From an uncultured Candidatus Poseidoniales archaeon (lineage in GTDB: Archaea; Thermoplasmatota; Poseidoniia; Poseidoniales; Poseidoniaceae), in contig CAJJCP010000014.1 in NCBI GenBank assembly GCA_905182715.1, positions 17,408-81,407 on the forward strand: a DNA stretch of 64,000 bases, read 5' to 3'. Positions 1-64,000 of the stretch are shown one piece after another. Numbering within the stretch: position 1 is the stretch's first letter; each line of letters starts with the position of its first letter. Made by a program: the position numbers and the translations under genes. Under the pieces are notes generated by a model, which saw nothing but the letters and a program-made list of their open reading frames with translations, was not told where the DNA came from and searched no databases.

Positions 1-285
1 TACTTTTTTACCATCGCTTGCCATCCAAGATACTTTCAAAGATGGTGCCCAAATTTGCAGCATGTGGTCTACCGCTGCAGTACCGACAATTATCCCATCT
101 GCACGCGCATATAGAGTAGCATTGATTTTCTGTGAACCGCCCATAAATGGCATATTTATTCCATCATCGGCCAAGAGAGCGCTGACCCATCGGTCAATGC
201 TTGCTAAAAGCAAGCGTGAAGGCCCTTCTTCAGCAGTCCATAACTCATAACCGCGGTCATGCGGGGGGCGTGTTAGGTCTGCCAT
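1..285 (-). CDS. Nicotinate-nucleotide pyrophosphorylase (NadC)-like protein, N-terminal part, runs off the left edge
   Basis: Minus-strand frame open from ATG at 285 to the edge: MADLTRPPHDRGYELWTAEEGPSRLLLASIDRWVSALLADDGINMPFMGGSQKINATLYARADGIIVGTAAVDHMLQIW...; resembles the NadC N-terminal domain (A-x-I-x-A-R-x-D-G-I-x-x-G). Confidence 0.5.
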   Translation of the reverse strand, partial: MADLTRPPHDRGYELWTAEEGPSRLLLASIDRWVSALLADDGINMPFMGGSQKINATLYARADGIIVGTAAVDHMLQIWAPSLKVSWMASDGKKV

Positions 286-387
286 GGCGTACGCTGGGGG
301 TTTGGTGTCTTGAAACATATAGATGGGCTACAAGTGATGGTTGTGCCTGTACAAGTTTTGATAAGGAGAAGGTAAGGATTCGATGCT

Positions 388-1089
388 ATGGATTCACGGG
401 ATGAAGGGGATATTGCTCAACTCAAATCGGTTTTATCCTCTGTTGATGTGATTCATATCTATGGCGCCGGCCTCAATACAGAACGTCCTGCCCACTCTGC
501 TGTGATTGAATTGAAACAGCGTGGATGGGCCATTGCCCCAATTCATATCAAGGACGGCGGCGCTACAATTGAAGGATTTCCAATACGTTCTGAACTCGAT
601 GAAGGTCTTCTACCAAAAGTCGTAGTTTTGTTCCTTGCCCCAGAACGCGCCCGGGCTGTTGTTCGTAATCTCATCATCCGATTCTCAAAAGAAGACTTTC
701 CGCTGGTATGGTTTCAGTTGGGTGCGGAAGACGAACAGTCTCGACAAGCACTCGATGAAATGGAAGTGCCGTATATCGAACATGACTGTCTTGTTCGATT
801 TACAGAAAGGCATTCTCTGAAATGTAAATCATCTCCATTACCACAACAATGGTACTTGCAAACTGCGTCAGAAGATGGCGATGGATGTTCAGTATGGAGT
901 GTTCATTCTTCTGCTTCTGCTTCATTGCCTCGCCCGACACAATCACTTGAATGGGTTGGTTCACTTGATGACCTCGCCCAATCGAATCATACCATTCCAC
1001 GGTATATTCGATCCTTGAAAAGCAACGATGAAACCCTCCAAGCGCTTGCCCTTCGTTTGTCTGGACAATTGCTAACAGAAGACAGGTAG
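388..1089 (+). CDS. CoA-binding-domain-like protein (YccU/CoA_binding_2-type Rossmann fold)
   Basis: VDVIHIYGAGLNTERPAHSAVIELKQRGWAIAPIH...IEGFPIRSELDEGLLPKVVVLFLAPERA pattern. Confidence 0.55.
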   Translation: MDSRDEGDIAQLKSVLSSVDVIHIYGAGLNTERPAHSAVIELKQRGWAIAPIHIKDGGATIEGFPIRSELDEGLLPKVVVLFLAPERARAVVRNLIIRFSKEDFPLVWFQLGAEDEQSRQALDEMEVPYIEHDCLVRFTERHSLKCKSSPLPQQWYLQTASEDGDGCSVWSVHSSASASLPRPTQSLEWVGSLDDLAQSNHTIPRYIRSLKSNDETLQALALRLSGQLLTEDR

Positions 1090-1096
1090 TGCTAAT

Positions 1097-4000
1097 ATGG
1101 ACCAAGTACGACAAGAAAGTATGCGCACTTGTGCCATACTGTTTGTACTGGTATGTTCATTGCTCTCGCCAATGGCAAGCGCATTCTCATCTCCATCTTC
1201 TACACCCCTTGAAACTGGAATGGAAGAAGCGAGAGATGGAGCAATCGTCGCTTCGTATTCTCCAATAATTCAAGCAGCCCTCGCCCAGAAAAGCGACCTC
1301 TCCATTTATTCAGAAACACAATTGGAATCCGCTACCCAGTGGATCGTTATTGCATCAGAGTATGCTGGTAAGCCGGCAAAGGATTTGGCCGGTGCATGGA
1401 TTGTTGATGTCAATCCGTTTGAAGCCCCAAGGCTGTTTTCACAACAAATAGAAAACGGTATAATCGAGGCTGCGTATCCTTTAGTCGAAAACGACATGCA
1501 GCCTCGCTGGGTTCCAAATGACCCAAAATTCTCCGACCAGTGGCATCTTCAGAACACTGGGCAAACCGGAGGGACAAGTGGAGAAGACGTCAACATCACG
1601 GGTGCTTGGAATTCATACAGAGGAACGGGAATTGTCATTGGAATCGTGGATGATGGACTCGACTGGACTCATCCTGATTTGGATAATTATTACGAATCGA
1701 CGCTCGACTACGATTTCTGTGGCGATGATGACGACCCTTCCCCGAGCTCAAACAACGCTCATGGCACAGCCTCTGCGGGAGTTGCGGCAGGCGTTGGCGA
1801 CAACAACATCGGCGTCAGTGGTTCAGCCCCGAAGGCAGGTCTTGCTGGACTGCAATTGATTTCATGCAGTACAACTGATGTTCGCGAAGGAGGGGCATTG
1901 GGGCATGAACGTCAAGATATTGATATCTATTCCAATTCATGGGGCCCGAGCGATAATGGAGAAACTCTTGAAGGGCCCGGTCCACTGATGTTAGCGGCCA
2001 TGCAAAACGATGCCTTGGTTGGAAGGAATGGACTTGGAAACATCATCACATGGGCCGCTGGGAATGGATTAGATGATGATGATAATTCTAATTATGACGG
2101 ATATGCAAACCTTCGTTACACCATTGCAGTAACTGCCGTCGATCACAAAGGCAGACAGTCCTACTACGCTGAACCTGGAGCAAACATCCTCGTTGCCTCG
2201 CCCTCAAATGGCGATGGTGAAAGCATCACTACAACCGACATCGAAGGTTCTGGTGGCTATACGAACAACGATTACACGGATTCCTTTGGGGGGACTTCTT
2301 CAGCAACACCTCTTGTTTCTGGCGTCATTGCTCTAATGCTCGAGGCAAACGCAAACCTGACATGGCGCGATGTTCAACACATCATCGTCCTCACCTCTCG
2401 CAAAAACGATGCTTCCGATTCCTCTTGGGCGGTCAATGGTGCTGGCCATGAGGTGAGTCACAAGTACGGATATGGCGTAATCGACGCTGGTGCGGCTGTT
2501 TCAATGGCAGAAAGTTGGACTTCAGTCGAAGAAGAAATCTCCTTCTCTTCAGGTACAACCACTGTCGATACAGATATTCCCGACAACAGTCCGAACTATA
2601 TCTCAAGCAATACAACAGTCCCCGATGCAATCTTGGTCGAAAACGTCGATATCGTCGTAGATATCCCTCATGACTTCCGCGGTGATCTTGAAATTATCCT
2701 AACAAGCCCATCTGGAACAGAGAGTGTTTTGAGTGAAAAACACGATGATGATAATTCCGATTACAGCAACTGGCGCTTTTCAACCGTGCACAACTGGGAT
2801 GAAGACAGCCGTGGTGACTGGACACTTACCGTCGAAGACCAAGGAAACAATGATGTTGGCTCGTTCGATGATTGGGAATTGATTATTTATGGCACTCAAA
2901 TAAATCTCGATTCTGACGGTGATAATCTCTCTGATACCAACGAGACCGATGTCTATGGCACCGACCCTAATGATATTGACACAGATGACGATACCATCAA
3001 TGACGGTGCGGAAGTGCTGGTGTATGGAACCAATCCGTTGGTTGCAGATACTGATGGTGATGGCTTAACAGATGGAGTCGAGATCAATGTTAATGGAACC
3101 GACCCGTTGGACAATGATACAGATGATGATTTGTTACTTGATGGAGAAGAAGTCTTGCTGTATGGCACCAATCCACTCGTGCCTGACCCTGACAACGATG
3201 GGGATACTTACTACTGGTTCCAAGACTGTAACGATACCAATGCAATGGTCTACCCGGGTGCACTTGAAGTGCTCAACGGCATCGATGATAATTGCGATGG
3301 ACAGTGGGATGAAGGATTCAATGTCACCGATACTGATGGTGATGGGCTTTCGGACTTTGGTGAATTCCACGTCTTCGGCACCAATCTCTCTGAAGCCGAT
3401 ACCGATGGGGATTTCTTGAATGATGGAGAGGAAGTCTTGACCCTCCTCACTGACCCCTTAGTCAAAGACAACGATACTGACATGGATGGTTTCTATTGGT
3501 TTGAAGATTGTAACGATACCAATTCGAGTATTTATCCGGGCGCTCTAGAGCTCTTGGATAACATTGACAACAACTGTGATGGTGAAATCGATGAATCATT
3601 TATCGGGACAGATGCGGATGCGGATGGACTGCTCGATTTAGTTGAATTCCTTGAAATAGGCACCGACCCGTTTGATGATGATACTGACGGTGATGGACTG
3701 AGGGATGGAATTGAAGTTCTATCGACGTTCACCAATCCATTCGTAATTGACCCAGATGCCGACCAGGACGGTTTCCGTTGGTTCCTTGATTGCGATGATA
3801 ATGATTCTGCCCGTTCACCAAATGCTGTCGAAATTTGGAATGGATTAGACGATGATTGTGACGAGGGAATTGACGAAGGTGTTGACAGGAGAGCAGGGGT
3901 AACGCCTGCACCGATGATGCCTAATCTGATCCTTAATGCAACCAACGATACGCTCGAACTTGCCCTCTCGCTCGAATTGGATGATGCTTCATTGCAACGA

Positions 4001-4522
4001 CTCAACCTTAATGTTCAGTGGTATAGGAATCAGACTTTAATCTCTCAAGAACTTTCATTCACTGAACAGCCTCATGATTGTCAAGACAAGAATTCTTCTT
4101 TTTCTCAAGAATTATGCGCCTTAAACGGGACTGTTGGACCGTATGAAATCAAGGCTGTTCTGTTTGATGGCGATTCTTTTATCGAAATTACGTGGATGGT
4201 GAGCTATACCGTGTGGCACCCTCCAGCTCCTGAAGTGGACGAGGAGTTTATCGACATCAATGAAAAAGACAGCGCGTCCGTTCTCCAATCCAATGCTTTG
4301 GTTTTCGCCCTGGGGGGTATAGTCGTGCTACTTTCCATGATATTGATTATCACACGACGTCAAAACTCAACTCCAAAGCCGCAAACACGTCCAATGCAGG
4401 CTCCAGAACGTTTTGTACAACCACCGAAGTACGATGGTGTCCCAGCGGCACCGGAGTTCTCTAAAATGAACCAGTATGTACCTCCATCAAACAATGATTG
4501 GGATTCCAATAAATGGAAGTAA
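1097..4522 (+). CDS. Secreted subtilisin-like (S8) protease with P-domain, calcium-binding TSP3-like repeats, MopE-like metal-binding motifs and a C-terminal TM anchor
   Basis: Signal peptide; catalytic motifs GIVDDGLDWTHPDL, NAHGTASAGVAAG, GGTSSATPLVSGVIALML; P-domain (DIVVDIPHDFRGDLEIILTSPSGTES...GDWTLTVEDQGNNDVGSFDDWELIIYG); three DCND(T/N)...YPGA.E..N.IDDNCDG.(W/I)DEG motifs; C-terminal hydrophobic helix. Confidence 0.9.
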   Translation: MDQVRQESMRTCAILFVLVCSLLSPMASAFSSPSSTPLETGMEEARDGAIVASYSPIIQAALAQKSDLSIYSETQLESATQWIVIASEYAGKPAKDLAGAWIVDVNPFEAPRLFSQQIENGIIEAAYPLVENDMQPRWVPNDPKFSDQWHLQNTGQTGGTSGEDVNITGAWNSYRGTGIVIGIVDDGLDWTHPDLDNYYESTLDYDFCGDDDDPSPSSNNAHGTASAGVAAGVGDNNIGVSGSAPKAGLAGLQLISCSTTDVREGGALGHERQDIDIYSNSWGPSDNGETLEGPGPLMLAAMQNDALVGRNGLGNIITWAAGNGLDDDDNSNYDGYANLRYTIAVTAVDHKGRQSYYAEPGANILVASPSNGDGESITTTDIEGSGGYTNNDYTDSFGGTSSATPLVSGVIALMLEANANLTWRDVQHIIVLTSRKNDASDSSWAVNGAGHEVSHKYGYGVIDAGAAVSMAESWTSVEEEISFSSGTTTVDTDIPDNSPNYISSNTTVPDAILVENVDIVVDIPHDFRGDLEIILTSPSGTESVLSEKHDDDNSDYSNWRFSTVHNWDEDSRGDWTLTVEDQGNNDVGSFDDWELIIYGTQINLDSDGDNLSDTNETDVYGTDPNDIDTDDDTINDGAEVLVYGTNPLVADTDGDGLTDGVEINVNGTDPLDNDTDDDLLLDGEEVLLYGTNPLVPDPDNDGDTYYWFQDCNDTNAMVYPGALEVLNGIDDNCDGQWDEGFNVTDTDGDGLSDFGEFHVFGTNLSEADTDGDFLNDGEEVLTLLTDPLVKDNDTDMDGFYWFEDCNDTNSSIYPGALELLDNIDNNCDGEIDESFIGTDADADGLLDLVEFLEIGTDPFDDDTDGDGLRDGIEVLSTFTNPFVIDPDADQDGFRWFLDCDDNDSARSPNAVEIWNGLDDDCDEGIDEGVDRRAGVTPAPMMPNLILNATNDTLELALSLELDDASLQRLNLNVQWYRNQTLISQELSFTEQPHDCQDKNSSFSQELCALNGTVGPYEIKAVLFDGDSFIEITWMVSYTVWHPPAPEVDEEFIDINEKDSASVLQSNALVFALGGIVVLLSMILIITRRQNSTPKPQTRPMQAPERFVQPPKYDGVPAAPEFSKMNQYVPPSNNDWDSNKWK

Positions 4523-6697
4523 TCACACAGGGTTGGTGATTAGACTCCAGCCGATGAGTCGGCCTTCTGCTGCATCTGCAATGAGATTCAATTGTTTATG
4601 TTCCCCGTTTTCATCCCATGTTCGAGAAATATCAACAGTGACGGCTCCATCGCCACCATCGCCAATTTGTGAAAGGATGGAGCCGATGTCATTACCAGGG
4701 ACTGCAATCAAGTAGCCTACTTGCACGTCACTTTGATACTCGCCAGATGAGGTGAAGAAACGTTCTGGGCCGAATAACACATCATAGCGAGATGAATCTG
4801 AAAACCATGTTTCAACTGTGGTTATATTGTACGTATTTGGGATTGAGTCTCGATTGTAGGCAGTTAAATCTAAGTCGCCTCTTTTGTCATATTGGCAATT
4901 ATCTGCATTTGGTATGCCGGTGAGATTGAATTGTATCCAGCCCGCTTGTTCATCGGATGCAACCCAAGAAAGGTTCCATTGAGATACGGATGATGATGTC
5001 TGTTTGGTCGTACCGCGCCAAATATAGCCGTTTTCTTCTAGTGCTTTCGATGCCCCTGGTGCAATTGTGTTTGGCCAATGATCGAAACAAGCAAGAGCAT
5101 CCTCAAAGGTATGCTGGCGAAGAGTTGAATCATCCGGCATATGGAGGTCATATTCGCCCCATGTTTCCAATTCACTTGACGGACCGAGTTGATTAGCTTG
5201 AGGTTTAGAAGCATATGTCAAACCAAGATCCAATTGTTTTTGTCCCCGGGTCAATGAAGTCTTAGCAAAGGTGTGATGCAATTCCAATTCCCCTTCAGGC
5301 AAGACATAATCGTTCAGTAATTGGGATGCTGGAGAGCAACCCGATTGGCCGGCTTGTGTCTCTGAAATCAAAACATCAACTGTTTGTTTCGCAGCCCAAG
5401 GGTTTCCTTCTTCAACCCACAAATTCATCGTTGCAGAACCTAAACAATAAGCCTCGATATCGTGATGCGTAGCGACAATCTTCCATGCAGGGCTCCCTCC
5501 ATATTCATCAATGCCAATCACGCGCCAATCCCATCCAAGGTTACTCCCTATTGCTCCTTTGTCAATGAGGTCGTTGGCAAATAAATGTTGAATTTCTACA
5601 GGTTGCATCATCAAAGCAAGCCCTGGTGCAAGCGTCTCGAGCCCACCAAGTAAGCCCCCAACTCCGTAACTTACTGCCGTGCCCTGATATTTGCCAATTG
5701 GAGATGGGAGGTCGATTCCCCAATTCAACTCAGTTGCTTTGGTATCTTGATTTCGAAGTTCGATATATTTGGTCGAAGAAAGATCTGCAGTCCCTGAGCC
5801 GGTAATCGCTCCGAATTCACATATGCTCCCTACTGAAAGATGGCGATTTACTCGGAATGGATTCAATGAATTGGTATTGACAGTTTCAACAGCGAGCCAT
5901 TCTGCACCCATTCCTCCGACGACACGTACTGCGCCTAAACGGTCTGTTGAACCGCCTTCATTCACCAATTCACTCGTGCCGCCATCAGTGATGGAAAGAC
6001 TACCCGCGCCACCAAAATCAATGGAGAGTTTACAAATTTCGTCATCTGTTTCAAGTTGGTCCATGACAAGTTCAACAAACCCTTCAGTGGCAAGGAAAGT
6101 TGCCAAGCCGTTTTCATCACCGGTAATCTGGTACTGCATACTGTCGCCGTAGCGAAGTTGTTCAGCAGTAAAAGAATTGAGTTGATTGTCGAGGTAATAA
6201 TATCCACCTGCACCGACGATAACCAAGGTGAGGAGGACTGCTGCGACTTGAGGTTTTCGAATGAGATCTAGAAGTGTGGCAGGGCCTTCGCGGACCTGCT
6301 TTTTCTTAACGTTCGATTTCTTTACACTTACAGATGGTTCTTCGTCAACAAATTCTGCATCCAGTATCTCTGCATCGAGAATACTTCCTTCTTCTGATGA
6401 ATCTTCAACATCAGTAACATCGTGTTTTTTAGCGGGAGTTATTGTATCTTCATCTTCCATCGAAAGTACAATTTCATCTACTGGCTCTACTTCCAGTATC
6501 TTCTCTTCTTTGGGTTTTGAAACGGGTTGAGCCTTTGCTTTAGAGGGTAAGCCAACTTCCTTGTTTGAAAGGCCTGCGTCGAGCAGACGCTCAAGTAAAT
6601 CTGATTTCTTACCACTGGTAGATAAATCGTTAAGGATGCATAATGCTTTGAGTTTTGCAACTGTCAAAGAAGATGTTTGCTCGTCCGACATCACCAA
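4523..6697 (-). CDS. SAP-domain-containing single-pass membrane protein
   Basis: N-terminal SAP-like LTVAKLKALCILNDLSTSGKKSDLLERLLDAGL, acidic linker, TM helix VAAVLLTLVIVGAGGYYYL, large presumably extracytoplasmic region. Confidence 0.7.
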   Translation of the reverse strand: MVMSDEQTSSLTVAKLKALCILNDLSTSGKKSDLLERLLDAGLSNKEVGLPSKAKAQPVSKPKEEKILEVEPVDEIVLSMEDEDTITPAKKHDVTDVEDSSEEGSILDAEILDAEFVDEEPSVSVKKSNVKKKQVREGPATLLDLIRKPQVAAVLLTLVIVGAGGYYYLDNQLNSFTAEQLRYGDSMQYQITGDENGLATFLATEGFVELVMDQLETDDEICKLSIDFGGAGSLSITDGGTSELVNEGGSTDRLGAVRVVGGMGAEWLAVETVNTNSLNPFRVNRHLSVGSICEFGAITGSGTADLSSTKYIELRNQDTKATELNWGIDLPSPIGKYQGTAVSYGVGGLLGGLETLAPGLALMMQPVEIQHLFANDLIDKGAIGSNLGWDWRVIGIDEYGGSPAWKIVATHHDIEAYCLGSATMNLWVEEGNPWAAKQTVDVLISETQAGQSGCSPASQLLNDYVLPEGELELHHTFAKTSLTRGQKQLDLGLTYASKPQANQLGPSSELETWGEYDLHMPDDSTLRQHTFEDALACFDHWPNTIAPGASKALEENGYIWRGTTKQTSSSVSQWNLSWVASDEQAGWIQFNLTGIPNADNCQYDKRGDLDLTAYNRDSIPNTYNITTVETWFSDSSRYDVLFGPERFFTSSGEYQSDVQVGYLIAVPGNDIGSILSQIGDGGDGAVTVDISRTWDENGEHKQLNLIADAAEGRLIGWSLITNPV

Positions 6698-6788
6698 ACC
6701 CTCACCTAGGCCTGTCGTCTTTCCCTTTCAAGTATGACCCCATTTATGCCTCATAAAACCCGAGTTTTTGATGCTCGTAGAGGTACGG

Positions 6789-7811
6789 TCAGCCTTCATG
6801 GGGAGTATAAGAGCCATCGGCATTTTGGACATATACTGTTTGCTCATAGGTGCCATCTGGTAATTTCTTGAAGAAATATCCACCTTCCGCCGGTTCGAAA
6901 ATTGCTTCGGAAGAAACAGGTTCTGGTGCGGTTTGAGTGATTTCTTCAACGGGTTCTGCTGGAGTTTGCGCTACTGGAACTTCAACTGCTTCAGGGGGAC
7001 CTGCGCTTGGTGGTCCACCGGTTGGGCCTGCGCTTGGAGGGGCGCCAGTTGGGCCTGCTGCAACACGTGCTCCAGTTAGAGATGCCAAGACTTTGTCTTC
7101 AGTTGACTCATCTCCATTTTCGAGAATACTTTTGACATGGGCTCCGTGCTTTTGAGCCCCGATAAAGGCAAAGGCTGACAGTGAAAGGCAAATAATTCCG
7201 AAGATTCCACCGATCACTTGATTCGGCCACATTTTACCTTTTACGGACATGTCATTGCTCGAAGTTTTGTCGACCTCCCCGCTCGTCTCATTGAAGTATT
7301 GAATAATCACGCAATATTGACCTGGGTCGACGGAAAATTTGAACGTATATTCTTCATCTTCGATCAATGTATCAATTGACTGATATTGATATGCGTGATT
7401 GGTTCCAAGCTTTGCTTCTTCGGTGAAGACTCCGAGATTTTGTTGGCAATTGTTTTGCTTGATTACGTATGCGTCAAGGCGTATCTCCGAATGAGTCGGC
7501 GGAGAGGAGATCAAAACTTCCAGGTGAAGGGGGGCGTCAAACAAATCGTCACCGGGCAAAGAAGGGCCCCAAACGAATCCGATATCTTTCTCCACTGAAT
7601 GGGTGAAGTCGTCATAACCAGCACTGAAAGGCATTGGGAAAAGGGCAAATGTGAACATCAGAACTGCGATACCGAGCCACAAAAAAACATTCCAGCGCGA
7701 TTTTTTTAATTCCTCTTTCCGCTGGTCCAAGGTGAGGATTTCTTCAATTTCCTCTTGGTCGGCATCGGTAGTGATTTTTTCACTAGCAGTCACTGCCTCT
7801 TCATCGGTCAT
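6789..7811 (-). CDS. Membrane protein with two TM helices and a proline-rich cytoplasmic tail
   Basis: Two hydrophobic helices; GPTGAPPSAGPTGGPPSAGPP tail ending in YFFKKLPDGTYEQTVYVQNADGSYTPHEG. Confidence 0.6.
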   Translation of the reverse strand: MTDEEAVTASEKITTDADQEEIEEILTLDQRKEELKKSRWNVFLWLGIAVLMFTFALFPMPFSAGYDDFTHSVEKDIGFVWGPSLPGDDLFDAPLHLEVLISSPPTHSEIRLDAYVIKQNNCQQNLGVFTEEAKLGTNHAYQYQSIDTLIEDEEYTFKFSVDPGQYCVIIQYFNETSGEVDKTSSNDMSVKGKMWPNQVIGGIFGIICLSLSAFAFIGAQKHGAHVKSILENGDESTEDKVLASLTGARVAAGPTGAPPSAGPTGGPPSAGPPEAVEVPVAQTPAEPVEEITQTAPEPVSSEAIFEPAEGGYFFKKLPDGTYEQTVYVQNADGSYTPHEG

Positions 7812-7865
7812 ATTTACCCCGATTTCGAGCGAGCACTTGAAAGGCGCGACTGAATCTCGTCAAGT

Positions 7866-9107
7866 ATGGAGGAGAATGGCGTGAAGAGTACAAAGGCGGC
7901 ATCGAATGGTGTTGACCTTCGTATTGCTATACTCTCAAGAGGCCCACGCCTCTACAGCACCCGTCGATTGGTCGAAGAGGCCAGAAAACGTGGATTAGAC
8001 CCTTATGTTGCAGACCCAATGAAGTTTTCATTATTTGTTGCTGATGGAGTGATTGATATTTTACACAACGGTGAGTTATTCGATTTTGATGCTGTAATTC
8101 CTCGCATCGGCCATTCGATTACGAAGCACGGGGTTGCTGTACTCCGTCATCTCGAACAACTCGGAATTTGGACTGCAAATACTGGAACTGGTATTCTTCA
8201 AAGTCGAGATAAACTCCATGCTACGCAAATCCTCGCACGGAACAGAATCCCAGTGCCTCGTACCACCTATGTTCGAGACATCATTGATGTTGAAACTGCG
8301 GTTGATTTTGTCGGTGGCCTTCCAGTTGTCATCAAAGTCACCCAAGGCACGCAAGGACAGGGTGTGTTTTTGCGCCACACAATTCGTGAAGCGCGTAATC
8401 TGGTCCAAGGACTGTTACTCACCGGTCGCTCAATCTTAATTCAAGAATATATTGCTGAATCCCATGGTACAGATGTTCGAGCACTCGTGGTTGGCGACCG
8501 AGTCGTTGCGAGTATGCGCCGTCGCGCCCGTGGAAGAGAATTTAGGAGTAATTATCATCTAAATGGAACGGTTGAAAGCGTAGATCTGCCGAAAGAATTT
8601 GAAGAGGCTGCATGCAGAGCTGCACGAGTCCTTGGGCTGCATATTGCTGGAGTTGATTTACTTGAATCAAGAAATGGCCCGTTGGTCCTCGAAGTGAACT
8701 CGTCCCCTGGACTGGAGGGTATTGAGAAAGCCAGTGGCGTCAATGTTGCTGGAGAAATCATTGATTACGTCACAAGTGAAACTGCTTTTGCAGAAGTCGA
8801 CCTCGACCAGTTACTCCGAACAGTTCCTGGTGCTGGAGTTCTCTCACTTCAAATTCGGAACCATCCGAAATTCGTCGGCCAAACGCTTGCAAGTGTTTTC
8901 AAATCGAATTCCGAAATCCCTGTCTTTGCTCTTTCCCGCGATAACAGTTTATTGTGGAATCCATCAAATGAACTTCAATTGCGATATGAGGATGTACTCA
9001 TTTGTTATGGTGAACTCACAGAACTGAGAACCTCTCTTCGTCAAGCAATGCTCGAAGCACCACTGAAAGACTTCAACGAATCTTCTGCCGAAGGGACAAA
9101 TGCTTGA
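7866..9107 (+). CDS. rimK: RimK-family ATP-grasp ligase fused to a C-terminal TrkA-C (RCK_C)-like domain
   Basis: ATP-grasp motifs GGLPVVIKVTQGTQGQGVFL, ILIQEYI, GVDLLESRNGPLVLEVNSSPGLEGIE; C-terminal VLSLQIRNHPKFVGQTLASV...EDVLICYGELTEL resembles RCK_C. Confidence 0.85.
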   Translation: MEENGVKSTKAASNGVDLRIAILSRGPRLYSTRRLVEEARKRGLDPYVADPMKFSLFVADGVIDILHNGELFDFDAVIPRIGHSITKHGVAVLRHLEQLGIWTANTGTGILQSRDKLHATQILARNRIPVPRTTYVRDIIDVETAVDFVGGLPVVIKVTQGTQGQGVFLRHTIREARNLVQGLLLTGRSILIQEYIAESHGTDVRALVVGDRVVASMRRRARGREFRSNYHLNGTVESVDLPKEFEEAACRAARVLGLHIAGVDLLESRNGPLVLEVNSSPGLEGIEKASGVNVAGEIIDYVTSETAFAEVDLDQLLRTVPGAGVLSLQIRNHPKFVGQTLASVFKSNSEIPVFALSRDNSLLWNPSNELQLRYEDVLICYGELTELRTSLRQAMLEAPLKDFNESSAEGTNA

Positions 9108-9109
9108 TG

Positions 9110-9326
9110 CTCGGCTTTCGGCCAGAGGTCGTGTTCTCGATTCATGTTTCAGAGGAACGCGCGGTGGTTTGATATGGGAGTCCGTATTCTTCTCTTCTGC
9201 TCTACGGAGCACGGGATGCACGCCCGCCCTAGGCGGGAGGCGGTGAACGCCAATGAACACACGGAGAGGAGAGGAGCGAAATCGCAAGGCTTTGAGGCCG
9301 AGCCAACTACGGCTCAATGATGCCTC
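9110..9326 (+). ncRNA. Candidate structured RNA or structured leader upstream of the Xer recombinase
   Basis: Stacked inverted repeats: CTCGGC/GCC(A)GAG; CTTCTCTTCT(9189-9198)/AGAGGAGAGG(9265-9274) with two G-U pairs; TGCTC-TACG-GAGCA; CCCGCC-CTA-GGCGGG; GGCG-GTGAA-CGCC; GAGGC-c-GAGCC-aactac-GGCTC-aatgat-GCCTC. Confidence 0.45.
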
Positions 9327-9354
9327 AGTTGTGCTTCCGCCACGACTCATTCAC

Positions 9355-10350
9355 ATGCAAAATCTGCCCTGGCTCGCCTGTTATATGCAGACATTGAAGG
9401 CAGAGAATAAATCATTGAATACTCAAAAGTCCTATGCCAGTGGATTACGAGCATTAATCGAAACAACTCTTCCCGGAGAAAACGTTCTGAGTGAAGCGGA
9501 ATACCAAGCAACAACTGTGTATGAATTGGCTGAACGAATGGAACCTCTCAGTGGGCGAATGGATCGATGGACACATGGATTATCGGACTTGCGCCCTACG
9601 ACGTACAATGCGCGCCTCGCTGCAGCTCGACACCTACTCAAATGGCTCGGGCATCGCTGGCCTGACCATTTGGTTCGAGCACGAACTGGGAAACGACTCC
9701 CTCGTACTTTGAATCGAAGAGAGATGTCCATGGTACTCGATGCCTCTGCCAAAAGTGAAAACCCCGTAGCATCGATTGTTGTTACCATGATGCTGGACAC
9801 TGGCTTACGAGTCAGTGAAGTTTGCAATCTCGATAGAAACGACATCGACCTTGAAGATGGATCGGCTCGAGTCTATGGGGGCAAAGGTGACAAAGACCGA
9901 TTAGTACTCTTTACTCGAAGAACGCTTGAAAGAATTCATGCTTGGATTCCGATTCGGGATGCTCGAGTTCGCGATGATGATTTTGCATTTCTCTTGAATT
10001 CTGCAGGTCGTCGCCTACAACCACGAGGCGTTCAACGATTGATGGATTCACTCGCTGTGGATGCAAGTCTCCCCAAGGGGAAATTAACACCGCACGTGTT
10101 ACGACATAATTTCGCAACAGGTTTGTTGGAACGAGGTGCTGATTTAGTGACCATTCAACGGCTCCTCGGCCATTCAAGTATTGCAACAACTCGTGTTTAC
10201 CTTGAAATTTCTGACCAAACATTACGTGAAGTCTACCATCGAGCTCAGGCAACTCGTGAAACGCTGGAGGCGGCTGCTGCTGCAAGCATAAGTGAAGAGG
10301 AGGAACTCATCGAGACTACTCCGTCGACCAGTTCGGTCGGTATTGAGTGA
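9355..10350 (+). CDS. xerA: Tyrosine recombinase, XerA/XerC/XerD type
   Basis: ORF track starts at 9253 but core similarity starts at MQNLPWLACYMQTLKAENKSLNTQKSYASGLRAL; catalytic LDTGLRVSEVCNL...HVLRHNFATGLLERGADLVTIQRLLGHSSIATTRVYLEIS. Confidence 0.9.
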   Translation: MQNLPWLACYMQTLKAENKSLNTQKSYASGLRALIETTLPGENVLSEAEYQATTVYELAERMEPLSGRMDRWTHGLSDLRPTTYNARLAAARHLLKWLGHRWPDHLVRARTGKRLPRTLNRREMSMVLDASAKSENPVASIVVTMMLDTGLRVSEVCNLDRNDIDLEDGSARVYGGKGDKDRLVLFTRRTLERIHAWIPIRDARVRDDDFAFLLNSAGRRLQPRGVQRLMDSLAVDASLPKGKLTPHVLRHNFATGLLERGADLVTIQRLLGHSSIATTRVYLEISDQTLREVYHRAQATRETLEAAAAASISEEEELIETTPSTSSVGIE

Positions 10351-10351
10351 A

Positions 10352-10534
10352 TCAGTTGCGCTTTTGTTTTCGCTTTTTGATCGTGGTTGGGCCCGTCCAT
10401 TCGCGATGTGGTTTGATTTCTTGACCGCTGTGACCTTCAATTGGACAAAATTTACCTGAACGGCATCTCGAACATTTTTCTTTCGACGGCATCTCGACAG
10501 TCTTTCTCAACCGACCGTATTTCCGCCGAGGCAT
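10352..10534 (-). CDS. Small basic Cys-containing protein (possible zinc-ribbon-like)
   Basis: 60 aa, MPRRKYGRLRKTVEMPSKEKCSRCRSGKFCPIEGH...; C-x2-C-x5-C; fills the convergent gap after xer. Confidence 0.4.
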   Translation of the reverse strand: MPRRKYGRLRKTVEMPSKEKCSRCRSGKFCPIEGHSGQEIKPHREWTGPTTIKKRKQKRN

Positions 10535-10591
10535 GAAATGTTGTGTGCCAAGGCGGTATTCAATGCTAGCGCTTTCTTTCGTGAAAGTGTT

Positions 10592-11128
10592 TCACTTTTT
10601 ATTGAACCAAGGCATGTCGGTCACTTTACGAGGCACGCGGAGCGTAGAGCCCTTTCTTCCATCCGATGATTTGGATGATTTGACTGTGTGCTTGACCTTC
10701 GAGGCTGTTGCCTTCTTGGCTTCAGTGGCTTTCTTTGAGACCTTCTTTGCAGCGGCTTTGGTTTTCGATGCTGCCGTCTTTGTAACAGACTTGGTAGCAA
10801 CCGTCGCTTTCTTTGCAGCCGTCTTAGCTTTTGACGCAGTCTTTTTAGCCGCAGAAGAAGATTTCTTTGCAGTCGATTTGGTCACTGCCTTTGCCTTTGA
10901 AGCGGCTTTCTTTGCCGACCCTGAGGCTTTACCTGCGGCCTTTGCAGCTGCACTTACTTTCTTTGCAACCGCAGCACTAAGGCCAGCATCTTGGAGTTTT
11001 TGAGAACCTGCTGAAGCAACCTTTGCGACTGAGTCAAACTTTGCACTGACTAATTTTTTTGCTGTCGCTGCTCCAATTCCAGGAAGTGCTGTTAACGCGT
11101 CGATTTTTGAATTACTCTTTACTGCCAT
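10592..11128 (-). CDS. Helix-hairpin-helix protein with histone H1-like Lys/Ala-rich tail (candidate nucleoid protein)
   Basis: Start reassigned to ATG at 11128 (SD-like AGGTGA upstream): MAVKSNSKIDALTALPGIGAATAKKLV... HhH motif followed by about 120 aa of AAKKxxSKAKxxAKK repeats. Confidence 0.7.
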   Translation of the reverse strand: MAVKSNSKIDALTALPGIGAATAKKLVSAKFDSVAKVASAGSQKLQDAGLSAAVAKKVSAAAKAAGKASGSAKKAASKAKAVTKSTAKKSSSAAKKTASKAKTAAKKATVATKSVTKTAASKTKAAAKKVSKKATEAKKATASKVKHTVKSSKSSDGRKGSTLRVPRKVTDMPWFNKK

Positions 11129-11230
11129 TGGCTCACCTATCACTCCATGGTGGGCGCGACTCATCAATTCTTCTCTTCTCTCGTTTGTCATAAGCGTCGA
11201 ATTGATGATGTGTGAAGGGGCCGGAGGAGC

Positions 11231-12097
11231 ATGAGCAACCGCGGGTATGATGGGAGTACACTCGTCGTCTATGCTCAAGTAGGCCAAGCAAAAGCCAATC
11301 ATCGAGTCGGAAATGATACTGGTTTTTTGAGGCCGAAATCTTTTGCACTTCCGAGTAAAGTGGTTTACCTCGGGGATGTTGCCACACATGCTTTGGCCTA
11401 TCTTGAAAATCCGGAAACACCTCACTTTTCTGAACCTCCGCAATTCAATGAACAGAAATGGAAATTTGAAACACAAAGCGGGGGCTTGAGATTGACAATC
11501 TCATCGACCTCATATTGGGGCTTTGGTTTATTCAATTCAGGATACCTCAATCGAATTATTCTCAAAGGTTCGCCGCAATCGTATGCACGATTACTGTTCG
11601 ACCTTTCTGCGTCTCTTGGGCATCGCCCGTGGGAGTTTTTTCACACCTCGGCTGCACGGAAGTATCTCGCCAAACAAGAAGGTGGCGTTTCTCTTGAATC
11701 AAATGAAGAAGCTTGGAAAAAAACCTTTGAAACTGCTCGCGCTGTGTTCGATGAGCAAATATTCATGGTTGAAGAACAAGGTAAAGCCGTACAGAAGCGA
11801 ATGAAAAAGAGGCCTGACTCGGAACACTGGAATGCGAAGCAAGCAGAGATTGCTATCGAGCATGCCGACTATGATCTGGAAGTGGCACGTGGGGCTTTAG
11901 CAGACGGTAATGCCCCTGGATTCGAACGCGCAATGGCGAGAGCGGAGGCATACTTCATCGAAGCGGACCCAGATGGAGTGAGTTCATATTCAGCGAGAGA
12001 TCTTTATGAAATCCCTCAAGGGCAGATTCTTGACCTCGAAACAACAGAAGCAGAGATTTCATTTGTGGATTTAACATCAAATGAAGAAGAAGAGTAG
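11231..12097 (+). CDS. Conserved hypothetical protein
   Basis: 288 aa ORF with good coding composition; no family recognised. Confidence 0.6.
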   Translation: MSNRGYDGSTLVVYAQVGQAKANHRVGNDTGFLRPKSFALPSKVVYLGDVATHALAYLENPETPHFSEPPQFNEQKWKFETQSGGLRLTISSTSYWGFGLFNSGYLNRIILKGSPQSYARLLFDLSASLGHRPWEFFHTSAARKYLAKQEGGVSLESNEEAWKKTFETARAVFDEQIFMVEEQGKAVQKRMKKRPDSEHWNAKQAEIAIEHADYDLEVARGALADGNAPGFERAMARAEAYFIEADPDGVSSYSARDLYEIPQGQILDLETTEAEISFVDLTSNEEEE

Positions 12098-12144
12098 TTT
12101 TCGTCGCCGCGTCGCGTTGATAAAGGGGTGGCAACTCGCAGAGA

Positions 12145-12345
12145 ATGGTTCACATGGCTTCAAAGAAGAAATCCGACGGCAGCGGTATTCAACAGGCTGC
12201 AGGTCTTATTCGATATTTCGACGAAGAATCTGAAGATGCTTGGAAGATTACTCCATTCCAAGTATATGCAGCATGTATCGGCATTGGAACATTTTTCTAC
12301 CTTGTAAATCAAGGCGTCGTCTCGTGGGTTCTTGGCCTGTTTTGA
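12145..12345 (+). CDS. secG: Preprotein translocase subunit Sec61-beta (SecG)
   Basis: Short protein ...GIQQAAGLIRYFDEESEDAWKITPFQVYAACIGIGTFFYLVN..., typical archaeal Sec61-beta layout with one C-terminal TM. Confidence 0.85.
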   Translation: MVHMASKKKSDGSGIQQAAGLIRYFDEESEDAWKITPFQVYAACIGIGTFFYLVNQGVVSWVLGLF

Positions 12346-12359
12346 AACTCTGTTTCAAA
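12341..12359. terminator. Perfect inverted repeat shared by two convergent stop codons
   Basis: TTTGAAAC-TCT-GTTTCAAA; contains the TGA of secG (12343-12345) and the TGA of the minus-strand gene (12355-12357). Confidence 0.4.
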
Positions 12360-12711
12360 GAGGTTGAATCATAATGATTCGGTTTTCTTTTTGTGCCATA
12401 CACTGTGCAACTTTCATTGCAGTGCGCATATCAGTCGTACCGCCAATCACTTTCTCGCCTTCAGCATCATGCAGAATGAGTTTATGTGTGAGGTTGTAAA
12501 GAACGCCTTCTTCAATACGTTCGAAAACCCAATGTTCGTTTTCAATTCGAACCATTGCAGGAATTTCAACGAGTGGCCCCATTTGGGAGCCGATTGTTTG
12601 GGTTCGAGTTTTCAAACCTTGGAGATCTCTAACTGGGCTCCAATTCCTTCGACGAATCGGTGCGTGAATTCTTTTGTTTTTGGCAATGCCTTCTCTAAAT
12701 GCTCTACTCAT
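12355..12711 (-). CDS. Conserved hypothetical protein
   Basis: 118 aa ORF; convergent with secG. Confidence 0.5.
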   Translation of the reverse strand: MSRAFREGIAKNKRIHAPIRRRNWSPVRDLQGLKTRTQTIGSQMGPLVEIPAMVRIENEHWVFERIEEGVLYNLTHKLILHDAEGEKVIGGTTDMRTAMKVAQCMAQKENRIIMIQPL

Positions 12712-12925
12712 GAGGGTCCCATCCCTTGAAGTCGCTCGACTTCATTTCGAAGCGGATTCCATCTCTTAATAAGAACCGCGACGCGTTCGAAGGAGAAAAC
12801 TGCGTTTTGTTCGAAAGGAGAGAAGACTCAATGCTTTGAAACGAAATGAAAGTGCTAGAACAGGGAATGGCTCAATCGGTGGCTTCATCAAATGCGAACG
12901 ATTCGACAAATCGGAGACGGACAAG

Positions 12926-13309
12926 ATGAGCGACATTCCAGAAGGACAATACTACACGAAAGAGCATGAATGGTTGCGCGTCGACGGAAACGAAATTATT
13001 ATCGGAATTACTGACTATGCTCAGCACGCCCTTACGGATATCGTCTACATTGAACTCCCCGGTGAAGGAGAAGTCCTTACTGACATGGAAGAATTTGCAA
13101 TCGTTGAATCTGTAAAATCTGCCTCCCCGATTTTTGCTCCATTCGCTGGAAAGATTACAGCCGTGAATGATGCACTTGATGACGCCCCAGAACTCATGAA
13201 TACCGACCCATATGGAGAGGGTTGGATTGTTCGAATGACCTTAGACGACCCTGAAGCAGTTTCAGTGTTGATGGATGCTGCTGGTTACAAAGCAGAGATT
13301 GGCGAGTGA
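12926..13309 (+). CDS. gcvH: Glycine cleavage system H protein
   Basis: MSDIPEGQYYTKEHEWLRVDG...ITDYAQHALTDIVYIELPGEGEVL...AIVESVKSASPIFAPFAGKI (lipoyl-Lys motif ESVKSAS); start moved from 12836. Confidence 0.93.
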   Translation: MSDIPEGQYYTKEHEWLRVDGNEIIIGITDYAQHALTDIVYIELPGEGEVLTDMEEFAIVESVKSASPIFAPFAGKITAVNDALDDAPELMNTDPYGEGWIVRMTLDDPEAVSVLMDAAGYKAEIGE

Positions 13310-13851
13310 AGAGTGTGACTGAGCACAAATGGAGCCTCTATGTAGATGGCTCCTGTCTTGGTAACCAGAACGTTGATGAAAATACTCCTGCTGCTTGGTC
13401 AGTTGTTGTCGTAATTGGGGACACTGGCTTAGGAAAAAGAAGTGGTGATCTTCATGAAGAGTTTGCAGATGTTGTTGTGACTCAACACGGTGCAGAGCAC
13501 TTCATTGGTGCTGAAGTTGGTTCAAACAACACTGCTGAGTTGTCAGCATTTGCAGGAGCGCTCCGATGGCTCTTGGTCGAAGGAGGAAATGATTCGGCAG
13601 TCATTCGCGCTGATTCTCAGTATGCCGGTAACCTCGCTTGTGGTGCATGGAAAGCAAAAGCAAACCGTGAATTGGTGGCTCATGTTCAGTCTCTATGGGA
13701 TGCAGTTTCAGAACTTCGAAATATTTCTTGGGAGCATGTCAAAGCTCACCGCGGCTATCGTTGGAATGAGCGAGCAGATCATTTGGCACTTCGTAAAGCG
13801 CAAGGAGAGCAGCCTGTGCCACTGTCTTTTTGGAAACCTGGTCAGCGTTAA
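13306..13851 (+). CDS. rnhA: Ribonuclease H-like protein (RNase HI family)
   Basis: YVDGSC, NNTAELSAFAGALRWLL, VIRADSQYAGNL, ISWEHVKAHRGYRWNERADHLA; GTG start overlaps the gcvH stop. Confidence 0.85.
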   Translation: MKSVTEHKWSLYVDGSCLGNQNVDENTPAAWSVVVVIGDTGLGKRSGDLHEEFADVVVTQHGAEHFIGAEVGSNNTAELSAFAGALRWLLVEGGNDSAVIRADSQYAGNLACGAWKAKANRELVAHVQSLWDAVSELRNISWEHVKAHRGYRWNERADHLALRKAQGEQPVPLSFWKPGQR

Positions 13852-14714
13852 TCCTCAGTAAGGCGTTCTTGGAGCCATGCTCTAAATGAAGTCGAGAGGT
13901 CATTACGGCGTAAGGCATGGTCAACCTGCGCTTGAAGCCAAGGCAAGGGTTTACCTGAATCATACCATTGGAAATTGGTAAGTTCAACACCGACAAGGCC
14001 GTCGTTTTTCATCCAATGTTGTTGAATGGCAATCGATTGGAGTTCCCCATAGTTTTCAACATCATAGTGTTGCAGCAAACTTTTGGCATCGGAAGTGAAC
14101 AAATAACGTCCACAGAGTACGAGATTAGACGGAGCATCTTCTGGAAGTGGCTTCTCACAAATTTCAAGGATTCGCGCCCCTTCTTGGCGAACGACGCCAT
14201 AATTAGAAACTTCATCGGGATGAACTGCCAGCAAGCCAACGCATGGAAGACCGTGCTTTTCAAAACTTTCAACTAATTTCTTACTCGCTTTTGATGGTGA
14301 AAAGGCATTTGGCGAAGTATGTTGGTCAAGTAAAATATTGTCGCCGAGTAAGACCAAAAAGGGCCCATCGATTCCATCCAGAGCGCATTCAATAGCATTT
14401 CCTAAACCAAGTGGTTCGTGTTGGATATGGACAAAGACCTCTACATCAGCAAACGGTGAAAGGAGTTGGGGATCGAGGTCAGGGCGCTTCTCTTGAAGCC
14501 ACGAATGGTCTCCGAGTAACGCCTTCATATCTTTTCTCGGAGAGGAAATTATGTGGAGACGCCGTGCTCCAGCAGCGACTGCTTCACGTGCAAGATGCAC
14601 TAGAGCCGGTATATCGACAAGCGGAAGCGCCTCTTTGGGTACCGATGCACTGGTTGGGAGCATTCGAGTCCCAAGACCTCCTGCAACCAGTAAGGCATCT
14701 TGAACGACCGCCAT
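13848..14714 (-). CDS. galU: UTP-glucose-1-phosphate uridylyltransferase-like nucleotidyltransferase
   Basis: MAVVQDALLVAGGLGTRMLPTSASVPKEALPLVDIPALVHLAREAVAAGARRLHII; start moved from 14801. Confidence 0.85.
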   Translation of the reverse strand: MAVVQDALLVAGGLGTRMLPTSASVPKEALPLVDIPALVHLAREAVAAGARRLHIISSPRKDMKALLGDHSWLQEKRPDLDPQLLSPFADVEVFVHIQHEPLGLGNAIECALDGIDGPFLVLLGDNILLDQHTSPNAFSPSKASKKLVESFEKHGLPCVGLLAVHPDEVSNYGVVRQEGARILEICEKPLPEDAPSNLVLCGRYLFTSDAKSLLQHYDVENYGELQSIAIQQHWMKNDGLVGVELTNFQWYDSGKPLPWLQAQVDHALRRNDLSTSFRAWLQERLTED

Positions 14715-14766
14715 GAGACCTGCTGGATGGCGTAGGCTTTCAAGCGTCGCCCTTCTGCCTTGAGTT

Positions 14767-15189
14767 ATGGGCAGAACTCTTGAGTGGCGATGGTTCGCCA
14801 TTGCAGGTGTCTTTTTCGTTGCTCAATCGTTTATCGACATCACTCCAGAAGGCCCTTGGGACTCTCGTTCTTTCTCAAGAGGAATGCTCGGATTAGTAGG
14901 CTTAACATTGCTTTATCTGGCTTGGTTTCGATGGGCTTTTGACCGTAAAGGCGTAGCACCAACCGTCAATTTGTGGGCATCTCCCGAAGAAACTTGGAGA
15001 AATGTCTTGCTGTTTGGACTTGGATGTTTATTGTTTGTAAAAGGAATGGCGTGGGCTAATCTAAAGGGTTTCACTCCTGAACCAACAGGAATGTTACTCA
15101 CGCTCATTGGAAGTTTAGCGATTCTCAATGCGCTCTATGTAGGGCTCGTAACTGTAGGGCCATTGGCTTCTTCATCCGAGGAAGAATGA
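14767..15189 (+). CDS. Small polytopic membrane protein
   Basis: 140 aa with about four hydrophobic helices. Confidence 0.6.
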   Translation: MGRTLEWRWFAIAGVFFVAQSFIDITPEGPWDSRSFSRGMLGLVGLTLLYLAWFRWAFDRKGVAPTVNLWASPEETWRNVLLFGLGCLLFVKGMAWANLKGFTPEPTGMLLTLIGSLAILNALYVGLVTVGPLASSSEEE

Positions 15190-15191
15190 GT

Positions 15192-16697
15192 TCAATCATC
15201 GATGAAGCCAAGTTCTTGGTCTAACACTTGATATGCATCCTCGACAGATGGCAATTCTCCTGAATCGTCCATATCACTGTGAGGGGCCGGGCGTGATTCA
15301 GGCAGAGTGGGTTGTTCTCCTTCGCCCGTAAACCAAGCTTGCCATAGAAGACTTCGTTCAGGTCGACGTTGTGTGAGTGGCTCCCAAAGTGGTTCCAAAG
15401 GACAGCCCTGTTTCTTAAAATCAAGAAGGCGCGCTGCGAAGTGATCGGGGGATACTTCTTCCATTCTCATCAAGAGTTCACGCATCCGTGTACGAACAAC
15501 TTCGTCACCGTCTTGCCAAAGGATTGGAAGAAGACGACGTTCATCTTCTGGATATTGTTCAATGTAATCGCGCAAGAAAGGCACGAGGTTTCGTCGGACA
15601 ATTGGAAGTGGGTGTTGTGCTAACTTTGCGATTGTGTCGGCCCATAATTCCGAATCAAGGAATCTCAAATCGCCCACTGTTGCACTTGCAGCAGCGAGAA
15701 CGCCTTCATCTTGATCGGCAAGCATGTCATTCAAAAACGGGACAGCATCCCATTCAAGACGGCGGAACATTCGAGTAAGGACGTCTGCCATTCCTCGCTT
15801 CACAAGAAGTTCATCACGTTGATGGAGGCGTTTGGCAAGTTCAAGACCCGAGTCTCTGTTGAATTCAATCGCCTTTGCGAGACAAAGAGTAACACGGGCA
15901 GCGACTTCAGCCTCGGGGTCTGAAGCGCGTCGCAGAAGTATAGAAACAAGTTCAAGTGGCTCGATGAGGTTTGGTCGTTGAAGGAGGAGGCGGACCCATT
16001 CCATTAGCAAAAGACGACGATCGAGAGAATCATTTTCCAATTTTTCAATCAGCCAGCGTGCAGCCGTAACTCCAGCATCGTGTGCTATAACACCTGAGTT
16101 ACGAGGAATCACTGCATGAGGGTTCCATTCTGATTGATGAGGCCCAGCGTCCGGTTGTGTATGCCAGGTCCCAGGGCGTTCTGCCAATGCAATCGATTCG
16201 ACTAGATGGTATCCTTGGTGAACTGGCTGGCCATGAGGGGCGGTCGATAAACCGTTGAGCAGAGATATAGCAAGCCACCAACGGTCGGTGTTTGGGGCTG
16301 AATGGTCAAAGGCTTGAGCCAACCAGTCAGTTGTGACGGTAAAGAGAAGGCTTTCAGCAACTTTGTCAACTCGACGATGGAGCCATTTTTGATGCACTGT
16401 GAAGGGGTCATCGCTGAGGTTCATTCGATGTGGAACAATCAAATCGACAACTGTGTTGAGATTTGATTCGAACATTGCTCGGTCCATTTGCAAAATACCA
16501 ATACCCTGCTCAATAACTGATTCGGGGGATTTCGGAGGAATTGGCGGGAAGTCTGGATCTGTCATCGGGGGTTGGGGTAAAGGCCATGCAATCGTGCCGC
16601 GTTTCAACGCTTCAACCATTCCAGCAGATACTGCCTCGAAGACATTGTCTGACAATTTAGTTCGCTCTTTTCCCATGATGAGACCTCGAGGTTTCAA
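15192..16697 (-). CDS. HEAT-like helical repeat protein
   Basis: Helical repeat pattern (ASDPEAEVAARVTLCLAKAIEF..., DQDEGVLAAASATVGDLRF..., HPLPIVRRNLVPFLRDYIE...). Confidence 0.6.
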   Translation of the reverse strand: MKPRGLIMGKERTKLSDNVFEAVSAGMVEALKRGTIAWPLPQPPMTDPDFPPIPPKSPESVIEQGIGILQMDRAMFESNLNTVVDLIVPHRMNLSDDPFTVHQKWLHRRVDKVAESLLFTVTTDWLAQAFDHSAPNTDRWWLAISLLNGLSTAPHGQPVHQGYHLVESIALAERPGTWHTQPDAGPHQSEWNPHAVIPRNSGVIAHDAGVTAARWLIEKLENDSLDRRLLLMEWVRLLLQRPNLIEPLELVSILLRRASDPEAEVAARVTLCLAKAIEFNRDSGLELAKRLHQRDELLVKRGMADVLTRMFRRLEWDAVPFLNDMLADQDEGVLAAASATVGDLRFLDSELWADTIAKLAQHPLPIVRRNLVPFLRDYIEQYPEDERRLLPILWQDGDEVVRTRMRELLMRMEEVSPDHFAARLLDFKKQGCPLEPLWEPLTQRRPERSLLWQAWFTGEGEQPTLPESRPAPHSDMDDSGELPSVEDAYQVLDQELGFIDD

Positions 16698-16709
16698 CTG
16701 GCACCCTGC

Positions 16710-17636
16710 TCAAATATCAAGTTCGATATTGAGATTTTGAATGAGTTCCTTGTAACGGTTACGAATAGTTACTTCAGTTACACCGGCGACTTCAGCAACT
16801 TCACGCTGAGTTCTGCGCTTTCCGCACAGGACAGAAGCGATGTAAATGATAGAGGCTGCAATTCCAGTAGGTCCACGGCCACTTGTCAATTCCTTCTCTT
16901 GAGCTGCTTTGATGAGTTCGTAAGCCTTTGCTTCAACCTCAGCATCGAGTCCAAGTCCAGAGCAGAATCGAGAAATATAGTCTTCTGGACCTGTTGGCAT
17001 GATTTTCATTTTGAGTTCTCGGACCATGAAACGGTACGTACGGCCAATTTCTTTTCGACCGGTACGGGATGCTTGACCAATTTCATCGAGGGTTCGAGGA
17101 ACGCCGCATTGACGGCAGGCTGCGTAAAGGGATGCTGCTGCAACACCTTCAATCGAACGGCCACGAATCAAACGCTTATCGACTGCTTTCTTGTAATTTA
17201 CGGCTGCTGCTTCACGAACAGACTTTGGAAGTTCAAGACGGCTGGCCATACGGTCCAACTCGGCCAACGCCATTGCTAAGTTTCGTTCTGTTGCGTTCGA
17301 AACTCTGCTTCTCTTTTGCCACTTACGCATTCGATAGAATTGTGATCTATAACGTGAGTTAATGGTTTTTCCAGAATAGTCTTTGTTTTGCCAGTCGATA
17401 TCGGTCGAGAGACCTTTGTCGTGGAGCATGACGGTCATTGGGGCACCGGTACGAGCACGTTGATCGCCTTGTTCCGGTGAAAACACACGCCATTCGGCGC
17501 CTTGGTCGATAACATTGTCTTCTAACACTAAACCGCAGTCGTCACAAACGACTTCGCCACGAGTTTCGTCACGGGTTAAATTTCGACCTGCGCAATCACT
17601 GCATTTTACGATATCTTCTACTTGTTGTTCATCCAT
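16710..17636 (-). CDS. tfb: Transcription initiation factor IIB (TFB)
   Basis: Zn ribbon [41 protein letters not shown] plus two cyclin repeats and [23 protein letters not shown]. Confidence 0.96.
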
Positions 17637-17857
17637 ATGTATTCCTCATCTCTTGCCCTGGTCGAGCCTTAACGCTCAACTGATTAGGGAACCTTATTAT
17701 ACACCGATGCACAACTGTATTTAAACCTAATTATAAATGCCCTTAAACTTGTGGACTCAAAAGCTGTGATTTTTTAGAAAATACGGCACTTGTCATGAGA
17801 GTTTTTTCCCGAACCGGTTATGAACACTGAGCACTTGAAAGAGTTTGAGGGGGAGCG

Positions 17858-19846
17858 ATGAGGGACAACTGGCCGCCAGCAAAAATCGCCCTCAACCCTG
17901 AAAAAAGGGTTCTCTTTCTTACTAAAGACCTCGAACTCATCAAGCAGCAACTGTATAATGGGCTCGATTTGAAAATGGAAGATTTATCTGTTGAGGATTT
18001 ACTTGATGACATCAATACAGATGTCATGACGCCGGCATGGGTTTGCTTTGACCACGATCCTGCCGAGATTGCAAAGAATGCATATGCGGGCCTAATGCAT
18101 AACGGATTGAGAGTGTTTAATGAAAATGCACTCAAGAATGGGAACTTCGAGGTTATTGTTTCCGGGCAACGGAAAGGAACCGGCTCTTCACGGGAAACCG
18201 CCCCGCAGTGCGAACGTTGGGCTGGAATTAATATCGTCATAGCTGCATCTTTTGCCCCGATTCATGCACAGAACAACATCAACCTTGGACAAATTATGGG
18301 CGACCATTCAATGCTTGAACGGTTGCAAAAAGGCGAAAACATTGCTCTTGAAGAATTCACTTCCCGCTACGATAAAGTCACCCAAATTATTCTCGAGAAG
18401 GGTGGTTTGTTTGCATTTGCTAAATCACTCAAGAATGGAGAAATCGAACTTCCACCCTTAGATACTCCTCCTCGGCCAATGACCATGGCTGAGAAAATTA
18501 TCGCTCGGAACCTCGTAGGGCAAGTAGAAGGTCAGTGTGTCAAACCAAATGACCCCGTTATTGCTCAAGTCCAAGGCGGGTATTCGCATGAATTCACCAC
18601 TGCTCAAGTTCATACATTCCTCCAGAACGAGTATGGTGAAGATTACACGCTACCAAACCCAAGTAAATTTGCGGTTTTCGAAGACCATCTGCTGTATGCT
18701 CATCACAACCCTAAATTTGTCCCACACATGGATAAAATTCAAACTCTTCGAGACCTCCAAGTTGAGTTTCAGAAACATACCTTAGTTCGCGATTACTCTG
18801 CAAAAGATGGCGTCTCGCCTGGAATTTGCCATCAAGTCGCCAGAGAAGAATTCATTGAAGTGGGCGATTTCATTCAAGCCACAGATTCGCATACCTGTAT
18901 GGGTGGCGCATCAAACGCACTCACTTGGGGCGTTGGGGCGACTGAATACGCAAATCTCATCAGCGCTGGATTCACTTCGATCAAGGTTCCCGAATCGATT
19001 CGTTTCGATTTAGTCGGCACACTCGTACCAGGTTGTACTGCTAAAGACGTCATCCTCTACATCTTAGCCGACCACGCTCGTGAAGAATTAACGCTCAATA
19101 GGAGCATGGAGTTTGGCGGAGAAGGATTAGCCAGCCTCTCTATTGATGAACGCGCTACACTCTGTAACATGGCAACAGAGTGCTCAGGCCGAACTGGCAT
19201 TTGTGAAGCCGATGATTTATTGTTTGAATGGATGATAAAATCTCAGCCCCATTTAGATTTAGAAACTCAGAAGAGCCGAGCTGTTCATGCTGATGAAGGA
19301 GCCCAATACCACGGTGGGGTTCACGTCATCAACATGTCAGAGATACAACCCATGGTAGCCCATCCCGGCAACCCTGACGAAGGGATTCCGAGTGACCCAA
19401 CCAACGGCGCAAACATTGCCGATATTGGCGATGTTTCAATCGATATTGCCTATGGAGGCTCGTGTACCGCCGGTAAAGCAGACGATGTTGCCTACTATGC
19501 TCAAGTGTGCCAGGCTGCTGAAAATGCCGGCCTTGTTGTCAAAGAAGGCGTGGACTTTTACATCCAATATGGGTCTGGTATCGTGAAAGATTTGGCTGTG
19601 AGCGAGGGATGGCATGATTTGTTCGGACGGGTCGGTGTCAAACTCATCGACCCCGGCTGTGGCGCTTGCATTGGTGCAGGGCCCGGCGTTTCGATCACCC
19701 CTGAACAAGTGACTGTATCGGCAATTAATCGAAACTTCCAAGGGCGCTCAGGACCTGGAAAACTCTACCTCGCCAGCCCGTTAACTGTGGCTGCTTCTGC
19801 TTTCATGGGCACCATCACTTCATGGCATGAAGAATTGTTTAACTGA
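17858..19846 (+). CDS. Aconitase/3-isopropylmalate dehydratase-family enzyme; small (swivel) domain fused N-terminal to the large catalytic domain
   Basis: N-terminal NGNFEVIVSGQRKGTGSSRETAPQCERWAGINIVIA (LeuD-like), then TMAEKIIARNL...ATDSHTCMGGASNALTWGVGATEYA...CTAGKADD...DPGCGACIGAGPGV (LeuC-like). Confidence 0.9.
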   Translation: MRDNWPPAKIALNPEKRVLFLTKDLELIKQQLYNGLDLKMEDLSVEDLLDDINTDVMTPAWVCFDHDPAEIAKNAYAGLMHNGLRVFNENALKNGNFEVIVSGQRKGTGSSRETAPQCERWAGINIVIAASFAPIHAQNNINLGQIMGDHSMLERLQKGENIALEEFTSRYDKVTQIILEKGGLFAFAKSLKNGEIELPPLDTPPRPMTMAEKIIARNLVGQVEGQCVKPNDPVIAQVQGGYSHEFTTAQVHTFLQNEYGEDYTLPNPSKFAVFEDHLLYAHHNPKFVPHMDKIQTLRDLQVEFQKHTLVRDYSAKDGVSPGICHQVAREEFIEVGDFIQATDSHTCMGGASNALTWGVGATEYANLISAGFTSIKVPESIRFDLVGTLVPGCTAKDVILYILADHAREELTLNRSMEFGGEGLASLSIDERATLCNMATECSGRTGICEADDLLFEWMIKSQPHLDLETQKSRAVHADEGAQYHGGVHVINMSEIQPMVAHPGNPDEGIPSDPTNGANIADIGDVSIDIAYGGSCTAGKADDVAYYAQVCQAAENAGLVVKEGVDFYIQYGSGIVKDLAVSEGWHDLFGRVGVKLIDPGCGACIGAGPGVSITPEQVTVSAINRNFQGRSGPGKLYLASPLTVAASAFMGTITSWHEELFN

Positions 19847-19989
19847 TTTGGAAGGGCTCAAAGTCCTGAAAAAGGAAGTTCGTTGATGATCTTCAGTCTT
19901 AGACATTAAAAACCGTCGGTCGGCAAGGTTGCTTACCACAAAGGCCCGATGTCATTGGGACAAAGGAGGACCTGTGTTGGAGGAATACC

Positions 19990-22095
19990 ATGACTGGCAT
20001 CGCACAAAAACTCGCATCAAATCAAAAGCAGGTTGCAATTTCTGAGTTTTTTGAAAAGAATAAGCATTTTCTTGGGTTTGATTCGTTAGCCCGTTCGCTC
20101 ATCACGGCAGTTAAGGAGGCTGTTGACAATGCATTGGATGCATGTGAAGAGGCCCGTATTTTACCAACCATCCGAATCCAAATCACCAAAGTCGATGCAC
20201 AGAAGGACATCGTCCGAATGGTTGTTGAAGATAACGGCCCCGGTATACCTCAGAAGAGTATTGAGAAAGTCTTCGGGCAACTCCTCTTCGGTTCGCGCTT
20301 TCACGCCATTCGACAATCCCGTGGCCAGCAAGGAATTGGAATTACTGGCGTAGTCATGTATTGTCAATTAACCACGGGGCGAACAACCCATGTCCGTTCA
20401 AAAATTGCCACAGAACCAACTGCTGCTTTTGTCGATATTGGACTTGATACTCGGAAAAATAAAGCAACAAAGGCAAATGCTGGCCGCGAAATTTGGTATA
20501 ACGAAGATGGATCTGGAAAAGAACACGGTACTGAAGTAACTGCTGAAATGAAGGCGAAGTACCAGAAAGGACGCCAGAGTGTTTGGCAATATCTTCGAAT
20601 GACCAGTATCGTCAACCCGCACGCTGAAATCATTTTTATCGACCCTGATGGGGAAAAACATCATTGGACTCGAGTCACTGAAAGGCTACCAACAAAAGTC
20701 GAAAGTATCAAACCGCACCCTCATGGCATTGAATTGGGCCAATTACAACGAATGATTGCTGAGTCAAACGACTTGAATTTGAACCATTTCTTACTGAATA
20801 ATTTCTCCGGAGTTACAAATCGCGCTCGTAAAGAATTGTGTGAGGCTGCAGATATTCCGGGAACAAGGAAAATGAAGACCGTCAAAGGCGATGATATCCG
20901 CCATCTGTTAGAGGCCTTCCAAGGAGAACGATTATTCAACGGATTACCCGTCAAATTACTCAAGCCTCCAACAAATTGTTTGTCGCCAATTGAAGAATTG
21001 CTTATCAAAAAGGGGCTTTCAAAAACCATTGACTCCCGTTTCGTATCAACGCTCACTCGAGTTCCAAGTGTGACGCAGGGAAACCCTTTCCAGATTGAAG
21101 TTGGATTGATTTTCGGAGGCGATATGGCCGCAGATAAGCCGGTTGAAATTCTTCGGTTTGCAAACCGTGTTCCACTGATGTACCAACAGGGTGGTTGCCT
21201 ACTTACCAAGGCCATCGAGAGCGTTGATTGGCGCCAATATGGATTAGATCAAGCTGGTGGAAGAGGTGTGCCCAAAGGACCGGCGGCGGTTCTCGTTCAC
21301 CTTGCCAGTACAAATGTTCAATTTACTTCTGAAGCAAAGGAGGCTCTTGCCGACAATGCGGAAGTCATGGAAGAAGGGAGAAAGGCAATGCTCGAAATGG
21401 GGCGAGGCTTGCGAAAGCATCTCGAAAAGAAAAAGAAAATGGCGAAGACCAAGGAAAAGTTCGAACTCATCAATGATATTTTACCTGCTATCGCAAAGAA
21501 ATCTGCTGAAATTCTTGAACGCCCAGTGCCAGAACTCTCTGGCTCAATCACCAAGATCATGTCGGCGGTTATTTCTGAAACTACAACTGAATGGAATAAG
21601 CAGACGAAACAAACCGACGTTGAAATTGTATTGTTCAATTACACAAGCAGGGTGCGTGCCTACACCATACTTGCAACCTGGCCGGAAAAGTCGGGGGCGA
21701 AGATGGAGAATAATGAAACCGGGGGGCGCAAGGAAGCACTCGGTGTATGGGCTTGGAAACTCGAATCATTACAACCAGGTGAGAGGAAATCAATTGCCTA
21801 CAGCCTTAGCGGATTAGAACGCGGAGATTGGACGGAGACTGAAGTCTTGTTCCGTGGCTCTCAAGATGTGATTGGAGCAACAAAGATGGATGAGAAATTC
21901 CTTCAAGAAATTCGTCGTCAAGAACAAATCATGGACGAAAGTGGTGTTGATTCTCCGGAAGATGAGGGTGAAGAGGATGAGCCTCAAAATGAACCTGAAA
22001 AGAAAGAAGTTGCAGAAGTGCCTGCTGAAGAAACCGTTGAGCCGGCTATCGCTCCGCCGGAAGGACAACGCACCCTCTTTGGAGGTGATGTCTGA
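19990..22095 (+). CDS. top6B: DNA topoisomerase VI subunit B
   Basis: GHKL motifs LITAVKEAVDNALDACEEA, VEDNGPGIP, GQQGIGITGVVMY. Confidence 0.96.
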   Translation: MTGIAQKLASNQKQVAISEFFEKNKHFLGFDSLARSLITAVKEAVDNALDACEEARILPTIRIQITKVDAQKDIVRMVVEDNGPGIPQKSIEKVFGQLLFGSRFHAIRQSRGQQGIGITGVVMYCQLTTGRTTHVRSKIATEPTAAFVDIGLDTRKNKATKANAGREIWYNEDGSGKEHGTEVTAEMKAKYQKGRQSVWQYLRMTSIVNPHAEIIFIDPDGEKHHWTRVTERLPTKVESIKPHPHGIELGQLQRMIAESNDLNLNHFLLNNFSGVTNRARKELCEAADIPGTRKMKTVKGDDIRHLLEAFQGERLFNGLPVKLLKPPTNCLSPIEELLIKKGLSKTIDSRFVSTLTRVPSVTQGNPFQIEVGLIFGGDMAADKPVEILRFANRVPLMYQQGGCLLTKAIESVDWRQYGLDQAGGRGVPKGPAAVLVHLASTNVQFTSEAKEALADNAEVMEEGRKAMLEMGRGLRKHLEKKKKMAKTKEKFELINDILPAIAKKSAEILERPVPELSGSITKIMSAVISETTTEWNKQTKQTDVEIVLFNYTSRVRAYTILATWPEKSGAKMENNETGGRKEALGVWAWKLESLQPGERKSIAYSLSGLERGDWTETEVLFRGSQDVIGATKMDEKFLQEIRRQEQIMDESGVDSPEDEGEEDEPQNEPEKKEVAEVPAEETVEPAIAPPEGQRTLFGGDV

Positions 22096-23192
22096 TGTCT
22101 CGAACACGCACCGCAGAAGAAACAAAAACTGCAATGCATAAAGTCGTTGCAGAAATGTATGATCGAATCGTCAAAGGTGAACCGCCTACGATGACTCTAC
22201 CTGTTCGGACAAAAACCAACATCGGTTTTGATAAGAAACTCGGCGTATACAAGTACGGTAAAAAGCAATCAGTGCGCGATGCAACCAGCCTTGGTTCAGC
22301 CAAACAACTCCTTCGAACGTTACACGTCGTTGAATTCATCGAAGAAATGTTAGATGCTGGAAAATCTTCAACCTTGAGAGAAATGTACTATATTTCCGAA
22401 GGATGGGGAATGGGTAAATTCGGAAGCCAAAATGATTCCAATAACTTGGCTGAAGATTTGGAAATTGTAACAAAGTGTTTGCGTGAAGATTTCAAATTGC
22501 GTCCTGAAGAAGACGGTGCTCGTATGATTGGAAATTTGACTCTGCGTGAACGGAACCGACGCGGCGAATGGATGCGAATCAATGCGCGAGATGACGTTGG
22601 CGATTCAGGATACGGCGTACCGTATAACGTGGAATTAGAGAAGATTGAACTGCTTGAGCATGATATTGATTTCATCATGGCCATAGAGACTGGTGGTATG
22701 TTTGACCGTTTGATTGAGAATGGATTTGATGAGCAGTACCGTTGTGGATTATTGCACCTCAAAGGCCAACCTGCTCGTTCGACCCGACGAATCATGAAAC
22801 GAATGAGTGAAGAATGGGATTTGCCCGTTGTTGTCTTCCTTGACGGCGATCCGTGGTCCTTCCGTATCTTTGCATCAATCGCTTATGGTGCTATTAAAAC
22901 TGCACACATTTCCGAATATTTGGCAACACCATCAGCGACCTATCTCGGTATTACTGCGGACGATATTGTCGCATACGAATTACCAAGCGACGATTTGTCG
23001 AAGAAGGATGTAGAAGCATTGAATGCTGAACTCACCGACCCGAGATTTGCCGATAGTTGGTGGCAAGAACAAATCAACATGATGCTCGAACTTGGCAAGA
23101 AAGCTGAACAACAATCCTTGGCAAAGTATGGTTTAGATTTCGTAACTGAAACCTACTTACCGGAAAAATTAGCCGAATTAGGATTGGCTTGA
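22095..23192 (+). CDS. top6A: DNA topoisomerase VI subunit A (Spo11-like)
   Basis: REMYYISEGW catalytic Tyr region, TOPRIM-like VVVFLDGDPWSFRIFASIAYGA; start overlaps the top6B stop. Confidence 0.96.
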   Translation: MSRTRTAEETKTAMHKVVAEMYDRIVKGEPPTMTLPVRTKTNIGFDKKLGVYKYGKKQSVRDATSLGSAKQLLRTLHVVEFIEEMLDAGKSSTLREMYYISEGWGMGKFGSQNDSNNLAEDLEIVTKCLREDFKLRPEEDGARMIGNLTLRERNRRGEWMRINARDDVGDSGYGVPYNVELEKIELLEHDIDFIMAIETGGMFDRLIENGFDEQYRCGLLHLKGQPARSTRRIMKRMSEEWDLPVVVFLDGDPWSFRIFASIAYGAIKTAHISEYLATPSATYLGITADDIVAYELPSDDLSKKDVEALNAELTDPRFADSWWQEQINMMLELGKKAEQQSLAKYGLDFVTETYLPEKLAELGLA

Positions 23193-23234
23193 CACGCGCA
23201 AGGATTCATTGAGGAAGAAGGCTGAGGATAGACC

Positions 23235-24266
23235 ATGGCAGAGGGGGCATCACAAAAGTCTCCTTGGGCTTCACGCTTGGCAATTTTAGGCGCTCTTTTC
23301 CTTGTGATTGGTGCAATTCTTGTGTCTGCACAGAAAGAAACAATCGATTCGGTGTACGACCCTCGTCAAATATCGGTCACGGAAATTGTAGGAGAGGGTT
23401 CAGTAACCTTTGAAGTTGAACAGAAAGGGTGTTACATGGCAATAGTCATGAAAGGTGAGTCCGACATGGATGTTACATTAACTCCAATTGATGGTTCTGC
23501 TGCTGCATCTGAAGACCTTTCACCAAAATCATGTTTTTCGGATTGGGCTCCAATGGCTTCTGATGGGGAAGTTTTTGAAATTCATGAAGAATGGATTGCT
23601 GGGGCAAATGGCGAAATGCTTGCCCAAAGTACATGTAATGAAGGATGTGAAGGACAAACCGTTTGGATAGTCCATGTTGATAATTGGGCATTAGAACTTC
23701 TCAATTCGACTGGCCTGGTATTTGGATTTGCCATCTGTTGCTTGGGTTTTCTTTTCCTCCCTGTTGCTGGTATTCTGGCGTACTCTGCCCGGAGCAATAC
23801 GATTCATGGTACCGTAAGGGTAATTGATGGAGATGAAGGGTTGCTTCAATCATTTGGAAGTCAAGAAGAAATGTTGGAGGCATTACACGATGTAAACAGC
23901 CCGATATACATGGGCTCTGAGAAAGAAGATGTTGGAGAAATCTCGGGAAGTGATGATGGGTTTGTTGATGGTTCCAAGGATGTTATGCAAGGAACTCTCA
24001 TGACAACTGAACAAGTCTACGCGTTCATGAGAGGAGATGCGCCCGAAGAAGTTCACAAAGTCAGTGATCCTTTTGCCGATTCCCCGGCACCCGTCACAAA
24101 AGCAGTCGAACGCCCTGTTGCAAACATTACTGAGATTTCAGACTGGGACGCCGGAGGGGCGAACGAGAGTCTCAAATCGTCAACCCCTTCACCTCAGCCA
24201 AAGCAAAAAGAAAGCAAAGCCAAAGAGACTGATTCGAACGGTTGGTCTGCCTGGGATGACTTGTGA
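23235..24266 (+). CDS. Membrane protein with two TM helices
   Basis: 343 aa, TM at N-terminus and mid-protein, acidic C-terminal tail. Confidence 0.55.
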   Translation: MAEGASQKSPWASRLAILGALFLVIGAILVSAQKETIDSVYDPRQISVTEIVGEGSVTFEVEQKGCYMAIVMKGESDMDVTLTPIDGSAAASEDLSPKSCFSDWAPMASDGEVFEIHEEWIAGANGEMLAQSTCNEGCEGQTVWIVHVDNWALELLNSTGLVFGFAICCLGFLFLPVAGILAYSARSNTIHGTVRVIDGDEGLLQSFGSQEEMLEALHDVNSPIYMGSEKEDVGEISGSDDGFVDGSKDVMQGTLMTTEQVYAFMRGDAPEEVHKVSDPFADSPAPVTKAVERPVANITEISDWDAGGANESLKSSTPSPQPKQKESKAKETDSNGWSAWDDL

Positions 24267-24391
24267 AGACTTGACCGTATTGTATCACTTCCAAGTCACG
24301 GTACATTGATTTCTTACGCGATTTAACTCTCAGCGATTATTCTTCGAACACCGCTGGAAAGAACGATTCGAAACATTGACTCTACCTCTTT

Positions 24392-25222
24392 GTGAGGTGT
24401 GAGACGCTTATTTTGAGCGACGGATTCAAAGAGTGCTTGTGTCTAGGTAACTCCGAGTTGACCAGTGTGGAAGATATTGACACCGCCCTAACCCTGCTTC
24501 AAAACAAGCTACGTCGGCAGATTCTCGAACGCTTGGTTCGTGAACCGCACTACCCTATGCAACTTGCTGATTTACTCAATGTGAGTCAACAAGCAATTGT
24601 CAAACATTTACGTGAATTAGAACGTGGAAATTTTGTGACCAAGATGAAAGTAGCGAGTGAGAAAGGTGGACCTCCTCGGACTATTTACAGCGTTCAACAG
24701 TCAATTTCTCTGCGTATAGACCTCGGGCCAGACTTGTTCCTTTGTGAACAACGTAGCCTACCAGCGGGAGGGCCAATGCGATTATCCAACCGTTTGCCAA
24801 ACACGACTGAGCATGTGGTCAAATCAGTCAGCGGACGCAAGAAAATCTCAGTTGGTGAGGGAATGGCCCATATTCAACACCTTAACGGCGTACTCGAAGG
24901 AATCGATGCTCAAAGAGATGCAGTTATTGCTTTACATCAGCATATCCGGAATCGCATATCGGCTGGAGTTGATGCCGACTTTGATCATTATCAACAACGT
25001 ACCATGGTCCACAGCATTATCGAGGCTCCAGAACGGAAGTTGGATCTCAGCAATTTACGTAGAGAATTACAACTTGGACAAACCGAAATGGCCACCTTGC
25101 TCGAGGAGGTCCGTAACAGGCTTGAACGCCAGTTATCAGACCGTGCCGGGCATGTCATCGCTGTTCCAAACAACTCGGACCTCCGATTCTGGCTTGGCTC
25201 ACTCCCTCGGAAGAAGGACTGA
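24392..25222 (+). CDS. ArsR-like winged-helix transcriptional regulator
   Basis: LLQNKLRRQILERLVREPHYPMQLADLLNVSQQAIVKHLRELERGNFVTKMKVASEKGGPPRTIYSV. Confidence 0.8.
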   Translation: MRCETLILSDGFKECLCLGNSELTSVEDIDTALTLLQNKLRRQILERLVREPHYPMQLADLLNVSQQAIVKHLRELERGNFVTKMKVASEKGGPPRTIYSVQQSISLRIDLGPDLFLCEQRSLPAGGPMRLSNRLPNTTEHVVKSVSGRKKISVGEGMAHIQHLNGVLEGIDAQRDAVIALHQHIRNRISAGVDADFDHYQQRTMVHSIIEAPERKLDLSNLRRELQLGQTEMATLLEEVRNRLERQLSDRAGHVIAVPNNSDLRFWLGSLPRKKD

Positions 25223-25234
25223 GGCTCTACCGAA

Positions 25235-28200
25235 TCAGGAATCGTTACCGGCCAAGACCGATACAAGAGATGATTGCTCAGCCTTTCGGTCCAAGACATC
25301 TTGTCGTCGTCCGCGTCCAACGAGGTAAACCACGCCGAACAAGGCGAGGGTCAACAGAATAACTGCAAATGGAAGGGCCGTTTTACCGACGACTTCGCCT
25401 GCAACGTCCAAAATACCGCCGCTCGATTCCAATTCATTGACAACTCGCTTGATGTTATCACTTTCTTGTGTCTCCACGATTGAATTCGAAGGATCAACAA
25501 CGACATAGACACCATGGCTACCTGCAGATACAGGATAGAGGAGAACCAATTCGATTTCCTTGTAATCTTCAGTATCATCAGGTGCAAGAAGAGCTCCAAT
25601 GACTTGGCGCATGACAATATTTTCATCATCGCATCCGTTCTTCTTGATTTCATTAAGCGTATCAATATCAGAATTTGGATACTCGCACAAGACAATTTCA
25701 ATATCAGTTGCATGTGTGTTTCCGTTGTTTTGTAGAACAACTCGTATTGGGATAGTTGTATCAACATCACCTGTGAAGTCAGATGCTGTTACTTCTGAAA
25801 TAACCAAGTTTGGAGCGCGCAGTCGAAGTGTGACGACGAACTCATTACTATCGAGGTTCTCAGCAGCCCAAGATGGTGAGTCATCATGGTCGCCGCCGTC
25901 AAGCATGTTGCCCATCTTTGAAACGACCTTGAGGCCAATGCTACGGGTATCGAGTTTTGCTGACGGTGCAATCTTCACAATAGCAACAACAGGATAAGTC
26001 GTGTAAGGATCCATCATTGGCATGAAATACCGGTCATCGGATTCGAGGTAAACACAACGGTCGTTCAAATCCGCAAAGACTGTTGCAGGGTCGATTGAGG
26101 CGTCTTCGTCTCCAGTGACTGTGGCGATTGAGGCAACCGTTTCACATTCTTCTTCGGTTGTCAAATCTGTTCCAATTTGCTTTACCAAGCGCCATTCAAC
26201 AGACCAGCCGTCAAGTGCGCCCATTCCGGGCAACTCGTTCCAAATCAATGCTTCACCGTCACGGTTAGCAGTGTGGTTGTTGAGAGTTGGCCAATCAGGA
26301 ACGTTTCCATTATTGGTGATGTTCAATTCAAAACGAACAATGCGCCCTGGAGCTGATGTCTTAATGGCATTGTCCACAGTTGAATCCATGCTAATTTGCA
26401 TGTCATAGAATTCCTGTACGTAGACCGGAATGGTCTGTGTATAGCGTAGTCGTGTAAGACGGCCACTTGCATCAGGGTATGATTCTTCAGAGAAGGTCTG
26501 GAAGACTACCATGTACACACCTGCTTCAACTTGATCTGGTACATTCATGTCAATTTCGAAGATTTGGTCTGTATCTCGGGACAGTTCCTTGAGAGTTTCA
26601 CGAGGAACTTGGATGTCCCAGATGACGTCAACGCCTGCTGGGTCTGTTACTCGAGCGAGTCGGTAATCGAAACGGTCTGGCCCGTTACCAAGGTTCATGA
26701 CCGTGGTTGTGAGACTGACTTGTTGACCTGGGTTCACTGGTAGGACTTCTTGTCCGTTGAGCGTCATCATATCTTCGTCGGCGATGTCTGCACTTGCAAC
26801 CAAGGAGTAAACATGGTTAACATTGGTTGAAAGAATCTTAGAAGCCGAAATTCGAGGATATCCGTCAAGATACGCTTTGAGAATCACAGCAGGTCCAAGG
26901 CCAGCAGAAGCGCCCGTTGGAGCACAAACTTCTACGCCAACTTCGTAGGTGACATATTCAGCACCAGGTGGGAGTGTCCAGGCTCTTGGCTCACTCATAT
27001 CAACTGAATTGCCACCAGGAGCATTGGCAAAGTCAAGGGTCAAAACCCAGTTATCAACTCTCCATGCATCCATCGAAATCGTATCTGGCTTCACATCAGG
27101 TGCACCTGGCGTGACAAAGACCAAATTTCCAGAATCGAAATTCTTGGTGACATCAATTGGGTAGGTCACACATTCTCCAGGATCAACGTATTCACTGGTA
27201 TCAAAGATTTCCATAACGATGTTTCCGGTCGAACGAATGGATACGAATACACCGAGTTCGAGAACATCGTAGGTTCCCTTTTCGATTGACTTGATCGGTT
27301 CGCCTTCAGACCAACCTTTGAGATAAATCACAAACGCACCTGGGTCTTCAGATGTAGGGACGAGAACTTCCAGATTCTTCGTCACTGATTGTCCAGGGTC
27401 TAATTCGACACTGGTTGGGAAGTTAACAGCCCAGTTAAACGGCAAGAGCCATTCTTGTTGGCCTTCCAAGGTGTAAGGGTCCCAGAAGATAAAGCGGTCA
27501 TTGACGTTCCCTGTGTTAGTAATAGTAATTGAGAAAATCGCTGTCTGTCCTTGTTCAACATCCGCCATACTGTGCGAAGTATCGAGGTTTATTCCGTGCA
27601 CTACGTCCATGAGCGTACGCGTGATAATATCGGATTGAATCGCTGGGTCTTTGTATGATTTCGCAGTCACAGAAATATCTGCAATTTGGTCGGCATCAGC
27701 TTGGTAAACTGATGGAGCACGAATACGCATGTAGAACCGAATGTCTTCTCCACCTTCGAGGAAGATCGCCGTATCTGGCATGATGGTCGTGTGGTTATCA
27801 GCAAAGAACAAGGTCGCTGTCCAATTTTGAGGAACTCCAGAGATATTGAGTCCAAATGTATCTGCGACGAGGTCTTTTGGACCAGGTGTCGAATTGTTCA
27901 TCGTCATGTTGTAGATAGTTTGTTCTCCAGGTTCAATAACGTGGTAGAATGTTTCTCCATCTTGGAATTCAACATCGACTTGCCCAGTAAGAACGTGTGA
28001 GTAACAGATCGTAAAGCGATTGTTATTGGCTTCCTCACTGCACTTATTGGTATCGGACCAAGCAATATGCGCACCGCTGCCCAAATCATTCGAGAATGCT
28101 GGAGGCATTCCGAGACTCGGTTGGCTGCCTGAATTTGGACCAAGTTTGTTACTTGCCCACGAAGTGACTGCAACTGCGTCCCAAGGGTCCAATGCAGTAA

Positions 28201-30323
28201 TGCCGGGGCCAGTGAGGTCGGTAGAATTCAGACGAGTGTAGAGGATTTCTTCATCTGCTGTTGCGTTTCCTGAATCAACCCAAGCGATGTGAATGTTGTT
28301 CTGATCATCGGTCAGTAGAGCAGGGAACACAGAGTTGCCACCGTATGGGCGGTTGCCTGGGAGTCCAGCGTTTGTTTCGACGTTTGAAATTGGAGTGTCT
28401 TGGATTTTCTTAATTGCGTAAGTGGAAAGCCCTTGATCTGCTCCATCCCAAGCACCTGCGCCTTGCAAGCGGAGTTTGGTATAGTAGACTTCGTAGTTGA
28501 CGCCCTTTTCGAAACCATAGTTTCGGCCGTCCATCCAAGCAATGTGAGTGTTACCTTTCATGTCCACGCCAATCGAAGGGTGGAAGGAATAAGCGTCATC
28601 AATGGTCACTCGGGTGTCGTTGACGACGACAAGGTGTCCATCTGCGCCAGCACCGGTATCTTCAGCGTATGAACCACCAACGATTGAGTGGCCGGTTGCA
28701 CCAGGCACCCATGTAGGGTCGTTGTTCATCTTGCCATAGGGATCAAGAACTGACATGTAGATCTCTCGAGAGTTGTTGGTCGAGATGTAGACCATTGCTT
28801 CGACCAGAAGGGCCATTGCGTTGCTACCACCAGTGCCTGATGGGAATTCGTAGGCTTGTCCGCCGGAATCTGAACTGCGGAGAGTGTTACCTGGGCAGTT
28901 ACGGGTTGAAGTTGAAACAACACTGTTCGGGCATTGAACCAAGTCCATGAAGTGAGATTGAATGTTTCCAGCGCCACCGTAGCCTTGGCCGTAGAGTCCG
29001 ACTGGAATGACACCTGCGGTAATACAGTTATCGTGAGCCTCTTCAATAGAAGTCAAATCATCTGCTTGCTGCGACGGGTCACCGTCTTTTGGCCCTTCAT
29101 CGGAAACTGGAATGACAATCTTGGTTGCATTCGGGTTCCACTTGTGGTCATCTTGAGTTGGAGGATTGCCTGGAACGTTACCAGATGCGTCTTTCCAAGA
29201 CAAACAAGCCCAGTTACTTCCAGGTCCCCAATCTTCACCAGAGTATCCGGAATAGGTGTTGCCGTTGTAAACAGTACCTGGCAACTTGCGTATTCCACCA
29301 GAGTCGTCACCTGGGAATTGCCCGAGAGCGAGTTGTTCGAGGGCCTGCGTTTTGGTTATATCCCGCACAGTTACCGGAACTTGCTGCACTCGGGAGGGTG
29401 TTTCCAAGGCCGTAAATTGTTTCGTAAACGGTCATGTTTGCAGTTTCGAGCATTGGCTTAATTCCTTGGAAATATCCGCCGGCGGCGAAGTTTCCACCGT
29501 AAACCACTGTGCAAATATCTGCCCATTCGGAATACATCGAACCTGAAGTGTCGACAATAAAGTTCAATTCTACCTTGCCACCTCGGGTATCATCCCAAGC
29601 GATTTGAACGTAATCGTTCGCATCGACAACGATGTCAGGGTGTCCTTTGTGCCCAATGATCGGTGTAAGCAATGTGTCATCGAAGTTGGTGATGACGGAG
29701 CCTGAGCTGAGATCAGGGCTGAGCATGGAGTAGTAGATTTGAGGTTGATTGAAGAAACGACCGAGTTCATCATAGGAATCTTCCCAAGCAATGTGGACGC
29801 CGCCTTGGCTGTCAATATCTATTGCTGGCCAATCTCGGTTTTGGGCACGGCTCGACACAACATGGTCGTTGATTGCAGAGAGTGTTCCGTCGTCAGAAGC
29901 GGACCCATCCATTGCCGCCGCCCAAGGATTGAGGACAGTATAGACGATCTTGTGTTGGCCCGACTTGTCGGCCCAAACCACGTGCACTTTGTCATTTTCA
30001 TCGACGACCATATCAGGGTGCCAAATCTTGTGAAGCCCTGGATTTGTGATTTGAGTGGTGTCAATCAATGTCTCGCCTCGTGGAGAAATCATTGAATAGT
30101 AAAGATGGAGGTTGTTTCGTGCCCAAACGACGTGGACGTTTCCTTCGCTGTCAGAACCGACTGCAGTTTGTGTATCTGCGGAAGTTCCACCGTCAACGAT
30201 TTGAATCGCATCGGTGATGACAACAGTATTTGCTGTGGCGGTAAGAGTTGTCAAGAACAACGTCGAGAGGACGGAGAGCAACATAATCGATACAAGGCTG
30301 ACTGACTTTATTTTTTGACCCAT
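25235..30323 (-). CDS. Giant secreted/anchored surface protein with interrupted von Willebrand A domain, CARDB-like domain and C-terminal TM (one apparent frameshift)
   Basis: ORFs 29307-30362 and 25235-29407 belong together: the first ends after ELNFIVDTSGSMYSEW...GYNQNAGP, the second resumes EQLALGQFPGDDSGG...TKIVIPVSDEGPKDGD. Dropping one C of the minus-strand CCC (29341-29343) gives NAGLEQLALGQF. C-terminal CARDB-like NLVISEVTASDFTGDVDTTIPIRVVLQNNGNTHATDIEIVL and TM. Confidence 0.8.
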
Positions 30324-30432
30324 AAATACACATCCAAGGTGATACTGAAAAAAAGCACACACTCATGCTACTTAATAGCAACTCTTTCAAGTCATTTTTT
30401 AGATTCGGAAACAAAGTGCCGGAATCGAGGCA

Positions 30433-31095
30433 TTAAGCCCATTCTGAAGGATCAAAACCAGAGCCAAAGGACATCTTTTCATCGAATTCGATTTCGTGAT
30501 GTGTCGACTGGTCCGGGCCTTCGTTTGACACTGGAGAAATATCTTTTCCTTCCTGTTTCGCTTTCACCCAATCATCGACCGGTCCGGGCTTTCCTACGCC
30601 GGGGCCATGCGTGAATTTGATTTCATGGATTATTCCAAGCTTTGCGAGCCATAATTTCCTGAGAGTGTGCATAAATTCATTTTTGGTTAAGCCATCAAAC
30701 CAAAGAGGTAAACTCACATTAAAGGCTTGAAGGGGTCCGATTTTTTGGTCTCCTTGATGGCCCATGTGAATTCCCCAATCGACACTTGTGCGTATCAATT
30801 GAAGACGGACGTCGTGAATCCATTCCAGCCATGTATCGTTATCCTCTTTCATATGAGTCGCCATTTCTTTTTGTTGGCCTTCATCAACTCGAGTCATACT
30901 GGATACAGCAACGAGGTCTCGTCCTTTAGGAATGACGACAGCGAACATGTGGCCTTGAGGGCCCTGAGGGTAGCGAATGAGCAGATGGATTTCTGCACGC
31001 GGATCTTTTTGCTCTTTTGCAACAAGTCGTTCTTGTTCGACCCATTTACGGATTTTGAGAATCACTTCCTCACTCGCCATGATTAGCGGAAGCAC
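30433..31095 (-). CDS. Conserved archaeal protein, N-terminal part DUF2299-like
   Basis: ILKIRKWVEQERLVAKEQKDPRAEIHLLIRYPQGPQGHMFAVVIPKGRDLVAVSSM. Confidence 0.5.
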   Translation of the reverse strand: MLPLIMASEEVILKIRKWVEQERLVAKEQKDPRAEIHLLIRYPQGPQGHMFAVVIPKGRDLVAVSSMTRVDEGQQKEMATHMKEDNDTWLEWIHDVRLQLIRTSVDWGIHMGHQGDQKIGPLQAFNVSLPLWFDGLTKNEFMHTLRKLWLAKLGIIHEIKFTHGPGVGKPGPVDDWVKAKQEGKDISPVSNEGPDQSTHHEIEFDEKMSFGSGFDPSEWA

Positions 31096-31128
31096 TCCTC
31101 TCGTTTGAAGAACACCCTTTTTGAAAAC

Positions 31129-31387
31129 TTACAGTTTATCCATCTCAGCATGAAGGTTGTTCAATGCTCCGCGGAGATTTTGACGATTCGTTTTACCCAA
31201 TTTCAAACGGCGAAGCGCACGTCGGAAGTCACACCAATCATCCCATAACAAAGTCGATGTTCTTCCACTGAGCCAAAAACAGGGTAGAGAGCGCTATGAG
31301 GAATGTACCCATTGCTGCAGTCACATGAAGAGAAGAAGAACCGTACATTGCATGCCAATCAAAACCGATAACGATTCAACGAGTCAT
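31129..31387 (-). CDS. Unannotated small membrane protein, apparently frameshifted (or decayed)
   Basis: Minus frame ...FDWHAMYGSSSLHVTAAMGTFLIALSTLF then, after A5 at 31275-31279, ...LLWDDWCDFRRALRRLKLGKTNRQNLRGALNNLHAEMDKL-stop. With A4 there is a continuous 72-codon ORF from ATG TAC. Confidence 0.45.
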
Positions 31388-31398
31388 GATACATGTGT

Positions 31399-32673
31399 TC
31401 AATTCCTAATGCTCCCGAGTGCCATGAAAGGCCAGAACATCAAAGAGCCAAACATTGCTGCGAGAAACTGGTAAGAAGTTCGGGCGTCGATGCCTTCATC
31501 GGTTGAATCTCCGAAGAGTCGTCCGATTGCAATCTGAGGGGTAAAACAAAACAGGAACATTGGCAATAAAGCCAACAAAAAGGGTAATCTTACCAGTTTC
31601 TGCACAATCTGCAGAGGGCGGGCTTTGCGTAAATCAGTCGCTGATGCATTGAGGTCTCGGCCATCTAATTGTCGTGCTTGCAATAACCCTGATACCGCTT
31701 TAGCAGGCTTGATGACTGGACTTATGATGACGGGTAGTTCGGAATTGTCTATTCTTTTTTCATCGGAAAATGAGGGTTGTAACAAGGTCCGGAAAGCTCG
31801 TGCAGCTTCGACTTCTTGCCTCCATGAAAGAAGAGGTAGGTTGGTCCTTCGCGACTCGACATGCCCCAAAATATGAAGGGCGCTGTTTTCATCCCAATCA
31901 CTCGTGTTTGGAGTCATTGGCGTGAGTTGGAGTCGTAAAGCATCTCGGAGAGCAAAGACATTCTCAGCCGCAGGCTCAACCCAATTTCCTTTGGATACTG
32001 CTTCGACGAGGTCGTCCGGGATGTCTTCCGCTTGAATGGAGTGAGGGGGGCCGTATTCAACCCACACATCTGTTCGGAAAAGGTCGCGTCTCCTGAAATG
32101 TAAGCCGGTTGGGATCACTGATGGAATAGGTTTACCCTCCGATTTCGCAATAGCTGCAGCGGCAAAAACAGTACGGAATGGTCCTGTTCTAAAGCGCAAC
32201 ATGGAGGATTCATTGTGACTGGTGCCTTCGGGGAACAGCACACATCCGAAACCTGCTGAAATTCCTCGAGCCAGCATCAGGAGAGACCGGCCGTTAATTT
32301 GCGTCGCTTCTTCTTCACTGCAGCCGCCTCGTAGAAGTTCCGCTTTACGGACGACAGGTTGTACTGCCAATTTCCGAGTCCACCACCCAAGAAGTGGCCG
32401 AGTTACCAAATCATGACGTCCGCCCATTACGAAATTATTCGGGTGTTTAAGTACAATTTGAAGTGGGTCCATGAGGCCGTTTGTGTGCCATGCACAACAG
32501 AGATTACCGCGGTCAAGAGGAAGGGTCTCGGCCCCTGTCACCTCACTGGTTCGGAACTGGACTGCAAGGATTCGGCGAGCAATCCAAAAAGCAATGTTCG
32601 ACCAAAAAAAGGAACCTGGAGTATTGCCTTCGAAAGATGGCATTGGTGTCGATAACAACTTATCCATTTTCAT
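31399..32673 (-). CDS. plsC: 1-acyl-sn-glycerol-3-phosphate acyltransferase (PlsC)-family protein with C-terminal TM helices
   Basis: NLCCAWHTNGLMDPL (divergent block I), GFGCVLFPEGTSHNESSMLRFRTGPFRTVFAAA, PSVIPTGLHF. Confidence 0.8.
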   Translation of the reverse strand: MKMDKLLSTPMPSFEGNTPGSFFWSNIAFWIARRILAVQFRTSEVTGAETLPLDRGNLCCAWHTNGLMDPLQIVLKHPNNFVMGGRHDLVTRPLLGWWTRKLAVQPVVRKAELLRGGCSEEEATQINGRSLLMLARGISAGFGCVLFPEGTSHNESSMLRFRTGPFRTVFAAAAIAKSEGKPIPSVIPTGLHFRRRDLFRTDVWVEYGPPHSIQAEDIPDDLVEAVSKGNWVEPAAENVFALRDALRLQLTPMTPNTSDWDENSALHILGHVESRRTNLPLLSWRQEVEAARAFRTLLQPSFSDEKRIDNSELPVIISPVIKPAKAVSGLLQARQLDGRDLNASATDLRKARPLQIVQKLVRLPFLLALLPMFLFCFTPQIAIGRLFGDSTDEGIDARTSYQFLAAMFGSLMFWPFMALGSIRN

Positions 32674-32748
32674 CTTCGTCGCCGACTTTGAGAGTATTGG
32701 TAAATCTTCACCGTGATGGTCTGTAGTCGTTGATTCTTGTGAATGTCG

Positions 32749-33189
32749 TCAAAGTATCACCTCTTGAAGAGTCGTAGAAAGGATGCGTAAGGCGTCTTGG
32801 TCTGCTGCCTCTCCCATCGGCGGGGCGTGTGGCCACATAGCCTGCAAGGTAGAGCCGCCATCGCCAGAATGCCGAGGAATGACGTGTGCATGAACATGCG
32901 GGACTTCTTGCCCTGCCAATGGACCGTCGTGGATGCATACGGTGAAATCTTCTGTTTCAAAATGCTTGGAAAGGATATGCTGTACTTCAACTACACCGGC
33001 AAAGAAAGCGTCTCGCGAAGATGGAGAAAGATCAGAAAGGCGTTGAACGCTTTGCTTTGGAATGACCAGTGTGTGACCGTCTCGGCGCGGAAAGATGTCT
33101 AAGAATGCGTACCACAATTCATCTTCAGCAACTTTGTGAGAAGGAAGGCTTCCATCTACGATTCGGTCGAACAAGGTGGGCTCGGCCAT
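32749..33189 (-). CDS. HIT family protein
   Basis: AFLDIFPRRDGHTLVIPKQ and HVHAHVIPR HIT triad; start taken at MAEPTLFDRIVDG. Confidence 0.9.
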   Translation of the reverse strand: MAEPTLFDRIVDGSLPSHKVAEDELWYAFLDIFPRRDGHTLVIPKQSVQRLSDLSPSSRDAFFAGVVEVQHILSKHFETEDFTVCIHDGPLAGQEVPHVHAHVIPRHSGDGGSTLQAMWPHAPPMGEAADQDALRILSTTLQEVIL

Positions 33190-33246
33190 GACCTTGCTAA
33201 ATGGCATCCCTTTTCAGTAGTTCACCAAAATTTGAACGATTTCGAA

Positions 33247-34917
33247 TTATTGGGGTGGTAAAATCCAATTCCCAGTCTTGCTCTTACGTAGAGCCAATGT
33301 TTTCACATCCCCAGTTTGGTTGACGGTGTAGTGCGTTAAGTGTTCGTCGGTTGATTCTGCAAAGTCATCACGATGATGGCAACCACGAGATTCGCTTCGG
33401 GCGAGGGCTGCTTGTGCAGAAGCGAGTGTGAGGCGAGCCGATGCCTGGGCACGTGCGATTTCAACAATGTTTGTGTTTGCAATCAAAGACGATTGGTCGG
33501 CATGAATAGATTCTGCAAGAATTCCTGCAGATTCTAATGCTTCAATGGCCGATTCAAGTCCCGCTGCATTACGGCTGTAACCGAGGGTGCTTTGGACTGT
33601 GTCTCGGATTTTCGAAACAACGTGGCCTACACGTACAACGCCTTCTTCATCATGGTCTGAGACAGCAGCGTGGTCAGCTTGGGCAGATTGTTCTGCCTCG
33701 TGAGCGAGGTGTGCATTGGAAAACTTGCGCTTTTGAACCCATGCGCCTGCGTGTATACCAGCGGCTGCGCCGCCGAGTAGAGCATCGAGCATTTGGTTAC
33801 CCGGCAAAAGGTCTGCACCATGGAATCCTGAGCAAGATGCGTCGCCGGCCGCATATAGCCCAGTGAACCAACGAGACCAAGATGAGAGAATCGCACGACC
33901 GGATTCATCGACAGATACGCCGCCGAGTGTTGCATATGGGCGGACCTCTATAGCAATAGTTTGCCGTGCCAAATCGACGCCAGTTCGTTGTTTAACGCTG
34001 CGGAACACTGCCTTCCACCACTTGGAAGAGTCGCCCAAATTTCGGGCATCGAGGACCGGTTGGAAGGCTTTTGAAACAGAGTGGCACATTGCATCTAATC
34101 CACCTTCGCCGATTTCCAAATCATTCCCATTCGCCTCGTGTAATGTTGCGCCATCATGAAGAAGGCCAAGTGGCAAAATCATGTTCGTATCTTTAATTCC
34201 GAGAGGCGTGTGAGCAATGAATTCTAAATCACGCAGGGAAACTCCAGCGCGGAGTGCGAGATCAAGACCGAGGCCAACTGCTCCATGACTGAAGGCCCCT
34301 TCGAATCCTCCATCTGCAAGTATGACTGCTTTGGCTTGCAATGCCACGATTCGCCCATTGACGAGATCGACTACCGTCATCCCACTTACCGATTGATTGG
34401 TATGAATCAAAGAAAGAGGGAGGTGGTCGCCACGGCGTATGACGCCGTGGCGCATGCATTGCTCTTCGAGAACTTGTTGGATTTCACGACCAGTTGCATC
34501 ACCTGCATCTGTGTTACGAGTCATGCCATGCCCAGGGGCTTTTCGAGCCAATGGTATTCCGTGTGAATCGCGACGGAAATTTACGCCCCAGCGCTCAAGT
34601 AAATCGACTTGACGTGTTGCATCTGCAGTTCGCGATGCGACAATGTCTTGGTCGTTCAAGTATGCACCTGCTCGAATCGTATCTTCACGGTGACCGCGAT
34701 TATTGGATTCTTGAAGTGGTGCTGCGAGGCCGTCCTGAGCGAGGTGAGTGTCGCTACCAAGTGCATTCACAGAAAGAACGAGAGTTGTAGCTCCTTGCTT
34801 TGCAGCCTCTGCTGCTGAACGGAGGGCCGCGGGCCCGTCGCCTAGTACGATGACATCCCATGCTTCCAAGGTCCCACATCCGGTAATTTCACCCAAGTGC
34901 ACACCATCCATAAGCAA
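33247..34917 (-). CDS. sdhA: Succinate dehydrogenase/fumarate reductase-like flavoprotein subunit
   Basis: WDVIVLGDGPAALRSAAEAA, HLAQDGLAAPL, DLEFIAHTPLGI, YATLGGVSVDESGRAI, GLYAAGDASCSGFHGADLLPGNQMLDALLGGAAAG. Confidence 0.88.
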   Translation of the reverse strand: MLMDGVHLGEITGCGTLEAWDVIVLGDGPAALRSAAEAAKQGATTLVLSVNALGSDTHLAQDGLAAPLQESNNRGHREDTIRAGAYLNDQDIVASRTADATRQVDLLERWGVNFRRDSHGIPLARKAPGHGMTRNTDAGDATGREIQQVLEEQCMRHGVIRRGDHLPLSLIHTNQSVSGMTVVDLVNGRIVALQAKAVILADGGFEGAFSHGAVGLGLDLALRAGVSLRDLEFIAHTPLGIKDTNMILPLGLLHDGATLHEANGNDLEIGEGGLDAMCHSVSKAFQPVLDARNLGDSSKWWKAVFRSVKQRTGVDLARQTIAIEVRPYATLGGVSVDESGRAILSSWSRWFTGLYAAGDASCSGFHGADLLPGNQMLDALLGGAAAGIHAGAWVQKRKFSNAHLAHEAEQSAQADHAAVSDHDEEGVVRVGHVVSKIRDTVQSTLGYSRNAAGLESAIEALESAGILAESIHADQSSLIANTNIVEIARAQASARLTLASAQAALARSESRGCHHRDDFAESTDEHLTHYTVNQTGDVKTLALRKSKTGNWILPPQ

Positions 34918-34970
34918 CGCGCTTAGGCGACCTCCGCAAATAGATGCAAAGAAAGGAAGATGAAATGGTA

Positions 34971-36529
34971 TCAGTTCGTAACTTCGTCACCAAAAAGAAG
35001 CTTTGGTAAAGGCAACTCACCATGGCGTCGAGCGACCTCTAGTTTTCGGATTCTGTTTTGAGTTTGACTCCCTGCACTTCGTCGAATCATTGTTCGAATC
35101 ACTTGAGATTCCAATACAATTCCATCATCATCTCGGAGAATAACTTGGACGTCGAGCAGGGCCATTGAAACTTCTTGGCCATGCCACGCCGATCCAAAGA
35201 ACAACACCTCGCTCGAGATATCGAGGCATCCAATCGAGGGCATCATCATCCGTCGGATGTGAGAGCAGAACTGAACTTTCAGGCGGAGGGCATGCACTCA
35301 ATTCGAAACGATGGTCGCGCGATTCAGGTTCACCGTTAGGCGTTAGAACTTCAACCCTGACATGCCGAGATTCGAATGTTTGATTGTTGAGCACAATGAA
35401 CAGATTGCCTGAGCCTTCGTAACAATTTTCTTCCAACGCCACATCCATTCTCCATTCTGCACGAAGCATAGGAGGAGTGCCTGCGAGGAGGTCGTTTTGT
35501 AACCGGTCAAGCAAGCAGAAATGCTTCCGGTTGCCATCCCCTCGAATGTGCAAGAAGGCGTTGAATTGTCCTCCAATTGAAACGTGCCTCGTTGTTGAGA
35601 AGGAGAGATTTAAAACGTTTTTCGATGATGAAGGATTTTAATTCATCATGCGCTTTTTCGGTACTCAATTCCTGCTCCAAGTGAAGGTGCAGAATGTAGA
35701 GCAGGCGTTCGAGTGATTGTTTGGTGATGTGGCCTGGAATCAAAGCTTTTCGGAACTCTTTTTGCCATGCCTCCCATTCTAAAAAAAGGTCAGGGTCGAG
35801 GTGAGCAACCAGCAAATCTCCTAAGACGCTGCCTAATTGTGTCGGGTGGTGAGTTGGGGCATGGAAAACGATCGAAGGGAACGGGTCGCCAAGTTGACGG
35901 ATAAATCCGTAAGAAAAAATGCCGTGGAAGGATTGAGCAATTCCAAGTGTCATCGCCACGAGAAGAGCGAGGTTCCATGCAAGAGAATTCGAAGTAACTG
36001 CCGAAGCAAGTATGAGCAGCGTCACTGTTGAGGCCGAAAGCAATCCCAATACAGCGTTGTTTCGGCGTTGGTCGCTCAGACTTTCAATAATTCTGTCCAT
36101 TCCAGGTTGGGCCCGCAATACGTGCGTTTTACCTCCTGAAACTCCGCCTTGTTCTCGGAGAGAAATCCGGGCTTGCATAGCTCGCCATGCAGATTCTCCA
36201 GCAATAACCGTAGGGCCGGCAGAAAGGAGAGCAAATGGAATTAAGATGAAAATGAAACCATTAGCGGATTCAATTAATGGCGAATAAAGTACACTCACAA
36301 AAGCGAACATTGCGAGGACAAAACCATTCAATGTTCTCCAAATCATGAGAAGAGGGTTCCGAGCAATACGCCCCGCTAGAAGGCGCCGATGCTCAAGTAC
36401 TGCCCATTGTTTCCGGGTATTTTCAATGGGGTCTTCTGAATATTCAAACCCTTCACCATAGGGGTCCGGGAGAGGGATATACGCCTCAGAACTGGTTGCG
36501 CTCCCCTTGCCTGAAGTCATGATGCTCAT
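34971..36529 (-). CDS. Membrane protein with C-terminal soluble domain, split over three ORFs by two apparent frameshifts
   Basis: ORFs 35507-36529, 35128-35553 and 34971-35297 join to ...KSFIIE/NVLNLSFSTTRHVSIGGQFNAFLHIRGDGNRKHF...LERGVVL/GSAWHGQEVSMALLDVQ if one base is dropped from T5 35618-35622 and one from A3 35196-35198. Confidence 0.6.
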
Positions 36530-36597
36530 GCAGAGACGCGGGGTCTTTCGATTTGGCTGTTGCCTTCAAACACGGCAAGGTATGAATGAAAATGTAC

Positions 36598-36670
36598 GGG
36601 CGTGCCAGGATTTGAACCCGGGATCTTCGGCTTAGGAGGCCAACGCATTATCCAGCTGTGCTACACGCCC
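36598..36670 (-). tRNA. tRNA-Arg (anticodon CCT)
   Basis: GGGCGTG...CACGCCC acceptor; anticodon arm TTGGC-CTCCTAA-GCCGA; T-arm CCCGGGTTCAAATCCTGG. Confidence 0.93.
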
Positions 36671-36692
36671 AACCGGCCCAGTGGACTGAGTG

Positions 36693-37838
36693 TCAAGACG
36701 CTTTCGCAACGTTCATCCTTTGTCCGATTTCAGCAACTTGGAACAAAAACTGTTCCAATTCAATTCTTCCTTGCATCGAACGGTGGAGAGATACATCGCA
36801 AACAGAAAGTGCGAGTAAAATTTCTGCAAGGACATCCTCGCCAAGGTGGAGACGGCCTTCGGTCAGCACATGATGGAAATTGACAACGATGTCTTCGGCT
36901 TCAAGGCTATTTTCTGCCATGACTTGGTCAAGTAGGCCCATTGCTCCTTTGAGGACGCGTTTGTTTTTGTTGCCTTCTTTCTCCCATCGCCAATCATGGA
37001 CACGGTTGCGTAGTGCTTCCTCGAGAACATGTTGTACTTCACGCAAGGAAGTTGAAGCCAAGAGGTTTTGCAAATTTTTCCGGTCTCCAAGTAACTCCCG
37101 TAAAGCAAGCAATTCGGTAATGAAAATCGCCTTACGGATATTTCCAGACGATACGTGAGAGATGTCGCCAATGATTCCTCGGACGGGTGAAAGGTTCTCT
37201 TGATCTACAATTTCAAGAAGCCGCCGTTCAATTTCCGAGCGCGGAATCTTTGGAAGGCGGATGTGTTGTGTCCGGCTTCGTAAAGCCTCGATGATTCGCG
37301 AAGGTGTGTGGGCTGTGAAGATAAAACGTGCACTGCCACTGCTCACCTCCATCATCCTACGCAAATAGGATTGGCGGATTGTACCGAGGTAATCAGCATC
37401 TTCGATGACGATTAAACGAGACACTGGGGCTCTTTCACCAGTTGTATGAGTGCATTCTTTACCTGCTGGGGCTGGCGTATTGGCAGCCGTTGTAGAAAAA
37501 TTATGATCAAACGCATCAAGGCTTGTTCGACCGGCGAGTGTGTCATCGGACCCACTCCCTTCTGGGCGAAGGAATTCTTCGAATTTCGCCATGGCCCCTG
37601 ATGTGCGCGCAAGGTCGCGAGCTTGGAGGATATGCGTTCGTGCTTCCCACGTTGGGCCGAGAACCTGTCGGGCCAGAAGGCGCCATGCTGCAGTTTTCCC
37701 AACTCCCGCTGGGCCTGAAAGAAGAAGATGTGGCGGATTTGCCTGAAGTGAAGTGTGTTGGAGGTTCGCTTGGACTGGCCCTGGAAGCAATAAATCCTCA
37801 AACAAAAGAGGTGCTTTCTCTGCGAGCCAAGATGACAT
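36693..37838 (-). CDS. rfcS: Replication factor C small-subunit-like AAA+ clamp loader (divergent)
   Basis: LLLSGPAGVGKTAAWRLLAR Walker A; RLIVIEDADYL degenerate Walker B; ARFIFTAHTPSRIIEALRSRTQHIRLPKI SRC-like motif. Confidence 0.8.
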   Translation of the reverse strand: MSSWLAEKAPLLFEDLLLPGPVQANLQHTSLQANPPHLLLSGPAGVGKTAAWRLLARQVLGPTWEARTHILQARDLARTSGAMAKFEEFLRPEGSGSDDTLAGRTSLDAFDHNFSTTAANTPAPAGKECTHTTGERAPVSRLIVIEDADYLGTIRQSYLRRMMEVSSGSARFIFTAHTPSRIIEALRSRTQHIRLPKIPRSEIERRLLEIVDQENLSPVRGIIGDISHVSSGNIRKAIFITELLALRELLGDRKNLQNLLASTSLREVQHVLEEALRNRVHDWRWEKEGNKNKRVLKGAMGLLDQVMAENSLEAEDIVVNFHHVLTEGRLHLGEDVLAEILLALSVCDVSLHRSMQGRIELEQFLFQVAEIGQRMNVAKAS

Positions 37839-37897
37839 GGAATCACTCTTATTGCCAGAGGTCTTTCAACCCTGCGCGGAGGTCGTGTGATGTGAAA

Positions 37898-38047
37898 TCA
37901 CTCGGCTTTGATCGTTTTGTTGCCTTGGCGGCGTAACTTCATGAATATTCGGGAACCACACGCTTTGCAACTGATTCCGTTGCGTTCACGGTGGAACGAT
38001 TCAAGGTTTCCGCAGACAGCGCATTTGTAATCAACGAGTTCAACCAT
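37898..38047 (-). CDS. rpoP: DNA-directed RNA polymerase subunit P (Rpb12-like), missed by the ORF track (49 aa)
   Basis: MVELVDYKCAVCGNLESFHRERNGISCKACGSRIFMKLRRQGNKTIKAE, CxxC...CxxCGSRI(F)xKxR hallmark. Confidence 0.88.
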   Translation of the reverse strand: MVELVDYKCAVCGNLESFHRERNGISCKACGSRIFMKLRRQGNKTIKAE

Positions 38048-38132
38048 AGTATTCGACTCCATTCAACGCGACCCACCACCCTTTCTTGAAGGTGTCCCTT
38101 GGAACAAGTGTCGGCCAGGTGTTGAAAACGGC

Positions 38133-38555
38133 TCACTGGCCAGCAAGAAGGGCCGGAACCATGCGAATGTGTTGGGCTGTGCTCAAATCAGTACTTGCAA
38201 GTGCATCCGTAGCGACCATGCAATTGTCAACAAAGACCCAGGACCCGGATTGTTGTCTCGCCTGTTCGACAATTTCGGTCTTGGTCATCTCAACGACGCT
38301 GTGGCCAGTGGCATCGGCAATCTCTACGGTGTATGTTGGTTCTTTGCCTGCTTGGAGGGCTGGAACCATACGGATGTGCTGGGCTGCATCAAAGTCTGTG
38401 TTCGCAAGATCTTCTGCAGCAACCATTCGGTTGTCAACAAAAACCCAGCTGCCTTGAGTCTTGGCGGCTTGGTCGATCAGGGCGGTCTTGGTCATCTCGA
38501 CAACGCTGTGTCCAGTGGCATCGGCTATTTCTACGGTGTATGTTTTTTCATTCAT
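38133..38555 (-). CDS. Tandem (two-copy) ubiquitin-like/beta-grasp-type protein
   Basis: Two copies of TYTVEIADATGHSVVEMTKT...GSWVFVDN.MVA...L..TD...AQHIRMVPAL.AG; the second half of each copy aligns by eye with ubiquitin [33 protein letters not shown]. Confidence 0.6.
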   Translation of the reverse strand: MNEKTYTVEIADATGHSVVEMTKTALIDQAAKTQGSWVFVDNRMVAAEDLANTDFDAAQHIRMVPALQAGKEPTYTVEIADATGHSVVEMTKTEIVEQARQQSGSWVFVDNCMVATDALASTDLSTAQHIRMVPALLAGQ

Positions 38556-38633
38556 AATCTCACTTCACTCAATCGAACAATTCCACCACATATAAAGTAG
38601 GAGAGATGAAAGCGAGTACACTGGTGTGCTGAT

Positions 38634-39641
38634 ATGGAGGTTTGGATGATTCTGCTCTTCTCCGGAAGCATACTCATTTTGGTTTTCGGGTTACTGGCTG
38701 CATCGCTCATCAAAACGATTCAGCCTCAACAAATGCTCATCGTGTCGACGCCTAATGAACGAGTCCCGAGACACTATCTTGCTGGTCGAAAGTTTCTCTT
38801 ACCCTTCTACCACAGGTACACGTTTATTTCTCTTGAAAAAATGAATTTACCCTTACACGCTCGAACGAAAACGGATACTGGGAGAACTGTGAATTCGCAT
38901 TTCTCCATCTGTGTGTTTTTTCCAAATGATCAGGCATTCACTCCAGACATTCTACTGCGGTTGATGGATATTCAAGCACATCGCTTCGAGAGTGTTGTTC
39001 GTCAAATCTTCATGGCTGCCATACATCAGGCTATTCACTCACCGGCTTATGCTAAAAAAAATCTGCGCGTCTGGGAAATTATCGAGTACACCACCTCAAT
39101 CACTAGGAATGAATTACAAGACCTCGGCTTGAGAGTGATACATTCGCAAATTCACACTCCCCCCCAGACCAATAAATTAAATCAGTTTGCTTCAGTATCG
39201 GAGTTGCAGGAACGCTTCACTGAGAACCAACTCAGGCCGATTACCTTGAGGTTTGACTTCCAGGACATCCCGTCAGAACTGGGAATCCCCCTCTGCATCT
39301 CATTATCGGTAGTGGTTGCTATCGAAACAAAAGACCCAGATGCCTCCAAAATTGCAGAAAAAAATCTATCACGCTATTCGATTATCGAGTTTGAAGAGAT
39401 TATTAAAAGCGTGATTTCTCAAAGGTTTAAATCATTCATCAGTACAATCCCCTTCGAAAAAATCAATCAGGACGGAGAGTGGTTTTTGATACATTGCTCC
39501 AACACTTGGAAGATTGGATTGAACGCCCTCGGACTCTGCCTCGTTAATGTCACCATCCATGATATCACCGATAAGTTCGGATACAATGATGCGAAGAGTG
39601 GAAGGATTGAATTTGGTGAATCTTTGGACCGTTCGAAATAA
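38634..39641 (+). CDS. SPFH/band-7/flotillin-like membrane protein, paralogue 1
   Basis: N-terminal TM followed by GRKFLLPFYHRYTFISLEKMNLPLHARTKTDTGRTVNSHFSICVFF; shares MEVW-TM-GR..(L/I)(L/V)PFYH.Y architecture with the next gene. Confidence 0.55.
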   Translation: MEVWMILLFSGSILILVFGLLAASLIKTIQPQQMLIVSTPNERVPRHYLAGRKFLLPFYHRYTFISLEKMNLPLHARTKTDTGRTVNSHFSICVFFPNDQAFTPDILLRLMDIQAHRFESVVRQIFMAAIHQAIHSPAYAKKNLRVWEIIEYTTSITRNELQDLGLRVIHSQIHTPPQTNKLNQFASVSELQERFTENQLRPITLRFDFQDIPSELGIPLCISLSVVVAIETKDPDASKIAEKNLSRYSIIEFEEIIKSVISQRFKSFISTIPFEKINQDGEWFLIHCSNTWKIGLNALGLCLVNVTIHDITDKFGYNDAKSGRIEFGESLDRSK

Positions 39642-39742
39642 ACTGTCCAATGCTACTCAAGACTTTTTCAAAGGTTGAAGCGGCGAGTCGTGTCGTTCAT
39701 CAAGAACGATAAGATGAAATGTGAGTTGAATTACTTGATTGT

Positions 39743-41188
39743 ATGGAGGTTTGGATTGTCCTGGTTCTGTTGGGCCTCATATCGGTTATTCTCTTCGCAT
39801 TGCTTATCATACCGACGATGTATGTTACGCTTACAAGCACGCAAATCATGGTTCGTTTCGACAGAAAAAACAACAATGAACCATCATTTTTTTCCAGTGG
39901 GAGGACATTAATCGTCCCCTTCTATCATCATTATTCAATACTCGACCTTAAGCCGATGAAGATCACTATTGATCTGCGTTTGGCATTGTCAAAACAAAAC
40001 ATTCGGGTAAATGTGCCTTCGACGTATACGGTTGGTGTTTCAACAGACCATTCAACTCTACTCAACGCCTCTCAACGTATTCTTGGGCTTCAACAGTCCC
40101 AAATCGAGGAAATGGCAAGCGAAATTCTCTTTGGGCAATTGCGTATGACAATTTCTACTTTTACCATCGAACAAATCGCGGCGAATCGACGCGCATTCGT
40201 GGATGAAATTATAAAAAATACAGATTCTGAGTTGTGCAAAATTGGATTGCATGTCATTCACCTCAATATCGTCAATATTACTGATATGGGTGGATATATC
40301 AAATCTCTTGGCGCTAAAGCGCAGGCTGAAGCCCTGGCACGCGCAAAATTACCGCATGATTTGTTGAATGAATTTTTAGATGAGATGAACGGGATTTCAA
40401 ACGCTCCTCGCCAATCACGTTCGAAGCAGCCACAACCGGTTTCGAGTAAATCCGTTTCTCCACAAGTCCATTCCGCGGCGTTGGTCAGTCCATTGATTAC
40501 AATGATACCAGAAGAAGATATTGGAGTCATTGAAGTTTCATTGAAGGATGCAAAGACATCCAATGGAAGATATATTTCAGATCTCAACCTGCTTGTCTCT
40601 GTAGTTGGTCTGCCTGAAGCAGTTCAGCAACAATTCATGCCCAAACCCTACCATAACCTCTCTCCATCAGAAAGAAAGGATATGGCGGTGGAGTATATTA
40701 TCAAAACAAGTGCGGAGATCCTTGCTGATTGCTCTCACAAATTCGTAGTCGATGATGTGTCCAACCTCCTTGGTAAATTGTTCTATCACCTCAACCCGCA
40801 CCTCAACAGATTGGGACTCCATTCTCATCACATTACCATCAATTCAGCATCTATTTCTTCGACCCCGGATGCTGTATCTTCGGAAGTATTCCAAGCATTT
40901 CAAGAAAAAATACAACAGTTTGGAGAAAGTATTGAACCCGAGGGGATATCGGACATGTATGGGAATGAAATTGGGGGTAAATGGTCCCGATGGAGCCTTA
41001 TTTCGGTTATTGAAAATCAAGGATTGTATTGGGTGGCTGTAACCTCGACGAAAGGAGGGTATGAAAGATACAGGGGCATTGTGACGTCGCCGAATGACGA
41101 TGATTCCCTTGAAATGCACGTGTGGAAAAATGGAGCATGGAGTTTACTGTCTCACTCAAATGGGCATACGCCTCTTTTCAATGGATGA
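39743..41188 (+). CDS. SPFH/band-7/flotillin-like membrane protein, paralogue 2, with extra C-terminal domain
   Basis: MEVWIVLVLLG... TM, GRTLIVPFYHHYSILDLKPMKITIDLRLALSKQNIRVNVPSTYTVGV, GLHVIHLNIVNITD...AKAQAEALARA (flotillin-like). Confidence 0.65.
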   Translation: MEVWIVLVLLGLISVILFALLIIPTMYVTLTSTQIMVRFDRKNNNEPSFFSSGRTLIVPFYHHYSILDLKPMKITIDLRLALSKQNIRVNVPSTYTVGVSTDHSTLLNASQRILGLQQSQIEEMASEILFGQLRMTISTFTIEQIAANRRAFVDEIIKNTDSELCKIGLHVIHLNIVNITDMGGYIKSLGAKAQAEALARAKLPHDLLNEFLDEMNGISNAPRQSRSKQPQPVSSKSVSPQVHSAALVSPLITMIPEEDIGVIEVSLKDAKTSNGRYISDLNLLVSVVGLPEAVQQQFMPKPYHNLSPSERKDMAVEYIIKTSAEILADCSHKFVVDDVSNLLGKLFYHLNPHLNRLGLHSHHITINSASISSTPDAVSSEVFQAFQEKIQQFGESIEPEGISDMYGNEIGGKWSRWSLISVIENQGLYWVAVTSTKGGYERYRGIVTSPNDDDSLEMHVWKNGAWSLLSHSNGHTPLFNG

Positions 41189-41244
41189 ACACCCACCTTT
41201 GCCACCTCAGTACTACATACAAAGGCATCCAAATGAGAGGTGCC

Positions 41245-42245
41245 TCATACAAGTACACGAGGATTATACCAAGTTAGGCTTTTCTTCAAACTCGAGCCAT
41301 CAATCCAAGGGGAAAGTGGAATTGGGGGGAGGAATCTTTGGTGAATCGCCGAGTCAATATGACATCTGCACAAATGATGTTGGAGGAGAGTCAATGGTGC
41401 CGAACGTGGAAGTAATCCCTGCCGGAAGTCACTGATCACTTCGAGCATTTCTTGACGTTTATCCTTGCTTAAGTTACGGACATTTTGCCCCATACGCGTT
41501 CCATTGCATGGGCAATTGGTCCGCTTTTGGCCAGTACATTAAGTGATTTTTGCGCTTCTGTCATGTAAGCAAGGGCGACGGTTTCAGGCCGGTCGCCGTT
41601 GACGAAACCTCCTGCGATGAGGCGTCCAAGTCTGCGCTTGGCATCAGGTGAACGACTCAAGAGAAACAGTTTGTTGACGTTGTGAAATTCAATAATTGCC
41701 TTGGCAGTCCATCCCTTGAGGCCTTCTTGATACCAGAGTGAAAAGAAATGTACCCGAGCGAGATAATTTTCTGCTTGCCGAGCATCGGTCAATCGGCCTT
41801 CTTCGATCACTGGAATGTGTGGATAAAGGGTTGTAAAAACCTTGGAAAACATGCCTCTCCCGTCGCGGGTTGCTTGCTCATGCCCTTCACTGTAGACTTT
41901 CACGCGTTCAAGACCGCAGCTAGGTGAGTCTTTCTTGAATACGAATCCGCAGATCCCTGATTCGACGAGTACATCGGCTTGGAGTTGCGCATATTCGAGC
42001 ATTGGGGAAGTGAAATCGTCACCGTTTTGGGGGTTAATCAGGCGGATTGATTCACCATTATTGGCCAACTGAATCATTGGGCGGGGGGTGCCCATGCCGA
42101 TTCCGACTTCCGGGCAAACTCCCACCAATTCAAAATGGCCGTTCCACTTTCGTGTCAAGGTTCTGAACTCAGCAGCATCGCCGTTGGAGCGAACTTTTTC
42201 TCCAAGTAAACATGCAGAAACTGCGAGTTTTGGCTTGTACTCCAT
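41245..42245 (-). CDS. DUF523-DUF1722 (YbgA-type) protein with one apparent frameshift
   Basis: MEYKPKLAVSACLLGEKVRSNG...FKKDSPSCGLERVKVY (DUF523); DUF1722 C-terminus in another frame: LSKDKRQEMLEVISDFRQGLLPRSAPLTLLQHHL; adding one T at T4 41483-41486 restores VWGKNVRNLSKDKRQ. Confidence 0.8.
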
Positions 42246-42309
42246 GGTTACTTGCCGGTGAATCAGTATATCAAGAACTGTTTATCAACACAGAAAGAAG
42301 AGATTAGGC

Positions 42310-42380
42310 GCCCACTCCGAGAATTGAACTCGGGTCGCAGGAATGACAATCCTGCATGATAACCTCTACACCAAGCGGGC
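42310..42380 (-). tRNA. tRNA-Asp (anticodon GTC)
   Basis: GCCCGCT...AGTGGGC acceptor; anticodon arm CAGGA-TTGTCAT-TCCTG; T-arm CCGAGTTCAATTCTCGG. Confidence 0.93.
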
Positions 42381-42448
42381 CTAAGCAAGACATCCGTTAC
42401 GGAACCGCTATTTAAGCCGCGCCATGTGGACTATGTGGGGCGTAATCT

Positions 42449-43885
42449 ATGGCGGGAAAGAAAACATCTGCTGAACAAACAAAAGAAGAGCAAAAAGATA
42501 CCCATGTTGGGAATATGCTTGATGCCGCTTTTGGAGATCTCGGCGGACTTCAAAAACCCCCTGAAGAAGAAGTCATTGAAACCACCGAAGTTATCGAAGA
42601 ACCGCCTGTTGAACAACAGGCTGTGGCTGAAGTCGTTGAAGAAATCGAGGAGCCACAAAAGATTGAGGCGCCTCATGAAGATGAAAAGGAAGTCGAAGAT
42701 GAAGTTCTTGAGGTGCCTACAGGCCCACCGTCTGGCCCTCCATCAAACTCCCCAACAGGCCCACCGTCTGGTCCGCCATCAAAATCCCCAACAGGCCCAC
42801 CGTCTGGTCCGCCATCAAAATCCCCAACAGGCCCACCGTCTGGCCCGCCATCAAAATCCCCAACAGGCCCACCGTCTGGTCCGCCACCAAATTCCCCTAC
42901 AGGCCCACCGTCAGATGCTCCATCTGACCTGCCCATGGAATCCCTCCCCGAAGAAGTCCCTGAATCCGAATCAGACTCTCAAGAAGTTGAAAAAAGGGTT
43001 GAAGAAGAAATACCTGCTGAAACTGCAATAGAAGACGCTCCTGTAGAACATACGCCAGTGGAAGAAGAAATCGTCAACGAAGAAATGGCCGTTGAATCGG
43101 TTGAAGAATCGAAGACCGAAGAGGCTCAACCTGAAATCAATGAGCAGCATATGCTTGCAGAACAAGAGATTGCTCGACTTAATGCTGAAGTTGAACGTTT
43201 GAGGCAATCCGTGGCTGGCGCTGCTGATGTTATTGAAGAACTCGAAAACCCTCCAATGCCTCCTGCAGTCATCGAAGACATCGTCATTGGCGCATACATC
43301 GTCGGTGATTTCGCTCGACTTGCACGGCAACTCGACCGAGAACAATTGATTCGTGCTACGATGGGAACCATCGCTATGCTACATCCTGAAAACCTCAGCA
43401 TTATGATTTCCACGCGAAACCGTACCATGTTGCCTCGACTTGATGAGCGTGGTTTGTGCGCAGGCCTCCTTGGCCAACAAACCCCCCCACGTGGAGCACC
43501 TTCGGATTGGAGAGTCATGGAAGTTATTCTTGCCTCTGTTAGCATCGTAACTGGAGGCCCTGCTGCGGTCATTCACTCGTATGGAGCTTGTACAACTGCC
43601 GTGAGCAGTGAGAAAGATTTAGTCCTCGTTCAACCAATAGATGTTACTGGAAAGGAGCAAATTGGTAAGGTCATTATCGTTGACCCTGATTACGACAACC
43701 TTGATAATTTCTTACGACAAACTGTAGAGGCGCTCAATCAGGGCGGTATGCGATGTGTTGTCGTCCGTGGCATGGGTGCTTATGCAGTTGGTGCCGACCT
43801 TGATCAAGCGTGGGCCAATGCGGCAATGCTTGAACACAGTATGCGTATTGTATTGTTAGCCCGTCAAGCAAACCTCAAGATTTGA
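42449..43885 (+). CDS. Proline-rich repeat/coiled-coil protein with C-terminal class II aldolase/adducin-like domain
   Basis: (TGPPSGPPSKSP)x5 repeats, Glu-rich coiled coil, then AVIHSYGACTTAVSSEKDLVLVQP...GGMRCVVVRGMGAYAVGADLDQAWANAAMLEHSMRIVLLARQ. Confidence 0.6.
   Translation: MAGKKTSAEQTKEEQKDTHVGNMLDAAFGDLGGLQKPPEEEVIETTEVIEEPPVEQQAVAEVVEEIEEPQKIEAPHEDEKEVEDEVLEVPTGPPSGPPSNSPTGPPSGPPSKSPTGPPSGPPSKSPTGPPSGPPSKSPTGPPSGPPPNSPTGPPSDAPSDLPMESLPEEVPESESDSQEVEKRVEEEIPAETAIEDAPVEHTPVEEEIVNEEMAVESVEESKTEEAQPEINEQHMLAEQEIARLNAEVERLRQSVAGAADVIEELENPPMPPAVIEDIVIGAYIVGDFARLARQLDREQLIRATMGTIAMLHPENLSIMISTRNRTMLPRLDERGLCAGLLGQQTPPRGAPSDWRVMEVILASVSIVTGGPAAVIHSYGACTTAVSSEKDLVLVQPIDVTGKEQIGKVIIVDPDYDNLDNFLRQTVEALNQGGMRCVVVRGMGAYAVGADLDQAWANAAMLEHSMRIVLLARQANLKI
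42718..42906 (+). repeat. In-frame 36-bp minisatellite encoding TGPPSGPPSKSP
   Basis: About five tandem copies of acaggcccaccgtctggtccgccatcaaaatcccca. Confidence 0.9.
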
Positions 43886-44258
43886 TTTTTTCAATGAAAA
43901 CTTGGACATACTCGTCTTTTACCCTTGTTTCATAGATTTTCAAATCTTTTTGTTTTGAGAGCTTACCGAGCACTTTCCCCCATAGAGGAATCAATGGGAA
44001 AGGTGACCATTCTTTTACGCTACCGTCTTCAATGTGATACGTCGACTGATGCAATGGACAGCGGATACACCCATCTTGGATTTTTCCACCCCACGCCAAT
44101 GGCCATCCCATATGGCGGCATAAGCCTCCAGTAGCGAAATATTCGTCGTCGAGTTGTCCCACCGTGACTGTTTTCAACCCCAAAGTAACCATTTTAGTTT
44201 TTCCAGGTTTGAGACGTTTTGTTTTAATTGCGTTTTTCCAAGTCATAAGTTCACCCAC
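43875..44258 (-). CDS. Rieske [2Fe-2S] ferredoxin-like protein
   Basis: CRHMGWPL and CPLHQSTYH Rieske ligands. Confidence 0.9.
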   Translation of the reverse strand: MGELMTWKNAIKTKRLKPGKTKMVTLGLKTVTVGQLDDEYFATGGLCRHMGWPLAWGGKIQDGCIRCPLHQSTYHIEDGSVKEWSPFPLIPLWGKVLGKLSKQKDLKIYETRVKDEYVQVFIEKIKS

Positions 44259-45006
44259 TTATTTTGGCCATACCGCCATCGAGATGGAGGACCTGCCCAG
44301 TAATGTTGTCGGGTGCAGAGCATAATAACCATTCCATGGTTGAAGCAATTTCTTCTTTTTCGTTAATTCTTTTAATTGGAATCTTTTTGACTGCAGCTTC
44401 CCTTATTGCATCAGAGCGCAACAATGTCTCTGCTAAACGAGTGTCTGTCAACCCTGGGGCAACTGCATTCACACGGATTTTTCGCTGACTGTAGGTTGCT
44501 GCAGCAGAACGTACCATGGATTCCACTCCACCCTTTGCTGCTGCGATTGCTTCGTGGTTCATCAAACCGAAACTGGCTGCAAGACTTGAGGTAAATACCA
44601 ATCTTCCGCCACCAGTACGGAGCATCGATTTACAAGCAATTGAAAGGGTCAAAAAAGCACTTGAGAGATTGGTATGAATAACCTCTTGGAAGGCATCAAG
44701 GGCAAGAGAGTGTGGAGGGCGTAATACAAGAGAGCCGACAAGGTGGGCAACACCTGAAAGACTTCCTTCACCGTTTTCTTTCGCTAGATCAACTGCTTGT
44801 TGAACACATTCCTTGTCTAAAGCATCGCCTTGAACGAGGTGGGCGCCCTGCGACACTAAGTCTTGAACACGTTCGGCGTCACGGGCGAGAAGGGTTACTG
44901 AGTGCCCTTTCGCAAGAAGTTTAGAGGCGAGTTCTAGGGCAATATCACTGCTTCCACCGACGATAAGGTAAGATTCGACCATATAACGAGTTTTGGATAT
45001 CTGCAT
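44251..45006 (-). CDS. Short-chain dehydrogenase/reductase
   Basis: LIVGGSSDIALELASKLLAKGHSVTLLARD; TSSLAASFGLMNHEAIAAAKGGVESMVRSAA; IRVNAVAPGLTDT. Confidence 0.93.
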   Translation of the reverse strand: MQISKTRYMVESYLIVGGSSDIALELASKLLAKGHSVTLLARDAERVQDLVSQGAHLVQGDALDKECVQQAVDLAKENGEGSLSGVAHLVGSLVLRPPHSLALDAFQEVIHTNLSSAFLTLSIACKSMLRTGGGRLVFTSSLAASFGLMNHEAIAAAKGGVESMVRSAAATYSQRKIRVNAVAPGLTDTRLAETLLRSDAIREAAVKKIPIKRINEKEEIASTMEWLLCSAPDNITGQVLHLDGGMAKISG

Positions 45007-45083
45007 TTATACCTCTGTTTTTCAAACACAAGTCTCTTTGAGTAATTTCTTGAACGGCAAAGCATGGAATTTGCTCGAATGAT

Positions 45084-45716
45084 TCATTGCAAACCTTTGG
45101 GCGTTCGCCAAGGGTCATCGTCACTGTTCAAAAGTTCATCCTCCGGCATACCGGATTTGACACGGGAAAAGGGAACCTTTGCGGAAGTGTTCGATGCCTC
45201 GCTATTTTTCTTAGCAATATATTCACTTCCTTTCTTTCGAGCAAAAGTTTCACCAACGGCAACGACAACAAGGAGGAGTGAGAGTGTGATGTGGCCTTCT
45301 ATGCCGTAAGCAGCAAAGGGCTGAATCAACAGGGTTTGCTCTGTGATGATACCTTGGTCGACGGTTGTTTGGAATCGATAGGTGCCGGGGACCAGTTCAC
45401 CCTCCCAACCAGACTGTTCGTCATTCAACTCTCCAGCCCATTGAGCGATCAGTTTGTCTTGGGCATCAAAAATTTTCCATTCGACTTGCCCCTCTTCCAC
45501 AGAGAGGCCCCGGAATTCGACTTCAAACACCGAAGGCATCGGTTTGTTTTGGCCGAAAACACCTGCAAGAGTAATTGTACGGTCTTCGATTGCATGGTCA
45601 AAGTCATTGATTTCGTGAGGTGCGGCGTTATCCGAAACTGCGAACCAGAGAGAATTGATGAGAAGAAGAGCGACGGGCCACAAAAAAAGGTTGAGTTTTT
45701 TGCGATCCATAGCCAT
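45084..45716 (-). CDS. Hypothetical membrane protein
   Basis: N-terminal and C-proximal TM helices. Confidence 0.5.
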   Translation of the reverse strand: MAMDRKKLNLFLWPVALLLINSLWFAVSDNAAPHEINDFDHAIEDRTITLAGVFGQNKPMPSVFEVEFRGLSVEEGQVEWKIFDAQDKLIAQWAGELNDEQSGWEGELVPGTYRFQTTVDQGIITEQTLLIQPFAAYGIEGHITLSLLLVVVAVGETFARKKGSEYIAKKNSEASNTSAKVPFSRVKSGMPEDELLNSDDDPWRTPKGLQ

Positions 45717-45747
45717 TCTACCACCTATTTGTTTTTATCAGTGTGTT

Positions 45748-46653
45748 TTATTTCTTAATAAAATGCCCAAAACCTAATTCAGAGACAATACGTTCCATCC
45801 ATTCAAGTTTTTTGAGTTTGGTTTCAGCAACTGTGACACCCGACCAGCGCCCCACTCGATTGATTGAGAAGCCAACCAGTTCGACATTTTTAGCTTGGAC
45901 ACCCAATGAAAGTACGAAACAAAGAGCCCGGTCGCCATCGGTAAATCCACCAAAATTATGCATTCCAGGTATGGCCCGATTCACTTGGTGGGAGAGAATG
46001 AGTGAAGGAGTTGGGGTGCATTGCTCCCAAGATGAGAGTGTTTCTCTCCATTGTTGCTTATTGTCCCCATGGGCATGGACGACGACTGTCTGGCCTTGCT
46101 TAGCTGCGGCATCCAAAAAATCCCCGCCATCAAGGTCTGAAACGATACAGGCCAATTGTGAATACTCTGAGAGAGCACCCACTGCGCCATCGGCTGCAAC
46201 AAAGATATCGCCGGGTCGATTATACGATACGAGTTCATTTTGCTCAATTGCGGCACCAATTACAATGACTCTTTGCGCACTTCGAAGTTGTTTTTCAATG
46301 CGTAGTAAAGTGCTTTGGCGTTGAGCTGGAGACCAATGGCGGTGGTGTTGGAGGGAGTGCTGGAGGTCTATGGCGCTCTCGATATCATCAGTTTCCGACC
46401 AGCCAAAGGCTTGGCGCACTTCATCCTGAATGAGGAATGCATCCGGTGTTGGCGCCTCATGCATGCTTTGGGGGTTGGAACCGCGCACATGAACCATCCG
46501 TTGTTTCGTTGAAGTTCTTATGCAGTTGATACACATGGCCGTGATATGCCCGTCCCAAGTTCCCTCCCGGTACTTGACGACGAAGTGACGTTTGCTCGCT
46601 ATCCTTTCCTGCCCCAAGCAGGTGAGTGGATTCGGAATATGGCGGTCGAACAT
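45748..46653 (-). CDS. DUF115 / MptE-like 6-hydroxymethylpterin pyrophosphokinase family protein (start uncertain)
   Basis: RVIVIGAAIEQNEL...IFVAADGAVGALSEYSQLACIVSDLDGG...VVVHAHGDN...NFGGFTDGDRALCFVLSLGVQAKNVELVGFS. Confidence 0.8.
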   Translation of the reverse strand: MFDRHIPNPLTCLGQERIASKRHFVVKYREGTWDGHITAMCINCIRTSTKQRMVHVRGSNPQSMHEAPTPDAFLIQDEVRQAFGWSETDDIESAIDLQHSLQHHRHWSPAQRQSTLLRIEKQLRSAQRVIVIGAAIEQNELVSYNRPGDIFVAADGAVGALSEYSQLACIVSDLDGGDFLDAAAKQGQTVVVHAHGDNKQQWRETLSSWEQCTPTPSLILSHQVNRAIPGMHNFGGFTDGDRALCFVLSLGVQAKNVELVGFSINRVGRWSGVTVAETKLKKLEWMERIVSELGFGHFIKK

Positions 46654-47796
46654 AACATCGATTTGGATGAATTATTAGACGGTTCATGGATGGAAAAAGC
46701 ACGTTCTCGGGCACGTATCCGCCTCATTGATTCGATTCAATCGAAAGAGGGCGTCGAAGTTGTAGGAGGCGATTTATTCACGGAAGAAGGGCGTATTATC
46801 GAAGCGTTTTCTTTCTATTATGCGCGTCTGGTGGTTTGTGCTTCTGAAGATGAACGTCTGATTGCTCGTTGGGCACAAGCGGAGGCCGCACGTGCGGAAC
46901 AGGTCCTCATCAAAGACCATAAAAATCTCAGCATGATTGCCAGAACCTATATTGCAAATATCCAACAGGTTGATCATCAAAATGCACCGTTAACTTCTGA
47001 AATGTCTGCCAATTATGGAGGGGCTCTTCAACAGCGCAGACGCTCACAATCGGGCCCTTTATGGAAGATAGGACTCAGTGATTTCATCGAGATCTGTCCG
47101 AAAATTACTGGTTCTCGATGGAGACTACCAAATTGTGATGTTCACGAGGGATGGGTGACTCTTTTCGAAGAACCACAGTATGGCTCATCAGCAAAATTGT
47201 CACGTTTGCTTCGTGAACGAATTAAGGCAGGTGTTGAAGCGGAAGCATTGGAAAAAATGAGAGAGATCACCATGGACTTAGCCGTTCGACTTGCTGAGCC
47301 GGTCGGTATGGTGCGGAATCTCATGGCTACCAAAGCCTCAGAAGCCATTTCATTGGTTGGAGCAGATGAAAATGATTGGCCGCCATGCATGAGAAAGGCA
47401 GTGGCAGAATTATCAAACGGCGTGAACTTGAATCACTTTGGAAGATTATTCCTTGCCTCGATGGCAGCCACATTAGCTCTTCCAAAGGAAGCATGCGTCG
47501 GCTTTTTCCGAGGTGCTCCCGATTTTAGCGAAAGCACGACATCGTACCAGGTGGCCCACGTATACCAACATGGATACACGCCTTCGGGTTGTGGTAAACT
47601 CAAAGTGAATCACAACTGCCCTGTGCTCCCGGGAGATAACAGGTTGTGCGATCAACCATGGATGGATCACCCGCTCAAATACATCCGCGCCACCCAACGT
47701 TGGAAGGCAAAGAATCAGCGGGCTGAAGCTGAAGCCTTAGCACTGGTTTCAACTCCACCTGCTGAAGAAGAGAAAACGCCAGATACTACCGAATAA
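46546..47796 (+). CDS. priL: DNA primase large subunit
   Basis: Helical N-domain and [4Fe-4S] C-domain ACVGFFRGAPDFSESTTSYQVAHVYQHGYTPSGCGKLKVNHNCP. Confidence 0.9.
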   Translation: MPVPSSLPVLDDEVTFARYPFLPQAGEWIRNMAVEHNIDLDELLDGSWMEKARSRARIRLIDSIQSKEGVEVVGGDLFTEEGRIIEAFSFYYARLVVCASEDERLIARWAQAEAARAEQVLIKDHKNLSMIARTYIANIQQVDHQNAPLTSEMSANYGGALQQRRRSQSGPLWKIGLSDFIEICPKITGSRWRLPNCDVHEGWVTLFEEPQYGSSAKLSRLLRERIKAGVEAEALEKMREITMDLAVRLAEPVGMVRNLMATKASEAISLVGADENDWPPCMRKAVAELSNGVNLNHFGRLFLASMAATLALPKEACVGFFRGAPDFSESTTSYQVAHVYQHGYTPSGCGKLKVNHNCPVLPGDNRLCDQPWMDHPLKYIRATQRWKAKNQRAEAEALALVSTPPAEEEKTPDTTE

Positions 47797-47864
47797 AGTC
47801 GAATCGCGCGAAGACTTTGAAACAGAGGGGCGCTTAGGTTCCTATAACCACAGGTGATTTATCA

Positions 47865-48983
47865 ATGACTCGAACACTCGTTTTAACTGTTGACAGGGAT
47901 AATGACCTTGGTGTTAAAACTGGTATCCGTGGTCCAGTTGTCGGGCGACGACAAGTCATGGCTGCTGCTCTTAAACTCGGCATCGCAGACCCAGAAGAAA
48001 GTGATACAAACGCTATCCTTGGCGCTCTTTCGCAACACGATAACTTGGTAGAACACAATTCTGAGGAAGAGGAAGTAGAGATTGCAATCCTAACCGGTGA
48101 TGAAAAAGTTGGCATTCGTTCAGACCGTGCGGTTGCCGCACAGTTAGAGGAAGTTGTAGCAGCCTTCCAACCGGATAAAGCCATTCTTGTTACAGATGGA
48201 GCCGAAGATGAGTCAGTTCTCCCGATTCTTCAATCTCAAGTTCGAATCGACCATGTCGAGAAAATTATCGTGAAGCAATCAAAAGGTATTGAGGGGACTT
48301 ACTACTACATTGTAAAGGCCTTAGAAGACCCAAAATGGCGTGCGAAAATTATGATTCCTGTTGGACTGGTGCTCTCCTTGCTCGGCCTTGGAATAATGCT
48401 ACCAAACGAAATTGGTGGCGTGGTTATCGGCGGTTTACCGTTGGTTACTGGACTCTATTTACTCAGTAAAGGTGCGGGAATTGAAGCGACTGTTAACAAA
48501 GTGATTCAAGAAATGCGTGACAATGCTGATGCTGCAATGTTTTCTTCATTATTGTGGACTGCAACTGTCTTCAGTGCTATTTTTGCCGTTGCAGAAGGGT
48601 ACAGAGAATACAATCTCCGTGTAGCAGATGTGAGTTCGTCGGTTCTTTGGTTAGAAGTCGTACATTCAGCCCTCGCTTGGATCGTTATCGCCTTCCTCAC
48701 CTCGACTGCGGGTTTCATGCTGCTGCGACTGAAAAGAGGGTCTTTTTCGGGCCGATTACTGATTCTCGGTATTTTTGCCATGGTAGTATATTCCTTCGTC
48801 GAAACTGCATTAGGTATTGCAACCAAGGTTTTACTTGGCGAAGCCTATGAATTCAGTGTTGCTGAGATTGTCGGAGACTTGCAATATCCAATGACATGGG
48901 TCGTTGTACTGTGGATGGCTATGACTATCGTTCGCTCGTTAAGAACGCGTCAAGCCCAAACTGAGCGCTACTGGGGAATCTGA
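47865..48983 (+). CDS. DUF373 family membrane protein
   Basis: TLVLTVDRDNDLGVKTGIRGPVVGRRQVMAAALKLGIADPEESDTNAILGAL. Confidence 0.9.
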   Translation: MTRTLVLTVDRDNDLGVKTGIRGPVVGRRQVMAAALKLGIADPEESDTNAILGALSQHDNLVEHNSEEEEVEIAILTGDEKVGIRSDRAVAAQLEEVVAAFQPDKAILVTDGAEDESVLPILQSQVRIDHVEKIIVKQSKGIEGTYYYIVKALEDPKWRAKIMIPVGLVLSLLGLGIMLPNEIGGVVIGGLPLVTGLYLLSKGAGIEATVNKVIQEMRDNADAAMFSSLLWTATVFSAIFAVAEGYREYNLRVADVSSSVLWLEVVHSALAWIVIAFLTSTAGFMLLRLKRGSFSGRLLILGIFAMVVYSFVETALGIATKVLLGEAYEFSVAEIVGDLQYPMTWVVVLWMAMTIVRSLRTRQAQTERYWGI

Positions 48984-48985
48984 GT

Positions 48986-49468
48986 TCAAAGAATGAACTT
49001 CGGCATCTTTCGAGCCATCGTATTGTGGCCAACGACGCCAATTAATGCACCATTGCGGTCGACAACTCCGATTTGATTCAAGTCGTGTGCAAGCATCAAA
49101 GCTCCTGCCTTGAGCAGAGGTGTTGATTCGGTAACAGTGATTGGTGGTTGGTTCACGAGTTGTTGAGCAGGAATACCGTGCATCCAAGCAATATCACGGT
49201 TAACTGTTTTCCGAGCAATGATTTTCAAAACATCAACTGCATGAATCCTTCCCTGGGGAGCGCCTTCACCATTGATGACAAAGATGTGATCCCAATTATT
49301 TCCAGTCAAATGTTCGATGACCTCAACCATGGAACTGTCGTCCCAAATCCAATGCGGCTGAGTCATTGTTTCTCCACACGTAAGTGAACGGGCGGTAGCG
49401 GAACGTTCAGTTGCCGACATACGCGATAATTCTGCTCGGGTAAACTTTCTTTGCTGGGATTGGGCCAT
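48986..49468 (-). CDS. CBS-domain protein
   Basis: Paired CBS-like segments; start taken at MAQSQQRKF (SD-like GGAGTGA upstream), ORF track start 49660. Confidence 0.8.
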   Translation of the reverse strand: MAQSQQRKFTRAELSRMSATERSATARSLTCGETMTQPHWIWDDSSMVEVIEHLTGNNWDHIFVINGEGAPQGRIHAVDVLKIIARKTVNRDIAWMHGIPAQQLVNQPPITVTESTPLLKAGALMLAHDLNQIGVVDRNGALIGVVGHNTMARKMPKFIL

Positions 49469-49590
49469 TTTGGTCACTCCTTCATTGCGCCGGCGAACGC
49501 GCCTTCCTTTCAAGGGTTTCGACTGGATGTTGTCTTCCACATCCAAGTCTTTGGTTTCCGGCATCCGGCGAAACGGTCGACTCAATATAA

Positions 49591-50055
49591 GTGAACACTC
49601 AAAACACAGAAGTTCTTGAGAAGAGCATGGCAGATGTTCCGGAGCATGAAATTTCAGCATTAAGAGCCCTTTCCGGATATGAGCAAATGCTTGGGATGGA
49701 TCGGATAACTAAACAATACGGTATTACTGAAGCGGAACTTCTCGCTCGCCTTCAACCGGCAGGGCATAACCAGCAACAAGGTACGCCAATCATTCCGCAG
49801 GTGCATGATGGAAATACTGCCCCTTTCATTCCTGATTTGAAGGAGGCTGTTGAACTTCCATCTTCTGCTACATTGCTCGATAAATCGAATTTCCGATTTG
49901 AATATGACCCTTCACAGGAAGCCGCCCAGCGCCGTTCTGCTGTTGCTCAAGCCATCCTTTGCCCTGGCTGCGGAGTTGCTCTAGGGATTCCTGATATTCG
50001 GCCAATCAAAGTTACTTGCCCGCAATGCCTTCAAGAAACTCTGTTCAATGTTTGA
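49591..50055 (+). CDS. Hypothetical protein with C-terminal zinc ribbon
   Basis: CPGCGVALGIPDIRPIKVTCPQCLQETLFNV. Confidence 0.65.
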   Translation: MNTQNTEVLEKSMADVPEHEISALRALSGYEQMLGMDRITKQYGITEAELLARLQPAGHNQQQGTPIIPQVHDGNTAPFIPDLKEAVELPSSATLLDKSNFRFEYDPSQEAAQRRSAVAQAILCPGCGVALGIPDIRPIKVTCPQCLQETLFNV

Positions 50056-50092
50056 GCGTTGAATTGATGAAGAAGAGTGTGTAGGCACGGTC

Positions 50093-50903
50093 ATGGAGAG
50101 TCGCACACCTCGGTTATGGCCATATACGCCGTCAAATTCACCCGTTGCATTACCAAAGGAGTCGGTATTCTTCTGCTCGAGTGATGTGATTGCTCTACAG
50201 TTCCCCTCACAGATTGCTGATGGTGTTCTCGCAGGGAAAGAATTGCAAGCATATTGTTCAGAGATTTACCAGCGACTCGGGCACAGTTGACGAACTGCTT
50301 GCGGCACATGATGCCCCGCCGATGTCGGAACGTAGACCCTTTTTGTTGCTGGGCGAATTAGCAAACCCTTACCGCTTACAAGACATCGGAATCGGCCCTT
50401 TACCAATCTACACCATTCGACTCTCAGGGCTATGCCGGACCTATGCCGACGCGTTTGATAACCGTGAAGTGAGACCGGGGGTTCATCACATTACACTCGC
50501 ACGAACTGCAGGATGGTGGGAACAATCACATCTTGCTCTTGCAACAACAGATCAGATGAAACAAATGGTTACTTGGTTAGACCAAGGTCGAAGAGGAACG
50601 TGGAGGCCAGTGAAACCTGCTGAAGGAATGCTGCATTTTGAGACCCAGCCCCTCATGCCGCCAACACCTGAGAACATTTCTTGGAATGGAAGTGTTGAAT
50701 CCGTAGAAGTCCAAGCACCAGCGTTCACGGGACCGGAAATTGATTTGAAGCAGGTCATGGTTGCAATTCACGCCAACTATGGTTGCTATGACAACCGTGG
50801 AAGATTATCCCGTTGTGCACACATTGGCCAGCGTGACTTTCACGAGAATGTGTTCCGACGCGGCTCCTCAAAAAAGTGGGCCGACATCCTCGATATCTGT
50901 TGA
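50093..50903 (+). CDS. Conserved hypothetical protein with one apparent frameshift
   Basis: ORFs 50093-50290 and 50190-50903 merge to ...SEIYQRLGTVDELLAAHDAPPMSERRPF if one G of GGG 50279-50281 is dropped. Confidence 0.55.
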
Positions 50904-50970
50904 TTCGGGAAAGTGAAATATGGGGGCCCATGGCTGTCCCTCGCCGAATTGTTATACCTGTTCAAACATA

Positions 50971-51238
50971 ATGAATATGATAACAATGAAAGGATACGGC
51001 GTTCAGAAACAAGCTCGATTAAACCGATTGAAAAATGAGATTATCGAATATGTATCATCTCGAGCCTCAATGTTCAGCAGCAGATATTGTTGACCATTTA
51101 TCAAACGAAAGGAAAATGCGGAACCACGGCCTTACGACTCGTAAAGTTGGGTTTTTCATCCCACGCTACCTTTCAGAACTGATCGGGTTTACGCTCGACC
51201 ACTCGACAGGAAAGCGACTTTACCATCTTGCTGCTTAA
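50971..51238 (+). CDS. Small HTH-like protein with one apparent frameshift
   Basis: MNMITMKGYGVQKQARLNRLKNEIIEYVSSRAS / CSAADIVDHLSNERKMRNHGLTTRKVGFFIPRYLSELIGF...; dropping one A near 51069-51070 joins them. Confidence 0.5.
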
Positions 51239-51280
51239 TTTGAGCATTAAGTTCATGCAAGAGAGCACGGTGCATCAGCC

Positions 51281-51988
51281 ATGGAATGGCCGGATTCACT
51301 CCCCTCGGCATCGGAACTTTTTCCATCATTGTATTCAAAAAATAAGCATGAAGGGTTCTGCCCAATCTTGCCTAACTCTGATGCAGTCTTCACTTTCTTA
51401 CAGCCCGAGAGTCCAGATGGACTCAAAGCCCAACTCCTTTCAGTGTTAGAAGGCTTTTCATCATCCCCGCAAAACCCCAATGATTCGGGTGCGACTCTCG
51501 ATGAATCTCAAGGAAAGGTGATCGTAGAAGCATCTGCTCGAATTGAAGTCGGCGCTCATTTGATTGGGCCGTGCTATGTTGGACCGAAAGCGGAAATCCG
51601 CCACGCCGCATATGTTCGTCCTTTTTCTTGGATTTGTGCCGAAGCAGTCGTCGGTCATGCAAGTGAAACAAAACATGCAGTACTCCTCCCTGGCGCAAAA
51701 GCTCCACACTTCAATTACGTCGGAGACTCAATACTCGGAAAAGGAGTCAACCTCGGCGCTGGTACAAAAATCAGCAATCTACGGAACGATGGTGGTGAAG
51801 TTCAACTTCGAATTGAAGGAGAACGGGTTAGTAGCGGGTTAAGGAAATTCGGAGCGATTCTTGGAGAAGGTTGCCAACTGGGATGTAACAGCGTCACAAA
51901 CCCAGGAGTTATTCTTGGATGCAACAGCGTCGTTTGGCCGAATATCACAGTAACAGGCGTACATGGTGCAGAATCTAAACACAGGTGA
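51281..51988 (+). CDS. Left-handed beta-helix acyl/nucleotidyltransferase, GlmU C-terminal-like
   Basis: Hexapeptide repeats: GPCYVGPKAEIRHAAYVRPFSWICAEAVVGHASETKHAVLLPGAKAPHFNYVGDSILGKGVNLGAGTKISN. Confidence 0.85.
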   Translation: MEWPDSLPSASELFPSLYSKNKHEGFCPILPNSDAVFTFLQPESPDGLKAQLLSVLEGFSSSPQNPNDSGATLDESQGKVIVEASARIEVGAHLIGPCYVGPKAEIRHAAYVRPFSWICAEAVVGHASETKHAVLLPGAKAPHFNYVGDSILGKGVNLGAGTKISNLRNDGGEVQLRIEGERVSSGLRKFGAILGEGCQLGCNSVTNPGVILGCNSVVWPNITVTGVHGAESKHR

Positions 51989-51992
51989 GGCA

Positions 51993-53621
51993 ATGGTACA
52001 ACGGTTATTCGGTACTGACGGCATCCGTGGAAAAATTGTCAAGGCCAATCCGGATGAAAAGGCCGCATTACTCGCATTACATGATGAGCGAAGCGTTTGT
52101 CCGACCCTCATGCGTTTAGTCGGTGAAGCCCTTGGGCATCTCATCGATACGCTCCCTGGGGAAGGGGAGGCCGTTGTCATCGGCTGGGATGAGCGACCTG
52201 GAAACCGAGCACTGGTTGAAGGCGTTACACTCGGCCTTCGCCTTGCAGGCTGTACCGTTACACATATTGGGATATGCGCAACTCCAGCGCTTCATTATGG
52301 TGTATTATGGCATAATGCTCGGCTTGGTTGTATGATTACTGCAAGCCATAATCCAGCATCTGATTCTGGCATAAAAGTGTTCGATGCTGAAGGTTACAAA
52401 ACTTCGCCAGAATTTGAAGATCGAATTTCAAACCTCGCCTATGCTTTATCTGAAGAAGAACGAGAAATTGATGACATTGACCATGCTGAACTCTCTCAGC
52501 CGAACGAACGGAGTTCTCTTGAATGGGGAAGGTCGCACCATCCTTTGTGGCTTACACAACGATTCACACACTTCAAACACTTGTTTGGAATTTCGAAACT
52601 TTCCCCTGAGTCAATTCAGAAGCCCTTGCTTTTGGATTGTTCCAAAGGGTCCGCAAGTTCCTGGTTTGCGGAATGGCTAACTCAGCACGGTATCGAGACT
52701 CAAGAAGTGAGTCGGCAAGCGAAAGAATTGAACAAATCATGTGGTGCGGGGGATTTCTCACCTACTGCGACATGGACGCTTGAAGAAGCTGCAGCATCAA
52801 AACACATACTCTTGAAAAGTCTCAAACCGGCAGTTCCTGGAACCATTGTTGGTGCAGCACTTGATGGCGATGGAGACCGATGTTTAGTGATTGAAGCAAC
52901 AGAATCTGGATTCAGAGTGATTGATGGAGACGCAATGGCAGACGCAATGCTCGTGGCTGGAACTCAGCAGCAACAACCATGGCTCATTGCAGCGAGTATC
53001 GAATCGGAATTAGCCCTGCTTTCATCTCTCAGCCGATTACCAGTAAAAGTATCAGCAATTGAAACGGCTGTCGGTGACCGTTGGCTTTCTCACGCTTTAC
53101 GTGCTTCCCTGGAATTGAATTCTCAAATGCCGCGATTGCTCGGTGTTGAAGATTCTGGACATGCTGTCTTACCTTCACCACACCCTCGCTCAGAAGGACA
53201 ATGGAGCTTGGTAGGCGATGGTTCGGCAACCTTGGTTGCGTACCTCCTAGCCCGAGGTATTGCGAAAAAAAATTTACTCATGAGGCGGGGTTGGAAACAA
53301 CGAATCTCTGTTCAAGAAGTTCGCCGTGAAGTATGGAATGGTACGAATGATTTGTCAAATGAAATTGAAAACATTGCTCGTACTCATTTTGAAGGCTGTG
53401 GAGAGCTTACACAATGGAATCGACACGGGCTTGAAGGAGAAGCCAACCTCATGCTCATTGAAGCCTTGCTCAATGGTAAGCCCTTGTCCTTAGGAATTCG
53501 TAACAGTGGGACGCAAGCCAAAATCAGTATTTCACTACGTCTCGATTCGTCTCTCGAACATGAGGTAATTGCTCCTGTCATGCCAATCCTTGCGAATCAC
53601 TTGGGCAACGCAATGCGTTGA
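51993..53621 (+). CDS. glmM: Phosphoglucosamine mutase/phosphomannomutase
   Basis: RLFGTDGIRG, MITASHNPASDSGIKVF, ALDGDGDRCLVIE, GIRNSGTQAKISI. Confidence 0.93.
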   Translation: MVQRLFGTDGIRGKIVKANPDEKAALLALHDERSVCPTLMRLVGEALGHLIDTLPGEGEAVVIGWDERPGNRALVEGVTLGLRLAGCTVTHIGICATPALHYGVLWHNARLGCMITASHNPASDSGIKVFDAEGYKTSPEFEDRISNLAYALSEEEREIDDIDHAELSQPNERSSLEWGRSHHPLWLTQRFTHFKHLFGISKLSPESIQKPLLLDCSKGSASSWFAEWLTQHGIETQEVSRQAKELNKSCGAGDFSPTATWTLEEAAASKHILLKSLKPAVPGTIVGAALDGDGDRCLVIEATESGFRVIDGDAMADAMLVAGTQQQQPWLIAASIESELALLSSLSRLPVKVSAIETAVGDRWLSHALRASLELNSQMPRLLGVEDSGHAVLPSPHPRSEGQWSLVGDGSATLVAYLLARGIAKKNLLMRRGWKQRISVQEVRREVWNGTNDLSNEIENIARTHFEGCGELTQWNRHGLEGEANLMLIEALLNGKPLSLGIRNSGTQAKISISLRLDSSLEHEVIAPVMPILANHLGNAMR

Positions 53622-53630
53622 ATGGCCTTA

Positions 53631-54257
53631 TCAGCCTTGGCGGCCTTCGATGGCTGAACTCAAAAGAGCAACAGCTGCAATAACTCGCCGATCTAATGGA
53701 TGGCCGGGTGGAATCATGACATCTGTTTGTTTGATGATTGGATTGAAGCGTTGTTGCATAAGTATCGGTTGCTGGCCAGCAATTTCAAAATGATATTTCG
53801 CTGGAATGAAGGGTATGAAACGACGTAAAATTGCGATACTGTCTTCGATGAATTGAGCATAAGGATTACCAGATGCATCGCTAATAGTCCAAGAATCTTT
53901 AAGAATCGATTTCATAAAATTACGCTTTGCTGTACCGAGAGAGGCGCCCGTTTGTGAATCAATGATGTCGTAGGTTGTTGCAAGGTCCATTATTGAGCGC
54001 GCTTTGATTTGAATCAATGGCACTGTGCAAGACATATCTGAAAAAAGTACAATGTCTTCTCTCAACTTGAAACGCTTTTGTTTTGAATAAGCAACCAGAT
54101 TCCCTTCGAGGTCTTCAAAGAAAAAAGCGCCTCCAAAGAGTCTCCAAAATTTCGTCCTTATGAGGTACCGGTCCATTTGGAATAATTGTGACATAAAAAA
54201 TCCACAGGATGCAAAGTATATACAATTTGCTCCAGTAAAGAGGATTTTACGGACCAT
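53631..54257 (-). CDS. LURP-one/scramblase-like (Tubby C2-fold) protein
   Basis: FQMDRYLIRTKFWRLFGGAFFFEDLEGNLVAYSKQKRFKLREDIVLFSD...LIQIKARSIMDLATTYDIIDSQTGASLG. Confidence 0.75.
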   Translation of the reverse strand: MVRKILFTGANCIYFASCGFFMSQLFQMDRYLIRTKFWRLFGGAFFFEDLEGNLVAYSKQKRFKLREDIVLFSDMSCTVPLIQIKARSIMDLATTYDIIDSQTGASLGTAKRNFMKSILKDSWTISDASGNPYAQFIEDSIAILRRFIPFIPAKYHFEIAGQQPILMQQRFNPIIKQTDVMIPPGHPLDRRVIAAVALLSSAIEGRQG

Positions 54258-54272
54258 TATTGGCGCTCAAAG

Positions 54273-57200
54273 TCATTCGTTCGCCAGTTCACCTTCGTGA
54301 GTCTGCGTAAGATAGGTCACAAGGCCGAGTAAGGCTGCTGAAGCAATGAGTATGGCAAGTAAGATTTCAACTGAGGCGCCTTGAATGATGACTATTCCGG
54401 CAAGAATCCAACTCAATACAAGGTCAAGGGCACCAACAACTCTCCAGGCTTTACGTAGCGTGAGGACGCCACTGACCCATGAAACGGTAGATGATAAGAG
54501 GATAAACAACACTGCGTACAAGAGATGAGCATGTCCGAATGCTGAACCAATCAAGAGAATGTGCATTGCCCATAATCCTGCAGGGAGCCAAAGACCTTGC
54601 CGTTGTTGTACAGTCCATGCTACGAAAAGGATGCTGAGAAGTCCAAGGGAGGAAGCAATGAAGCTGAGGGAAGGAAGGGCGATGATGTCCGAAAGCCAAG
54701 CGCTGCTTGCCAAATACGCCATCGGAATCATCAACCAAGCAGTTAGGACAACTGCAGGCTGAGTCCACCAAACGCCACGGCGGGCAGACAATCCAATGAC
54801 TGCCAATACTGCAGGTCCAAAGGAGAGGAGGGCGACAACCAAGATCCATGCAGAACGGCCACCTGCCCCTCTGTGGTCATTCATGTCATGTTGGATACGT
54901 TTGCCTTCAACCCAATCAAATCCAAAGACTGCAGCAAGGAGAAGAGCCTCAATAATGACAAAGGGAACGGTCCAAGTGAGTGTTGAGAGTGTTGTAACAA
55001 ACGGGTCAATGCCGAATGGGATTGGAACTTCGCCTCCAATGACGACGCACAAGATTCTATCTAAGGCTGCAAGATAGATGACTCCCTCGAGGGCATTGGG
55101 GATTCTGTGCCCCAAATCATTTCGGCCAAGAAGCCCTATTCCGCCTAACATCACAAGTCCGGCGAAGAAAACAACCAGGTGAGTCGCATCTCCAAGTTCA
55201 ACAACCGAATTCGAAGCTCGGCCTGCGACGTGAACCAAGACAAGGCCCAACATACCAAGGGCGATCGGGGCTTCTATGCCCATTATGTCAGGTAGCCTTA
55301 ATCCAATTTGGTTTGCGCGAATTCGCGAAAGTCCGACGAACAAAATTGAGATCATTACGGTGAATGCAAGAGCAAAGAGAGTCGCCCCCGTGGTGAAAGA
55401 AAGAAACGAAGTTGCGAGAATCATCGTGGAGAGGAAAAGAAGGACAATCGTTGGTTGGTGGTGAATATCTCCGACATAGAGGTCCATTTTTCCCGAAGAA
55501 CCTGAACGGCGTTGCCGTTTTCTCTGCTTTTCTGCCAAAGATAACAGTTCTGTATCAATGAGGCGTAAGTTACTTGTCGAGCTCGAAGTGGTTGCGTCAC
55601 CTTCTTGGGTGCCACCAAGTTGTACAACTTCAGAACCATCCATTCCACTGGATTCAAGGAAGGATTGGATTCTATCTTGTTTATCTTTAAGCCGTTGTAT
55701 TCGGTTCTCTTTCTTGGTGAGTGCCCGTATACCTGAACGAAACTCGCCCTGGACAGCAAGATATGCCCCTGAACCCACGAACGCTATGATCGAGGCTAGG
55801 ACGACAATTTCAACAGCGATTGAACGACCTGCTAAAGCCATTGAAATGATCAATGCTACTGCAGTCACTGCTGGTGGTAGGAGTTTCTCTAATGTCGCTG
55901 CTCGCAAAAGATACAGCACTAATGCAACCAGTCCAATGAGCATCAAAACCAAGAGGTTTGTTTCCTTGTCCAGCATATGTTCTGTGCCTGATAAAGGAAC
56001 GGTTGTAAGGGGGTCTAAGGCAATCATAATGAAAAAGGCCGTGAGGAAACCCATCATCATCGTTAGTAACTGTCCTGGAAGGGTTTCGAAGCGTTCAAGG
56101 TCGCTTTCTGTCGCTCCGGCTGCGCGTCTGCGGTCAGATGATTTCAGTAAAATGGCCGAGGAAACCACTAAAGAAAACGCCCAAAAGGAAGATTGGCCGT
56201 AGGTCCAAGAAAGTAAAAGAGCAAAAATACCCCAAAAAGTCATCAATGTTTGAGGTTTTCCGAGATGCCTTTCAAAGTACACCATCAATGAATGACCGAT
56301 AAGCAAACTGCCGAGGATGATAACGACCCCGTACATCGGTAATGCGTTTGGGCGAACGATGGCCCAGGTAACGACGACAGAGAAGAGGAAACTCAAGTTC
56401 CACAGTTTAGCTAAGCCAGAGTCTCGGAGCCTTGCACCGACTTCGGAAAGCCCAACCAGTCGTGCTGCAAGGTTTAACCCGACTTCGCCATGTCGAAGGT
56501 TGACCCAGATTTGTTGTACTACGAGCAGGCTCATCCAGAGGAATAAATCAAATTCGTTTATTGAAATTGGAATGAAATCCGCAGAGATAAGGCGGGAGTC
56601 GGCATCGGTTGCAAACAGCAAGAGCCAAACCCAAGGACCCAGGACGGCCGTTCCTGCAATCGAAGGTGAAGAACGGTAAACTGCTAATCCGGAAAGGCCG
56701 ATCCAAACAATACCTTGGGTAATCAAAAGAAGTCGAGCACCATTCTCTGATTCTCCTGATGGAATGAGAAGAGTGAGTAAGAGTACGATTGCGAGACCTC
56801 CAAGCCAGAGTACGTGGTCAGAGACTGCTGTTTGATTTCGCAAAAGGGCAATTGCGGTAAACATGGCTGTAAACACAGCATACAAACTGTAACCGTCCAA
56901 ATTCCACGGCAAAGTAATGTCAAACGCGCCCGAAGTGTACAATGAAAGTCCAATCAAAAGAAACGGTGCTGGGAAGATGATGTAGGGGGCTAATCTCCTC
57001 ACATCTATGCCGCGAACAACCAGGTATGAACCGCTGAAGGCAGAAATGAGAAGCATCAGTTGTGCAAGAGCATACCCTGTTTCTAATCGGTGTGCTGTGA
57101 TGGCTAATAACGCGCCAATCATTCCAAGACTCACAGAAACGGACCAGAGCGCAGGTTTGCCAAGGCCCATTGCTTCAAATGCCTTCGAAAACCAATTTTC

Positions 57201-58184
57201 AGCCCGAACAAACTTTGCGGCGATAATCGCGTTGGTTGCCGTCACACAAGTCATCAATAAGAAGAGTAACAGTCCATCTTCAAACGGGACTATTTCGAGG
57301 CCAAAGAGGGCCCAGTCGTCTGAAAGAGCATGAATACCAACCCAGAGATAGGAAGAGGCAATACCAAGGCTAGCAAGGTTTCCAGATTGGCGGTAAATGG
57401 CAAGTCCGTGCATAAGTAGAGTGCCTAAACCAATCATTGCTGCGACGCCTATTTCGCCGTAGAAAGCCCCAGTTGCACTACCAACCAACAAAAGAATGAG
57501 CGTTGCTTGAGCTGCAATCGCATCTTCATTATGGCGTTGTGCCAAGAATATATTCAGGGAAACAATACCGATGAGAGTCGCACCGAACATTTCGTTAGCA
57601 CCAAAAGAAAGTCCGTCAAACCACCCCCAGTGCCAAGCATCGATGGCAAGTCCATAGAAGAGTTTCATTGAGATAATTACCCAAGTCACACCCAAAAGGC
57701 GCATGTTTGGATTTGGAATCCACCGCTCACCGAGATAAAGGCCGAAAAGACCCATGACCAAGAGCCCTAATCCGCTGGGAATTTCAGGGAGCACCGTTCC
57801 AACAAGGGCTCCAATAGCAGACCATGTGAGTACCATTGCCACTAAGAGGCCAAAACTCAGTCGCTTCTCGCCGTGTACCGCAAGGTCAGTGACGCTATCC
57901 ATTTCAGATTTTTGAAGAACCGTGCCATCGGATTGTACTGCACCCGGGCCGTGAGACTCTTCTTTACCTGAAGAAAAGAAGGAAGTGATCTCGCCCACGG
58001 CGATGTCCTCTGGTTCTGATGAAGGAGATGGGGGGGCTACTGGTGACTTCTCTTGGTCTTGTTTGACCATAAATGAATTGATGTCAACGCCTTGAGCACG
58101 TTGAAAATCACGTTTTCGAACGACTTCGTCTCTCGGCTGAGAGGGGTTTTTTTCGGATGTGCCGCCATTCGACCCCCCAGTCAT
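54273..58184 (-). CDS. Giant polytopic membrane protein (1303 aa)
   Basis: Soluble N-terminus then many predicted TM segments, interrupted by a basic cytosolic-looking stretch; no family recognised. Confidence 0.75.
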   Translation of the reverse strand: MTGGSNGGTSEKNPSQPRDEVVRKRDFQRAQGVDINSFMVKQDQEKSPVAPPSPSSEPEDIAVGEITSFFSSGKEESHGPGAVQSDGTVLQKSEMDSVTDLAVHGEKRLSFGLLVAMVLTWSAIGALVGTVLPEIPSGLGLLVMGLFGLYLGERWIPNPNMRLLGVTWVIISMKLFYGLAIDAWHWGWFDGLSFGANEMFGATLIGIVSLNIFLAQRHNEDAIAAQATLILLLVGSATGAFYGEIGVAAMIGLGTLLMHGLAIYRQSGNLASLGIASSYLWVGIHALSDDWALFGLEIVPFEDGLLLFLLMTCVTATNAIIAAKFVRAENWFSKAFEAMGLGKPALWSVSVSLGMIGALLAITAHRLETGYALAQLMLLISAFSGSYLVVRGIDVRRLAPYIIFPAPFLLIGLSLYTSGAFDITLPWNLDGYSLYAVFTAMFTAIALLRNQTAVSDHVLWLGGLAIVLLLTLLIPSGESENGARLLLITQGIVWIGLSGLAVYRSSPSIAGTAVLGPWVWLLLFATDADSRLISADFIPISINEFDLFLWMSLLVVQQIWVNLRHGEVGLNLAARLVGLSEVGARLRDSGLAKLWNLSFLFSVVVTWAIVRPNALPMYGVVIILGSLLIGHSLMVYFERHLGKPQTLMTFWGIFALLLSWTYGQSSFWAFSLVVSSAILLKSSDRRRAAGATESDLERFETLPGQLLTMMMGFLTAFFIMIALDPLTTVPLSGTEHMLDKETNLLVLMLIGLVALVLYLLRAATLEKLLPPAVTAVALIISMALAGRSIAVEIVVLASIIAFVGSGAYLAVQGEFRSGIRALTKKENRIQRLKDKQDRIQSFLESSGMDGSEVVQLGGTQEGDATTSSSTSNLRLIDTELLSLAEKQRKRQRRSGSSGKMDLYVGDIHHQPTIVLLFLSTMILATSFLSFTTGATLFALAFTVMISILFVGLSRIRANQIGLRLPDIMGIEAPIALGMLGLVLVHVAGRASNSVVELGDATHLVVFFAGLVMLGGIGLLGRNDLGHRIPNALEGVIYLAALDRILCVVIGGEVPIPFGIDPFVTTLSTLTWTVPFVIIEALLLAAVFGFDWVEGKRIQHDMNDHRGAGGRSAWILVVALLSFGPAVLAVIGLSARRGVWWTQPAVVLTAWLMIPMAYLASSAWLSDIIALPSLSFIASSLGLLSILFVAWTVQQRQGLWLPAGLWAMHILLIGSAFGHAHLLYAVLFILLSSTVSWVSGVLTLRKAWRVVGALDLVLSWILAGIVIIQGASVEILLAILIASAALLGLVTYLTQTHEGELANE

Positions 58185-58378
58185 GAAACCTTACCCGTTC
58201 CAAGTTACCTTCAATGCTTTCGATGATTCGTGAATCCGGCTCATCTTTTCAGAGATTTTAGCTCTTTTCCGAGTTTGGGACAATCAAGCCGCTATACATT
58301 GATTTCTAAGAAAGAAGTCAGCATCCGCCGGGGTCCTACAGCCAAAAGGGACAAAGAGGTCCCGCGGAAGGAGGTGGC

Positions 58379-59980
58379 ATGGCGGCCACCCATGGGACTC
58401 CGACCGGAGACCTCAACGCGCACGGAATTACTCCCTCGGGAGAAGTGTATTGGAACCAAGAAGCCCCGGCGCTTATCGAATTAGCCGTGGCTCGAAAAGA
58501 AGGTGTATTCAGCTCCCATCAAGCATTGGTCACCGAGACTGGAGAACGGACTGGACGTTCCCCGAATGACAAATTCATCGTTGATGAAGAAACCACTTCC
58601 GAAGACATCAACTGGGGCAATGTAAATATTTCAACAGACTTGGTTACTTTCACCAAAATGAGAGCAAAGGTTGCTGACTATCTTTCCGCCCAAGATACAC
58701 TTTTCGTTCAAGATCTCTATTGTGGCGCTGATTACAGTGAAGCTTTGCCTATCCGAGTCATTAACCAAAATGCTTGGCATAACGCCTTTGCGCGCAACAT
58801 GTTCATTCGACCGGATGCTGAGCGATTGAGCACCCACTCTCCTGAATTTACCGTTCTTCATGCGCCGCACTTTGAAGCCAATGCCGAAGAAGATGGGCTG
58901 AACTCTCAATGTTTTGTCATCGTCAATTATGCTGCGAAAGAAGTCATCATTGGTGGTACTCGATACGCTGGAGAAATTAAAAAGTCAATCTTTTCAGTAA
59001 TGAATCTCATTCTTCCAAAGAAAGGAATCCTCCCCATGCATTGCTCAGCGAACACTACTGGCGAAAACACCGCTATCTTCTTCGGACTGTCTGGAACTGG
59101 GAAAACAACCCTTTCCGCAGACCCAAATCGTGCTCTTATCGGCGATGATGAACACGGCTGGGGCGCAAACGGTGTATTCAATTTCGAAGGTGGGTGTTAT
59201 GCAAAACTCATCGACCTTTCTGAAGAAGATGAACCTGAAATTTTTGGCACAACTCAAAAGTTTGGAACCGTTCTTGAAAACATCGTCATGGATGAAAACG
59301 GAGTGCCAGACTTTGCTGATGTTAGCAAGACCCAAAACACCCGCGGCTCATACCCGATTGAATTCATCGAAAACCGTACGATGGATTCCAAAGGCGGACA
59401 TCCTCAAAATGTCATCTTCTTGACATGCGATGCTTTTGGCGTCTTACCGCCAATTTCTCGATTGACTCCTGAACAAGCCGCTTACCACTTTATTTCGGGC
59501 TATACTGCAAAGGTAGCCGGTACTGAAATCGGGGTTAAAGAACCTCAAGCAACCTTCTCTGCTTGCTTTGGCGAGCCGTTTATGCCTATGCATCCAGGTG
59601 TGTACGCCGACCTTCTTTCGAATAAAATGGAAGAACACGGTGCAAACGCTTGGCTCATTAACACTGGCTGGTCCGGTGGTGCATACGGCGTTGGCAACAG
59701 AATGAAGATTCGATACACTCGTGCTATGCTCAATGCAGCCATGGATGGGAAACTGGATAATGTCCAATACGTCGTTGATCCGCGATTCGGATTTGAAGTG
59801 CCGGTCGAATGTCCGAATGTTCCTGAAGAAATCTTGCAACCACGTAACACTTGGGCTGACACAGCAAATTTCGATGCCACTGCAGATAAACTCGCAGCAA
59901 TGTTTAACGAAAACTTTGCTCGTTACGAGGCAGGTGTCTCTGTTGAAGTCAATGCAGCAGCACCGCAGCCACTCGCTTGA
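58379..59980 (+). CDS. pckA: Phosphoenolpyruvate carboxykinase (ATP)
   Basis: MHCSANTTGENTAIFFGLSGTGKTTLSADPNRALIGDDEHGW; SD GGAGGTG upstream. Confidence 0.97.
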   Translation: MAATHGTPTGDLNAHGITPSGEVYWNQEAPALIELAVARKEGVFSSHQALVTETGERTGRSPNDKFIVDEETTSEDINWGNVNISTDLVTFTKMRAKVADYLSAQDTLFVQDLYCGADYSEALPIRVINQNAWHNAFARNMFIRPDAERLSTHSPEFTVLHAPHFEANAEEDGLNSQCFVIVNYAAKEVIIGGTRYAGEIKKSIFSVMNLILPKKGILPMHCSANTTGENTAIFFGLSGTGKTTLSADPNRALIGDDEHGWGANGVFNFEGGCYAKLIDLSEEDEPEIFGTTQKFGTVLENIVMDENGVPDFADVSKTQNTRGSYPIEFIENRTMDSKGGHPQNVIFLTCDAFGVLPPISRLTPEQAAYHFISGYTAKVAGTEIGVKEPQATFSACFGEPFMPMHPGVYADLLSNKMEEHGANAWLINTGWSGGAYGVGNRMKIRYTRAMLNAAMDGKLDNVQYVVDPRFGFEVPVECPNVPEEILQPRNTWADTANFDATADKLAAMFNENFARYEAGVSVEVNAAAPQPLA

Positions 59981-59983
59981 TTT

Positions 59984-60541
59984 TCAATCCCTTGTGATGC
60001 TCTCTGCATCTACAACGGTACAAAACTCACCGTGCAAACTTGCGAGGGCAGTTTGGTGAAGAGTTTCTGCATCAAACACACCTCCGTTTATTGAGGCTCG
60101 TGGGAAGGCAGCACAAGCATCACCAACCAACTTGACATCAAATCCCAAATTGCCTGCCATTCGGACACTGGTTGAGATGCAGTGGTTCGTTGTCAGGCCT
60201 AAAACAACCAGTTTGTGTACCCCCTTATCTTTTAGAAATTGTTCTAATTCAGTACCAATGAAACAACTGTTCACACTTTTCACAAATTCTGCTTCGCGGT
60301 CTTGTGGAACTGCCCAGTCAAAGTATGCAAATCCAGTTTTTTGGTGACCCAATGGACTGTTGTGCTCTGTTGAAGAATGCCGAACATGGATGATGTTTCG
60401 GTTCAAATTTCGCCAGTGATGGAGAATAGATTTCGCATGTACTTCGAAATGAGGATTATTCCTTTCACCCCATCGGGGGTCATCGAATCCTTTTTGGCAA
60501 TCGATGAGAAGAAGTGTATGCTCTGCAAAGGTATTGGACAT
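59984..60541 (-). CDS. Isochorismatase-like cysteine hydrolase
   Basis: TLLLIDCQKGFDDPRWG; FIGTELEQFLKDKGVHKLVVLGLTTNHCISTSVRMAGNLGFDVKLVGDACAAF. Confidence 0.9.
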   Translation of the reverse strand: MSNTFAEHTLLLIDCQKGFDDPRWGERNNPHFEVHAKSILHHWRNLNRNIIHVRHSSTEHNSPLGHQKTGFAYFDWAVPQDREAEFVKSVNSCFIGTELEQFLKDKGVHKLVVLGLTTNHCISTSVRMAGNLGFDVKLVGDACAAFPRASINGGVFDAETLHQTALASLHGEFCTVVDAESITRD

Positions 60542-60687
60542 GATTCAAACTCTCCTGTAGTAGACTCATCGGTGTTCGTTAATAATATGTGATGAGAATG
60601 GACAAGGTGGCTTGAGATGATTGGGTTTTCAAGTAACATCGGCATGGAAGTACCGATGAAGATACTGCATTTGTTGATAAGAAACCT

Positions 60688-61653
60688 ATGCATGACAAAA
60701 GTATGGACCCGGCGGATGAGCAAGCAGGAGCATGGACAAAGGCGTTTGAATCAGGGAAGTTCGTCCGTAAGTCAAGTGAATTCCGTGACCAGATTGCAGC
60801 CGATGATGCTTTTGACATTGAAAGTCAACGATACCACCTCTACGTATCTCATGCATGCCCTTGGGCGCACAGAACTCTCATCACATCTGTCCTGCTTGGA
60901 CTTCAAGAACACCTAACATTCGATGTTGTCGACTGGCGCATGAACCCTAATGGCTCATGGTCCTTTAATGCGGAAGAAGAAGGAGCAACTGCCGATACTG
61001 TCAACGGTGAAACCAGCCTCGAAGGGATCTACAGTCGTGCGTTTGACCAGTGGAGCGAAAATGGGAGTATCGGAACCGTACCCGTATTGTGGGACCGGAA
61101 ACACAGCACTATTGTCAATAACGAAAGTAGAGAAATTGTTCGCATGTTCGATACGCTTGCCCAGTCAGGACTCGGAAACGGCAGAACGTTATGCCCGAAC
61201 GAACTCAAAACCGAAATTGACCAAATGATCGATGCCAATTATGAAACGGTCAATAACGGCGTGTACAAGTCTGGATTTGCCCGAACTCAATCCGCATATG
61301 ATGAAGCTGTCACTGCCTTATTCAATCGTCTCGATGAATTAGAATCTCACCTTGAAGGCCGAGAATGGTTAGTCGGAGATGGAAAAGGGCAACTCACTGA
61401 AGCAGATGTTTGCCTCTTCCCAACCTTAGTGCGCTTTGATTTGGTGTATGTGGTTCACTTCAAATGCAACCTTCGAAGAATTATTGATTACCCCAATTTA
61501 CAAGCGTTTGTAGAACGAATGCTGAACCTACCTGGCGTGCGAGAAACCTGCCATTGGCATCACATCAAAGCGCATTACTTCTGGTCTCACAAGAGCCTCA
61601 ATCCTTTCCGAATCATTCCACTCGGGCCCCTTGAAGGCGCACATACAAAGTGA
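60688..61653 (+). CDS. Glutathionyl-hydroquinone reductase/Xi-class GST-like (YqjG family)
   Basis: YHLYVSHACPWAHRTLITSVLLGLQEHLTFDVVDW; FDLVYVVHFKCNLRRIIDYPNLQAFVERMLNLPGVRETCHWHHIKAHYF. Confidence 0.92.
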   Translation: MHDKSMDPADEQAGAWTKAFESGKFVRKSSEFRDQIAADDAFDIESQRYHLYVSHACPWAHRTLITSVLLGLQEHLTFDVVDWRMNPNGSWSFNAEEEGATADTVNGETSLEGIYSRAFDQWSENGSIGTVPVLWDRKHSTIVNNESREIVRMFDTLAQSGLGNGRTLCPNELKTEIDQMIDANYETVNNGVYKSGFARTQSAYDEAVTALFNRLDELESHLEGREWLVGDGKGQLTEADVCLFPTLVRFDLVYVVHFKCNLRRIIDYPNLQAFVERMLNLPGVRETCHWHHIKAHYFWSHKSLNPFRIIPLGPLEGAHTK

Positions 61654-61655
61654 AG

Positions 61656-62405
61656 TCAGTCTTGGTGTGGCTTGAGTTTAACCATGCGAATGAGTGTCAT
61701 TATTCGTAAGAAAAGATAGCCGATATCAAAACCTCCAAAATTCGCATTACCTGGAGTCCGGTGGTGTTCCGCATGATTTCCTTCACCCATGGTAAGCATT
61801 GCACTTGGTAGGAAATTACGTGCTTCTGTATTTGGGTCATCTCTTGAACCAACCAAATGAGAGATTGAATTAATTGAATCTCCGATGTTGTAAAACAATA
61901 CCGTAATCGTCCAGCCAAGAGCAATACCAAACCATCCGAGTTCAGCATAGAAGAAGTAGAATGGCAGAAGATGAGACAGTGCAAGTATGAAATTCACTGG
62001 CCTACGACTCATGAGTTTCAACAATGGTCTATCCAAGTCCTTTGGCAATTCTTCTGGAAAGGTTTTCCAAATGAAGGGGTCGATCATTGTGCGAATCGGC
62101 CCTGCTATGGCATACAGTATGGCGACTATGGTGCTGCTTGTAGAGAGATACCAGCCACAATGTGCATGCCAGAAGCCACCAAAATACGGGGAGTGAGGGT
62201 CGTCCGCTGTATCCGTAGTTTTGTGATGGATGCGGTGATTCAGTGCCCATTGAATTGGTGGCCCAGCCGGTGTTCCAGCGTATACTAAGATATACTTCAA
62301 TACTGAATTTGATTGAAATGAATTATGGGAAATGAGGCGGTGAGTGCCGAGTGAAACGCCAAGGCCGATGAAGATATACCAAACGATCAAAAGACCGTAC
62401 ATCAT
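61656..62405 (-). CDS. Fatty-acid desaturase (acyl-CoA delta-9 type)
   Basis: Histidine boxes HRLISHNSF, HRIHHKTTD, EGNHAEHH plus TM helices. Confidence 0.9.
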   Translation of the reverse strand: MMYGLLIVWYIFIGLGVSLGTHRLISHNSFQSNSVLKYILVYAGTPAGPPIQWALNHRIHHKTTDTADDPHSPYFGGFWHAHCGWYLSTSSTIVAILYAIAGPIRTMIDPFIWKTFPEELPKDLDRPLLKLMSRRPVNFILALSHLLPFYFFYAELGWFGIALGWTITVLFYNIGDSINSISHLVGSRDDPNTEARNFLPSAMLTMGEGNHAEHHRTPGNANFGGFDIGYLFLRIMTLIRMVKLKPHQD

Positions 62406-63325
62406 TGATTCTTCAGCCCCAATTTAGAACGCGTTCTTTCAAGATGGGCGTGGGCGTGTTCGACGAAAAAGCCATGCATAAGGAATCGATAAGAGAGGCC
62501 TGTTGGACCAACCAGAATCATTGGGAAACGGTTGTGGGCTAGGTCTGCAAAGTGTGCGGCTCCAACAATTTCATCAATCCGTAAACCGACTGAGTGGTCG
62601 AATTGAAACGAGTTAATGGCCGCCTCGTATTCTTTGGCCGTCAGCCAAAAACAAAACGTGGTTTTGAATAATTCATGGGCTGTTTCAAAATCGAGGAACT
62701 GCGTCCATTTCTTCCGCGAAGGCGAGTGTTGGATGTCAACTGGGGTCCAATTTGTCCATTGTAACTCCTCTTCGGCGATTGGCCAATTTCCGCCTTTCAT
62801 CTCACCTAAATCACGCATGGTCATCAAGACGCCTTGATCGTGGTGAACGAACGTTTGGACCATGAGGTCACTGATTACTTTCGGGTAAATGAGAACAGGT
62901 TCGACGCCTTCTTTTCCAGAATTGTCAATCACGAAATTCAGCAGATTGCTCTCGGTTTGAAAATGTCGAAGAATCAAAATATTGGCTTCTGGACGAACGA
63001 AGTGTTTCATAAAAAAGCATATTTGCCATTGAAGGAATCTATGCGCCCTCCATTGAATCGGAGAAAGGCGCTTGAGGTAATAGGTGATGTGAAGGGTAAT
63101 GCTGAGAAGGATTTTCAAGGTTGGTAAAATAACCACCCGTAATGGATTTTGCAGATCTTTAAGCCAGTATTCTTTGGCTTCCAAATCCAATGGAAGGCTG
63201 TCATCGCCACTCAATGCATCGCTCAGTGATGCTGGCATTCTTCCGTGATTTTTGGCGAGAGCTTTTGCCAGGCGGCGTTGAGCACGTTGCTCTTTACGCG
63301 ATACTGTTGATTTACTGGATGTCAT
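62402..63325 (-). CDS. Uncharacterised protein coupled to the desaturase
   Basis: 307 aa; overlaps the desaturase start by 4 nt and the upstream gene by 14 nt; contains a hydrophobic stretch VVILPTLKILLSITLHITYYL. Confidence 0.7.
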   Translation of the reverse strand: MTSSKSTVSRKEQRAQRRLAKALAKNHGRMPASLSDALSGDDSLPLDLEAKEYWLKDLQNPLRVVILPTLKILLSITLHITYYLKRLSPIQWRAHRFLQWQICFFMKHFVRPEANILILRHFQTESNLLNFVIDNSGKEGVEPVLIYPKVISDLMVQTFVHHDQGVLMTMRDLGEMKGGNWPIAEEELQWTNWTPVDIQHSPSRKKWTQFLDFETAHELFKTTFCFWLTAKEYEAAINSFQFDHSVGLRIDEIVGAAHFADLAHNRFPMILVGPTGLSYRFLMHGFFVEHAHAHLERTRSKLGLKNQ

Positions 63326-64000
63326 ATTCTATTTCCTCCAATTGTAATCGGTAGAGTCGGGCAACAACTTTCGAGGTTTTCACAATACTTTTTATTGCTT
63401 TTTCATTCACACAAACACTGTTCAACGTTGCATAAAAGCGCTGCATATGGTCGCTGTCATTTTCTCCATGGTACGTCATGAATCGAGTGGAGTCTTCAGA
63501 CAGTCCGGTAAGTTCTTGGATTCGTTCAGCCCATGAATTCGCCATCTTTTCTCCGAGACCTTCAATGATCCACATTGCGCCGAGTAAGTCGATTGGATTA
63601 GGACGAGAGGAACGGTGCATGAGGAATCCGTGTAAGGCTTCTGAACCGATATTACGCTCCATGTTGAGGATGTCTTCGAGTTGGCCCCCTGATGCAACAT
63701 AATCTTTCTCAAGCATCTCATAATCGCGATGCTCATCGACGGCGTGACTGATAATTGTTGACCGGATTTCGGAATGGTCCCGGTCAAAACTACTTGCAGT
63801 CCGTGTAATCCAACGAGAACCTTCGATGACCTGTTGGCGGATGTTTCTCAAAAATATTTGATGATCTTCCGCTGTATAGGTGCCGAGATCAATTCGGCGA
63901 AGAAGAGGGACTTTGGATAAGTCTCGCTCAAAACCAAGCCAAACGCGAAGTAATTGTTGGAGGCAAACTTGGGCATGCGGGTTCAGTATAACTCCTTCAT
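63312..64000 (-). CDS. Heme-oxygenase-like (possible HO-like diiron/TENA-PqqC-fold) protein, N-terminus off the right edge
   Basis: Frame open to the edge: EGVILNPHAQVCLQQLLRVWLGFERDLSKVPLLRRIDLGTYTAEDHQIFLRNIRQQVIEGSRWITRTASSFD...HAVDEHRDYEMLEKDYVASGG...TYHGENDSDHMQRFY. Confidence 0.6.
   Translation of the reverse strand, partial: EGVILNPHAQVCLQQLLRVWLGFERDLSKVPLLRRIDLGTYTAEDHQIFLRNIRQQVIEGSRWITRTASSFDRDHSEIRSTIISHAVDEHRDYEMLEKDYVASGGQLEDILNMERNIGSEALHGFLMHRSSRPNPIDLLGAMWIIEGLGEKMANSWAERIQELTGLSEDSTRFMTYHGENDSDHMQRFYATLNSVCVNEKAIKSIVKTSKVVARLYRLQLEEIEYDIQ

Follow-up and report, generated by a model that had tools for sequence, protein, structure and literature searches.

A minus-strand locus at the end of an archaeal contig

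The window, a 64,000-nucleotide stretch of DNA from an uncultured Candidatus Poseidoniales archaeon, carries three minus-strand genes at its end, here called C, D and E (Table 1). The first-pass annotation described overlaps of 14 and 4 nt between them, and the coordinates of the open reading frames agree: C and D share positions 63312-63325, and D and E are joined through an ATGA. A GGAGG site lies 9 nt upstream of the gene D ATG. All three are real genes, each matching its family above the Pfam gathering cut-off, and the arrangement recurs in dozens of genomes and is therefore not a product of chance. Because the window stops at the end of contig C14 (position 81407), gene C lacks about 21 N-terminal residues (complete copies in relatives have 249 aa) and the operon runs upstream off the contig. 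The relatives are metagenome-assembled genomes (MAGs) of Candidatus Poseidoniales (Marine Group II); in the closest of them, 9 kb can be aligned with the window, with 86-89% identity.

Table 1. Features of the locus, in window coordinates.
Feature	Position	Strand	Description
Gene C	63312-63998	minus	5'-truncated by the contig end; predicted heme-oxygenase-fold, HDO-like non-heme dimetal-type protein
GGAGG, Shine-Dalgarno-like site for gene D	63335-63339	minus	Within the 3' end of gene C; found by sequence inspection
Gene D	62402-63325	minus	DUF6999 (PF22523); helical, with one hydrophobic N-terminal helix
ATGA overlap	62402-62405	minus	4 nt; stop of gene D and start of gene E
Gene E	61656-62405	minus	E1 type; SCD-like membrane acyl-CoA desaturase (PF00487 and His boxes)

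The trio belongs to a larger, conserved operon

In the flanks of 16 relatives from the same archaeal family, two further genes, A then B, lie directly upstream of C. The window trio is the 3' part of this conserved operon, A-B-C-D(-E), and A and B are probably lost here to the contig break. Neither gene is found in the window's own assembly, which consists of 36 contigs and is 73% complete. It also lacks a single-copy archaeal polymerase gene, the direct upstream neighbor of the operon in relatives, which makes an assembly gap likelier than a loss of A and B from the genome.

When 85,462 species genomes are scanned with an alignment of DUF6999, the family of gene D, 78 loci emerge: 44 archaeal, all in Poseidoniales, 33 gammaproteobacterial and one in a Myxococcales MAG. 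Because relatives were picked up by means of two peptide patterns, the scan covers one portion of the family. The order A-B-C-D is kept on one strand in 77 of the 78 loci, the last being cut off before A, and the median gaps between A and B, B and C, and C and D are -4, -4 and -14 nt. The first-pass annotation had proposed that the trio is co-translated and that its synteny elsewhere be checked; conserved order, overlapping genes and recurrence in other genomes support its being an operon. Its view of the trio as a unit holds in that the set is conserved elsewhere, but the desaturase is the variable part, being of the E1 type, of the E2 type or absent.

The gammaproteobacterial carriers include Rheinheimera, Arsukibacterium, Alkalimonas, Vibrio rumoiensis, Shewanella and relatives of Halomonas, among others, and the same four genes A-D occur on a Pseudoalteromonas megaplasmid. 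Caulobacter vibrioides has hits to DUF6999 and PF14518 and a StlD/DarB-like hit as well. A sample of Pseudomonadota DUF6999 genes is a test that is not biased by neighbors. DUF6999 is present in 9 of 399 sampled genomes, and all nine genes adjoin B and C: six follow a B::C fusion, one (G523) stands in a B-C-D set, and two (G668 and G296, the latter being the Vibrio genome of locus L042) complete A-B-C-D. In the six fused loci, B and C form one protein of 626-655 aa, followed by DUF6999. An E2-type desaturase precedes B::C-D in every one of them, itself preceded in five by a fatty-acid hydroxylase (PF04116).

Several of these neighborhoods hold further genes. The G523 locus (L145:3697-10713), which lacks A, is flanked by a TetR regulator and by an 1133-aa MFS/acyltransferase/AMP-binding (Aas-like) protein that suggests acyl activation. 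Eleven Rheinheimera-type loci carry a gene of ~291 aa resembling alpha/beta-hydrolases downstream of D (e.g. L050:8849-9724), in eight cases directly after it. On plasmid pNFSY08 of Nostoc flagelliforme (L041:3756-6468), a broken, unannotated relative of the fused form (KAS::HDO plus DUF6999), with interrupted frames, lies beside a cytochrome P450.

Genes A and B

Gene A encodes a His-rich membrane protein of ~190 aa with about four hydrophobic segments and a set of invariant residues (D26, H30, E36, E43, H47, H81, E82, H86, D88, E102, H104 and H106). Nineteen representatives match no Pfam family, and no solved relative and no profile match were found; that protein A is one of the known fatty-acid hydroxylases or desaturases is therefore rejected.

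Gene B encodes a 378-aa type III ketoacyl synthase (KAS III). Among solved structures StlD is nearest to it (E=6e-71, compared with 2e-9 for FabH). Gene B itself lies off the window's contig; throughout its relatives, fused forms included, the triad C124/H294/N329 is kept. It shares the KAS III fold and the Cys-His-Asn triad with StlD/DarB of the stilbene, dialkylresorcinol and flexirubin clusters (PDB 5gk0), and the motifs FLRWMLSDGAGA, HYSS, NTGSAS and a PESGRF-type motif align between them. The best NCBIfam model is that of the StlD/DarB family (NF005293), which gene B of locus L025 matches at 382 bits, under the cut-off of 450. Five bacterial loci score 356-390 bits, and every gene B tested stays below 450, in the range 350-390. 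Since the family cut-off is never reached, ring formation cannot be assumed. The partners differ too: StlD/DarB clusters pair the ketosynthase with DarA or StlC, whereas gene B has DUF6999 and an HDO-like protein, in some cases fused to it, as its companions, and near it no second conserved partner other than A, C and D is found. A 44%-identical ketosynthase on a plasmid of Streptomyces sp. NBC_01383 (L147:8721-14539) stands beside an ACP, an FAD-dependent oxidoreductase and FabF, and represents a cluster of the StlD/DarB kind in which the oxidative partner is another one.

Gene C, a predicted heme-oxygenase-fold protein with an altered putative ligand set

Gene C matches PF14518 (Haem_oxygenas_2; E=3.5e-9, 37.2 bits against a gathering cut-off of 28.9), as do 18 of 21 gene C representatives at E <= 0.01. 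In a sequence search of the PDB, the only meaningful match is 3dde (Sden_3740 of Shewanella denitrificans; E=8.5e-6). The AlphaFold2 model (pLDDT 87, pTM 0.83) retrieves the same structure first in Foldseek (E=4.9e-8), followed by CADD (7.7e-6) and UndA (2.8e-4). Its TM scores are 0.79-0.85 to 3dde and about 0.66-0.69 to both UndA and CADD, and TenA and heme oxygenases are matched as well. The predicted structure is thus the helical, heme-oxygenase-like fold of the HDO proteins. 3dde is the closest solved structure in both sequence and fold, at an identity of 19-20%.

Eight residues are conserved across 86 aligned sequences, fused forms included: E80, H106, E110, D113, E167, H198, D202 and H205 (L117 numbering). 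The metal ligands of MboA include Glu86, His89, Glu143 and His181 (PMC13185094). When gene C is aligned to 3dde and MboA, E110, E167 and H205 fall on Glu86, Glu143 and His181, and H198-x3-D202-x2-H205 corresponds to 3dde. The His of the E-x2-H motif, which is His89 in MboA and a His in 3dde too, aligns with the invariant Asp113, so that gene C reads E-x2-D. The neighboring H111 was considered as a stand-in ligand and rejected, being Gln in the fused forms while E110 and D113 are invariant. Gene C thus departs from the canonical 3-His/3-carboxylate HDO set, E-x2-H ... E ... H-x3-D-x(2-4)-H, and for this reason we call it HDO-like. Judged by its conserved residues, it would be a dimetal enzyme with a set leaning toward two His and four carboxylates. 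It resembles the HDOs UndA, CADD, SznF, BesC and MboA in fold and in the E ... E ... H-x3-D-x2-H residues, and differs from them in D113 and in its ketosynthase operon or fusion. With an invariant Asp in place of the His, ordinary HDO chemistry is not assured. The first-pass annotation took this protein for a heme-oxygenase or diiron type and asked whether a structure prediction would show metal-binding residues; the 3dde-type fold and invariant metal-type residues support it, with D113 at the place of the canonical His. Neither of the two outcomes that it had named as refuting, a lack of synteny or of metal-binding residues, was observed.

Two other roles for gene C were considered. One is a hydrocarbon route of the UndA kind, in which B would supply a β-keto acid or elongated acyl chain, C would turn this into an alkene or ketone by oxidative decarboxylation, and the desaturase would set the unsaturation. 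The model matches both UndA and CADD, and a ketosynthase beside or fused to C would provide the acid. We nevertheless consider this route unlikely: in sequence and fold, 3dde and CADD resemble gene C more than UndA does, gene C has Asp where UndA has the His of E-x2-H, its ketosynthase is like StlD/DarB (6e-71) and not like the OleA-type 3-oxoacyl synthases (about 6e-4), and the operon has no thioesterase.

The second role is protection from oxidative stress, or metal storage, in place of biosynthesis. Marine surface archaea face reactive oxygen, an exposure that would suit it. A stress role has been proposed for an HDO-domain protein, Acinetobacter DtpC (PMC13232832). Since C can be fused to a ketosynthase and is strictly linked to B, to desaturases and to a hydroxylase, such a function for gene C is very improbable.

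Gene D, a member of DUF6999

The first-pass annotation recognized no family for the middle protein, but gene D is a clear member of DUF6999 (PF22523; 297 bits, cut-off 27; E=1.4e-88). The structure prediction that it had recommended gives a helical AlphaFold2 model with a pLDDT of 85, for which the PDB holds no fold match (best E 1.4). Ten residues are conserved across all classes (R120, H121, H162, D163, D212, N238, D243, R280, H284 and E289), and as a set they look enzyme-like. The idea that DUF6999 might be a diverged HDO or desaturase is rejected, as hhalign gives a probability of 1% for D with C and of 0.06% for D with the E2 desaturase, in line with the missing fold match. H121 ... H162-D163 ... 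D212 is reminiscent of an HD domain, but the confident model matches no HD-domain structure, and that assignment is not claimed. A search of viral contigs found no relative of DUF6999, and viral carriage is rejected. No paper that we found in the open-access literature names DUF6999, and the gene neighborhood described here gives the family its first functional context.

Gene E and the desaturase slot

Gene E is a desaturase of the SCD type. It matches PF00487 (E=8.2e-15, 55.7 bits against a gathering cut-off of 29.7) and carries the three His boxes together with the N-x3-H motif (H22-x4-H27, H57-x2-H60-H61, N179-x3-H183 and H211-x2-H214-H215), all of which align with SCD1 (4ymk; E=1e-16), in keeping with the three-His-box desaturase named at first pass. 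It differs from SCD1 in its shorter N terminus, its operon setting with a ketosynthase and an HDO-like protein, and its archaeal host.

A desaturase directly follows D in 31 of the 44 archaeal loci. Eleven are of the SCD type found in the window (E1), and 20 belong to a second type (E2), a PF00487 desaturase unrelated to E1. Among the 13 archaeal loci without one, five end at or just after D and eight are real absences. The Myxococcales locus has an E1-type desaturase upstream of A, and no desaturase adjoins A-D in the Gammaproteobacteria. Two non-orthologous desaturases filling one slot argue that the desaturase belongs functionally to the system; the slot argument does not show it to be essential, given the Gammaproteobacteria that lack one beside A-D. 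These bacteria and the eight complete archaeal loci without a desaturase would also fit a reading in which A-D alone are the system and the desaturase is an unrelated neighbor. That reading is improbable in view of the ATGA coupling of D and E in the window, the occupation of one slot by two different desaturases across 31 archaeal loci, and the E2-type gene beside B::C-D in six of six fused loci.

Further PF00487 desaturase genes lie elsewhere in the same archaeal genome (G000:C3:47413-48208 and C3:82045-82665; L001, L002 and L004), the first possibly broken, as a second match contains stops. In one relative (G194; L028:2426-3577), the next gene after the desaturase, in the same orientation, encodes a protein resembling Fea1 (low-iron-inducible), a possible link to iron.

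Origin and spread

In a tree of gene B, all 44 sequences from archaea group in a single clade (100/100), joined outward by the Myxococcales MAG (96/80), then the Gammaproteobacteria and then the fused forms; the tree is rooted by midpoint, and some of its branches are long. Gene D occurs in 27 of 114 genomes of Poseidoniaceae, in 4 of 11 genera. A single transfer from bacteria to Poseidoniaceae, followed by inheritance with many losses, fits these sequence data best. Contamination of the MAG with bacterial DNA is rejected, as the 44 archaeal loci are one clade and the GC3 of the window region matches its neighbors. The first-pass annotation remarked that acyl desaturases are atypical for archaea with isoprenoid lipids; the operon is not limited to archaea and appears not to be archaeal in origin.

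A proposed pathway to an oxidized lipid

Taken together, A-B-C-D(-E) probably forms an O2-dependent pathway that makes an oxidized lipid from fatty-acyl chains. The proposal builds on computed gene order, fusion, families, conserved catalytic or ligand-type residues and the gene B tree; from these we infer the order of the reactions, their chemistry and the product. Gene B would join two acyl thioesters and, like its relatives, might close a ring of the cyclohexanedione type. Gene C would then act on that product with O2, by oxidizing it, desaturating it or decarboxylating it oxidatively. The strongest argument for consecutive steps is the B::C fusion found in many bacteria. Gene E, and in other bacteria also the fatty-acid hydroxylase, may introduce double bonds or hydroxyl groups into the alkyl chain or an acyl precursor. 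Gene A could be a tailoring or electron-transfer component of the membrane, and gene D an accessory or catalytic subunit.

The first-pass annotation suggested an undescribed acyl or lipid oxidation module. The module is conserved, and no description of it was found, but it is larger than the trio, comprising A and the ketosynthase B. The presence of a ketosynthase makes biosynthetic condensation plus oxidation a better reading than a pure oxidation module. No paper that we found in the open-access literature, which includes few subscription journals, describes a DarB/HDO or a ketoacyl/HDO/desaturase cluster. The operon is real and conserved, and it appears to be bacterial-derived, biosynthetic and undescribed.

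A more specific form of this explanation is a new HDO-based route to a dialkylresorcinol, cyclohexanedione or quinone-type lipid, in which B would form the ring and C would aromatize or hydroxylate it, as DarA does elsewhere. StlD is the closest solved relative of gene B and shares with it the family motifs and the triad. In known pathways of the StlD/DarB type, oxidation or aromatization comes after ring closure, an order that suits an oxidative-type enzyme C fused to B. Gene B scores under the StlD/DarB cut-off, and we regard this route as possible but doubtful. A further version, which we put forward tentatively, is a new biosynthetic pathway common to bacteria and archaea: an Asp-substituted, heme-oxygenase-fold diiron enzyme, partnered with a ketosynthase or fused to it, would yield an aromatic, quinone-like or otherwise oxidized dialkyl lipid.

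The host archaea do not build their membrane lipids from fatty acids. The operon may lead to a new kind of lipid in them, and it bears on whether they make non-isoprenoid lipids. If the dialkyl-lipid pathway is true, Marine Group II archaea would gain a specialized lipid derived from fatty-acyl chains, and two new families of enzymes, DUF6999 and protein A, would be added. The fused ketosynthase-HDO architecture and an HDO-like family whose putative metal ligands are altered are subjects for study in their own right, and the cultured carriers (Rheinheimera, Arsukibacterium, Pseudoalteromonas, including sp. THAF3, and Vibrio rumoiensis) make the function of the operon testable.

Acyl chains could be supplied by a multi-ACP megasynthase or by scavenged fatty acids. 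A marker of such a megasynthase (PP-binding) is present in 106 of 114 Poseidoniaceae genomes, often in frames of ~2,900-3,000 aa; no paper found in the open-access literature joins Poseidoniales, polyketide synthase and fatty acid. Outside the window, the same genome holds a multi-ACP locus resembling PKS and PUFA synthases (G000:C15:53600-63000; L151:8629-17983). This locus contains a KS, an AT, a second KS-like protein, four PP-binding domains, a KR, a DH and a PPTase, and its KS and AT are apparently split in this assembly.
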